Made by a program: the position numbers and the translations under genes
DNA from: a virus
Strand: one strand, 5' to 3'
DNA: 35,197 nt
IMG/VR virus record: IMGVR_UViG_3300036770_001490
Coordinates: 1 to 35,197 of that record
The notes under the pieces: model-generated
The model's input: only the letters and a program-made list of their open reading frames with translations
The model's database searches: none
What the model was told of the DNA's origin: nothing
Shown: positions 1 to 35,197 of the stretch, piece by piece
How the letters are laid out: each line of letters opens with the position of its first letter
How positions within the stretch are numbered: position 1 is the first letter of the stretch

Positions 1-616
1 CTCTTAGCCAATTCGCCGCCGTCCCACCCGCGTAGATGTTCCACTTGTTAGTGCCGCTGGAGACTGCGCTAGAAAATCCAAAGATGTTGTCACCCCTAGT
101 CAAATCGTCGCATTGAAAACCATACTGATTAGTAATGGTTGAGCCAGCACCCTTTGTTCCGTTACTGGCGCTCAACGAATACATATTTGCCATCGTAAAA
201 CTAGCGGCAGCAGTGCTAGGCGCAGAAACAACACCTGACCCAGAAGTAGTTGCTCCCGACTGAAACGTGGGCGCAACATTCACACCGCGACAAGCCGTCG
301 ACCCTGTTAAACCCGTCGAAATGATATTAAGAGCATTCTGACTAACGCCAGCACCACCCACCCCCATATACCCATTCACCGTCACAGTGTCGGTGGAGGC
401 ATCGCCAAGGGTTGTATTGCCTGTGATGTTGGCATTACCTGCAACAGACAATAGGTTTGTGGGCGAACTCGTCCCAATCCCCACGTTCTGCGAAGCATCT
501 ACCGTTACCGCAGTCGTACCCGCACCCGTACCCGTCTTTAACTCCAGTATCCCGGTGTTGTCTGACGTTACCTGTACGCCATCGGTTGCATTACCCGCTT
601 TGATTACTGATGCCAT
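1..616 (-). CDS. Tail fibre / tail structural protein, 3' end outside window
   Basis: An open minus-strand frame starts with ATG at 616 and runs off the left edge after about 205 codons without a stop. The start follows AGAGGCGG and lies 10 bases past the upstream gene. The product opens MASVIKAGNATDGVQ and is rich in Gly, Ser, Thr, Ala and Asn, with stretches such as GVGGAGVSQNALNIIS. I recall this N-terminus from tail fibre or tail-associated proteins of uncultured marine and freshwater phages. No enzymatic motif is visible in the part present. It is the most distal gene of the virion block here, consistent with a distal tail part. Fibre is inferred from composition and position. Confidence 0.65.
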   Translation of the reverse strand, partial: MASVIKAGNATDGVQVTSDNTGILELKTGTGAGTTAVTVDASQNVGIGTSSPTNLLSVAGNANITGNTTLGDASTDTVTVNGYMGVGGAGVSQNALNIISTGLTGSTACRGVNVAPTFQSGATTSGSGVVSAPSTAAASFTMANMYSLSASNGTKGAGSTITNQYGFQCDDLTRGDNIFGFSSAVSSGTNKWNIYAGGTAANWLR

Positions 617-625
617 ATCCGCCTC

Positions 626-1396
626 TTAAATAACAACCCAGCGCGAACCGCTAGGCACAGTGACTGTGACGCCGTTGTCAATCGTAATCGGACCCGTGGT
701 CATTGCATTGTAGTTTGTGGTGATGGTATAGCTTGTGGTGACAGTCTGACCATTCTGGAAAAATATCTGATCTGCCCCGCCACCGGTAGCGCCACCACCC
801 AATGCACCCCATGACGATCCATTGTTTCCTTCGAATCGACTAAATGAGGTGTTATAACGAATTGCACCTTGCCCACCAGCTTGCTGCGCTGTGGTTCCTA
901 CTGGAATAACCAAACTACCTGTACCGCCAAACGTACTATTACCCGCTACGGTCAAAGCACCACTCAAATCCAAACTGCCCAAATGATCAAACTGGTAGGT
1001 GACATCCACCGCATCGTTGAATATCAGTGCGGTCTTGCCATTCGGGATGGTGACGCCTGTTCCAGCAACAATCACCCGAACGCTTTGATCGCCCGTAGTG
1101 CCGTTCTTGACGATGTAGTTTTTGGTAATCGCAGGGACAATCAGGTCTCTCGTTGTGGTCAAGCTGACGCTGGACGCAAGGTTCAGAAATACCGCACGAG
1201 CATCCTGAGCCGCATTCGAGTTACTGATAGTTAACGTCTTGTTGGCATCGGTAGTGAACGTGACCGTAACTCTGCCAACAATCGCCTGTTCCAACGCCGT
1301 ACCAAGGTTGGTATTGGTAGTGGTTCCCCAAGTGCCAACCTGCTCACCAAGTGCGATGAGTTCTATCTTTAGGTTGGTTGAGTATGTGGATGGCAT
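626..1396 (-). CDS. Tail fibre-like structural protein with GSRWVVI C-terminus
   Basis: 256 aa, ATG start at 1396. The N-terminus (MPSTYSTNLKIELIALGEQ, then GTWGTTTNTNLGTALEQAI) is one I recall from many uncultured aquatic phage tail proteins of unknown function. The rest is Thr/Ser/Gly/Asn-rich and probably beta-structured, with no Cys cluster, membrane segment or catalytic motif. The last 30 or so residues, ending NGVTVTVPSGSRWVVI, are clearly related to the C-terminus of the next upstream protein (1420-1911), so the two share an exchangeable end module. It sits between two other tail genes. A receptor-binding or fibre-assembly role is inferred, not shown. Confidence 0.7.
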   Translation of the reverse strand: MPSTYSTNLKIELIALGEQVGTWGTTTNTNLGTALEQAIVGRVTVTFTTDANKTLTISNSNAAQDARAVFLNLASSVSLTTTRDLIVPAITKNYIVKNGTTGDQSVRVIVAGTGVTIPNGKTALIFNDAVDVTYQFDHLGSLDLSGALTVAGNSTFGGTGSLVIPVGTTAQQAGGQGAIRYNTSFSRFEGNNGSSWGALGGGATGGGADQIFFQNGQTVTTSYTITTNYNAMTTGPITIDNGVTVTVPSGSRWVVI

Positions 1397-1419
1397 ATTA
1401 CTTTCCTCTTACAAAATAA

Positions 1420-1911
1420 TTAAATAACCACCCATCGGGAACCGTTAGCAACCGTTACCGTAATGCCATTCGCAACAGTAATCGTTCCTGCACTCATGCC
1501 GTTATAACCAGAGGCTACCGTGGTGTTTATATTAACAGTGTTGGAATTTAAGTAAATAGCCGCTGACCCTGCTCCACCATAGACTGCGTTGCCCTCATCC
1601 TCATAGGTTGACTTGCTTGCAGGGTAGGTAACAAAGACATCTTTGGTTCCTGCGGAGAAGTTAACCTTCGACCCACTGTTGGAAGACTCCAGCACCGTGT
1701 CTCTAGACAAGGTTGTGCCGCTGGAGGTGTACGTTCCAATACCCACTTCCCACTCATTCGTTGCCTGTCCAGCAATTGTGTAGTAGGTGGTGTTGCCGTT
1801 CCCGATGACTGAAAACGATTGAAAGCCTGTGACAGCCCCCGCAAGCGTGATCGTCCCTGTACCAGCAGTGGTCGTGGTTTCTCGGACTCGATCTTTAACG
1901 ACAAGTGGCAT
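1420..1911 (-). CDS. Small tail protein sharing the GSRWVVI C-terminal module
   Basis: 163 aa, ATG at 1911, one base after the TGA of the upstream repeat protein, so the two are probably translationally coupled. The N-terminal part (MPLVVKDRVRETTTTAGTGT) resembles short structural proteins of uncultured phages that I recall only as hypothetical tail proteins. The middle contains YTIAGQATNEWEVGIGTY, a predicted beta-rich stretch. The C-terminus ends NGITVTVANGSRWVVI, homologous to the end of the downstream 256-aa protein. An overlapping frame at 1548-1940 is a shadow with atypical composition. Virion location is inferred from neighbours and composition. Confidence 0.65.
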   Translation of the reverse strand: MPLVVKDRVRETTTTAGTGTITLAGAVTGFQSFSVIGNGNTTYYTIAGQATNEWEVGIGTYTSSGTTLSRDTVLESSNSGSKVNFSAGTKDVFVTYPASKSTYEDEGNAVYGGAGSAAIYLNSNTVNINTTVASGYNGMSAGTITVANGITVTVANGSRWVVI

Positions 1912-1912
1912 A

Positions 1913-2995
1913 TCAGTTTGATGTCTTTATGACATTCCAAGTGGTTGAGTCAGACGTATTAATTACCGACCATGTACCGCTGCTCTGCGCGTTAATTACA
2001 TTCCATGTCACCGACTGACTGTCGTTGATCAGGTTCCACAAGAGCGTCCCCAAGGCGCTGTCAGACGCCCTTGCCAACTCGGCTATGGAGCCGCCATAAA
2101 TCAACAGGGTGGATGTTGTTTCTGAACCTGACGCGCCTTCATTGATCAGTGCGCCAATATCAATAGCACCACCAATCAAGTCAGATGCGGCAGCATCTTC
2201 CGACAGGCTAACAACAAAAATCGTTCCGGCAGAGGGCTGATCCGATGCCGTAGCGGTTTCGTCAATGAGTGTCGGGAATGCAAAAGAACTAACAATCTCA
2301 TCCGAAGCGGTGACGGTTTCGCTGGCAGTTGCGGCAAATGTTGCTAGTACGGAAGATAACTCAGAAGCCGTGGCAGATTCGGAAATCAAACCACCAAAAT
2401 CAATCAGAGCCGAAACCTGTTCGGAGCCTGTTGCTGCTTCGTTTAAACTTCCTCCGATAATGATCGAGCCAGAAGCCTGATCTTGTCCCAAAGACTGCTC
2501 TGCTACAGCCGCATTAAATACCACGCCGGACGAAGCCGAATCGGATGCCGTCGCCGTTTCGCTGATCGTTGAAACGAAGACCACTCTCGCAATCACCGTT
2601 TCCGATCCCGTTGCAGTCTCGGCAATAGAAGAAGCAAAGTCAATCGAAGCTGCCGCCGTATCAGCGGCAGTAGCGGAGTCAACGATTGACCCTGTGAAAT
2701 CAACCGACCCTGAAACGCTTTCAGAGCCTGTGGCTAACTCAATGACAGAAACCGCATAAACGACCTGACCGCTAGTCGAGTCAGCGCCAGTAGCGCTTTC
2801 CGAAATGACGCCTTGGAAAACAACTGTTGCGGAAATGGAATCTGCTGCCGTAGCAGTTTCGCTCAACGAAGAGGCGAACGTAGCCAACGCATTCAGCGTC
2901 TCTGATGCGGTCGCGGCTTCAGAAATCGTTACCGCATAAACAGCGCCAGCAAGCGATGAATACGGAGCGGTCGCGTAGGGCAGCAGTCCAAACAC
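1913..2995 (-). CDS. Fibrous virion protein made of fifteen 20-residue repeats
   Basis: 360 aa with a GTG start at 2995, two bases after the upstream TAA. Residues 1-25 are a short leader. Residues 26-325 are fifteen consecutive units of exactly 20 residues, each beginning with an acidic residue and following roughly E-x-A-T-[AG]-[SA]-[ED], then a Ser/Ala segment and a hydrophobic end such as VVF...IS. Residues 320-360 are Trp-containing 11-residue repeats (WNVIN type). Nearly every residue is small or acidic, there is no Cys, and no enzyme motif is seen. Strict periodicity suggests an extended repetitive fold such as a fibre shaft or solenoid. Tail fibre or appendage is inferred from position. 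Confidence 0.7.
   Translation of the reverse strand: MFGLLPYATAPYSSLAGAVYAVTISEAATASETLNALATFASSLSETATAADSISATVVFQGVISESATGADSTSGQVVYAVSVIELATGSESVSGSVDFTGSIVDSATAADTAAASIDFASSIAETATGSETVIARVVFVSTISETATASDSASSGVVFNAAVAEQSLGQDQASGSIIIGGSLNEAATGSEQVSALIDFGGLISESATASELSSVLATFAATASETVTASDEIVSSFAFPTLIDETATASDQPSAGTIFVVSLSEDAAASDLIGGAIDIGALINEGASGSETTSTLLIYGGSIAELARASDSALGTLLWNLINDSQSVTWNVINAQSSGTWSVINTSDSTTWNVIKTSN
1916..2038 (-). repeat. 11-residue Trp repeats at C-terminus of the repeat protein
   Basis: From residue 320 the protein shows WNLINDSQSVT, WNVINAQSSGT, WSVINTSDSTT and WNVIKTSN. These are three full 11-residue units and one partial unit, with Trp, Ile and Asn in the same positions each time. 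The array begins inside the last 20-residue unit and runs to the stop codon, so it looks like a separate capping or trimerising tail. Confidence 0.8.
2021..2920 (-). repeat. Fifteen tandem 60-bp coding repeats (20 aa each)
   Basis: Counting from residue 26 of the 360-aa protein, every twentieth residue starts a new unit: EAATASET, ETATAADS, ESATGADS, ELATGSES, DSATAADT and so on to ELARASDS. All fifteen units are exactly 20 residues with no insertion or deletion, although they are diverged in sequence. The DNA copies are not identical, so the array is old and held in register by selection on the protein. Confidence 0.85.
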
Positions 2996-2997
2996 GT

Positions 2998-3177
2998 TTA
3001 AACGGCTTCTAGCTGAGATTCTTCAAACCAGCGCTGCTGCTTTACGCCAGCCTCATCAGTCCATTCCAGCAGGTAAAAGAAAGTGCCGTCTTCATCCATG
3101 CGGAGTGCAATGACTGGACCTTGCGGAATAACAGATGCCAGTTTGACATTCTGACCCTTAGTGTATTTCGTAGCCAT
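2998..3177 (-). CDS. Small conserved phage protein, 59 aa
   Basis: ATG at 3177, TAA at 3000-2998, 59 aa. The product begins MATKYTKGQNVKLASVIPQG and has FFYLLEWTDEAGV in the middle, ending FEESQLEAV. It looks like a small beta-barrel-type fold with an opening KGQNVKL strand, but I cannot assign a family. The gene fills the space between two virion genes and its stop codon lies two bases before the GTG of the repeat protein. The stop is embedded in a GTTTAAAC palindrome at 2996-3003. Function unknown. Confidence 0.65.
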   Translation of the reverse strand: MATKYTKGQNVKLASVIPQGPVIALRMDEDGTFFYLLEWTDEAGVKQQRWFEESQLEAV

Positions 3178-3186
3178 GTTTGCTCC

Positions 3187-3771
3187 TTATGCTGCGTCTA
3201 GGCTGAAGGTGTAAGTGACGTTCAAGGTGTCACCAGAAACAACAGCGCGGTCTCCCGGAGACTGAAAGTCAGAAGCCGAGAACAGAATGCCGGTCGTGCC
3301 GCCCTTGGTATTGTCGCTGGTCAAAAAAGCGCCAGCGATTGTAGTCGTGCCGTTGATAGAGAAAACAGCCACAGAAGCCGAGTTGCTAATCACCGAAGGA
3401 TCCGCAGTTGTTGCTGCACCGAAAGTACAAGTAGGACGGTTTGCTTGGCTATAGCTTGTATCTTCTGTCCAACCTGCATGAGAGGACATGGTGTCGCCAG
3501 CCGCAATCGTGGTGCTGGCTCCCGGACCTGTAATCAAACCAAGATACCAAGCGGCGGTATAGGCAGAACCAGAAAAATACTTGTCGTTCATGTCCTTCAA
3601 GCCGACATTCACCACAAGGTTTTTCGCCTCTTCTTTCCACTTCAGGTTGCCTTCTTTGTCGTAGCACTCAACCGAAAAAACGCCGCCTCCGCGAGCGCCC
3701 TCTTGAGATGCACCACCGGCAGCGGCTTCTGCGAAGACCTTGTCGGTGGATTTTGCTTTGCTGTTAATCAT
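3187..3771 (-). CDS. Structural protein, unknown function
   Basis: 194 aa, ATG at 3771. An Ala/Gly-rich N-terminal stretch precedes GVFSVECYDKEGNLKWKEEA and a region of alternating small and hydrophobic residues through to TLNVTYTFSLDAA. I recall similar proteins annotated only as hypothetical in uncultured phages with this gene order. No signal peptide, membrane helix or catalytic motif is present. Its position between the adaptor-like genes and the fibre genes suggests a tail or tail-tip component, which is inference. Confidence 0.65.
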   Translation of the reverse strand: MINSKAKSTDKVFAEAAAGGASQEGARGGGVFSVECYDKEGNLKWKEEAKNLVVNVGLKDMNDKYFSGSAYTAAWYLGLITGPGASTTIAAGDTMSSHAGWTEDTSYSQANRPTCTFGAATTADPSVISNSASVAVFSINGTTTIAGAFLTSDNTKGGTTGILFSASDFQSPGDRAVVSGDTLNVTYTFSLDAA

Positions 3772-3781
3772 TTCATGCTCC

Positions 3782-4198
3782 TTAAGAAATCCGAATCAAA
3801 GCCGAACTGCTGGTATTGGCAGGAAACTGCACCTGAAACGTTGTGGTTGATGTCCTGTCAGCACCAAAGTCCAAAACACAAATTGCCGCTCCACCGTTTT
3901 TGTAGATCAGCGCACCACGGGCTGTGAAAGCCCCGCTCCACGACACATCGCCAAAATCAATAAACGACACGCCATCAGAGATTGAAACAGACGGAGTAAT
4001 GACTTCTCCTCCTGCTGTATACCCGCTTGCCGACACCTCGCCATCTGTGGTGTATGCCGAAGTAGTCTGATCCAAGGTTGCAGCGTTCGTATAGAGCGCA
4101 ATCTTGAATACGTCGGTTGTGCCGGTAGCAAAATCAAAATCCGCGCTGGCAAGTCCCAGTTTAAACGTGTTGCAGGTGTAATTGCCGGTGAACGCCAT
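3782..4198 (-). CDS. Structural protein, unknown function
   Basis: 138 aa. Its ATG at 4198 overlaps the upstream stop as TAATG, so translation is probably coupled. The sequence (MAFTGNYTCNTFKLGLASAD, later DGVSFIDFGDVSWSGAFTAR) is rich in Thr, Ser, Ala and Gly and contains FARGALIY-like strands (TARGALIYKNGG), a pattern I recall from small virion proteins of uncultured phages. There is one Cys near the N-terminus and one near residue 107. No enzymatic motif is visible. A tail or decoration role is inferred only from the neighbourhood. Confidence 0.65.
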   Translation of the reverse strand: MAFTGNYTCNTFKLGLASADFDFATGTTDVFKIALYTNAATLDQTTSAYTTDGEVSASGYTAGGEVITPSVSISDGVSFIDFGDVSWSGAFTARGALIYKNGGAAICVLDFGADRTSTTTFQVQFPANTSSSALIRIS

Positions 4199-4905
4199 TA
4201 CTTGACCTCCATCCGGTATTGCCCTGATCTGTAGGCGTCTTGACGCTCCATGCCATCGCCCAAACGCTTGGCAAGCATCAATGCTTCGTTGTAGCGACCC
4301 ATATAGAGATTGACAACATCCACCTCTGATTTCATAAAGGATGCCGCTTCCATCATCGCGCCATACAGCAGCACCGAATCAAAGTTGTCGCCCAACCATG
4401 TCTGACCACTAGATGCCGTAGTGATCGACTCAGGGTAGTAGTAATAGTGCAACTCGACGCTATAAGCCGCATCCGGCGTTGGTCCCAAGAGGAATGTCAA
4501 CTCATTGGTGATGACGGGCGGGACGTTGTTGGTCGTGGTCGGTCCGAATAGCGCGTAGTAGTAAGGCTTCCCGGTATCGGTTGGGCTAGGGAAAGACTCA
4601 CGAATAAAGTTCACATCCTTATTCAACAAATACAAGTATTCGCCGGAGGTTGGGTCAATTACCGCAATGGAATAGACCGCCAAGAAATCTCCCGGAGAAG
4701 ACAGGTATTTATTGTTGGCTGTGGTTGTACCGGTAACGTTCTTACGAAGCGAAGGAAACTGAACCGAGTTGTAAATGCGCTGTTCGGCTTGCAGCACGAA
4801 CGTTGCAATTTGTTCATCAGAGGTCAAGCCCCCAGCGCCGACCGCCTGCGGGAAATCGTTCTCGCAGTACGCCTTGATTCGCGCTTTCAGTTCAGTGTAA
4901 TTCAC
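4198..4905 (-). CDS. Head-tail adaptor-like protein
   Basis: 235 aa, ATG at 4905. It opens MNYTELKARIKAYCENDFPQ and has the motif FVLQAEQRIYNSVQFPSLRK, followed by beta-rich segments and a helical C-terminal part (GAMMEAASFMKSEVDVVNLY). I recall this pattern from adaptor or neck proteins of SU10-like and uncultured podoviruses, which sit under the portal and join head to tail. The assignment rests on remembered similarity and position in the virion operon, not on a search. A tail tubular protein would be the alternative. Confidence 0.55.
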   Translation of the reverse strand: MNYTELKARIKAYCENDFPQAVGAGGLTSDEQIATFVLQAEQRIYNSVQFPSLRKNVTGTTTANNKYLSSPGDFLAVYSIAVIDPTSGEYLYLLNKDVNFIRESFPSPTDTGKPYYYALFGPTTTNNVPPVITNELTFLLGPTPDAAYSVELHYYYYPESITTASSGQTWLGDNFDSVLLYGAMMEAASFMKSEVDVVNLYMGRYNEALMLAKRLGDGMERQDAYRSGQYRMEVK

Positions 4906-4908
4906 CGA

Positions 4909-5103
4909 TTACCCCATCTTGGTGCTGTGACCAACGCCTTTGCTGGTGTTCTTCGTGCCACGAGTACGCTGAGTCTGCGTATTCGGGATGGCATTCGGAT
5001 AGCCAGTATTAGGGGTCGGCTGCGTGTAAGGCTTAGGCTGGACATACTTGCCGCATGGGTCAGCAGTCTCAGCCGGGAAATATTCGAACTTGTCGGTATT
5101 CAT
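4909..5103 (-). CDS. Small virion-block protein, 64 aa
   Basis: ATG at 5103, overlapping the upstream TAA as TAATG. The product begins MNTDKFEYFPAETADPCG, has a Pro/Thr/Asn-rich centre (PNTGYPNAIPNTQTQ) and ends with a basic Gly/Ser/Thr tail (SKGVGHSTKMG). It is probably largely disordered. I recall small proteins with the same type of basic STKMG ending in this position in related uncultured phages. Function unknown; linker or minor virion component is a guess. Confidence 0.6.
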   Translation of the reverse strand: MNTDKFEYFPAETADPCGKYVQPKPYTQPTPNTGYPNAIPNTQTQRTRGTKNTSKGVGHSTKMG

Positions 5104-5273
5104 TAGCCACCCCGCGAAGTAGAACGTTGGTTCATAGTGCGAGCAAGGTTGCGCCCGTACTTCTTCATTGCCTCGGAAGTTACGCCGCCCTTGGCGTAGC
5201 CTTTGCCATGCATGGATTTCTCATGCTTCTTGACTTCCTGCTTGGCGATCTTCTTCATCTTGCCAGTTTCCAT
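5103..5273 (-). CDS. Small basic protein, 56 aa
   Basis: ATG at 5273, TAA at 5105-5103 overlapping the next ATG as TAATG. Reading the complement gives METGKMKKIAKQEVKKHEKS, then HGKGYAKGG and MKKYGRNLARTMNQRSTSRG. It is very Lys/Arg-rich and probably helical, with no membrane segment. Similar small GRNLAR-containing proteins recur in this position in uncultured aquatic phages as far as I recall. It belongs with the other Lys-rich small proteins of the block. DNA or RNA contact inside the capsid is possible but unproven. Confidence 0.65.
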   Translation of the reverse strand: METGKMKKIAKQEVKKHEKSMHGKGYAKGGVTSEAMKKYGRNLARTMNQRSTSRGG

Positions 5274-5282
5274 TGATTGCTC

Positions 5283-5711
5283 CTATGTGGTTACTACCGT
5301 CACTGTACCTAATTCAATCCCAAGGACAAGATTGTTTGGGGTCAATCCATCATCATTTGCCCTCGACCCACCAACGGGAGCAAACCCCCACTGGAAAATC
5401 CTGCTACCGCCCTCCGGCGTACCCGTCTGGTTCTGATTCGGACCAGTGGTATTTACTAACTGCAAACCACTCAAACCTGATATGCGATAACTCAAATCCG
5501 GTCTTGGATTGCGAATCGCTTGAGGATCATCCACCGGATACATCCCCAACTGTAACTGCGGTTGATCAGGTTCCCAGCACTCTGGACAGACCAGAATGTT
5601 GACATTCTTGGTCTTGATGATCAGCCGTTTTAATTGTTTCAGCTTGAACCGGAAAGCGCAGCGGTCGCACTCTGCAATCGAGTTCTTGCCAGACGCAAAC
5701 TTGTTTCCCAT
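5283..5711 (-). CDS. Zinc-ribbon structural protein
   Basis: 142 aa, ATG at 5711. The N-terminal third carries a probable zinc ribbon: C-x2-C in IAECDRCAFRF (about residues 15-18) and a second C-x2-C in ILVCPECWEPDQPQ (about residues 42-45). The motif LGMYPVDDPQAIRNPRPD follows; I recall it in conserved hypothetical virion proteins of many uncultured phages. The C-terminal half is Gly/Asn/Val-rich and ends in a beta-like stretch, TVTVVTT. It lies three bases after the adaptor-like gene at 5715-6452. A structural zinc site in a tail or neck protein is the likely role. Confidence 0.7.
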   Translation of the reverse strand: MGNKFASGKNSIAECDRCAFRFKLKQLKRLIIKTKNVNILVCPECWEPDQPQLQLGMYPVDDPQAIRNPRPDLSYRISGLSGLQLVNTTGPNQNQTGTPEGGSRIFQWGFAPVGGSRANDDGLTPNNLVLGIELGTVTVVTT

Positions 5712-5714
5712 GCC

Positions 5715-6452
5715 TTACTCGATAAAGTATCTGCGCGGCACAAACCGGACTGCGGACTTGTCTCGATCCTCCTCAGTTGCGTACTTCCATTGTTCGTCAT
5801 ACTGAATCTTCAAAGCTGCCAGCATATCCGGGGCAATCTTCTGAGCAAGGTAATACGCCAGCCCAGCAATCATGCAGTTCAGGAATCGGAATGGAATGTC
5901 CTGCGTCTGAACGCCATTACCGGCATCCTGAATACGGCGCAAGCGCCAGTAAACAAAGGTGTAGTAGTTACTCTGGTCGGGCGCGGGCCAGACATAAATC
6001 TGTGGATGATCCACGCCCGTGGTCGTATTTGTCCCTGCGGGTCTGCCATTCGGAGGATAGGTCGCGCCCGATTGACGATCCACCCACACCTGAATCGGAC
6101 GCCCTGTGGCGTTCTTGTTCGGGATGGTCGCGTAGGTAGAAACACTGATCCGGGTGATCGTAAGGTCTTGCTGGTTCTGCCCTGTCCCGGTACGGGTAAC
6201 GTGTTCCAGAAGGTCGATGGTGTCCACAGGCAGTGGGTAGACAGACTGGTTTTCGTTTAAAGCAATCGAACCCTGCTCAATCGTCCAGAGGTTAACGCCT
6301 CGGTTTGCCCATTCGACGGTCAGCAGGTTTAAACTGCGACGGGCTGTACGCAGGTCGTAGCCTGTCCGCAGTTCTTTGCCGCAACGCTCGAACGCCTCCT
6401 CAACGATATTGTTGAGGTCTAGGTTGAACGATGCTGTTCCTGACGTTGTCAT
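5715..6452 (-). CDS. Neck / head-to-tail connector-like protein
   Basis: 245 aa, ATG at 6452 overlapping the previous TGA as ATGA. It begins MTTSGTASFNLDLNNIVEEA and contains ERCGKELRTGYDLRTARRSL, RRSLNLLTVEWANRGVNLWT and, near the end, EEDRDKSAVRFVPRRYF. I remember this pattern as a well-conserved neck or tubular-tail type protein of uncultured podovirus-like genomes, paired with the 235-aa protein downstream. No catalytic motif is visible. The pair are candidates for the adaptor ring and nozzle-proximal ring. The exact ring cannot be decided without structural comparison. Confidence 0.6.
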   Translation of the reverse strand: MTTSGTASFNLDLNNIVEEAFERCGKELRTGYDLRTARRSLNLLTVEWANRGVNLWTIEQGSIALNENQSVYPLPVDTIDLLEHVTRTGTGQNQQDLTITRISVSTYATIPNKNATGRPIQVWVDRQSGATYPPNGRPAGTNTTTGVDHPQIYVWPAPDQSNYYTFVYWRLRRIQDAGNGVQTQDIPFRFLNCMIAGLAYYLAQKIAPDMLAALKIQYDEQWKYATEEDRDKSAVRFVPRRYFIE

Positions 6453-6691
6453 TTGACCTTCCTGTAACTAGCCACCTTCTTTGCTACCTTCGGCGGCTGT
6501 GGAACAAACTGTTTGCCCTTTGCCTTACCTGCCCGCTTTGCCTTCGTTGTCGCCGCATATTCCGCTGGACTCAAAGCACTAATGGCTTTCTCCGGCAGAT
6601 AACGCTCTCCGGTCTTGGACGATGGCTTGCCTGACTTTGTGCGCCATTTCTGTTCCGTCCATGCCTTCAGGCTTTGTTGCGGGGCTTTCAT
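6449..6691 (-). CDS. Lys-rich small protein, DUF5872-like C-terminal half
   Basis: 80 aa, ATG at 6691 overlapping the upstream TGA (ATGA). The sequence SLKAWTEQKWRTKSGKPS, then GERYLPEKAISALSPAEYAA and a Lys-rich tail, matches my memory of DUF5872-type proteins of phages and giant viruses. In those, this part usually follows a WSARKAQLLAKKYKEKGGGY segment in one polypeptide. Here that first segment is the C-terminus of the preceding gene (6688-6963), so the domain looks split over two coupled genes. The function of the family is unknown; the strong positive charge suggests nucleic-acid contact. Confidence 0.65.
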   Translation of the reverse strand: MKAPQQSLKAWTEQKWRTKSGKPSSKTGERYLPEKAISALSPAEYAATTKAKRAGKAKGKQFVPQPPKVAKKVASYRKVK

Positions 6692-6963
6692 CCTTTGTAG
6701 CCCCCGCCCTTCTCTTTGTACTTCTTAGCCAATAGCTGCGCCTTACGGGCGCTCCACTGCCCTGCTGCCGTGCCTTGGGTTGCTGAACCTTTGATCTGGT
6801 TGAACAAGGCTTTACGCATTCCGGGCTTGGTGTAGTTGCCAGCCTGATTTACTTTGCTCTCGCCGCCTTGTTTAAACAGCTTGACCGGCTCGTTGCCGTC
6901 CCGCTTTTTAATCGACCTGATCTTCTTCGGGTTCATTGCACCCATACCACGGCTTGGCATCAT
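6688..6963 (-). CDS. Lys-rich small protein ending in WSARKAQ motif
   Basis: 91 aa, ATG at 6963 overlapping the upstream stop as ATGA. It contains NEPVKLFKQGGESKVNQAGN, GMRKALFNQIKGSATQGTAA and, at the end, WSARKAQLLAKKYKEKGGGY. The last segment corresponds to the first part of DUF5872-like proteins as I recall them. Two other parts (VKLFKQGGESKVNQAG and RKALFNQIK) also recur in small basic proteins of uncultured phages. The product is strongly basic and probably helical at its C-terminus. No enzymatic signature is present; role unknown. Confidence 0.65.
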   Translation of the reverse strand: MMPSRGMGAMNPKKIRSIKKRDGNEPVKLFKQGGESKVNQAGNYTKPGMRKALFNQIKGSATQGTAAGQWSARKAQLLAKKYKEKGGGYKG

Positions 6964-7709
6964 AGGATTCGACCCTTCGTCTTACCGCGCTGCGCTATAC
7001 CATCAGCACGAGCAGAGGCAGAGGAAACCTTGCCGCCAGACGCCATCTTTTTGACCTTGCCGCCCTTCTTGAACTCAACGCCTTGGCTATCAATGCCCAT
7101 GCGCGGATTCATACGCAACGTGGTTCTTGGGTCAAGGTCTGCACCCAAGTTCATGGCGTAAGGGTCTCTCAGGCTTCCTCCCGGCATTCCTCTTGCCGAA
7201 CCTTTTGCGCTCAATGTAGGCTCAGTACGCGCCGAAGTGGAAGATGGCTTGCCCATCATCATTTTGGCTAACGCTGCCGTAGCACCCGCACCACCCAATG
7301 CAATAGGAATGGCAGCGCCGGAAGCGCCATCAGACCGCTCGGAGACTCTAGGAGAAAAGTCCTGACTGCCAAGGTCTTCCTTCTTGACGATGACAGGAGG
7401 CTCTGACGTTACCTTGGAGCCGCCACCCTTTTTTTCGGAGCGCAACTCGGTAGAGAATTTCTTGCCGTCAAACTCAAAAGTCTTCTTGCCAGATCGACGG
7501 GCAGCAGCAAACTCCTCACCAAATGAGATTTTTCTTGGCGAGGTGTAACCGCCTTCTCCGTCCATCCTTTTGATGTTTGAGCCTGAAGAGGCACGGCGTA
7601 AACGTTCCGTTACGTCAGGGTTCAACTCCTCATCTGACTCAAGCAACTCTCGCGTTCTGCGATTAGTCGAGCCGCCTTCGTCAAACAGTTTGACCTTTTT
7701 TCTTTTCAT
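6960..7709 (-). CDS. Virion-block protein with C-terminal ADGIAQRGKTKGR tag
   Basis: 249 aa, ATG at 7709. The N-terminal 120 residues are charged and probably disordered, with a KKVKLFDEGG opening. A short apolar segment, AAIPIALGGAGATAALAKMM, lies near residues 133-152 and could be a membrane-active or capsid-buried helix. The C-terminus has GGKVKKMASGGKVSSASARA followed by DGIAQRGKTKGRIL. The same tag ends the 64-aa protein at 8129-8323 and occurs in the 136-aa protein at 7722-8132. No enzyme motif. I recall the tag in many uncharacterised phage proteins; virion targeting is a hypothesis. Confidence 0.6.
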   Translation of the reverse strand: MKRKKVKLFDEGGSTNRRTRELLESDEELNPDVTERLRRASSGSNIKRMDGEGGYTSPRKISFGEEFAAARRSGKKTFEFDGKKFSTELRSEKKGGGSKVTSEPPVIVKKEDLGSQDFSPRVSERSDGASGAAIPIALGGAGATAALAKMMMGKPSSTSARTEPTLSAKGSARGMPGGSLRDPYAMNLGADLDPRTTLRMNPRMGIDSQGVEFKKGGKVKKMASGGKVSSASARADGIAQRGKTKGRIL

Positions 7710-7721
7710 GGGAATCCCCTA

Positions 7722-8132
7722 TTAGCACTTGCCGCCGTAACGCATCTTTTTGACAGCGCCGCCTTTTTTCATGGCAACCTGCTTGGTGTCGGTCTTGCCT
7801 TTTTTGGCTACGCCGTCAGCCGATTTGTGACCAGCAGACAAACCACCACCAGCCATCTTCTTGACTTTGCCGCCATGCTTCATACCGGCTTCTTTCATCT
7901 CATGTTTGATCATGGACTTAGGAGCGCCCTTCTTTTTCATGAACGACACTTCCTTCTTCATCATTTCTTTTGACTCTTTCATGTGACCACCTTCCTTCAT
8001 TGATTTAGATTTGCCCGCTTCACTCAACGCAATTGCAATCGCTTGCTTCGGGTTGGTGACCTTTTTCCCGGAAGATGATTTCAAATCCCCCGACTTAAAC
8101 TCTTTCATGACGGTTCTAACTTTGTCTTTCAT
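7722..8132 (-). CDS. DUF6496-like Lys-rich protein
   Basis: 136 aa, ATG at 8132 overlapping the upstream TGA. The N-terminal segment (VRTVMKEFKSGDLKSSSGKK, then NPKQAIAIALSEAGK) matches what I recall of DUF6496, a short helical family common in phages and some bacteria. It is followed by Met/Lys-rich sequence (MKKEVSFMKKKGAPKSMIKH) and two GG-K-V/A-KKM motifs around a KSADGVAKKGKTDTK copy of the ADG tag. The product is one of the most basic in the window, with about a quarter Lys. Function unknown; binding to packaged DNA is plausible on charge alone. Confidence 0.65.
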   Translation of the reverse strand: MKDKVRTVMKEFKSGDLKSSSGKKVTNPKQAIAIALSEAGKSKSMKEGGHMKESKEMMKKEVSFMKKKGAPKSMIKHEMKEAGMKHGGKVKKMAGGGLSAGHKSADGVAKKGKTDTKQVAMKKGGAVKKMRYGGKC

Positions 8133-8323
8133 ACGAATCGTCCTTTAGTTTTGCCGCGCTGGGCAACGCCATCCGCAGACCTTACATATCCACCAGCTTT
8201 TACTTTGCCGCCCTTCTTCATTTTCTGCGTGTATTTCTGAGACTCAGGGTCGTAGTTATACTCAAGTCCAGATTCGCCAACAGCTTGCTGGGTTGCTTTT
8301 TGAAGTTGCTCAATTAGCTTCAT
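8129..8323 (-). CDS. Small protein ending in ADGVAQRGKTKGR tag
   Basis: 64 aa, ATG at 8323. The N-terminal half (MKLIEQLQKATQQAVGESGL, then EYNYDPESQKY) is helical and acidic to neutral. The second half is MKKGGKVKAGGYVRSADG followed by VAQRGKTKGRFV. The last 15 or so residues nearly repeat the end of the 249-aa protein at 6960-7709. The start codon overlaps the upstream stop by four bases (ATGA). This is the shortest carrier of the tag and shows that the tag can be attached to an unrelated N-terminal segment. Function unknown. Confidence 0.65.
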   Translation of the reverse strand: MKLIEQLQKATQQAVGESGLEYNYDPESQKYTQKMKKGGKVKAGGYVRSADGVAQRGKTKGRFV

Positions 8324-8577
8324 GGTCGTCCCTTTTGCTCTTTTCGGAGATCGTCAATTTTTGCCTCCAAACGAGAAATGCCAGCGTCAAACCGCTCCAT
8401 AATCTTTTCCATGTCGCGATGAACTTCTGCGCGAGTGATGTGATCACGAGCCACCTCCTCTCGGGTCTTATTGAGCAGGATGCCAAGCCTGTTCAATTCA
8501 GCGAACTTTTCTTTCACTACGAATCCCAGTAAGGCAACAATGGCTGTTAGGATCACGTTCCATATCATCATCTCCAT
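8320..8577 (-). CDS. Small membrane protein with coiled coil
   Basis: 85 aa from the ATG at 8577, which overlaps the upstream TAA as TAATG and sits about nine bases after AAGGTG. A GTG two codons earlier (8583) is the alternative. Residues 2-22 (EMMIWNVILTAIVALLGFVV) form one membrane helix. The rest is a charged coiled coil (LLNKTREEVARDH, MEKIMERFDAGISRLEAKID). One N-terminal anchor plus a coiled coil fits holin-like or spanin-like lysis proteins, but also generic phage membrane proteins. No lysis gene is recognised next to it, so the lysis role is only a possibility. Confidence 0.6.
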   Translation of the reverse strand: MEMMIWNVILTAIVALLGFVVKEKFAELNRLGILLNKTREEVARDHITRAEVHRDMEKIMERFDAGISRLEAKIDDLRKEQKGRP

Positions 8578-8870
8578 TACCACTTCACCTTATCAGCCCA
8601 GTACGCCGCGCTCATCTTGCCCTTGGCAATGTTTGATCCGTGACGCGCTTTAAACGATTTACGCTTTGCCTTCATACGATCAGACTCACCCGCCTTGGGC
8701 TTTCCTGCCGTACCAGATACAGTTCCAACTTTTTTACCCTGCTGCCCAAAGCGAATGACCTTCTCCTTGCCGCCCTCGCAAGCCTTCACAATGTGCGACT
8801 TCTTGGGGTGGGTCGGGGTAGCCCGAGGCGAGTTGCATTGCATCCCCGACTTTTTGACAGGCTTAACCAT
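8577..8870 (-). CDS. Conserved Lys-rich protein ending YWADKVKW
   Basis: 97 aa from ATG at 8870; a TTG two codons upstream is a weaker alternative. It contains CNSPRATPTHPKKSHIVKAC, then EGGKEKVIRFGQQG, and ends SFKARHGSNIAKGKMSAAYW. I recall this protein as very widespread in uncultured phages, always as a short conserved hypothetical. Cys residues near 10 and 28 and a conserved His could form a small metal site, but the spacing is not a standard finger. The start overlaps the glycosyltransferase stop by eight bases. Function unknown. Confidence 0.65.
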   Translation of the reverse strand: MVKPVKKSGMQCNSPRATPTHPKKSHIVKACEGGKEKVIRFGQQGKKVGTVSGTAGKPKAGESDRMKAKRKSFKARHGSNIAKGKMSAAYWADKVKW

Positions 8871-9606
8871 TGACAACCTGCCTTTCCTCTTCCATAGGTT
8901 TCAGAAGTGGGTACAAGAAGTCTTCACCAAACGCGCCTTCGAACTCGTGGACACCCATGTGTCCGAGTTTGATAGTCGGGTCTACCCAAGCGGTAAAGCC
9001 ATGATCATGGGCGCGGTCGCAGAAGATGTAGTCCTCGCCAATGTAGCCATCTGGAGTTGATTGGAAGTCAAAGAAGGACTGAAGCACCTTGTTGGTGTTC
9101 TGATCCATGTACTTCCATTCGGGGTGCGCGTCACGCAAGGTCTCAAAGACTTTGCGCTGGATCATCATGAAGCCTGTGCCTACGCGCTTAACCTTGACCA
9201 GCCCCATCTTGTCCATAAAGATGTTGCCGTTTTCGTCTTGATCGAGCGAAGAGAAGTAGACCTTCTCCTTCTTGCGAGCGGCTCCCACACCTGCCACGAT
9301 AGGCTTGGTCTGACTCCATGCCAATAGACGAATAACATCGTCCGCTTGGAACGTCATGTCTGAATCGACCATAAAGAGATGGTCGGCGTCTGACTCAAGG
9401 AATTCGTTGGCAATAATATTCCGCACTCGGGATACCACGGAGCATCCCGAGACATTGGAGATTTGAATCTGAATACCGTGTTGCTGCGCTTTGACGCAGA
9501 ACTCGGCAAGCGCAATTGCTAACTTGACCGAGACCTTAAAGTCATAGGCTGGCAACCCGATGAACAGTTTCTTGCCATGCAGGTTGAAGGAGGCTTCTGA
9601 TTGCAT
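8863..9606 (-). CDS. GT-A type glycosyltransferase
   Basis: 247 aa, ATG at 9606. After an opening strand (KKLFIGLPAYDFKVSVKLAI) comes VSGCSVVSRVRNIIANEFLE and then HLFMVDSDMTF, where D81-S-D83 is the DxD-type metal and nucleotide-sugar motif of GT-A glycosyltransferases. Later features are VGTGFMMIQRKVFE (acceptor loop), GEDYIFCDRAHDHGF (candidate catalytic ED region) and LGHMG. The enzyme would transfer a sugar from a nucleotide donor; the acceptor is not shown. Its place among head and tail genes suggests modification of a virion protein, though host-surface change is possible. No membrane segment is seen. Confidence 0.75.
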   Translation of the reverse strand: MQSEASFNLHGKKLFIGLPAYDFKVSVKLAIALAEFCVKAQQHGIQIQISNVSGCSVVSRVRNIIANEFLESDADHLFMVDSDMTFQADDVIRLLAWSQTKPIVAGVGAARKKEKVYFSSLDQDENGNIFMDKMGLVKVKRVGTGFMMIQRKVFETLRDAHPEWKYMDQNTNKVLQSFFDFQSTPDGYIGEDYIFCDRAHDHGFTAWVDPTIKLGHMGVHEFEGAFGEDFLYPLLKPMEEERQVVNG

Positions 9607-9610
9607 GACA

Positions 9611-9922
9611 TCACCCGTATATCACCATGATGGATGCGACATCCGTCAGGTCTACATAAAGGTTAGTCTCAACCAGAATACCTTCCCCCGGCATTGGAAG
9701 CCAGAAAGTACCAGAGGCTGCGGCTGTTGGTGAGTTCATGGTCATCAAGATGGGACCGCCGGAGCCGCCATCTCGGAAGACAACAGAACCAGCGTTCGCA
9801 CCTGAAACACCATAGACAGCCTTGATCCGACAACGAAGCAAATCGTTGTCGTTCTGATCTTTCATCTGACCATCGGTCGTTCGCGGCTTTGACGCTAATA
9901 CATCATATTGCATGGAAGCCAT
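9611..9922 (-). CDS. Small structural protein, unknown function
   Basis: 103 aa, ATG at 9922. The sequence (MASMQYDVLASKPRTTDGQM, then RIKAVYGVSGANAGSVVFRD and LPMPGEGILVETNLYVDLTD) is beta-rich with regular alternation and no Cys pair. I recall this as a common conserved virion protein of uncultured phages, found next to the capsid decoration-like protein as here. The gene lies 12 bases after the 179-aa protein and just before the glycosyltransferase. Head decoration or fibre is possible. No biochemical function can be read from the sequence. Confidence 0.65.
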   Translation of the reverse strand: MASMQYDVLASKPRTTDGQMKDQNDNDLLRCRIKAVYGVSGANAGSVVFRDGGSGGPILMTMNSPTAAASGTFWLPMPGEGILVETNLYVDLTDVASIMVIYG

Positions 9923-9934
9923 GTCAGCCTCCTA

Positions 9935-10474
9935 TTACGAGTTCGCGAACGGCGTAGCAGGAGTACCAGTGCAGACGATAACGCCATTGACCATGTACTT
10001 ATTGGTGGTCAACGAGGTAATAGTGATGCAAGTGCCAACAAGACCGCCAGTGTCAGAGCCGTTCAGATTGATGAAGTCGTTGGCAGCGGCAGGAACAAAG
10101 CCAGCCATCGCGCCAGACGAATCCGAATCAATCGACAAAACTGAGCCAATGTACTTGTCAGTACCATCAGTCGCAATCTTTAACGAAGAGGTCGCAATGG
10201 TTGCGTCTACCCAAATGGTAAATACCGCGCCCTGATTGTTTTGAGTGTTTGGATCAGCTCCCGGACCAGCCGAAGGAGCCGAAGCCGATGTGTTAATTGC
10301 TGGGAGAGTGATTGTCAGATCAGAAGCTAGTGTGCCGCCAACCTTAATAACCTTGCCAGCGTGCGCTGCCACCGAGAGAGTGGTGCTGGAGGTGATAGAA
10401 ACGACATTGCCCGGACCCTGCGCGTAAAAACCATTAAGCGAGCGAACCGGACCATCAAATGTGGAAATTGCCAT
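9935..10474 (-). CDS. Probable head decoration / structural protein
   Basis: 179 aa from ATG at 10474, preceded by AAAGG; the longer frame from 10498 lacks a ribosome site. The protein starts MAISTFDGPVRSLNGFYAQG and continues with VVSITSSTTLSVAAHAGKVI and other Ser/Thr/Ala/Gly-rich beta strands. It is the first gene after the major capsid gene, separated from it by a strong terminator and a 140-base leader. Small abundant head or decoration proteins commonly sit here. No enzyme motif. The role is inferred from position and composition. Confidence 0.65.
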   Translation of the reverse strand: MAISTFDGPVRSLNGFYAQGPGNVVSITSSTTLSVAAHAGKVIKVGGTLASDLTITLPAINTSASAPSAGPGADPNTQNNQGAVFTIWVDATIATSSLKIATDGTDKYIGSVLSIDSDSSGAMAGFVPAAANDFINLNGSDTGGLVGTCITITSLTTNKYMVNGVIVCTGTPATPFANS

Positions 10475-10501
10475 GATCAACCTTTCGTGTTGTAGCACAT
10501 C

Positions 10502-10544
10502 CTCTTATCGTCTCTACAAAGTCTGCTAGGTCAGTCGATAAGAG
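10502..10544 (-). other. Inverted repeat in leader of the 179-aa structural gene
   Basis: CTCTTATCG at 10502-10510 and CGATAAGAG at 10536-10544 form a perfect 9-bp inverted repeat with a 25-base loop. It lies in the 140-base non-coding stretch between the capsid-gene terminator and the next minus-strand gene, about 30 bases before that ATG. It could be a 5' leader stem-loop, an operator or part of a promoter region. No convincing -35/-10 pair was found beside it. Confidence 0.5.
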
Positions 10545-10584
10545 TTGAATCCCTAGATGGGAACATGATACTGCGTTTAAACGA

Positions 10585-10614
10585 AAAAAGGGAGGGTTTT
10601 ACCCCTCCCTTTTT
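10585..10614 (-). terminator. Rho-independent terminator after the major capsid gene
   Basis: AAAAAGGGAGGG (10585-10596) and CCCTCCCTTTTT (10603-10614) form a perfect 12-bp stem with a 6-base loop, beginning three bases after the capsid stop codon. On the minus strand it is followed by a T-rich end, and the A:T base of the stem makes it potentially bidirectional. It should end or attenuate transcription directly after the major capsid gene. A GTTTAAAC palindrome lies at 10575-10582, three bases beyond it. Confidence 0.85.
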
Positions 10615-10616
10615 CA

Positions 10617-11525
10617 TTACGCTCCGGGCGAGCCGAAGACGCCCAGCGGGTCAGACCAGCCGAAGCTGTAACGCTCGCGGGCTTTGTAACGGACGTTGCC
10701 GGTATCAAAGTCACCGTCCATCGAGGTTGCCAACGGGGTACGCACAAAGTGCTTCAGACCGTTAGGAACGTCGGTGGTCAAGAACCATGCGTTATTGTCG
10801 GTCAGGAAGTGGTTAACTGTGTAACCTTCCGGGATCGACCCATTGTTCTTGAGTGCGTTGATGTCGTTGTTGTTGGTCGCGACACGGAGTTCGGTTTCCA
10901 ACAGGCGGGTAGCCACGAACATCAGGCTTGGCGGTACAACCAACTTGCGTGGTTTTGCTGCGATCAGCAGACCACGTTCGTCGGTCCACGCTGCGATCTG
11001 GATAACGGCGGCTTCAAGCGAAGTCTCGTTCAGATCGGCAGGGGTGGCTGGCTCGTTCGAGTTCGTGCCACCGGAGACCAGAGGGTGAGCAGTCGAGAAC
11101 AGTTCGACACCGTCGCCACCGGTATAGGTGGACGAGAAGCCGTTGTTCAGGACGTTTGCCGCTTTGACCTGCTTGGTGTACGACATGGCACGAGCCAGTG
11201 CCTTGGTATAGCGCGACGAAAGCGAGTCATAGAGGTTGTCCTCAATGGCTTCTTCGGTCAGGCTGAAACCAAGCGCGATGGTTTCGTGCTGGTAACGAGC
11301 AGTCCATGCTTCCTGCGCGTTGTCATAAGCGATGGCAGAGCCTTCGTTTTTGACCGGCGCGGCAGAGAAGCCCGACAGTTTGGTTTCTTCTTCGAAGGAA
11401 CGCTCAGAGGTTTCGGTTTCGAAAATCTCTTTGTGTTCTTCACCATAACGCTCATATTCCAGACCGAACAATGCGTTCAGACCGGGGAGCAGTTCTTTAA
11501 GTAGCTGTGCGCGAGAGATAGCCAT
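10617..11525 (-). CDS. Major capsid protein, Mu gpT-like
   Basis: 302 aa, ATG at 11525. The order MAISRAQLLKELLPGLNALF, YGEEHKEIFETETSERSFEE, QHETIALGFSLTEEAIEDNL, GDGVELFSTAHPLVSGG, KPRKLVVPPSLMFVATRLLE and a C-terminal YSFGWSDPLGVFG matches what I know of the Mu gpT-like major head subunit family, an HK97-fold shell protein of this length. No N-terminal delta domain is obvious, which fits the presence of a separate scaffold-like protein (12572-13456). The gene is followed immediately by a strong terminator. Confident from the family pattern and operon order. Confidence 0.87.
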   Translation of the reverse strand: MAISRAQLLKELLPGLNALFGLEYERYGEEHKEIFETETSERSFEEETKLSGFSAAPVKNEGSAIAYDNAQEAWTARYQHETIALGFSLTEEAIEDNLYDSLSSRYTKALARAMSYTKQVKAANVLNNGFSSTYTGGDGVELFSTAHPLVSGGTNSNEPATPADLNETSLEAAVIQIAAWTDERGLLIAAKPRKLVVPPSLMFVATRLLETELRVATNNNDINALKNNGSIPEGYTVNHFLTDNNAWFLTTDVPNGLKHFVRTPLATSMDGDFDTGNVRYKARERYSFGWSDPLGVFGSPGA

Positions 11526-11528
11526 TTA

Positions 11529-12134
11529 TTAACTCCTTCCCGTTGCATTCTCATACAGGGAGATGCCGAAGTTGAAACGGACAATCACCTCTGTGTAAGA
11601 ACCCGGATAGCCAGCAATGGCGGTCTCGGGAACAACGTCCACCACACGAATCGGCAGAGTGGTCTCTGTGTCGGTCGTGTTTAGGACTGCGTTTTTCGAA
11701 TTGCCGTTGGTAGTGCTGCCAGTGTTTTGCACCAGTGACACGTTCTTACCAACAGCGGCTTGACTGAGGAATCCAATGGTTGTGCCAGTGGAAACCACAG
11801 CGACTTTGTACAACTGATCGGGATCATCTTGCACATAAGCCGAAATGCCCGCCACATCCACACCGCCGGGGTAGTATTGCTTGTACACCGGTTGCGAAGT
11901 GTTGGGATCAATGTAGGTGCATCCGAGGAATACACCGATGGTGGTCGCGGTAGCCGTGGTCTCAACCTTGGTGATATTACCGCTGGCGTTCAACGTAACC
12001 ACATCGCCATAGAAAATGGCGGTGGTTTCATTTTGACCAATCGGTAGGTCACGGGTTTGACCTGCGTACACCTGACCGCCCAGCAGGTTCACAGGAACCA
12101 TGCCGTAGGGGGCAGAGACTTCAGGATAAGCCAT
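11529..12134 (-). CDS. Capsid-associated structural protein
   Basis: 201 aa, ATG at 12134, ending three bases before the capsid ATG. The product (MAYPEVSAPYGMVPVNLLGG, YAGQTRDLPIGQNETTAIFY, GVFLGCTYIDPNTSQPVYKQ) is beta-rich and ends EVIVRFNFGISLYENATG. I recall it as a conserved protein directly upstream of gpT-like capsid genes in uncultured phages, sometimes annotated as a head protein. Decoration or minor head component is the natural guess. No protease motif is present, so it is not the prohead protease. Confidence 0.65.
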   Translation of the reverse strand: MAYPEVSAPYGMVPVNLLGGQVYAGQTRDLPIGQNETTAIFYGDVVTLNASGNITKVETTATATTIGVFLGCTYIDPNTSQPVYKQYYPGGVDVAGISAYVQDDPDQLYKVAVVSTGTTIGFLSQAAVGKNVSLVQNTGSTTNGNSKNAVLNTTDTETTLPIRVVDVVPETAIAGYPGSYTEVIVRFNFGISLYENATGRS

Positions 12135-12144
12135 GTTTTACTCC

Positions 12145-12579
12145 TTATTCCCTTCTGCCTCTGCTAGTGGTTGATTTGCGTTCACTAAACAGCGGCATCC
12201 GAGGATCATTTTCCTTCATCAGATTGGCATCTACGGCTCGCGTTTGGGCGTCTGTCTGATTGCGAACATAATCGTTACGCTGCTCGACAAAGTCCGTTGG
12301 CGTCTTGGAGAGTACCAACCCACCGATCTCGACCAGTCCAGTGGACTTGCCGGGATATTGCAGTTCAGCGTGATCTTCCCGTTTAACAGGAACCCACCCT
12401 TCATCCTGCTTGGACATCATGTTTCGATCATCCGACTGCCCTAGAATCGATTTACGAATCCAGCGGTACGAATAACCGTCTTCCTTATTGGGATTTGGCA
12501 GGAGCGAAGGTGGTGTCCAAGCCTTCTTCCTCATCCCTTGTTCGCGAGTCTCTTGATCTCGTGGTGTACGATCAGCCAT
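12145..12579 (-). CDS. Conserved head-block protein, 144 aa
   Basis: ATG at 12579, overlapping the scaffold-like gene by eight bases. It contains RKKAWTPPSLLPNPNKEDGY, YRWIRKSILGQSDDRNMMSK, EGWVPVKREDHAEL, IGGLVLSKTPTDFVEQRNDY and, near the C-terminus, NDPRMPLFSERKSTTSRG. I recall this pattern as a conserved protein between scaffold and capsid in many aquatic phages, without a known role. It is charged, largely helical and has no Cys or catalytic motif. Head assembly cofactor is inferred from context only. Confidence 0.65.
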   Translation of the reverse strand: MADRTPRDQETREQGMRKKAWTPPSLLPNPNKEDGYSYRWIRKSILGQSDDRNMMSKQDEGWVPVKREDHAELQYPGKSTGLVEIGGLVLSKTPTDFVEQRNDYVRNQTDAQTRAVDANLMKENDPRMPLFSERKSTTSRGRRE

Positions 12580-13456
12580 TTGTCATCTCCTTTGCGACTT
12601 GTTCAGCATACTTTTCCAGAGGAACTCCAAGTCGCTTTGCAATGGCGACCTGAGTCTTCGTCAGGGTGATCTTCTTTGATCCCGCTGCTGCTCTGGAAGC
12701 AGGAGCGACAACATTGGCGGCAGGCTTTGAAGACCTGAATTTAGTGGGAAATGCATCCCGGATGCGAGCATCGATCTGCTCGAAGTAGGCGTCCGAACCA
12801 GCGACATATCCACTACGGACGAGTTCATCGTGGATACCAAAGGCAGCACCTCTCATGATTGGGTCTTGGTCAAACCATTGGTTTTCCGTTACCCACTGAC
12901 GGGTGCGTTCGTCAGGAACAATTTGCGGTTGTTGTCGAGTTTCTACCGGAATTTCTGGCTCTTGTAAAGGGGGCTGATAACGTGGTTGGTAGTTCTCTAT
13001 TTCCCGTTTGCCGACCACTGCCTCAGAAATCTTTTTCTGCGCGGTGATCATCTTCTCCGTGTCACCCGCTTCGTAGGCTTCCTTGTATTCCCGCTCTGCC
13101 TGAGAAAGCATAACTTCATGCTTTTCCTTGCTGGTCGCAACCAATACCTGCTCGCCCTGCGAGAGTCGTTCCTGAAGTAGGCGATTTTCCTCTGCCAGAC
13201 GTTTGGCGTAGGTTATTGCCTCTTGCTGTTCTCTGGCGAGCTTTTCCTTTTCCCGGCGCTCATCATGGTAGACGGCGCGTAGCTGGCGAATGCGCTTCTG
13301 GACGTTCTCCGAATACTGCGAGATTTCATCATCCGTGACTTCGACAGTCCCTTTGGCTTCGGGTTTGCCACGATCCGGTTCCGGGGTGTCATCGATAATC
13401 TCGATCTTGGTATCACCCTCGATCTCGATTTCGAGTTGCTGGTTGTTTTCAGACAT
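12572..13456 (-). CDS. Scaffold-like capsid assembly protein
   Basis: 294 aa, ATG at 13456. The N-terminal 60 residues are very acidic (LEIEIEGDTKIEIIDDTPEP). Residues 50-150 are a strong coiled coil (KEKLAREQQEAITYAKRLAE, NRLLQERLSQGEQ). After a Pro/Gln-rich linker comes a folded C-terminal part with QWFDQDPIMRGAAFGIHDEL and a basic end with KITLTKTQVAIAKRLGVPLE. Acidic, coiled-coil proteins of this size placed between portal and capsid genes are usually internal scaffolds, binding the shell through a basic C-terminus. No protease signature is seen. Assigned by architecture and position. Confidence 0.7.
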   Translation of the reverse strand: MSENNQQLEIEIEGDTKIEIIDDTPEPDRGKPEAKGTVEVTDDEISQYSENVQKRIRQLRAVYHDERREKEKLAREQQEAITYAKRLAEENRLLQERLSQGEQVLVATSKEKHEVMLSQAEREYKEAYEAGDTEKMITAQKKISEAVVGKREIENYQPRYQPPLQEPEIPVETRQQPQIVPDERTRQWVTENQWFDQDPIMRGAAFGIHDELVRSGYVAGSDAYFEQIDARIRDAFPTKFRSSKPAANVVAPASRAAAGSKKITLTKTQVAIAKRLGVPLEKYAEQVAKEMTNG

Positions 13457-13466
13457 GGATGCTCCT

Positions 13467-13832
13467 TTATAGGCGGGTAACTACCCGTGGGTCGGCAATG
13501 ACAGCCTCGACGGTGTCATCGTTGATGATGCGAAACTCCTGATCCCCCTCCGGCGTGGTGATCTTGAACCGTGTACCGGAATAAGACCGCATGATGATGT
13601 AGTCATTTTCCTTGCACCACGGACCGTCCGGGAACTTTTCGGGGTCTTTGTAGGCTTGCGGACCCAAGGCGACCACCAAGCCAACAATCGACGCGATCTC
13701 CTCTTTCTGTCGTGTTGGTTCGGCAATCACAATCTGCGAATCCTTGTAGGTTTCTTCCTTCTTGGGTATCGCAATCAGAATCCGGTAACCCTGCGGCGCA
13801 GGTAACAACTTCATCAGCTCTTCATTAGTCAT
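13467..13832 (-). CDS. GroES-like co-chaperonin
   Basis: 121 aa, ATG at 13832. The order PQGYRILIAIPKKEETYKDS, QIVIAEPTRQKEEIASIVGL, VVALGPQAYKDPEKF, CKENDYIIMRSYSGTRFKIT and FRIINDDTVEAVIADP follows the GroES barrel: opening strand, mobile-loop position, glycine turn, the YxGT strand and the closing IxxDDxxAxI strand. Length is near the 95-110 of GroES, with an insert around residues 60-70. It would replace or modify host GroES on GroEL to fold capsid protein, as T4 gp31 does. It overlaps the small gene upstream and precedes the scaffold gene, consistent with that role. Confidence 0.72.
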   Translation of the reverse strand: MTNEELMKLLPAPQGYRILIAIPKKEETYKDSQIVIAEPTRQKEEIASIVGLVVALGPQAYKDPEKFPDGPWCKENDYIIMRSYSGTRFKITTPEGDQEFRIINDDTVEAVIADPRVVTRL

Positions 13833-13995
13833 CTGGTAAGTCCTCTATGATTCTTATTAAACGTTGAAACGCACGGATTTCCCCCACCACCTCGCGGTAA
13901 GCGGAGTAATCCTCAACAGGGTTGAAGGCAATCCTCTCCTTCAACACCTCTTGTTCTTTTTTTAACTCACTGAGGAGGTAGTCCCTTAGTGCCAA
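13825..13995 (-). CDS. Small helical protein after the portal gene, 56 aa
   Basis: TTG start at 13995, seven bases after AGGAG, with TAA at 13827-13825. It overlaps the portal gene end by 29 bases and the co-chaperonin start by 8. The complement reads MALRDYLLSELKKEQEVLKE, then RIAFNPVEDYSAYREVVGEI and ends RIIEDLPDD. It is charged and fully helical. I recall a similar short MAL-x-DYL protein after portal in related phages. A start at an internal GTG would leave only the second half. Function unknown; assembly accessory is a guess. Confidence 0.65.
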   Translation of the reverse strand: MALRDYLLSELKKEQEVLKERIAFNPVEDYSAYREVVGEIRAFQRLIRIIEDLPDD

Positions 13996-16357
13996 GGCTT
14001 GCTCCTATCTTTAGTCCTTCGATGGTCTGTTTGGAGTCGATGTTTTTCTCCAAGTCGGCAGCTTTTGCGCCAATCTGTGCGCCAGCAATACGCTCTTGGG
14101 ATGCGATTCGCTCCCGCTCGCGTTCGTCTTTGGCGGTCAGGTCTGCCGCACGAAGCTTCAAGTCGGCTTCGTCCTTAGCTTTTTTCCGCATAACTTCGGC
14201 TTCGCGGATGTCCAACTCGCGCTGTTGTTGCTGCATGACAGGGTCTTGCATGGCTTGCTGGGCTTGCTTCTGAGCAGCTTCTGCCTGATCCTTTTGCAGT
14301 AGTTTTTCGGAGGCAATCGCCACTGCGCGGGAAAGTTCGACCTCGATGTCCTCGGGCAGTTGTTCGTCCGGCGGGGGGAGTGGAACACCCAGCATCCTCT
14401 CGATTTCGATCCGGTACTGGAAGGCAACGTGTTCATTGATATGCGCCAGCATGGCAGCTTGAATGACCGGCGCTTGTGGGTTTTGCCCGATAATTTGCTG
14501 AATTTTCGGGTCTTGCATGGCGTTCATATGGACTTTCAGGTGTGCCTCATGATCCTGATACAGGAAGGCTTTGACCGGTTTGCCTGATATGACTGCCATG
14601 TTTTCCGATACGGGGTTCATGGGCTTTTGCTCATCCTCAATCGGGATGATCTTGGCGGCGTTTTTGATGCCCAAGACCTCCAGCATTTGCCGGTGAAGCT
14701 GGGGTAAGTCATAAATTTGCGGGGCAGACGCTGCCAATTGCAGGGCAGCTTGGTACTGGACTACCCTTTGCGCCATTGTTGAAGCGTTCGGATCAGACAC
14801 GGGGATGATGTCCACCATGTCGTAATCATCACGCTTGGCTTTTTTGGGTGCGTCAACCTCGTAGGAGTAGGACTCAGGGGTGTAGTCCCGGACGATCCCG
14901 GCAATCAGTTTAAACTCTTGCTTCATCGCGGCATGGACACGGGCTTGCACCGCGCTCATGACCTTCAATGTCCGCTCCAGAATTGCCAAGGTTGTGCCTA
15001 CCGGGGCTTGATTGGACATATCGCCAATCTTCAAATCTGCCACCGAGGCGAACTTTCTGCCCTCTTCGACGATGGTATTCAACAAATTAAAGAGGGTTTG
15101 GGACGGCTCCTTGTACGGCAGCGGGACAATCGAGTCCTTGATCGTCATGCCGGTCACATCCACATCGCGCCATTCGCCCGGAGCAATCGGGGTGTCATCC
15201 CCCTTAACGCGCAAGTCCTTGGACTTAAAGCCGCCCGGAAGATTCGACAGGGTTCCCGAGTCCACCAGTTGACGCAGGATAGACGTTGCGCTTTTCGCAA
15301 AGCCGCCCACAAGGTGAATCAAGCCAAAGCCGTAGAAACCAAAGCCGGGGATGTAGATGTAGTGCGTGAAGTGCATCCGCTTCTGGCGGGTCTCATCATC
15401 CTCCAGATAATTGCGGCGAATCGCCAAGACCTCACCGGTCGATGCGATAGTGATGACGTAAGGCAAGGCAATCCCATCCGGGTCTTCATGCCCCGGCAGG
15501 TCATAGTCGATGTGGACTTCATACAACAGGTAGCGGTCATCATCGACAATATTGATACCGGCTTCTTCGTCCTTCTTTTTTTGGATTTCGGTGATATTTC
15601 TGGACGGTGTTTCCAGTTCAATATCGCGGTAAAACCCTGCGACTTGCAGCTTTCTGATCTGATTTTCGGTCTTCCTCATGCGGTGCGAAATGCGTGGGGA
15701 GGACTGCAAATCCGATGCGCCGTAGGGGACGATAATGTCCTCTGCCGGTATAAACATGGCGACCTGACGATTAATGCTGGGGTCGAAGTAGACCTTCTTG
15801 AAGGCGCTGCCGGTAATCGGCAGGTTCCACAGCAAACGCTCATGTTCGTTGCGGTATTCGACCATGACCTCGGTGAGTTCATAGTTCATATCGTCCTGAA
15901 CACGCGAGGCGGCTTCTTCCTTCTCGCGGGTGATCTTGCCGATGATCTTGGTCTTGACGGGACCGGATGCCGGGAAGGTTTCCAGAATCGTCTCGGACTG
16001 GAACTTGACTACAGACTCCGAGAGGATCGGGTGGTAGACACCACACGCGCCATCCCAAGGTTCCGTCCTTTCATCGATCCTGAGTCCTAGCAGGTCAAGA
16101 CCGTCCTTGTAAGTCCGTTCCCAGTCTTTGCGGGAGGTAATGTCATCCTGAATAAACTGGAGCAGTTCATCAGAAATAGACTGTAACTCGCCTTCCGATA
16201 GGGATTCTGCCAAGTTTTCATCGAAGGACGATGTCTTAACCTCGATCTCAACGGCAGGTTCATCGCCGTCTTCCATCTCGATTTCGATCTCAACCTCCGG
16301 GGCGGCTTGGTCTTCCATGCCAGTGGGGAGGGCGTAGAGGGATTTTTCAATTGCCAT
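13967..16357 (-). CDS. Portal protein
   Basis: 796 aa, ATG at 16357. After an acidic N-terminus come IQDDITSRKDWERTYKDGLD, DGACGVYHPILSESVVKFQS, WNLPITGSAFKKVYFDPSIN, EDIIVPYGASDLQSSPRISH and IPGFGFYGFGLIHLVGGFAK, a pattern I know from large podovirus-type portals. The last 130 residues are a Gln/Ala-rich coiled coil (AAQKQAQQAMQDPVMQQQQR) like a portal barrel or crown. The dodecameric ring would sit at one capsid vertex, bind terminase and conduct DNA. It lies directly downstream of large terminase and one small gene. Length is at the upper end for portals because of the C-terminal extension. Confidence 0.85.
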   Translation of the reverse strand: MAIEKSLYALPTGMEDQAAPEVEIEIEMEDGDEPAVEIEVKTSSFDENLAESLSEGELQSISDELLQFIQDDITSRKDWERTYKDGLDLLGLRIDERTEPWDGACGVYHPILSESVVKFQSETILETFPASGPVKTKIIGKITREKEEAASRVQDDMNYELTEVMVEYRNEHERLLWNLPITGSAFKKVYFDPSINRQVAMFIPAEDIIVPYGASDLQSSPRISHRMRKTENQIRKLQVAGFYRDIELETPSRNITEIQKKKDEEAGINIVDDDRYLLYEVHIDYDLPGHEDPDGIALPYVITIASTGEVLAIRRNYLEDDETRQKRMHFTHYIYIPGFGFYGFGLIHLVGGFAKSATSILRQLVDSGTLSNLPGGFKSKDLRVKGDDTPIAPGEWRDVDVTGMTIKDSIVPLPYKEPSQTLFNLLNTIVEEGRKFASVADLKIGDMSNQAPVGTTLAILERTLKVMSAVQARVHAAMKQEFKLIAGIVRDYTPESYSYEVDAPKKAKRDDYDMVDIIPVSDPNASTMAQRVVQYQAALQLAASAPQIYDLPQLHRQMLEVLGIKNAAKIIPIEDEQKPMNPVSENMAVISGKPVKAFLYQDHEAHLKVHMNAMQDPKIQQIIGQNPQAPVIQAAMLAHINEHVAFQYRIEIERMLGVPLPPPDEQLPEDIEVELSRAVAIASEKLLQKDQAEAAQKQAQQAMQDPVMQQQQRELDIREAEVMRKKAKDEADLKLRAADLTAKDERERERIASQERIAGAQIGAKAADLEKNIDSKQTIEGLKIGASLGTKGLPPQ

Positions 16358-16706
16358 AATTGATTCCTGTCTTGGTTAGTTCCACCTCTTTGGAATTCAG
16401 TGGACTCTTTGGCATAGCAGCAACACGGTGTGCAAAGCGCAGACCTGACCGCTCTGCCCAATGAATGAAGTCAACGACTTCATCGGTTGTCGGGGGTGAA
16501 TGGGGTGGCAACTGAGCAACTCTCTTTGCTTCCATCAACAGATAAGCATTTAAACGCTTTGCTGCTTTACGGTGTCGCCACCAACGTGCTGGCGCTTGGA
16601 TAGCGCGTTTCAAGCTAAACACTCTCCAGCGTAAGTAATCCAGTCTCCAGCGCAGATACGCTCGCAGCGTCGTGCGCTCAGGCGGTGGTGTGAGTCTGAC
16701 CCACAT
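16347..16706 (-). CDS. Basic protein between terminase and portal
   Basis: 119 aa; ATG at 16706 overlaps the terminase stop as TAATG, and its own stop overlaps the portal start by 11 bases. The N-terminal half is remarkably rich in Arg and Trp (LRAYLRWRLDYLRWRVFSLK, then RWWRHRKAAKRLNAYLLMEA). The second half contains TTDEVVDFIHWAERSGLRFA and a Lys/Asn tail. I cannot assign a family. The amphipathic Arg/Trp segment could bind DNA or membrane. Tight coupling on both sides argues that it is a real gene and perhaps an accessory of packaging. Confidence 0.6.
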   Translation of the reverse strand: MWVRLTPPPERTTLRAYLRWRLDYLRWRVFSLKRAIQAPARWWRHRKAAKRLNAYLLMEAKRVAQLPPHSPPTTDEVVDFIHWAERSGLRFAHRVAAMPKSPLNSKEVELTKTGINYGN

Positions 16707-18208
16707 TAGTAGTACGCTGCCTTTCTTGGGATAAACATCCGGTCTTCCTCATCCGTTGCCAGCGTGATGAACCCGCCTTGCCTAAAGCGCAAAAGGGCTT
16801 GGGTGGTCGAGTCCACCAAGTCATCATGGTCGCCGTTAGGGAAGGACGCCAGTTCCTCCACCAGTTCATCTGCCCATCGGGTATCGGGTCGCCACACCAT
16901 GCCGGACGCAAATAAGTCCGACACGGCGTTTACACGGGCAATCTTATCCGAGCCTTTGCTTGGTGTGTACTCCGAGATGGGGATACCCATTCTCCTCATC
17001 TCATAAATCAGGGGCGCTCCCGCCGCCTTTTTTTCCACAATGAGGGTGTCGGGGTTCCATTCTTTCCAGAAGTCAAAGGCGGTTCGCTTGAGTTCGGGGA
17101 ACTCCATGCGCTCTTTGAAGGCGTCGAGGACGATGATGTTGGCGACTTCTGAGCCTTCAACGTCACGGTAGAAGACGCCCCATGTGGTGCAAGCGGAATA
17201 ATCTGCGCGGTTGCTTTTTTCAAACGCCGTATCCCAAGACTGAATGATGTAGTCTACCTGTGGTGGGCGGTCTGCCTCCCACACTTTCCACATTTCCCGC
17301 TTGATAATAGCGCCCTCTTCCGAGGTGGGGTTCTGTTGGTACTGGGCTTCCCACTTGGACACCGGCAATTCTGCCTTGATGGCTTCCAATTCCTCTTGTC
17401 GCCAGAATTCCTGCCAGAGGGGCTTACCGGACGGGAGTAGCGCGGGCAGTTCAATGACTTCCCATTCCTCCAAGTCCTTCTTCATGGCGGCGTTCACAAT
17501 CTGACCGGTCAAGTCCCGCTTAGACCAGCGGGTCATGACGATCACAATCGACCCTCCCGGCTGGAGACGCTGGCGTGGACCCGAGGAATACCACTCATAC
17601 ACACGGTCATACACGGCAGGATTGCCTTGCATGGCTTCTTGTTCCGAGTGTGGGTCATCAATGATCAGAATATCCGCGCCTTTACCGGTCACTGCCCCGC
17701 CGACACCAATCGCGAAGTAGTCACCACCCTTGGAGGTGTTCCATCGACCGGCAGCTTTCGAGTCTGCGGACATTTTGGTGGGGAAAATTTCCTGATATTC
17801 CTGCGATCCGACCAGATTTCGCACCTTTCGACCAAAACCGACTGCCAATTCAGCGGTGTGTGCGGTCTGAATTACCTTCTTTTCAGGATACAAGCCCAAA
17901 AACCATGACGGAAACAGGTAAGAAGCGAACTCAGACTTGGTATGCCGGGGTGGCATATTGATAATTAACCGCTTTAATTCCCCACGCGCCACCCGCTCGA
18001 AGGCATCTGCCATGATTTGGTGATGTTTTCCGGGGATAAAGGCTGCCCACATCTGCCGCACGAAGGGCATGAAGTTCTGCCGACAGCGTTCGCGCTTGTC
18101 TGCTTGCAGCAGGGTGTGGATTTTCTCGATCTCGGGGGAGCCTTCCGGCAATTCATCCAGCATTGCCAGATACTGCTTGACCTCTGCCCGAGTCAACAGA
18201 TCACTCAT
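16706..18208 (-). CDS. terL: Terminase large subunit
   Basis: 500 aa, ATG at 18208. The N-terminal ATPase shows LIINMPPRHTKSEFASYLFP (Walker A variant, residues 85-93), LIIDDP (Walker B, 181-186) and VMTRW (motif III, about 224-228). The C-terminal RNase H-like nuclease shows SWDTAFEK (D326), LIVEKKAAGAPLI (E392) and NGDHDDLVDST (D460, D462, D463). These are the acidic metal ligands expected for cutting concatemers. Length is normal for the family. It follows the LexA-like gene by an ATGA overlap and is followed by the basic gene and the portal. Packaging strategy cannot be read from this alone. Confidence 0.9.
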   Translation of the reverse strand: MSDLLTRAEVKQYLAMLDELPEGSPEIEKIHTLLQADKRERCRQNFMPFVRQMWAAFIPGKHHQIMADAFERVARGELKRLIINMPPRHTKSEFASYLFPSWFLGLYPEKKVIQTAHTAELAVGFGRKVRNLVGSQEYQEIFPTKMSADSKAAGRWNTSKGGDYFAIGVGGAVTGKGADILIIDDPHSEQEAMQGNPAVYDRVYEWYSSGPRQRLQPGGSIVIVMTRWSKRDLTGQIVNAAMKKDLEEWEVIELPALLPSGKPLWQEFWRQEELEAIKAELPVSKWEAQYQQNPTSEEGAIIKREMWKVWEADRPPQVDYIIQSWDTAFEKSNRADYSACTTWGVFYRDVEGSEVANIIVLDAFKERMEFPELKRTAFDFWKEWNPDTLIVEKKAAGAPLIYEMRRMGIPISEYTPSKGSDKIARVNAVSDLFASGMVWRPDTRWADELVEELASFPNGDHDDLVDSTTQALLRFRQGGFITLATDEEDRMFIPRKAAYY

Positions 18209-18450
18209 AGTGCCAGCATTTTCTCAACGGAACGGTCTCGGAGCTTGATCGTCCGAAACTTATGCGGCACGGTGGTCAGGAGTCCATTATCTTCCAGATA
18301 ACGAACAATACGGTGGATGTTGGAGCGGGACTTCAATCCCAAGCCGGTCGCCACATCCTGCATCGAAGGGGCGAAGCCCTTCATTTTGATGTACGCCTGA
18401 ATAAACTCCAGCACCCGAAGTTGGCGTTGGGTCAACTCAATCTGCTTCAC
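18205..18450 (-). CDS. LexA-type winged-helix DNA-binding protein
   Basis: 81 aa with a GTG start at 18450 after GAGGGG. The sequence MKQIELTQRQLRVLEFIQAY, KGFAPSMQDVATGLGLKSRS, NIHRIVRYLEDNGLLTTVPH and FRTIKL follows the LexA N-terminal DNA-binding domain, including its winged helix-turn-helix (residues about 28-48 as recognition region). The LexA autoprotease domain is absent, so SOS cleavage is not expected. A GAAC-N4-GTTC palindrome lies in the predicted promoter 40 bases upstream, so it probably represses itself. It overlaps terL by ATGA, a position often held by small terminase. A more typical small terminase is found at 19694-20314. Confidence 0.75.
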   Translation of the reverse strand: MKQIELTQRQLRVLEFIQAYIKMKGFAPSMQDVATGLGLKSRSNIHRIVRYLEDNGLLTTVPHKFRTIKLRDRSVEKMLAL

Positions 18451-18481
18451 GCTGCCCCTCTCGGTTTAAACAATAGCGGGC

Positions 18482-18510
18482 AGTTTAAACACGAACAACC
18501 GTTCGTGCAA
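18482..18510 (-). promoter_or_regulatory. Promoter with LexA-type operator for the LexA-like gene
   Basis: On the minus strand TTGCAC (18510-18505) is followed by a 17-base spacer and TAAACT (18487-18482), a plausible sigma70 pair. The spacer contains the core of CACGAAC-AACC-GTTCGTG (18490-18507 on the plus strand), a perfect 7-bp inverted repeat with a 4-base centre, of the CGAAC-N4-GTTCG type known for Bacillus LexA (DinR boxes). The -10 overlaps a GTTTAAAC palindrome at 18483-18490. The start codon is 32 bases downstream. Binding would block the promoter, giving negative autoregulation if the LexA-like protein is the ligand. Confidence 0.6.
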
Positions 18511-18514
18511 GCAG

Positions 18515-18628
18515 TTAATCGTTTAAAAAGAAAGCCAGTGCGGTAATGAGTACACCCATCATCAATCCTGCGCCGACCATAACCAAGCCAATCCTCGACA
18601 TCACAATCCCTACGTCATACCAATTCAT
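18515..18628 (-). CDS. Very small membrane protein, 37 aa
   Basis: ATG at 18628 follows a perfect AAGGAGG seven bases upstream; TAA at 18517-18515. The complement reads MNWYDVGIVMSRIGLVMVGA, then GLMMGVLITALAFFLND. Residues 7-34 are one long hydrophobic helix with a few Gly and one Arg. Strong ribosome site and membrane composition support a real gene. It lies between another small membrane gene and the promoter of the LexA-like gene. A holin-like or membrane regulator role is possible, with no direct evidence. Confidence 0.6.
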   Translation of the reverse strand: MNWYDVGIVMSRIGLVMVGAGLMMGVLITALAFFLND

Positions 18629-18637
18629 GTTTCCTCC

Positions 18638-18766
18638 TTACCAACGCCGGTGGATAGGCTCCCTGAAAGGGAGTCGGGTATCGGGATTCTCTACCCACGC
18701 TTCGACAATCAACGCCATTGAAGCCAGCGCCACGATCACATAAAACACATAAATCAATACTCTCAT
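18638..18766 (-). CDS. Very small membrane protein, 42 aa
   Basis: ATG at 18766 overlaps the stop of the preceding gene as ATGA-type coupling; TAA at 18640-18638 lies within the ribosome site of the next gene. The complement reads MRVLIYVFYVIVALASMALI, then VEAWVENPDTRLPFREPIHR. Residues 3-22 form one membrane helix followed by a short polar tail. No family recognised. Together with the 37-aa gene it forms a pair of single-helix proteins upstream of the packaging genes. Confidence 0.6.
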   Translation of the reverse strand: MRVLIYVFYVIVALASMALIVEAWVENPDTRLPFREPIHRRW

Positions 18767-18951
18767 TTCGTTATCACATCAATCATTCTGCTGTAAGCCG
18801 CCTTGCTCTCAGGATGGGTCTTGGCGTACACCACCTCAGCAGCTACCTCGTACACCTCATACAATTTTCGCAACAGCATTGCCGCTTCCAAATCCTCATC
18901 ATGCCGTGCATTCTCTTCCAACAACACTGCCAGTTCTTCAGCCCTATTCAT
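18763..18951 (-). CDS. Small helical protein, 62 aa
   Basis: ATG at 18951, overlapping the upstream stop by eight bases; a longer frame from 19023 starts at a non-standard position inside the previous gene and is less likely. The product (MNRAEELAVLLEENARHDED, LEAAMLLRKLYEVYEVAAEV) is acidic at first and helical throughout, ending AYSRMIDVITK. No motif or family recognised. Its place in a chain of overlapping small genes between small and large terminase suggests only co-expression. Confidence 0.6.
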   Translation of the reverse strand: MNRAEELAVLLEENARHDEDLEAAMLLRKLYEVYEVAAEVVYAKTHPESKAAYSRMIDVITK

Positions 18952-19222
18952 GCGTCTGCCTAATAAACTCTTCCCACTTCTTCTCCCGGATGGCATGAGC
19001 CATTGCCAAGCCTCCGTACCCAATCACCCCCATCTTCTCAACCGCCAAAGCAATCTCCTGCCTCTGCTTGTCTAATGCCAACTCCACCAACTGCATAATC
19101 CCTGCGGTATCGCCCTCAATGAACGTGTCTTCGGGAATAAACCCTTTCTCCGTCCAATGCAGCTTGGTCACCTCCAGTAACCCACACTCCACCATCAATG
19201 CCATCAATTCCTTGACCGTCAT
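18944..19222 (-). CDS. Small protein of unknown function, 92 aa
   Basis: ATG at 19222 with GGAGG six bases upstream. The product (MTVKELMALMVECGLLEVTK, EKGFIPEDTFIEGDTAGIMQ) is acidic and helical, with KKWEEFIRQTHE at the end. I do not recognise a family. It is the first gene of the sub-operon that runs 19222 to terL and is preceded by a strong promoter candidate with a LexA-type operator (19241-19269). Transcription of the whole sub-operon including terL may therefore be under control of the phage LexA-like protein. Confidence 0.65.
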   Translation of the reverse strand: MTVKELMALMVECGLLEVTKLHWTEKGFIPEDTFIEGDTAGIMQLVELALDKQRQEIALAVEKMGVIGYGGLAMAHAIREKKWEEFIRQTHE

Positions 19223-19240
19223 AGCACCTCCAAAAGCTAC

Positions 19241-19269
19241 ATGATAGTGCGAACAAGTGTTCTTGTCAC
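19241..19269 (-). promoter_or_regulatory. Promoter with LexA-type operator before the 92-aa gene
   Basis: On the minus strand GTGACA (19269-19264) and TATCAT (19246-19241) are separated by 17 bases; each hexamer matches the sigma70 consensus at five of six positions. The spacer holds GAACAAGTGTTC (19251-19262, plus strand), a GAAC-N4-GTTC palindrome preceded by C, which fits the Bacillus LexA box closely. The predicted start of transcription is about 12 bases before the ATG, with the ribosome site between. The arrangement copies that of the LexA-like gene's own promoter. Confidence 0.65.
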
Positions 19270-19693
19270 TATCCCCAAAATATATACCCCCTACCCCTTA
19301 TCCTGTACATTTATCCAGCACTGTTTCCTTATACAGCTTCCTGCCTATCTTCCCAAAAAAATCCAAAAGGGGGTGGGGAGCCAGATTCGACGGTTCAACA
19401 AGTCCGGGTAGAAGGCAGAAAAACCCCCGGAGTCCCGCATCCTCTGCTGTCTGCCTAACGCCCCCCATTGTTCGTGTTTGGTTAGTGGAAATGGTGGGAT
19501 GTGTGGATTAGAGCGTATAGGGTGGAGGGGTGGCATGGCGCGTTCGGGGGGGTGGGGGTACGGTGGGGTCGCCGTAGGGGCTAAACCAACGAACCATACC
19601 CACTTCCACGCCAACAACGCCGCTGATCTGCACTCACACACACTGCGTCACACATACGCAGCACACACATACACCACCAGCACTGTGCCTAGC
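19270..19693. other. Non-coding stretch, 424 bases
   Basis: No convincing gene. A 98-codon minus frame (19345-19641) is Pro/Trp-rich without a ribosome site. The part at 19500-19570 is G-rich on the plus strand (GGGTGGAGGGGTGG-like), and 19620-19680 is a CA-repeat-like stretch with a CTGCGT/ACGCAG stem. At 19685-19701 GTGCCTA and TAGGCAC form a 7-bp stem overlapping the stop of the small-terminase gene, without a T-run. It may weakly end or process that transcript. Confidence 0.45.
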
Positions 19694-20314
19694 TTAGGCA
19701 CTGCGCTTCTCTGGCTTCTTCAGTGTGTCCAGCAGGGTGAGGTGACTGCGTAACTCTGCTTTTAGTGCATTCGTATCAACGTGCTTGACCTGCTGGTTCA
19801 CGTTATCGCTGAACATAGCCACTGCTCTGCCCATCAGTTCCAGTGCTTTGAGTTCTGCGCTCTCTGTCTTGGCGTTCACTACCCTGTCGTGTAAACGCTC
19901 CATCACAAAGCGGCGGGTCTTCACTGCGTCTTCAATGACCTTTTCTTTGAGCGCCTCATCGAGAGACCCCAATAGCGCAGTGATCCTCCGATCCTTCAGC
20001 AGCTTGTTCGCGTTAGCAATCGCGATGCTCTCTTTTTCGGTTCGCACGTTGTACGCTGACCGGTATGCTTCGATCTTTGTTTTGCCCTGTAGGATGGCAT
20101 TGACAAAGAGTTGCATCTGAGGCGTGAGACGTTTTGCTTTGTCTTCCTCTCGTACGCCATACACCTTCCCTGTCTTTGTCCTCTTTTCTCTTATCTTTGC
20201 CACAGCAGCCTGTACGCCTTCGGCAGGGCTTCCCGCGACAGTCGTGCTTGCATCGTCATCACCCTCAATGCTTGTGTCCTGCTCCAGCATTTCAATGAGT
20301 TTTTCCCGCTTCAT
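19694..20314 (-). CDS. terS: Probable terminase small subunit
   Basis: 206 aa from ATG at 20314 after GAAGGG; a TTG five codons earlier is less likely. Following a charged N-terminal third comes KRLTPQMQLFVNAILQGKTK, EAYRSAYNVRTEKESIAIAN and ANKLLKDRRITALLGSLDEA, the LTxxQxxFVxxxLxGxxxxEAYRxA pattern of small terminases that use a helix-turn-helix to bind the packaging site. A long helical C-terminal part follows (SAELKALELMGRAVAMFSDN). Length is typical. It lies four small genes upstream of terL, unusual but acceptable. The competing candidate, the LexA-like protein, lacks this pattern. Confidence 0.65.
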   Translation of the reverse strand: MKREKLIEMLEQDTSIEGDDDASTTVAGSPAEGVQAAVAKIREKRTKTGKVYGVREEDKAKRLTPQMQLFVNAILQGKTKIEAYRSAYNVRTEKESIAIANANKLLKDRRITALLGSLDEALKEKVIEDAVKTRRFVMERLHDRVVNAKTESAELKALELMGRAVAMFSDNVNQQVKHVDTNALKAELRSHLTLLDTLKKPEKRSA

Positions 20315-20979
20315 CTTTTTGCCCTTCAATCACCGTTTTTCACTCTTCCATGCAGTCATTCATGCATGGATCATGCAAGCAACCTTCGCTGCGTTTACAC
20401 GATCTGTCAATACCTGTTCGCAGTGCGTCTCTCTCTCGCTTCCCTCTTGCTCCCCTCTGTGATGATGCTTCTCTTCCCTCTGTGTTTCGCTCTCAGACTG
20501 CCGCCCTTCGGGCATCTGCCCCGCAGATAATGACCCCACAACTTGGTAGGGAATAGCCAAAGCCCAGCATTCATGCGGGTTTTCGGTGCTTGCATCTGTA
20601 TTGTGTTCGTACAAGCATTCGTTTAAACTTCGGTCTGTTGTTTGGTTCTGCGCTGGGAAGCGCAGCAGCGATCTACCGACGAGTCACCCACCTACACACT
20701 CGGGGACTGACTGGGAGAGAGCAAGGGTCACCTGACTGACCCCAAGAAAAGAAAAAGAAAAAGTTTGAAACCTGAGTCAGGTAGAGATAAGGCTAGTAGG
20801 CACTGCCCCCGGATGGGATCAGGCAACCGAACGAGATAAGGCTAACCGCTTTGACCCTGTGGCGAGAACACAGGCGAGTGCGCTCCCCAGCGATGGGTAC
20901 AAGGGATTTCCCTTCAAGCACATTGTTTGCAGTGTGCTTGTGGATGCAATCCCGCATCACACACAGGAGGCTATCACCC
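20315..20979. promoter_or_regulatory. Divergent control region, possible origin
   Basis: 665 bases separate the leftward late genes from the rightward early genes. It holds TGCATG-GAT-CATGCA (20363-20377), GTTTACAC (20393-20400), GTTTAAAC (20621-20628), a CTGCGCT/AGCGCAG stem (20648-20665), ACCTGACT/AGTCAGGT (20730-20737 and 20775-20782) flanking a purine-rich A-tract, and the 12-mer GAGATAAGGCTA twice (20784-20795, 20833-20844). Two minus-strand frames (20360-20614, 20407-20595) lack good start signals. Early promoters must lie here, but no -35/-10 pair stands out; TTGAAA at 20765-20770 is the best -35. Repeats around an A-tract would also suit an origin. Confidence 0.5.
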
Positions 20980-21189
20980 ATGAACACACTCGACGCTGTA
21001 GGTATCGCAGAAGGCTGGATCAACGCCGACTCAGAGGAGCAGGTCATCGAGGCATGGCAACTGCTCATCGATACCGGTCTCGCTTGGAGACTGCAAGGCT
21101 GGTTCGGTCGCACCGCATCAGAACTCATCGGGCAGGGCATCTGCCGTGAACCGCATGAGTCCCGCAATTCAACTCAGGAGGCATCATGA
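20980..21189 (+). CDS. Small conserved early protein, 69 aa
   Basis: ATG at 20980 after CAGGAGG, first gene of the rightward early operon. The product (MNTLDAVGIAEGWINADSEE, QVIEAWQLLIDTGLAWRLQG) contains DTGLAWRLQGWFGRTASELI, a pattern I recall from small conserved proteins of many phages with no known role. It is probably a helical bundle. The end, NSTQEAS, is simply the ribosome site of the next gene read in frame. Overlap with the next gene is ATGA. Function unknown. Confidence 0.7.
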   Translation: MNTLDAVGIAEGWINADSEEQVIEAWQLLIDTGLAWRLQGWFGRTASELIGQGICREPHESRNSTQEAS

Positions 21190-21407
21190 ACGTTCGTAAT
21201 TCCGATTTCTTCATCCTGTCCTGCTTCGCAGAGGACGTCCGGGCTATCCCCGGCATTCACCAACGCACCATCCCCGCAGCGCAGACGCTGGTGACCGTGG
21301 CTACCCGCTACCGTGACCGGCTGATCAACGCAGGGCATTCGCCTGAGATGGCGCTCTCCCTGCTCAATGACGTAGTCAACTCAATCCATTCAACTCAGGA
21401 GGCTTAA
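21186..21407 (+). CDS. Small early protein, 73 aa
   Basis: ATG at 21186, overlapping the previous stop by four bases, after AACTCAGGAGG. The product (MNVRNSDFFILSCFAEDVRA, HQRTIPAAQTLVTVATRYRD) is helical in its second half (SPEMALSLLNDVVNSI). Its last residues, HSTQEA, again come from the ribosome site of the next gene, so the same leader block was used twice. No family recognised and no motif seen; unknown function within the early operon. Confidence 0.65.
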   Translation: MNVRNSDFFILSCFAEDVRAIPGIHQRTIPAAQTLVTVATRYRDRLINAGHSPEMALSLLNDVVNSIHSTQEA

Positions 21408-21409
21408 CC

Positions 21410-21745
21410 ATGACCCAGCAAATCCACCTCTACGAACGCCTGTCCCACAAGTACCGCGATGGATGGCGCTACCTCGACGATGAGCAGTATGTCGGCACTG
21501 CCAAGGTGCTTGCATACCGGCGCGTCTCAGACGAGGGCATTGATGGCAACACCTACGCAACTCGGGTAATCGCTCCCTCTGCACTGCGCGGCGTCGATCT
21601 GTCCAACGCTATCGCAGACACACTGAGCGGTAGCAGTTGCCGCCATGAGCATGACTGCTGCGGTTGCCCCAGCACCTACGCAGATGTTCGCAGAGTATCC
21701 CGCCGCGAGTACGCCGTCTCGCTGCACACAACCTACAACGTGTAA
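21410..21745 (+). CDS. Early protein with CRHEHDCCGC motif
   Basis: 111 aa, ATG at 21410 after CAGGAGG. The N-terminal part (MTQQIHLYERLSHKYRDGWR) precedes a strand-rich centre and a Cys/His cluster, SSCRHEHDCCGCPS (about residues 77-90), which looks like a metal site, then VRRVSRREYAVSLHTTYN. I recall the C-terminal part from hypothetical proteins of phages and plasmids of Burkholderiales. Zinc binding is inferred from the residues. It precedes the SprT-like gene by 13 bases including an AAGGAGG site. Confidence 0.65.
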   Translation: MTQQIHLYERLSHKYRDGWRYLDDEQYVGTAKVLAYRRVSDEGIDGNTYATRVIAPSALRGVDLSNAIADTLSGSSCRHEHDCCGCPSTYADVRRVSRREYAVSLHTTYNV

Positions 21746-21758
21746 GGAGGCTTTCACC

Positions 21759-22325
21759 ATGCATACGAACCGTGAAGAATGGCTCAATGCCGCAGTCGAG
21801 GAACTGCGCCCGATCTTCGACTCAGTCAATCACCCGCTGCCCGATCTGATTCGGGTCACCTGCGGGTTCCCCTCTAGCCGTGCCAGAGCGAACAATCGAT
21901 TCATCGGTGAACACTGGTCACCGGCTGCATCGAACGACAACCATCATGAGATTCTGATCTCGCCTGTGGTTGACGATCCGCTTCAGGTGTTCTCGACGCT
22001 GGTGCATGAGTTGGCTCACGCCGCCACTGACGGTGACGGTCACGGCAGACGCTTCACCCAGTGCGTCCGCTCCCTCTGGCTGGAAGGCAAACCAACGTCA
22101 ACCTACGCCGGAGAGACGTTCAAGCAGAACTTCGCCGGTCTGCTCTCGGGGCTGGGCGATTACCCTCATGCGCGTTTAAACATCGAGGCGGTGCGGAAGA
22201 AGCAATCGACGCGAATGATCAAGGCTTGCTGCCCCGCCTGTGGCTACACCGTGCGACTCACCAAGTACTGGGCAGATCAGGGGCTACCTACCTGCCCGAA
22301 TGACCGCAACACCCTGTCCCTGTAA
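21759..22325 (+). CDS. SprT-like zinc metalloprotease
   Basis: 188 aa from ATG at 21759, placed eight bases after AAGGAGG; a longer frame from 21645 overlaps the previous gene. The centre has STLVHELAHAATDGDGHGRR: H83-E-L-A-H87 is HExxH and H95 in GHG is the likely third zinc ligand, as in SprT and Spartan. The C-terminus has KACCPACGYTVRL (Cys 157, 158 and 161) and a further Cys near 179, a probable zinc ribbon. Spartan-type enzymes cleave proteins crosslinked to DNA, so a repair or replication-fork role is plausible. It starts a cluster of protease-like genes with AAA+ and VWA partners. Confidence 0.78.
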   Translation: MHTNREEWLNAAVEELRPIFDSVNHPLPDLIRVTCGFPSSRARANNRFIGEHWSPAASNDNHHEILISPVVDDPLQVFSTLVHELAHAATDGDGHGRRFTQCVRSLWLEGKPTSTYAGETFKQNFAGLLSGLGDYPHARLNIEAVRKKQSTRMIKACCPACGYTVRLTKYWADQGLPTCPNDRNTLSL

Positions 22326-22344
22326 TTTTCATCGGAGGCTAACC

Positions 22345-23793
22345 GTGAACGACAATCAAAAACTCGCGCTGCTATCGTTGGCGCATCTCAATACCGTCCT
22401 GATCCAACAGAATCAGGCTCCATCCAACAGCAAGCAAGGCGCTCTCGCAGAGGTGCGTAAGCTGGTTGATGCAGGTGTAGTCAGCATGGACAACGTCATG
22501 AACGTCAAGCCACAAACCGTGGTCACCGGCGGCGTTGACAATGACCTGCGTGACCTGCTGAACGATTCGAATGCCAAGGCGCTCGACGCCGTTCGCGCAA
22601 GCAGCGTTGCCCTGCAAGAGGTTCGCAACCTGAACACGCAAGCGGCGAACGAGTTCGGCAAGTACCGCAGCGAGTTCAAAACTCTCGCTGACTCGCTGGT
22701 CTCTCGCGTCGATGCCATCAGCAAGCCGGACACTGCGCGTATCACCAACGAGATCACGCAGCAGGTCTCCGCACTGTTCGATCAGTTCCGCGAACAGGCA
22801 ACCCCGCAGCAGTTGAAGACCGTAGCGAACGCAGTGCCTAGCTTCGAACTGCAACGTGCCGCTGACGTCTTCGGTGAGACCGCTTGCCTCTACGATGGCG
22901 TGGACTTCGGTGACCTGCCTGTCGCAGTGTGGAACGACAGTGCAGCACCAGCGATTGTCGATGACTACGTCTTCAATCCGGCGCACCTGCACCAGTCACT
23001 GATCGCCCTCGACGATCCGCTACCCGACAACGTTTGGTTGGCAGGTGAGCGCGGCACAGGTAAGTCGGAGTTCGTAACGCAGGTTGCTGCGCGTCTCAAG
23101 CGCCGCTTGTACCGAATCAACTTCGACGAGGCGCTGGAACGTGCTGACTTCATCGGCGGCAACAGCATCGAGTCGGGTTCGGTTGTGTGGAAAGCAGGGA
23201 TCGTGGCTCAGGCAATCCAGCACCCCGGTGCAATCGTGCTGCTCGATGAGATCGGCTTCGCTCGTGCCCAGTCGCTGGCTGCGCTTCACGCTCTGTGCGA
23301 ACGCTCTCCGCACCGTGCCATCACCATCAGCGAGACCGGTGAGCGCATCGGTGTCGCGTCTCACGTTGTGTTCTTCTGCGCCGACAACAGCAACGGTCAC
23401 GGTGATAGCAGCGGCAACTTCGCTGGTGTTCGCGAACAGAACAGCGCGTTCATTGATCGATTCAGCTACACCCTGTACTTCGACTACCTGCCGCAGGATG
23501 ACGAGATCAACCTGATCGTCAACCGCACAGGCGTGACGCTCGACGCAGCGCGAATCATTGTGTCGTTCGCCAACGTAGCGCGTGAGAAAGCACGAGCAGG
23601 ACTGCTGACTCAGCCGCCTTCGTTGCGTCAGTTGTTCGCTTGGGCGCGTTCGGTCAAGAAGGGTTTGCCGGTACGCGCAGCGTTTCAGAACGCCATCATC
23701 AACAAGTTCCCTGCTGATTGTGCAGTCGAACTGGTCGGCGTTTATACGTCCCATATCAACGAGAGCGATTTCAAACTCGCACTCACCAAGTAA
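22345..23793 (+). CDS. MoxR/CobS-like AAA+ ATPase
   Basis: 482 aa from GTG at 22345, eight bases after CGGAGG; a longer frame into the SprT gene is excluded by this site. Residues 1-200 are helical and coiled (RASSVALQEVRNLNTQAANE). The ATPase follows: GERGTGKS (Walker A, about 234-241), ERADFIGGNSIESGSVVWKA (MoxR-type substrate loop), AIVLLDE (Walker B, about 296-302), VVFFCADN (sensor 1) and SAFIDRFSYTLYFDYL. Such ATPases drive VWA partners in metal insertion or protein remodelling. The metallopeptidase and VWA genes follow directly. A cobalt-chelatase role in a phage without other cobalamin genes is unlikely; protein remodelling is more probable. Confidence 0.8.
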   Translation: MNDNQKLALLSLAHLNTVLIQQNQAPSNSKQGALAEVRKLVDAGVVSMDNVMNVKPQTVVTGGVDNDLRDLLNDSNAKALDAVRASSVALQEVRNLNTQAANEFGKYRSEFKTLADSLVSRVDAISKPDTARITNEITQQVSALFDQFREQATPQQLKTVANAVPSFELQRAADVFGETACLYDGVDFGDLPVAVWNDSAAPAIVDDYVFNPAHLHQSLIALDDPLPDNVWLAGERGTGKSEFVTQVAARLKRRLYRINFDEALERADFIGGNSIESGSVVWKAGIVAQAIQHPGAIVLLDEIGFARAQSLAALHALCERSPHRAITISETGERIGVASHVVFFCADNSNGHGDSSGNFAGVREQNSAFIDRFSYTLYFDYLPQDDEINLIVNRTGVTLDAARIIVSFANVAREKARAGLLTQPPSLRQLFAWARSVKKGLPVRAAFQNAIINKFPADCAVELVGVYTSHINESDFKLALTK

Positions 23794-23802
23794 GGAGGTC
23801 AT

Positions 23803-24789
23803 ATGTTGGCAATCGAGGTGAAACGCGGCGTTGCCGCCACACTGGAGCGCGTGTTCAGCGCGACAGGCAACAAGTTCGATGAACTGTCTATCGCTTGGTC
23901 AGGCAGGACTGCCGGTATCAAGCGGGACGGTAAGAAGACCACGATCCTGTTCCCCAGCATCGATGAGACCAAACCTGTCTCGCAGACGCTGTTCAATGAA
24001 CTGATCGGGTACGCACTGCATGAACTGGGTCACGCATGGTTCACGCAGGACAAACCTTGGGATGATGCGCGAATCGATCACGGTGACTATGTGTCGATGC
24101 TGATCAACGGTCTTGAAGACCCGCGCATCGAACAGTGCGTCATCAACTCAGGCTACGCACCCAACAGCCGCTCACTGTTTGAGTTCCTGACTAATCAGGT
24201 GCTACGCAAGGGCGGCTACGTTCAGCCGGATGACTTCAAGAACTTCCCGTTCTTACTCGCTATCGAGGGTCGGCGTTTAAACGGCTACTCGATCTGCGTC
24301 GAGTCGGTAGTCGATGCATCACCCTACGCAGTTCACCTGCGCTGGGCGTTGACTGAGGCACACAAGGCAACCAGCACCAAGCGGATCGTCACGATTGCCA
24401 TTGAGTTGTACGAGCGACTGAAGCAACGCCGCGAGGAACTCAAGAAGCAACCGCAGCAAGACCAGCAAGACCAGCAGCAAGACCAGCAGCAAGACCAGCA
24501 GCAAGACCAGCAGGACGCGCAGGACAATCAGTCCGATGGGTCTGAGACGCCTCAGAACGGCGCAGGAGACGCGAACGGTGACGAGGCTGGTCAAGATGAG
24601 GGTCAACCAAACGATCAGCCCAGTGACAAACCCAGCGATGGTTCAGGTCACCGCGAACCGATTGGGCGCAACCCCGAGTTGACTGACTTCATCAATGATC
24701 AGTGCGGTGAAATCAAATCGGTTGCAGATGAGGCGCGTGATCGTCCTCATGCAGGTAAGCCGATCTACTTGGACTTTCACTTTCGATAG
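23803..24789 (+). CDS. CobT-like metallopeptidase half with Gln/Asp linker
   Basis: 328 aa, ATG at 23803 after AAGGAGG. The N-terminal 200 residues contain GYALHELGHAWFTQDK with HExxH at 73-77 and, 25 residues on, INGLEDPRIEQCVI (103-110), whose Glu is a likely third zinc ligand. This layout matches the putative metallopeptidase domain found before VWA domains in bacterial DUF2201-type proteins. The C-terminal third is a low-complexity Gln/Asp linker (residues about 217-245) and an acidic tail. In CobT-type proteins such a linker leads directly into a VWA domain, but here the gene ends and the VWA is the next gene. Protease activity is inferred. Confidence 0.72.
   Translation: MLAIEVKRGVAATLERVFSATGNKFDELSIAWSGRTAGIKRDGKKTTILFPSIDETKPVSQTLFNELIGYALHELGHAWFTQDKPWDDARIDHGDYVSMLINGLEDPRIEQCVINSGYAPNSRSLFEFLTNQVLRKGGYVQPDDFKNFPFLLAIEGRRLNGYSICVESVVDASPYAVHLRWALTEAHKATSTKRIVTIAIELYERLKQRREELKKQPQQDQQDQQQDQQQDQQQDQQDAQDNQSDGSETPQNGAGDANGDEAGQDEGQPNDQPSDKPSDGSGHREPIGRNPELTDFINDQCGEIKSVADEARDRPHAGKPIYLDFHFR
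24453..24515 (+). repeat. Short tandem CAGCAAGAC repeats coding Gln-Gln-Asp
   Basis: A run of CAGCAAGACCAG-type 12-mers encodes repeated QQDQ in the linker of the metallopeptidase-like protein. Copies are almost identical at DNA level, so unit number probably varies by slippage between relatives. It is coding and in frame, and is not a CRISPR. Confidence 0.8.
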
Positions 24790-24797
24790 GAGGGCAT

Positions 24798-25616
24798 ATG
24801 CCTACAATCAACAAGATCGAATGCGAGGTACGCTACGAGCGCGATCTCGCCAACGTGCCGCAGGGCATGGCAGCAACTCGCACCAACCTGCAACGACTGC
24901 TGCACTCCATCGACTTTGTCGGCTGGAGCAAGAGCGAGGAGTCAGGCAAACTGGATCGACGCGCACTCACCAAGTTCGCTAACGGTTCGGTCAACGTCTT
25001 CTCTCGCCGCGAACACGTTCAGGCAGAGACCTCCGCAGTGTCGATCCTGATCGACTGCTCTGGCTCAATGAATGATGGCAGCACCGTGGCAAACGACTTT
25101 ACCTCACGCATTCGTATCGCGCAGCAGATCAGCATCCAACTGTCCAAGATGCTCCAGCAAGCGCGTGTACCGTTTGCAGTGACCGGCTTTAGGAACGGTG
25201 TTTCAGACTACCTCGGCAACGGCGGTTCAACCGAGCGCCCTCACTTCATACCGTTTAAACCGTGGCGCAAGACATTGCAGCAGTCGATAGCTACGCTTGG
25301 TGCGATCTCCAGTTGCGCTCAGGGCGGCACTCCTGACTACACTGCGATTGCCAACGCTATCGAGGAGTTGTCGCTGCGTCCTGAGCATCGACGCATTCTG
25401 TTCATCCTGACTGACGCAGAGGGTTATGTGCGTGAGCATATGCAGCACCTGCAAAATGTTGCCGACAAACTGGGCGTTGTGATCGTTGCTATCGGCATCC
25501 AGTCGCTCAGTGTGACGCGCTGCTTCAGGAATTCGGTCAACGTGGACAACTTGCAAGACCTCTGCAAGACTGCGTTCAATCAACTGCTCAAGGTTGTTCA
25601 GCGAGGTGCAAAATGA
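24798..25616 (+). CDS. VWA-domain protein (CobT C-terminal half)
   Basis: 272 aa, ATG at 24798 after AGGAGG, eight bases past the previous stop. Residues 1-80 (IECEVRYERDLANVPQGMAA) include a helical linker. The von Willebrand A domain follows with a complete metal site: ILIDCSGSMNDGS (D86-x-S88-x-S90), QGGTPDYTAI (T178) and FILTDAEGY (D206). The fold would bind partner proteins through Mg at this site and be moved by the AAA+ ATPase two genes upstream. With the previous protein it makes a CobT-like polypeptide of about 600 residues in two pieces. The strong ribosome site shows that the split is real and not a sequencing frameshift. Confidence 0.8.
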   Translation: MPTINKIECEVRYERDLANVPQGMAATRTNLQRLLHSIDFVGWSKSEESGKLDRRALTKFANGSVNVFSRREHVQAETSAVSILIDCSGSMNDGSTVANDFTSRIRIAQQISIQLSKMLQQARVPFAVTGFRNGVSDYLGNGGSTERPHFIPFKPWRKTLQQSIATLGAISSCAQGGTPDYTAIANAIEELSLRPEHRRILFILTDAEGYVREHMQHLQNVADKLGVVIVAIGIQSLSVTRCFRNSVNVDNLQDLCKTAFNQLLKVVQRGAK

Positions 25617-25795
25617 AACTGCTGAACAGTCAGGGCGTGGAGGTCAAGACCGGGGACATACTGCATGGAAAGAAACAGTATGTTTTCCTCGGTCACGATG
25701 GGAAGATGATCAACGTCCAAACAATGGATGAGCGGCGTCTGTACTCATGGGTTGATCCATCACGTTTCAAACTTTACTTCAAGAAGGATGAGTGA
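25613..25795 (+). CDS. Small early protein, 60 aa
   Basis: ATG at 25613, overlapping the VWA stop as ATGA. The product (MKLLNSQGVEVKTGDILHGK, KQYVFLGHDGKMINVQTMDE) looks like a small beta-barrel with regular strands and ends KLYFKKDE. I recall similar short proteins from phage genomes but no function. Coupled to the VWA gene, so it could be a partner or adaptor of that system. No metal site or membrane segment. Confidence 0.65.
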   Translation: MKLLNSQGVEVKTGDILHGKKQYVFLGHDGKMINVQTMDERRLYSWVDPSRFKLYFKKDE

Positions 25796-25962
25796 TGAGC
25801 AAAATCATTTTTGTTGTTTTGTCTGTGGCGTTTACGCTGCTCATCTTCGTTGGACTTCTCGACTGGTTCGGGGGCTGCGGCGAGTCGTATGTGCAAGCGG
25901 ATGGGTCTCGCATCATGGGCGAATGCTTGGGGCGTGAGATGTTCTTTAATTTTTTCAAATGA
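25795..25962 (+). CDS. Small membrane protein with Cys pair, 55 aa
   Basis: ATG at 25795 overlaps the previous stop as TGATG; TGA at 25960-25962. The sequence MSKIIFVVLSVAFTLLIFVG is one membrane helix, followed by LLDWFGGCGESYVQADGS and GECLGREMFFNF. Two Cys (28 and 43) outside the membrane could form a disulphide if the C-terminal part is periplasmic. Orientation is not certain. It is the only membrane protein in the early operon, so it could anchor the AAA+/VWA machine, but nothing shows contact. Confidence 0.6.
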   Translation: MSKIIFVVLSVAFTLLIFVGLLDWFGGCGESYVQADGSRIMGECLGREMFFNFFK

Positions 25963-25978
25963 GATAAGGAGGCTAATC

Positions 25979-26404
25979 ATGGGAAATAGAGCAGTGATTA
26001 CAGCAAGCAAATCGAAAGACAGTGGGCTGGGTATCTACCTGCACTGGAACGGCGGCATTGAATCAGTCGTTGCGTTCTTGGATGTAGCGAGTCAACTTCG
26101 TTACAGGTCACCTGAAGAGGATGAATCCTACGGTATGGCAAAGCTATGCGGTCTCATCTCCCTGTACTGTGGCATTCGCAGTGAAACAGGCGTTGGCATC
26201 AACGACTTGTCTAAACTCGACTGCAACAACTACGACAACGGCGTGTATGTGATCGGTGAGGGATGGCAGATCATTGACCGATGGGGACATGGCAGCAAGC
26301 CGTTTAAACAGTCTGACATTGACGATGCGAGATCGACTCACGACTACATGAACACGGTCGACGTCATGATCAACACATTACAAAACGCTGATCCAAATTC
26401 TTAA
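25979..26404 (+). CDS. Conserved protein of unknown function, 141 aa
   Basis: ATG at 25979 after AAGGAGG; the longer frame from 25811 has no ribosome site and overlaps the small membrane gene. The protein starts MGNRAVITASKSKDSGLGIY, LHWNGGIESVVAFLDVASQL and has NDLSKLDCNNYDNGVYVIGE. I recall this family from many bacteria and phages; the MGNRAVIT...GIYLHWNGG start is typical, but its function is unknown. It is probably an alpha/beta fold. No catalytic motif is obvious. Confidence 0.7.
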   Translation: MGNRAVITASKSKDSGLGIYLHWNGGIESVVAFLDVASQLRYRSPEEDESYGMAKLCGLISLYCGIRSETGVGINDLSKLDCNNYDNGVYVIGEGWQIIDRWGHGSKPFKQSDIDDARSTHDYMNTVDVMINTLQNADPNS

Positions 26405-26430
26405 ATCATTTAACTCAGGAGGTTTTTTAA

Positions 26431-26709
26431 ATGAAATTCAAAGACACACTTATCGACGTAACCGATGATCAGTTCGACATTGATTCGGATTACGTTCCGG
26501 CGCACCACAAGGTCATTGAGCCGAATGACTCATACCGTTTACACGTTACGGTGCATCCGACAAAGCCAGATGGTCACTACCATCTGAAGATCGAGTCCCA
26601 ATGGCTGGGTGCGGAGAACCCTGAAGCAAGGCAGACCCGCTACGCAGTAACCCTGAGCAAGGGGCAGATGCTAGACCTTACGGATACCATTCTGAAAGGA
26701 ACAGAATGA
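26431..26709 (+). CDS. Small beta-rich protein, 92 aa
   Basis: ATG at 26431, nine bases after AACTCAGGAGG, the ribosome-site block also used at 21186 and 21410. The product (MKFKDTLIDVTDDQFDIDSD, then YRLHVTVHPTKPDGHYHLKI) alternates strands and ends LSKGQMLDLTDTILKGTE. No family recognised. It is likely a small beta-sandwich-like protein. The gene is followed by a 43-base pyrimidine-rich gap before the next gene. Confidence 0.6.
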   Translation: MKFKDTLIDVTDDQFDIDSDYVPAHHKVIEPNDSYRLHVTVHPTKPDGHYHLKIESQWLGAENPEARQTRYAVTLSKGQMLDLTDTILKGTE

Positions 26710-26752
26710 TACTAGTTGGCTTTTCTTTCTACCTTTCTTTTCGGGGAGAGGC

Positions 26753-26989
26753 ATGAGCGAGGGAAGACTACCTCAGATCGAGCGCGGCTTTACTTGGTCT
26801 GAGGAGTACCGCCATCAGTGCGAGGTGCGCTGGTTGTTGCGTAAGCGCGTAGAGAGCCGCAGTGAGGCGCTAAACTATCTTGGCAAAGTCAAGGATAGGC
26901 GTGGCGAGGCGGCGGCTGAAGCGCTTGAACGTGATGTTCGTGACCAGTGGTCAAAAGGAAATCGAGGCGAGGAGGCATCATGGAAATGA
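26753..26989 (+). CDS. Small basic helical protein, 78 aa
   Basis: ATG at 26753 after GGGGAGAGG. The product contains GFTWSEEYRHQCEVRWLLRK, RVESRSEALNYLGKVKDRRG and EALERDVRDQWSKGNRGEEA. I recall this HQCEVRW...RRG...W pattern from short conserved proteins of phages in proteobacteria, with no known function. It is charged and helical. It overlaps the next gene by ten bases, whose ribosome site lies within it. Confidence 0.65.
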   Translation: MSEGRLPQIERGFTWSEEYRHQCEVRWLLRKRVESRSEALNYLGKVKDRRGEAAAEALERDVRDQWSKGNRGEEASWK

Positions 26990-27129
26990 CTCATGTATTT
27001 TGGAAAGGCATGGTAGGGGTAGTGCTGACTGAAGCAAGGTCACACTACCTGATTGCGTTTGGCAAGGTATGTCAGTTCGTACCCAAGGTCGAATGCGAAA
27101 TAATCAAACATGAAACTCAAGCGGCATAA
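26980..27129 (+). CDS. Last gene of the early operon, 49 aa
   Basis: ATG at 26980 preceded by GAGGAGG; the longer frame from 26947 has no such site. The product (MEMTHVFWKGMVGVVLTEAR, SHYLIAFGKVCQFVPKVECE) is short and mixed, with two Cys, ending IIKHETQAA. No family recognised. It ends six bases before the operon terminator. Confidence 0.55.
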   Translation: MEMTHVFWKGMVGVVLTEARSHYLIAFGKVCQFVPKVECEIIKHETQAA

Positions 27130-27134
27130 AAAGT

Positions 27135-27170
27135 TACCCCGGCAGAGCGATCTGACCGGGGTATTTTTTT
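27135..27170 (+). terminator. Rho-independent terminator of the early operon
   Basis: TACCCCGG (27135-27142) pairs with CCGGGGTA (27156-27163), followed by seven T bases (27164-27170), six bases after the last stop. On the minus strand the stem is followed by a T-rich CTTTTTA, so it can also end the opposing primase transcript, which stops at 27226. GTTTAAAC lies at 27216-27223 between the two converging operons. Confidence 0.88.
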
Positions 27171-27225
27171 GTCCTGACCTTTTGCTGCGGTTAACGTCCG
27201 CTGCCACCGGTCAACGTTTAAACGC

Positions 27226-28920
27226 TTAGAACGTATCAACGTTTTCGTTGTACGTCCCAGTCACCTTGTCGTACCCCAGCAGGGTTTCTCCCTGCGTACC
27301 CACCCACCGGTAGCGGCACTTCCAGACCGCCACCTCCACCCCTACCTCAGCGCGGTGAACCGTCAGACCGCAGTCAGCCTTCGCCCACCATGCCATTGAT
27401 CCTGCGATTGCCATGCCATCAGGGCGCGGCAGATCGTTGCCTGAGCGACTTACTTTGGATGGGTGAGCCACAAACCAAACATGAACCCCAAACGCCTTAG
27501 CAAACGCCTGAACCCTTGTCAGCATATCGCTGATCGCTCCGGTCTCTGAGTCCCCTCGGTTCTTCATATCGATGTAGTTGTAAGGGTCGATGACCATGCC
27601 ACGGATGCCCATACGCGCAACCGCTGCTTGTGCGCGGTCGAGGATCGAATCGATGGTCGCTGGTTCGACGTTCTCCGAGTCCATGAACAGGAAATGATCG
27701 GTAACCCATTTAAACGCAGTGTCCTTCTCCGCATCCGTCATTCGGTGCGAACCCTCAAAGAATCGTTTGCCAGCGTAGATTTCCATGAAGCGCGTGATGT
27801 GGACTTCGGGCTGGTTCTCGAAAGAGCAGACCGCGAACTTCCAGTCATGCTGTTTGGCAAGGTTGACCATCAACTGATCGACAAAGTTGGACTTGCCGTT
27901 GCTGGGGTAACCGGTGACCACGGTCAACTGACCTGCGGCTACGGTGTAAATTTGGTCGAGCGATGAATAGCCAGTTGACACGCCCTTGCCTGTGCCTTTG
28001 CTCCACAGATCGTTTACACGCTCATAGAACTTCGAGGCGGAGCTAAGACCTTCGACAGGGTATGGTTCGGCAGCAGCGATGATGTTGCGTACCGCCTCCT
28101 CGCCTTCCTGCAACAGGACTTCGTTTAAATCCTTCAGGTCGAACTTCGCAAGGCGGCATTTGTGTTTGCCGATGCGTCTTGCCAGTTCTTCTGCCAGTGC
28201 CTGACCGGGGGCGTCATTGTCGGTCGCGATGATAATGTGCGGAGCCTTGGACAGAATCTCATGCGCGTTCCAAACGAATGCGAACTTCTTGTCCTCACTG
28301 GCGGTCACCTTGCCATCGACTACCTTCATGGGCGCACCGGAGGGGACGGAGACCACGTTCTCAATCCCTGCCTCGATAGCACTGAGTGCATCGATCTCGC
28401 CTTCGACAATGATGATTGGTTTATCAGGATCAACTTGGTCGATGCCGAAAAAGTCATGCGCTCCACCAGCGTCCTGCGTGAAGTCTTTGTCTTCGATGCA
28501 GCGATACTTGGCTGCGGTTAACGAGCCATCACGATAGTAGGGGAAGCCCACTGCCGGAGCATTTTTGCCAAGTCGTTGAAACCATTTCTCCGCAGCAAAC
28601 AACTTCATGCGTCTCGCAGTTTCTTTGCTGATGCCACGTTGCGCCAAGAAGTCGTAGTGCTGCTGCTCAAGCGCGGCTTGAGTGATGGTTGGTTTAGGAA
28701 CGACAGACAATTTTCTCTCCACTGGGTTTGTTCTTTTTTCGAATGGCACGTTCCCGCTAACGCCGCAGTGATGGCAGTGGTAGACCCACGCATCATCCTT
28801 GCGAGTAATGACCATCTCTTTGAGTTTAAACTTCTTACGCTGCTGGGAGCAGCTTGGACACGATACACGCTCAGTATCTTGAACGTGCATGGCAGATACG
28901 AATGCTTGAACTTCGTTCAC
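27226..28920 (-). CDS. Primase-helicase, T7 gp4-like
   Basis: 564 aa with a GTG start at 28920, nine bases after CGGAGG. Residues 19-53 form a zinc finger (C21-x2-C24 and C49-x2-C52). A TOPRIM primase core follows: PIIIVEGEIDALSAIEAGIE (acidic motif) and HIIIATDNDAPGQALAEELA. The C-terminal RecA-like helicase shows TVVTGYPSNGKSNFVDQLMV (Walker A, about 336-343) and GMVIDPYNYID (Walker B). Primase and helicase in one chain is the T7 gp4 arrangement, giving primer synthesis and unwinding at the fork. It lies with HNH and RusA genes in a leftward replication and recombination operon. No polymerase is in the window. Confidence 0.87.
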   Translation of the reverse strand: MNEVQAFVSAMHVQDTERVSCPSCSQQRKKFKLKEMVITRKDDAWVYHCHHCGVSGNVPFEKRTNPVERKLSVVPKPTITQAALEQQHYDFLAQRGISKETARRMKLFAAEKWFQRLGKNAPAVGFPYYRDGSLTAAKYRCIEDKDFTQDAGGAHDFFGIDQVDPDKPIIIVEGEIDALSAIEAGIENVVSVPSGAPMKVVDGKVTASEDKKFAFVWNAHEILSKAPHIIIATDNDAPGQALAEELARRIGKHKCRLAKFDLKDLNEVLLQEGEEAVRNIIAAAEPYPVEGLSSASKFYERVNDLWSKGTGKGVSTGYSSLDQIYTVAAGQLTVVTGYPSNGKSNFVDQLMVNLAKQHDWKFAVCSFENQPEVHITRFMEIYAGKRFFEGSHRMTDAEKDTAFKWVTDHFLFMDSENVEPATIDSILDRAQAAVARMGIRGMVIDPYNYIDMKNRGDSETGAISDMLTRVQAFAKAFGVHVWFVAHPSKVSRSGNDLPRPDGMAIAGSMAWWAKADCGLTVHRAEVGVEVAVWKCRYRWVGTQGETLLGYDKVTGTYNENVDTF

Positions 28921-28941
28921 AAGGATTAGCCTCCGATTGTT

Positions 28942-29172
28942 TTACTTGTTGTCGCTCTTGTTCTTTGACCGTGAGCGCAACCTCAAATTACCAGCAACGG
29001 TCTTGCCACCTTTCCTGATTGGTTTAATGTGATCGATGTCTTTGCCTTTGCGACTAACACCGTTCTTGTCATACAGTCTTCTTGCCTTTTGACGCTCAAG
29101 AAAACCTTCTACGTCACCACGCTCCTTCTGAAGCTGGTATTCGTGTTTGTAGTTTCTCTTCTTCGTTACCAT
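28942..29172 (-). CDS. HNH endonuclease
   Basis: 76 aa, ATG at 29172, no strong ribosome site. The C-terminal half holds KDIDHIKPIRKGGKTVAGNL, then RLRSRSKNKSDNK: D47-H48 is the first HNH motif, N62 the central residue and N71 the third. The N-terminal half is a basic helix (YKHEYQLQKERGDVEGFLER). Only two Cys-free parts, so no zinc fingers. Small free-standing HNH enzymes in phages serve packaging, homing or host DNA breakdown. Position before primase-helicase, and not near terminase, does not favour packaging. A structured leader lies just upstream (29200-29241). Confidence 0.78.
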   Translation of the reverse strand: MVTKKRNYKHEYQLQKERGDVEGFLERQKARRLYDKNGVSRKGKDIDHIKPIRKGGKTVAGNLRLRSRSKNKSDNK

Positions 29173-29199
29173 ATTAGTCTTTGTATATCTTGACTCATG

Positions 29200-29241
29200 G
29201 TCTGCCCTTTGGTGGGCAGACCTAGCCTATCCTGTCTGCCC
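29200..29241 (-). promoter_or_regulatory. Mutually exclusive hairpins before the HNH gene
   Basis: On the minus strand GGGCAGAC (29241-29234), GTCTGCCC (29221-29214) and GGGCAGAC (29207-29200) follow each other with gaps of 12 and 6 bases. The middle segment can pair with either neighbour, giving an 8-bp or a 9-bp stem (GGTCTGCCC with GGGCAGACC). The second is expected to win when free. The block ends 28 bases before the HNH ATG. This is the layout of an attenuator or switch, but no ligand domain is recognised. Confidence 0.55.
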
Positions 29242-29440
29242 TTCACAACTGCCCATTGGAGCCGCTGACCCGCCAGCCTTTTCGATTCAGGGTGCTGGCT
29301 TCGCCGCCCTGTGTCCCATTTCAAATCTATCCCGTGGTTGGACTATGCACACCTGCGCCCACCGTTCACCGTCACGCAAGCAGGGGATCAGTGTAACGTC
29401 GAGAGAAGAATTTTTACAAGCATAAAAAAGTTTATGGTGT
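29242..29440. other. Non-coding stretch beyond the HNH leader
   Basis: About 200 bases with no open frame longer than a few codons on the minus strand and no clear plus-strand gene. It is moderately GC-rich and contains GGCTGGCGGGTCAGCGGCTC-like sequence on the minus strand that may fold with the hairpins at 29200-29241. The stretch nearest 29420-29440 is A/T-rich, next to the terminator's T-run. It might be part of a longer structured leader RNA. Confidence 0.4.
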
Positions 29441-29479
29441 AAAAAAAAAACGGAGTGCCTGTTTAAACAAACACTCCGT
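29441..29479 (-). terminator. Rho-independent terminator with GTTTAAAC in the loop
   Basis: On the minus strand ACGGAGTG (29479-29472) pairs with CACTCCGT (29457-29450), followed by ten T bases (29450-29441 as A on the plus strand). The 14-base loop contains the palindrome GTTTAAAC at 29461-29468. It should stop leftward transcription coming from the RusA gene, separating it from the HNH and primase genes, which would then need their own promoter or read-through. Confidence 0.85.
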
Positions 29480-29490
29480 AAACCAAATGG

Positions 29491-29595
29491 CTACAGCTTG
29501 CCCGGAGGGGAGTCCGAGCGAGTTGATTGTGATCTTATTTTGTTTAATGTCAATGAGAACACTTGACAGGCTTTGTTCTGATTGCCACAATTCAA
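29491..29595 (-). CDS. Possible tiny ORF, 34 aa
   Basis: TTG at 29595 preceded by GAAGGA, stop TAG at 29493-29491. The frame reads MNCGNQNKACQVFSLTLNKI, then RSQSTRSDSPPGKL. There is a ribosome-like site and a terminator directly after it, but no known family and no conserved pattern. It lies under the opposing candidate small RNA. Equally it may be chance. Confidence 0.25.
   Translation of the reverse strand: MNCGNQNKACQVFSLTLNKIRSQSTRSDSPPGKL
29563..29591 (+). promoter_or_regulatory. Sigma70-like promoter, plus strand
   Basis: TTGACA (29563-29568), 17-base spacer, CACAAT (29586-29591). The -35 is perfect and the -10 matches four of six. The predicted start is near 29598 and the next downstream element is a strong hairpin with T-run at 29643-29675, so the product would be an RNA of about 75 bases without an open frame. 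Confidence 0.45.
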
Positions 29596-29597
29596 TT

Positions 29598-29675
29598 ATT
29601 CCTTCGTGATTAGCCTCCGAGCGGATACCACTACCGGTGGGGATAAAGGGACTCTTCGTGAGTCCCTTTATTTTT
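29598..29675 (+). ncRNA. Candidate small RNA with anti-ribosome-site sequence
   Basis: Bounded by the promoter above and the terminator below. It contains GATTAGCCTCCGAG (29608-29621), complementary to the ribosome-site leaders of several genes in this window: 13 bases to the primase-helicase leader (28925-28940), 11 bases to that of the AAA+ ATPase (22332-22344) and 11 to that of the 141-aa gene (25966-25978). It could repress these by base pairing. The alternative is a decayed copy of such a leader on the minus strand. No known RNA family recognised. Confidence 0.35.
29643..29675 (+). terminator. Hairpin terminator next to the RusA stop
   Basis: ATAAAGGGACTC (29643-29654) and GAGTCCCTTTAT (29660-29671) form a perfect 12-bp stem with a 5-base TTCGT loop, followed by TTTTT on the plus strand. 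It overlaps the stop codon of the RusA-like gene (29668-29670) on the other strand, where the T-run is weak. Best read as a terminator of a short plus-strand transcript, possibly also slowing the minus one. Confidence 0.75.
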
Positions 29676-30054
29676 GCTCAATCGATTCAACGCGAATCTC
29701 GCAGCGTGGATTGTTCTTATCCAGCCCCCAGTAAATGTGCTTCTCCTTGACCTGCCTGTCGTTCTCATAGGCAACGCCTTGCAGTAGGTCGAGGATCAAA
29801 CTCTCATCCAAGTCAGGGCGGCGACTGGCGTACCAAATCTTGATGTGAACAGCGACGTCCCCCTCCAAGCCCTTGCCTGCTTTAGCTTGCAGTTTAAACG
29901 CAGCGGCATACGACAGCGCCTTGCTGGACTTGATGAACATCGGTTTGCCCCTGACGTACACCATCTTCCTGCTATTCGCTTTCGATGCAGGTTCCCCTAA
30001 GATTGTGAATGCAAGTGCTTGTTGATTGTTCGTGTTAGTGCTAACATCTGTCAT
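29668..30054 (-). CDS. RusA-like Holliday junction resolvase
   Basis: 128 aa from ATG at 30054; a longer frame into the opposing gene is not supported. The sequence LAFTILGEPASKANSRKMVY, YASRRPDLDESLILDLLQGV and YENDRQVKEKHIYWGLDKNN follows RusA-type resolvases, with acidic residues D81, D83 and D99 placed as the metal ligands. The usual Lys four residues after the second Asp is not present (Ile in our count), as also in some aquatic phage relatives I recall. It would cut branched DNA during recombination or before packaging. It is the first gene of the leftward operon, divergent from the PD-(D/E)XK gene. Confidence 0.72.
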   Translation of the reverse strand: MTDVSTNTNNQQALAFTILGEPASKANSRKMVYVRGKPMFIKSSKALSYAAAFKLQAKAGKGLEGDVAVHIKIWYASRRPDLDESLILDLLQGVAYENDRQVKEKHIYWGLDKNNPRCEIRVESIEQK

Positions 30055-30063
30055 GTGTTTAAT
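30033..30063 (+). promoter_or_regulatory. Operator-like repeat and -10 before the rightward operon
   Basis: TGTTAG-TG-CTAACA (30033-30046) is a perfect 6-bp inverted repeat with a 2-base centre. Twelve bases further TTTAAT (30058-30063) matches the -10 consensus at five positions, but no -35 of quality precedes it; the repeat lies where -35 would be. It may be an activator or repressor site for the 30084 operon. It also lies in the first codons of the divergent RusA gene. Confidence 0.4.
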
Positions 30064-30083
30064 CCACTGATGGAGACTACGTT

Positions 30084-30956
30084 TTGAAGATAACGAACAA
30101 ACACAATGTTCCAGAAACACTGGTTGCTCTCGCATCGCGAGATTACTACAGCAAAGGCAAGTCAGACTACAGCGTCACGGAGATCATCTCCCCGCCCCGC
30201 ATCCAGCGGCTACGTCGATTGCATCATGAGGAAATGGAGCAGGACGTCTCCGATATGTTGTGGCAATTGTTGGGGTCGGCGCTGCACGTTGTTGCCGAAC
30301 GAGGCGTTGCCGAGGGGCATATCACTGAAGAGCGCTTGATCACCGAGATCGATGGGGTCAGGCTATCGGGAGGCATCGACATTCAGAAGATCGAGTCCGA
30401 TGGGGTCATCATCACGGACTACAAGTTCACCAGCGCGTGGGCGCTGCGGCAGGACAAACCGGAGTGGGAAGCCCAGCAAAACATCTATGCGTGGCTGGTA
30501 GAGACCGTCAAGGGTCAGAAGGTCAAGAGCATTCAGATATGCGCTCTGGTGCGCGATTGGAGCCGCAGAGAGGCATCTGTGAAGCCCGATTATCCCCAAG
30601 CGCCCATCCAAGTCTTGGAACTCCCCCTGTGGGATTCCAGCGAGACCGAACGCTACATCCGCGAAAGAATCGATGCACACAGATTGTCAAAGGTGCAAGC
30701 AGACTGGGGTGATGAGTTGCCATTCTGTACGAACGATGAGCGCTGGGTTCGCGAGACCAAGTACGCAGTCAAACGTGAGGGCAGGAAGACTGCCATTCGG
30801 GTGTTCGATACCCAGCAGGAGGCAGATGAACTTGCCGAAAAAGAAAAGGGTTACGTCGAGGTTCGCAACGGAGAGCCGGTTCGCTGCACCGGCAACTTCT
30901 GCGGCGTAGCGCGGTGGTGCAGTCAGTATCAACGGTCGCAGGAGAATCAGGAATGA
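30084..30956 (+). CDS. PD-(D/E)XK nuclease, Cas4/RecB-like
   Basis: 290 aa with a TTG start at 30084, eight bases after GGAG. The nuclease core contains LLGSALHVVAERGVAEGHIT (helix with H68 and E72), GGIDIQKIESDGVIITDYKF (D99 and D112-x-K114) and EAQQNIYAWLV (Q131...Y135), the motifs of RecB/Cas4-type exonucleases. The C-terminus has C268, C273 and C279 (CTGNFCGVARWCSQ), recalling the Fe-S Cys triad of Cas4, though the fourth Cys is not obvious. It is followed by ERF and SSB-like genes, so it probably supplies DNA end processing for annealing recombination, like lambda exo. Confidence 0.75.
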   Translation: MKITNKHNVPETLVALASRDYYSKGKSDYSVTEIISPPRIQRLRRLHHEEMEQDVSDMLWQLLGSALHVVAERGVAEGHITEERLITEIDGVRLSGGIDIQKIESDGVIITDYKFTSAWALRQDKPEWEAQQNIYAWLVETVKGQKVKSIQICALVRDWSRREASVKPDYPQAPIQVLELPLWDSSETERYIRERIDAHRLSKVQADWGDELPFCTNDERWVRETKYAVKREGRKTAIRVFDTQQEADELAEKEKGYVEVRNGEPVRCTGNFCGVARWCSQYQRSQENQE

Positions 30957-31591
30957 ACGTCTATCAGAAACTCAATGAAGCGCGAGAGCGTTTCCATCAA
31001 TCGCCGCTGAAGAAAAGCGGGTTCAACAAGTTCGCTGGGTACTCCTACTTCGAACTAGGGGACTTCGTTGTTCCGGCGCTGCAAATCTTCAAAGAGGTTG
31101 GGCTCACCTCGGTCATCACGTTTAAACACGATGAGGCGTCCATGCAGATCGTCAACACGGACAAGCCCGATGAGGTCATCACCATCACCACGCCAATGAG
31201 CGAGGCACATTTAAAGGGTTGTCACCCAGTCCAGAATCTGGGCGCTGTTGAGACTTATCTTCGGAGATACCTATGGGTAGCTGCGTTGGAGGTGGTCGAG
31301 CATGACTCGCTTGACGCCACTTCCAAAAAGACAGAGGAACCCAAAGAAGAGGAGGACGAGGACAAACCAAAGAAGAAAATCGTAGCCAAGCGTTACGAGG
31401 AACCAGATACCAAGAGCGAGTTGTTCATCGAATCACTGATCAAGTGGGGCGAAGAAGCCAAGTCGCAAGCAGAATTGACTGACCTCTGGAAGCAAAACCA
31501 AGGGGCAATCGATGACTTGAAGAATAACAAGCCAGAATTCTTCAAGAAACTCCAAGCACGATTTGGAGAACTGAAGTCTAACTTTCAATAA
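30953..31591 (+). CDS. ERF-type single-strand annealing protein
   Basis: 212 aa, ATG at 30953 overlapping the nuclease stop (ATGA); the longer frame from 30914 lacks a ribosome site. The N-terminal domain MNVYQKLNEARERFHQSPLK, FAGYSYFELGDFVVPALQIF and, further on, NLGAVETYLRRYLWVAALEV follows ERF recombinases, where the GA-x-TYxRRY segment is typical. A charged linker rich in Glu and Lys (EEPKEEEDEDKPKKKIV) leads to a helical C-terminal segment. It would anneal single strands made by the nuclease upstream. Together they form an exonuclease-annealase pair. Confidence 0.8.
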   Translation: MNVYQKLNEARERFHQSPLKKSGFNKFAGYSYFELGDFVVPALQIFKEVGLTSVITFKHDEASMQIVNTDKPDEVITITTPMSEAHLKGCHPVQNLGAVETYLRRYLWVAALEVVEHDSLDATSKKTEEPKEEEDEDKPKKKIVAKRYEEPDTKSELFIESLIKWGEEAKSQAELTDLWKQNQGAIDDLKNNKPEFFKKLQARFGELKSNFQ

Positions 31592-31600
31592 GGATGAATC

Positions 31601-31882
31601 ATGAGTGATCGCGAGTATGTAAACAGTGGCACGTTGTTTCAAAACAAGGTCAAGAAAAACCCAAAAGCACCCGACTATCAGGGAGAAATGCTGCTTGACC
31701 TTAGCGCACTTGGTGTAGGCAATGGCAAGGCAAAGCTACGCTTGGCTGGGTGGAAGAAGATTTCCAGCAAGGGAACCACGTTCCTTTCTTTGAGCATCAG
31801 CGAATTCAAAGAGAAGGAAGAAGGCGGCTACCCACGCGCCCAGAGCAAGCAAGATTCTTTTGATGGGGATGAACCATTTTAA
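31601..31882 (+). CDS. Possible single-strand DNA-binding protein
   Basis: 93 aa, ATG at 31601 after AAGGATGAATC. The product (MSDREYVNSGTLFQNKVKKN, MLLDLSALGVGNGKAKLRLA, GWKKISSKGTTFLSLSISEF) looks like a small OB-type barrel of five strands. It ends DSFDGDEPF, resembling the acidic DDDIPF tip of bacterial SSB that recruits partner proteins. It directly follows the ERF gene, as SSB genes often do. Length is short for SSB. The call rests on fold-like pattern, tail and context. Confidence 0.55.
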   Translation: MSDREYVNSGTLFQNKVKKNPKAPDYQGEMLLDLSALGVGNGKAKLRLAGWKKISSKGTTFLSLSISEFKEKEEGGYPRAQSKQDSFDGDEPF

Positions 31883-31895
31883 TTTGGAGGAAGGT

Positions 31896-32240
31896 ATGAA
31901 AGAGGCTAAAACAAGCATGATGAAGTTCATGCGTAACAATCCTAATGCAACGTTTGAAGAGTTCTTTAAAGCGACAAATGGCAGAAAACAGGATTGGTAT
32001 TCTGCGCGTTACACTTTAAAAAAAGAAAGTGGCGGTAAGCCTATACCGAAAAAGAAAACCGTTAAGGTTAAGTCATACGAACGCGCATCACCCAGCGAAA
32101 CAACGTATGACGCTGTTGCTGTTTACAACAGGCTGCTTGAATTGCAAAAGGAAAACTCTGACTTAAAGCACCAGATCATTGGCTTTAGGTCTGTTATTTC
32201 TTACCTTGAAAACCTTGCTGGTCTGAGGAACTCTCAATGA
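31896..32240 (+). CDS. Small protein with HTH-like start and coiled coil, 114 aa
   Basis: ATG at 31896 after GGAGGAAGGT; the longer frame from 31860 overlaps the SSB-like gene. The N-terminal 45 residues (MKFMRNNPNATFEEFFKATN, GRKQDWYSARYTLKKESG) look like a small helix-turn-helix. After a basic linker comes a coiled coil (AVYNRLLELQKENSDLKHQI). DNA binding is suggested by this layout, as for small phage regulators, but no specific family recognised. Confidence 0.55.
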   Translation: MKEAKTSMMKFMRNNPNATFEEFFKATNGRKQDWYSARYTLKKESGGKPIPKKKTVKVKSYERASPSETTYDAVAVYNRLLELQKENSDLKHQIIGFRSVISYLENLAGLRNSQ

Positions 32241-32650
32241 GCGCCCTGCAATTTGAGGCATTGAAGGTAGCGTTGAAGCAGGACGCTACCGGATATGTGC
32301 TGACCGTCAAGATTCACCCTGACGAAATACCACAAGAACTAATGCGCGACTTTATCGGTGCGCGGTATGCCGTTGCAATGGTGCGTATAAACGATGATGA
32401 GTCCTTTACGCAGGTGAGGAACCGAGTTCAAAAAGCAGGGATGCTTTGCCGCGAGAACTGGTTCCATCGCTTTCTTGAAGAGGTATACGACATGGAGAAA
32501 GGAAACGAAGGCAAAGCCATTCGGTTTATTCATGACGTATGCGGTATCAACTCAAGAACGGAACTGAACGGCAACGAAGAAGCGCAAAAGGTTTTCGATG
32601 ACTTGGTTGAAGAATATGAACAATGGAGCCAAAAAAATGACCCGTTTTAA
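32237..32650 (+). CDS. Conserved early protein, 137 aa
   Basis: ATG at 32237, ATGA overlap with the previous gene. The sequence MSALQFEALKVALKQDATGY, VLTVKIHPDEIPQELMRDFI and GARYAVAMVRINDDESFTQV is one I recall from conserved hypothetical proteins in recombination blocks of phages. It is alpha/beta with a helical C-terminal half and ends QKNDPF, again a short acidic-Pro-Phe end like the SSB tip. It may act with the SSB or annealing proteins. No catalytic motif. Confidence 0.65.
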   Translation: MSALQFEALKVALKQDATGYVLTVKIHPDEIPQELMRDFIGARYAVAMVRINDDESFTQVRNRVQKAGMLCRENWFHRFLEEVYDMEKGNEGKAIRFIHDVCGINSRTELNGNEEAQKVFDDLVEEYEQWSQKNDPF

Positions 32651-32963
32651 AACCGTTGTTCCCTTGATGATTTATATGCTGCCAGATGAATTGTCGAGCC
32701 TGAAGAAGTATGCAAAGGGCGCAAAGAAACCTGTGTCGCATATAGCCAGAGAGGGTATTCGGATGCGCCTTGCAGGTGGCGCTGATCCTTACAACAAAGG
32801 ATTTGATGATGGGCTGGATGCCGCAATTCAGGTTGCTCAAAAAAGCAAGGGGGCGCAGATGCGATTCCCATCCGGCAAATCCTTTGGGCAACTGGTCTCC
32901 GAAGAGATAGATAAGTTTAAACGCACATCAGAGTATCCCGACGACAACGAGGAATTTACATGA
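32637..32963 (+). CDS. Ribbon-helix-helix-like regulator, 108 aa
   Basis: ATG at 32637, 14 bases inside the previous gene, after TGGAGCC. The N-terminal part (VVPLMIYMLPDELSSLKKYA, then KPVSHIAREGIRMRL) has a short strand followed by two helices, the layout of MetJ/Arc-type ribbon-helix-helix DNA-binding proteins. The rest is polar with a KSFGQLVSEEIDKFKR helix and acidic end. It may regulate this operon. It carries a GTTTAAAC at 32915-32922 coding Phe-Lys. Confidence 0.55.
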   Translation: MTRFKTVVPLMIYMLPDELSSLKKYAKGAKKPVSHIAREGIRMRLAGGADPYNKGFDDGLDAAIQVAQKSKGAQMRFPSGKSFGQLVSEEIDKFKRTSEYPDDNEEFT

Positions 32964-33136
32964 TGAACGAAGGTAGGGGGACGGTCAGCGAGTTGCCGAT
33001 GGAAGCCAAGATTGCGATTGCCATCAGGCTTGCGGAGGTTATCGATGACTGCAAAGATGAAGATGTGGCGCGGGGGCTGAGGGCTTTATTCCACACCCTG
33101 ATCGGGGACTTGGTTAATCCTGAAGTGAGGCATTGA
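32960..33136 (+). CDS. Small acidic helical protein, 58 aa
   Basis: ATG at 32960 overlaps the previous stop (ATGA); TGA at 33134-33136. The product (MMNEGRGTVSELPMEAKIAI, AIRLAEVIDDCKDEDVARGL) is helical and ends LVNPEVRH. A second ATG one codon later is equally possible. No family recognised. Confidence 0.55.
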   Translation: MMNEGRGTVSELPMEAKIAIAIRLAEVIDDCKDEDVARGLRALFHTLIGDLVNPEVRH

Positions 33137-33137
33137 T

Positions 33138-33530
33138 ATGGATAAAAAAGATGTCATTCAGTTGGGCAAGGAGGCTGGGATTATCCCCATACAAAATTTC
33201 TCAATGACCAATCTAGAAAACTTTGCAGCCTTGATTGAAAACAAACTGCATCAAACCTATGAAGAGCGTTTACACGCTGTCGAAGCAATTCAACGTGAGA
33301 AGCTGGTTCGGTGGATGATGCAGCATGGATATGCAACTGGGCATGGCGATTCAATTGAAGAGTTGTTGTTTGAGTTGAAGTGGCAAATCAACGAACGCAT
33401 TTCGATCTTAGCGGCGGCAGAGCGTGAAGCGTGTGCTGCGTTGTGCGACAAGATAGCCGATGAGGATGGGTTCGAGGGTGGGTATGCAGACTATTGCGCT
33501 CACGCTATCCGCGAGAGAAATCCGCTATGA
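33138..33530 (+). CDS. EREACA-module protein, 130 aa
   Basis: ATG at 33138, one base after the previous stop. The C-terminal 40 residues (AAAEREACAALCDKIADEDG, then YCAHAIRERN) are a module that recurs in four genes of this block. The middle has MMQHGYATGHGDSIEELLFE, almost repeated in the 181-aa protein at 33699-34244. Such EREACA-C-AxAIRxRG modules are common in phages of proteobacteria, in my memory, with no function known. The Cys pair may bind a metal. Confidence 0.65.
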   Translation: MDKKDVIQLGKEAGIIPIQNFSMTNLENFAALIENKLHQTYEERLHAVEAIQREKLVRWMMQHGYATGHGDSIEELLFELKWQINERISILAAAEREACAALCDKIADEDGFEGGYADYCAHAIRERNPL

Positions 33531-33712
33531 CAGACACAAAATTTTGCACCAGTTGTCAGGCAACAAGGCAACTTGAAGGTGGAGAGCGCAGGGTAACGCG
33601 AGGTATGCCACGTTGGATATGCCAAGCCTGTATTGAGCGCAAGTCAGAGAGCATCTACAAGAGCCAGAGGGCTGACGCTATTGAAGCGAGGAAAAGAAAT
33701 GACCAGAGATGA
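33527..33712 (+). CDS. Small zinc-ribbon protein, 61 aa
   Basis: ATG at 33527 overlaps the previous stop (ATGA). Two Cys pairs are visible: FCTSCQA near residues 7-10 and ICQACIE near residues 32-35, separated by about 22 residues, which is a plausible zinc ribbon. The rest is basic (ERRVTRGMPRW, KSQRADAIEARKRNDQR). It could bind nucleic acid or protein. No family recognised. Confidence 0.6.
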   Translation: MTDTKFCTSCQATRQLEGGERRVTRGMPRWICQACIERKSESIYKSQRADAIEARKRNDQR

Positions 33713-34244
33713 CATTATCCGCATGGCGCGGGAGACTGGCTTAGAGCAAGTGGTAAGCATTGCGTTGGATGGCACTAAAATTGTTTCTTGCCCGCCGTTG
33801 CCCGAACTTGAACGCTTTGCCACCCTAGTCGCAGCAGCAGAGCGTGAGAAGCTGAAACACGAACTGTTGACGCTTGAGAAATGGAAGGGCATGGCGTTGG
33901 CAAAAGATGGTGATGGTAGGACGTTGCAAGAAGTCCAGCGGGAAGCCAGAGAAGCAGAGCGTGAAAAGGTAGCCAAATGGATGATTCAGCGCAGCTATGC
34001 CACAGGTCACGGGGATACGCTTGAAGATCTGCTGCAAGAACTGGACTGGCAGATTGCTGATGGCTGGAATCGTGCGCTGATTAACGGGGTTGAGACTGAG
34101 CGTGAGCAATGCGCGAAGCTGTGTGAGGAACAGCGAAGCATTGAGTGGGTAAAAGCCACTATGCCTGCGCTGATTAGATATGAGCCTGCAAATTTAATGG
34201 CGGATAAATGCGCTGCTGCTATTCGCGCAAGGGGAAAGAAATGA
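33699..34244 (+). CDS. EREACA-module protein, 181 aa
   Basis: ATG at 33699 after GAGGAAAAG; the longer frame from 33633 overlaps the zinc-ribbon gene. The product (MTRDDIIRMARETGLEQVVS) has a long charged helix with AEREKLKHELLTLEKWK, then MIQRSYATGHGDTLEDLLQE shared with the 130-aa protein, and VETEREQCAKLCEEQRSIEW with CAAAIRARGKK at the end. It is thus built of the same modules in a longer arrangement. Coiled-coil oligomer likely; function unknown. Confidence 0.65.
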   Translation: MTRDDIIRMARETGLEQVVSIALDGTKIVSCPPLPELERFATLVAAAEREKLKHELLTLEKWKGMALAKDGDGRTLQEVQREAREAEREKVAKWMIQRSYATGHGDTLEDLLQELDWQIADGWNRALINGVETEREQCAKLCEEQRSIEWVKATMPALIRYEPANLMADKCAAAIRARGKK

Positions 34245-34414
34245 TTGCACATCTTGATAATGGCAAATCAACAGAGATTCGTCCCGGAGCCGCAACGATG
34301 GGGCTGCGCGTTGTTCGTTGGGAGTTTGACTACCACGATATGCGCGAATTGCTGAAAGACCCTCAACTAATGTTAATACTTTTCACTCGCATGGTTCCCT
34401 ATGAAACTAACTGA
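34241..34414 (+). CDS. Small protein, 57 aa
   Basis: ATG at 34241, overlapping the previous stop by four bases. The product (MIAHLDNGKSTEIRPGAATM, GLRVVRWEFDYHDMRELLKD) is mixed alpha/beta with LMLILFTRMVPYETN at its end. No family or motif recognised. Overlap with the next gene is 14 bases. Confidence 0.55.
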   Translation: MIAHLDNGKSTEIRPGAATMGLRVVRWEFDYHDMRELLKDPQLMLILFTRMVPYETN

Positions 34415-34679
34415 AGAACAGATTTGGAAGTGCAACGATGCTGGCGATGGCAGCTACCACATCTGCGTAGCACATCAGAATGTCGTGGAGTTTGCTCGAG
34501 CTATCGAGCGTGAGATTGATTTTGATACCGCTGATCGTTGGTTGACACGTATAGAAGCAGCGATCAAAGCAGAACGCGAAGCCTGTGCAAAAGTGTGTGA
34601 TGAAGTGAACAAAGAGTATGACGGTGAGGAAGTATCGGCTAGTTGGATTGCCGCCGCTATCCGCGCAAGGGGGCAGTGA
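34401..34679 (+). CDS. EREACA-module protein, 92 aa
   Basis: ATG at 34401. The N-terminal half (MKLTEEQIWKCNDAGDGSYH, ICVAHQNVVEFARAIEREID) is unique, while the second half (AAIKAEREACAKVCDEVNKE and SWIAAAIRARGQ) is the recurrent module. The first half probably gives specificity. Cys residues at about 11 and 22 and two in the module could bind metal. Function unknown. Confidence 0.6.
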   Translation: MKLTEEQIWKCNDAGDGSYHICVAHQNVVEFARAIEREIDFDTADRWLTRIEAAIKAEREACAKVCDEVNKEYDGEEVSASWIAAAIRARGQ

Positions 34680-34897
34680 TGGATGAACTACATTGGTACG
34701 CATTGAATTACAGAACGGCAGTTACGCAGGAAGAAATAGAAAACGCGTGGAAAGATTTAGTTACATATATCAAAGGTCGGATTGCAGGCGAACGTGAAGC
34801 CTGTGCCGAGTTACTTGATGAGATGGCAGCAGAGGATAAGTTGTCAAACTATTACCAAGTAGCAGCGTTGCGGATTAGAGAAAGGGGTGCGCCATGA
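34679..34897 (+). CDS. EREACA-module protein, 72 aa
   Basis: ATG at 34679 overlaps the previous stop as TGATG; the frame from 34643 lies inside the previous gene. The N-terminal half (MDELHWYALNYRTAVTQEEI, ENAWKDLVTYIKGRI) is a short helix-rich part. The second half, AGEREACAELLDEMAAEDKL and VAALRIRERGAP, is the module with its second Cys replaced by Leu. Function unknown. Confidence 0.6.
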   Translation: MDELHWYALNYRTAVTQEEIENAWKDLVTYIKGRIAGEREACAELLDEMAAEDKLSNYYQVAALRIRERGAP

Positions 34898-35133
34898 ACG
34901 AGGTTGCTTTGTATGACCTGACGTTTGCGCTGCCCATTTGTGCAGTATGCAACAAGCCGGTAGACAAGATGGAATCCATGTACTTGCCAGACTATGACGG
35001 CAAGCTGTTTAGAGCGCACTGCCACGGCAAGACAGAAGACTACATTCTTGGGTCTTACACGATGTTAGACGCAACACAGATTACGTTTGGCAAAGCCTTC
35101 ACTGCGCCGCAATTAACAGGAGGTTCGCCATGA
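34894..35133 (+). CDS. Small protein with Cys/His site, 79 aa
   Basis: ATG at 34894 overlaps the previous stop (ATGA). The product (MNEVALYDLTFALPICAVCN, KPVDKMESMYLPDYDGKLF) has C-x2-C near residues 16-19 and RAHCHGK at about 40-43, a probable zinc knuckle. It ends QLTGGSP, partly from the next ribosome site (CAGGAGG). No family recognised. Confidence 0.6.
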   Translation: MNEVALYDLTFALPICAVCNKPVDKMESMYLPDYDGKLFRAHCHGKTEDYILGSYTMLDATQITFGKAFTAPQLTGGSP

Positions 35134-35197
35134 CTGACAAACAACCCGAAGCCCTGCGGCTGGCTGATGTACTTGATTATGCGGTAGGCATTGAAGG
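35130..35197 (+). CDS. Start of an early gene, cut by the window edge
   Basis: ATG at 35130 overlapping the previous stop (ATGA) after CAGGAGG. Only 22 complete codons are present (MTDKQPEALRLADVLDYAVG, IE). I recall this opening from small helical proteins of Burkholderiales phages, of unknown role. The rest is outside the window. Confidence 0.5.
   Translation, partial: MTDKQPEALRLADVLDYAVGIE

What the first reader, a model, noticed from the sequence alone, without database searches (positions are those of the whole stretch)
21759..25616. AAA+ ATPase, VWA protein and two metalloproteases in one early phage operon
A SprT-like HExxH protein, a MoxR/CobS-like AAA+ ATPase, an HExxH metallopeptidase-like protein and a VWA protein with a full metal site are consecutive, each with a strong ribosome site. 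MoxR-VWA pairs are known to remodel proteins or insert metals, and also occur in bacterial conflict systems. A phage with no cobalamin genes is unlikely to use them for cobalt. An attractive idea is an ATP-driven protein-remodelling protease that acts on host or defence proteins early in infection.
Basis: partly seen in the sequence, partly recalled or inferred. Interest (0 to 1): 0.72.

Follow-up and report, generated by a model that had tools for sequence, protein, structure and literature searches.

The report
Phage ATP-driven unfoldase–metalloprotease gene cassette
An environmental phage lineage always carries four neighbouring genes for an ATP-powered protein-remodelling machine and two zinc proteases; databases label its relatives 'cobalt-inserting vitamin B12 enzyme', but the phage proteins keep a protease active site that the genuine B12 proteins sampled here lack.

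Summary
Window 21759-25616 encodes, in order and each behind a strong ribosome site, a SprT-like zinc protease, a CobS/MoxR-type AAA+ ATPase, an HExxH protein and a VWA protein with a MIDAS site. The HExxH and VWA proteins are the two halves of one protein that other phages encode whole, usually annotated 'CobT'. This AAA+ plus peptidase-VWA pair is already described (Iyer 2021; Liu 2021), so the kind is known. New here: (1) a split form fixed in one lineage of uncultured phages, with SprT upstream, in 55 of 55 complete loci (32 non-redundant) and in 14 of 14 informative terminase-selected contigs; (2) active-site residues almost invariant in all four proteins; (3) 0 of 72 genuine alphaproteobacterial CobT proteins have HExxH, although their N-terminal domain is homologous, whereas 74 of 74 cyanophage-type proteins and the sampled E. 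coli, Klebsiella and Acinetobacter phage-plasmid proteins keep it. No relative tested encodes CobN or ribonucleotide reductase. Best reading: an ATP-driven protein-remodelling protease rather than a cobalt chelatase. Its target is unknown; gene neighbourhoods and SprT's likeness to SPRTN point to DNA replication or recombination. 'Early' expression and action on host defence are untested.

The parts
21759..22325 (+). SprT-like zinc metalloprotease, 188 aa (H83-E84-x-x-H87, H95; zinc-ribbon-like C158/C161/C179)
   Evidence: PF10263 19.3 bits, below cut-off 25.6; phrog_6361 E 9.5e-41; H83, E84, H87, H95 in 78/78; AF2 pLDDT 87; best PDB match SPRTN 6mdw Z 8.3
22345..23793 (+). CobS/MoxR-type AAA+ ATPase, 482 aa, GTG start; Walker A GERGTGK at 234-240, Walker B D301-E302, sensor N348, arginine R372; N-terminal extension of about 190 aa
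   Evidence: AAA_5 2.9e-14, CbbQ_C; phrog_249 5.4e-46; TIGR01650 75 bits, cut-off 558; PDB: Midasin, CobS, NorQ, CbbQ
23803..24789 (+). HExxH protein (PEP), 328 aa: zincin domain 1-215 (H73-E74-x-x-H77, N102/E105/D106/E110), then a disordered Q/D-rich linker; equals the N-terminal half of phage 'CobT'
   Evidence: AF2 pLDDT 81; M48, M56, M1 and SPRTN folds, Z up to 6.4; hhalign 99%, E 3e-19 to fused phage CobT N-termini
24798..25616 (+). VWA protein, 272 aa, MIDAS D86-x-S88-x-S90, T178, D206; equals the C-terminal half of phage 'CobT'
   Evidence: CobT_C 2.7e-6; phrog_1576 5e-20
21186..21745 (+). two small ORFs (21186-21407 and 21410-21745) immediately upstream in the same transcription direction; function unknown
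   Evidence: similar small upstream + ORFs in a few relatives
25613..25795 (+). small ORF, 60 aa, overlapping the VWA stop codon; conserved in close relatives only
   Evidence: cluster 8, five loci

Best explanation
The cassette encodes a phage-type MoxR/CobS AAA+ - VWA - zincin machine whose usual single 'CobT-like' subunit is split into a metallopeptidase protein and a VWA adaptor, co-expressed with a SprT/SPRTN-like protease. Proposed mechanism: the VWA protein binds substrate through its MIDAS site, the AAA+ ring uses ATP to pull or remodel it, and the HExxH subunit cleaves it. SprT cleaves in parallel, most plausibly proteins bound or crosslinked to phage DNA. The likeliest role is clearing or processing proteins during phage DNA replication or recombination. 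Shown by computation: gene identities, intact active sites, homology of the split halves to one fused protein, lineage-wide conservation, absence of CobN. Inferred: complex formation, ATP-driven proteolysis, DNA-linked substrate. I hold the remodelling-protease identity at about 0.75 and the replication-linked role at about 0.4.
For: Catalytic residues nearly invariant in all four proteins. PEP and VWA are halves of one protein in other phages, which argues they act together with the adjacent AAA+. The PEP model is zincin-like; the SprT model matches SPRTN best. 0/72 cellular CobT keep HExxH although that domain is homologous (hhalign 96%, E 1.8e-9), against 74/74 cyanophage-type proteins. No CobN or ribonucleotide reductase in 10 large relatives. 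The fused homologue is frequent in enterobacterial phage-plasmids, and E. coli lacks CobN (control). Fused relatives lie beside DNA polymerase, primase/helicase, ligase, clamp or recombination genes. Core to its lineage.
Against: No biochemical or expression data. In Pseudomonas phage hairong, Stenotrophomonas phage BUCTxx99 and locus L150 the HExxH is degenerate, so cleavage is not essential everywhere. SprT is tied to the cassette only in this lineage: 0 of 52 loci with a SprT at 47% identity or less have the other three genes. Gene order of the whole lineage is conserved, terminase and primase-helicase included, so linkage of SprT alone proves little. PEP fold matches are modest (Z 6.4 or less). 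The replication-gene neighbourhood was noted by reading annotations, without a formal control.
Confidence: 0.5

Rival explanations
1. Virion-assembly chaperone-protease: the AAA+ and VWA proteins remodel structural proteins and the HExxH subunit trims them during maturation, as proposed for related pairs in group 2.2 jumbo phages.
For: Proposed by Iyer et al. 2021 (PMC7824862) for a MoxR + MPTase-vWA pair of the same architecture; an archaeal virus uses MoxR-vWA for tail assembly (cited there). Lineage-core status would fit.
Against: In this lineage the cassette is on the strand opposite to the structural genes and diverges from terminase. Fused relatives lie among replication genes.
Confidence: 0.22
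2. Host-takeover or counter-defence protease: the machine unfolds and degrades host or immunity proteins during infection.
For: Two intact metalloproteases and a remodelling ATPase in a block separate from structural genes. MoxR-vWA systems occur in conflict systems (PMC7159879), and host targeting was proposed for jumbo-phage SprT peptidases (PMC7824862).
Against: Present in every informative locus of the lineage (14/14 by terminase), unlike typical patchy counter-defence genes. No PADLOC match of weight. No target evidence.
Confidence: 0.18
3. Cobaltochelatase helper: the phage CobS/CobT-like proteins join the host CobN to boost cobalamin synthesis during infection.
For: Published for archaeal and bacterial tailed viruses (Liu et al. 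2021, PMC8651126). The AAA+ is related to CobS and the VWA to CobT_C.
Against: Scores far below the curated CobS and CobT cut-offs (75 against 558 bits; 21 against 759). HExxH kept in phages but absent in 72/72 cellular CobT. No CobN or RNR in relatives. Enterobacterial phage-plasmids carry it although E. coli lacks CobN.
Confidence: 0.07
4. Pure chaperone: the HExxH domain is a structural relic and the machine only remodels proteins.
For: HExxH is degenerate in hairong, BUCTxx99 and L150 and absent in the cellular CobT proteins sampled.
Against: HExxH and the N/E/D/E motif are near-invariant in 75 PEP sequences diverged down to about 30% identity and HExxH in 74/74 cyanophage-type proteins.
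Confidence: 0.15

Closest known systems
MoxR AAA+ with metallopeptidase-vWA co-chaperone of group 2.2 jumbo phages (Iyer et al. 2021, PMC7824862)
   Same: AAA+ of the MoxR clade next to a protein with an N-terminal metallopeptidase and a vWA domain
   Different: Here peptidase and VWA are separate genes, a SprT-like gene precedes them, and the genome is much smaller (largest relatives 56-62 kb)
Viral cobST cluster of archaeal tailed viruses and cyanophages (Liu et al. 2021, PMC8651126), including the split cobT of HHTV-2
   Same: CobS-like ATPase next to a CobT-like VWA protein; a split CobT was noted once, in HHTV-2
   Different: That work read it as a cobaltochelatase and called the 'peptidase' annotation mistaken; the HExxH evidence here favours a peptidase. 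The split is lineage-wide and comes with SprT
Cellular aerobic cobaltochelatase CobN-CobS-CobT
   Same: AAA+ fold and CobS relatedness (PDB 9ujv); VWA C-terminus; homologous N-terminal domain
   Different: The 72 cellular CobT sampled have no HExxH; no CobN in the phages; scores far below the equivalog cut-offs
SPRTN / Wss1 DNA-protein crosslink proteases
   Same: HExxH plus a downstream His, zincin fold; SPRTN 6mdw is the best structural match (Z 8.3); a SprT protease beside an AAA+ unfoldase recalls the known SPRTN-p97 and Wss1-Cdc48 partnerships (general knowledge, not tested)
   Different: No sequence match to PDB entries; different AAA+ family; no DNA-crosslink data
CobT/CobS-like pairs of enterobacterial and Acinetobacter phage-plasmids (about 110 kb)
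   Same: HExxH-linker-VWA protein next to a CobS-like ATPase
   Different: Fused protein, gene order reversed (CobT before CobS), no SprT annotated in the stretches read

Membership tests
Phage MoxR AAA+ / metallopeptidase-vWA system | MoxR-clade AAA+ with intact Walker A, Walker B, sensor and arginine residues | tested here: met
Phage MoxR AAA+ / metallopeptidase-vWA system | vWA domain with intact MIDAS | tested here: met
   D86, S88, S90 in 59/59; D206 in 58 with one gap
Phage MoxR AAA+ / metallopeptidase-vWA system | HExxH metallopeptidase domain | tested here: met
   74/75 sequences; zincin-like model
Phage MoxR AAA+ / metallopeptidase-vWA system | peptidase fused to vWA in one polypeptide | tested here: not met
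   separate ORFs in the window and in all 55 complete relatives; hence a variant
Aerobic cobaltochelatase CobS/CobT | score above the NCBIfam equivalog cut-offs TIGR01650 and TIGR01651 | tested here: not met
   75.3 against 558.6 bits and 20.7 against 759 bits
Aerobic cobaltochelatase CobS/CobT | CobN large subunit encoded alongside | tested here: not met
   absent in 10 relatives of 42-62 kb; a host CobN could not be tested, host unknown
Aerobic cobaltochelatase CobS/CobT | N-terminal domain without HExxH, as in cellular CobT | tested here: not met
   0/72 cellular CobT have HExxH; the window protein has it
Aerobic cobaltochelatase CobS/CobT | cobalt insertion activity | not testable with these tools
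   needs biochemistry
SprT/SPRTN family | HExxH plus third His ligand in a zincin fold | tested here: met
   H83, E84, H87, H95 in 78/78; SPRTN Z 8.3, Wss1 Z 7.2
SprT/SPRTN family | Pfam SprT-like gathering score | tested here: not met
   19.3 against 25.6 bits; so it is described as SprT-like
SprT/SPRTN family | DNA-dependent protease activity | not testable with these tools
   needs biochemistry
MoxR-vWA ternary conflict systems (VMAP and related) | third component such as VMAP or beta-propeller protein | tested here: inconclusive
   bpMoxR only 13.8 bits; VMAP was not searched for specifically; no PADLOC match of weight

The most novel reading that the evidence does not exclude
A phage-encoded, ATP-powered system that clears DNA-bound or DNA-crosslinked proteins (AAA+ unfoldase, VWA adaptor, zincin and SPRTN-like protease), analogous to SPRTN-p97 or Wss1-Cdc48. 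The widespread viral 'cobST' genes would be relatives of the same machine, and cellular CobT a descendant that lost its protease site when recruited to cobalt chelation.
Probability: 0.2. Interest if true: 0.85.

Novelty: new variant of a known kind. Interest (0 to 1): 0.52.

Why it matters
Viral cobS and cobT are repeatedly counted as vitamin B12 auxiliary metabolic genes, also in recent ecology papers (PMC13390420, PMC9503304). If the phage proteins are ATP-dependent proteases, those claims need revising. The genes are common: 501 phage records match the ATPase and 1025 plasmid records match the CobT-like protein. The split cassette offers a tractable form in which peptidase, adaptor and motor can be purified separately.

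Tried and rejected
Profile searches of viral contigs with alignments of very divergent CobT-like proteins (A1, A2) failed for lack of conserved stretches. A scan with phage CRP-810 CobT found nothing. A scan of 84,980 cellular genomes with the AAA+ profile A3 gave no relative, so no provirus and no host clue. A direct profile comparison of cassette PEP with cellular CobT N-termini was not significant; the link rests on the fused phage proteins in between. The comparison of A4 with A2 is inflated because both contain the window protein and was redone without it in the fused set. DNA-level search in GenBank phages gave no match. Frameshift or sequencing error as the cause of the split: rejected, since the split is present in all 55 complete loci with varied reading-frame offsets. 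CobT did not appear among the PDB fold matches shown for PEP; this says nothing either way. The sigma-70 scan found no promoter, so timing stays open. No published description of the four-gene arrangement was found.

Full report
What is there. Intergenic gaps are 19, 9 and 8 bases in the window; in 32 non-redundant relatives the medians are about 25, 9 and 7. Family searches identify a SprT-like protein (phrog_6361, E 9.5e-41; Pfam SprT-like 19.3 bits, below its cut-off of 25.6), a CobS/MoxR-clade AAA+ ATPase (phrog_249, E 5.4e-46; AAA_5, E 2.9e-14), an HExxH protein and a VWA protein (CobT_C, E 2.7e-6). PADLOC gives nothing of weight.

HExxH and VWA are two halves of one protein. phrog_1576 (729 aa) matches the HExxH protein with its N-terminal part and the VWA protein with its C-terminal part. 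In phages T5S1, CRP-810, Mae-Yong1326-1, S-IOM18, ICP2 and Rhizobium phages one polypeptide of 580-836 aa carries HExxH, an acidic linker and the VWA, next to a CobS-like ATPase. Profile comparison without the window protein in the fused set joins the cassette HExxH domain to these fused N-termini (hhalign 99%, E 3e-19).

Conservation. A search with the AAA+ returned 80 viral loci. In all 55 where the four genes are seen, order and strand are identical and HExxH and VWA are always separate ORFs; 32 loci remain after removing AAA+ proteins over 90% identical. AAA+ identity to the window falls to about 45%. SprT H83, E84, H87 and H95 are kept in 78/78. Walker A G234, G239 and K240 are kept in 81/81, and D301, E302 and N348 in every sequence that covers them. 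PEP HExxH is kept in 74/75, the exception being L150. MIDAS D86, S88 and S90 are kept in 59/59. An independent test with the large terminase as query showed the cassette in all 14 contigs in which it could be seen; the others end too close to the terminase, and two with about 4 kb upstream (L298, L337) are uninformative because the terminase-SprT distance reaches 7.4 kb in relatives. The cassette lies between the minus-strand terminase small subunit (32/32) and a minus-strand primase-helicase (21 loci). It is thus a core module of the lineage, transcribed away from the structural genes. The same synteny means that conserved gene order alone is weak evidence of functional coupling for SprT: SprT relatives at 47% identity or less never have the other three genes (0 of 52). 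No relative of the AAA+ was found in 84,980 cellular genomes.

Structures. The HExxH protein model (pLDDT 81) gives mostly gluzincin-type metalloproteases as best PDB matches: ZMPSTE24, Ste24p, BepA, BlaR1, M1 aminopeptidases and SPRTN, with Z up to 6.4. These are modest but consistent. The SprT model (pLDDT 87) matches SPRTN best (6mdw, Z 8.3) and Wss1 at Z 7.2. The AAA+ profile finds Midasin, CobS and NorQ/CbbQ in the PDB.

Chelatase or protease. Liu et al. (PMC8651126) read viral cobST as a cobaltochelatase helper that uses host CobN and called the 'peptidase' annotation of cyanophage CobT mistaken. Iyer et al. (PMC7824862) described a MoxR ATPase with a metallopeptidase-vWA co-chaperone in jumbo phages and proposed virion assembly. 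Evidence gathered here favours a peptidase. Seventy-two alphaproteobacterial CobT proteins, collected by a DNA motif of the VWA site, contain no HExxH. Their N-terminal domain is homologous to the fused phage N-termini (hhalign 96%, E 1.8e-9) and the HExxH position reads roughly D-[AS]-x-[AS]-L-[RK]. In contrast 74 of 74 full-length cyanophage-type proteins keep HExxH, as do the sampled proteins of E. coli, Klebsiella, Acinetobacter and Marinobacter plasmids. 1025 plasmid records match the CobT-like protein, mainly Klebsiella, Escherichia and Acinetobacter, and E. coli, one of the 14 control genomes, has no CobN. Ten large relatives of the window (42-62 kb) have neither CobN nor ribonucleotide reductase. 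The window proteins score far below the curated CobS and CobT cut-offs. Some phage lineages (hairong, BUCTxx99, L150) have a degenerate HExxH, so loss has happened more than once.

Function. The evidence fits an ATP-driven remodelling protease: VWA as substrate adaptor, AAA+ as motor, HExxH subunit as peptidase. The substrate is not known. Fused relatives sit beside DNA polymerase III alpha, ligase, primase/helicase, clamp and recombination genes, and SprT resembles SPRTN, which points to proteins on DNA; no formal control of that neighbourhood pattern was made. Virion assembly and host or defence targets remain open. Nothing here shows early expression. The host is unknown; the portal is nearest to phages such as HTVC027P, 023Pt_psg01 and DSL-LC04 (42-46% identity), which infect different bacterial groups.

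Verdict. The system is a new variant (split, with SprT, lineage core) of a known kind, and the comparison with cellular CobT makes a standing annotation conflict testable.

Noticed in passing
window 24450-24520: The linker of the HExxH protein is a run of QQD-type repeats; in relatives the linker varies strongly in length and composition (PEP 297-395 aa) while the zincin domain is constant.
   Followed up: partly
L150 7429-8373; phages hairong (L015) and BUCTxx99 (L014): Natural variants with a degenerate HExxH in an otherwise intact system, usable as comparison for a protease-free form.
   Followed up: partly
plasmid records, e.g. L289, L290, L292: About a thousand plasmid records, those read being about 110 kb (phage-plasmid type), from Klebsiella, E. 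coli and Acinetobacter carry an HExxH-VWA protein annotated as CobT or porphyrin biosynthesis, usually next to a CobS-like ATPase.
   Followed up: partly
L290 4753-8750: In this Klebsiella plasmid an IS3000-type Tn3-like transposase gene follows the CobT-like gene, where the CobS-like gene is expected.
   Followed up: no
L291 3054-3971: Marinobacter plasmid pMAQU02 has an AAA ATPase, a DUF3150 protein and an HExxH-VWA protein beside a lambda-type exonuclease gene; a DUF3150 protein may be a further partner.
   Followed up: no
window 1-35197: The record is probably incomplete: the largest relatives with the same cassette are 56-62 kb; the terminase-to-SprT interval varies from about 3.4 to 7.4 kb.
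   Followed up: partly
window 8863-9606 (-): A glycosyltransferase-like gene (phrog_1574 and weak glycosyltransferase families) lies among the structural genes.
   Followed up: no
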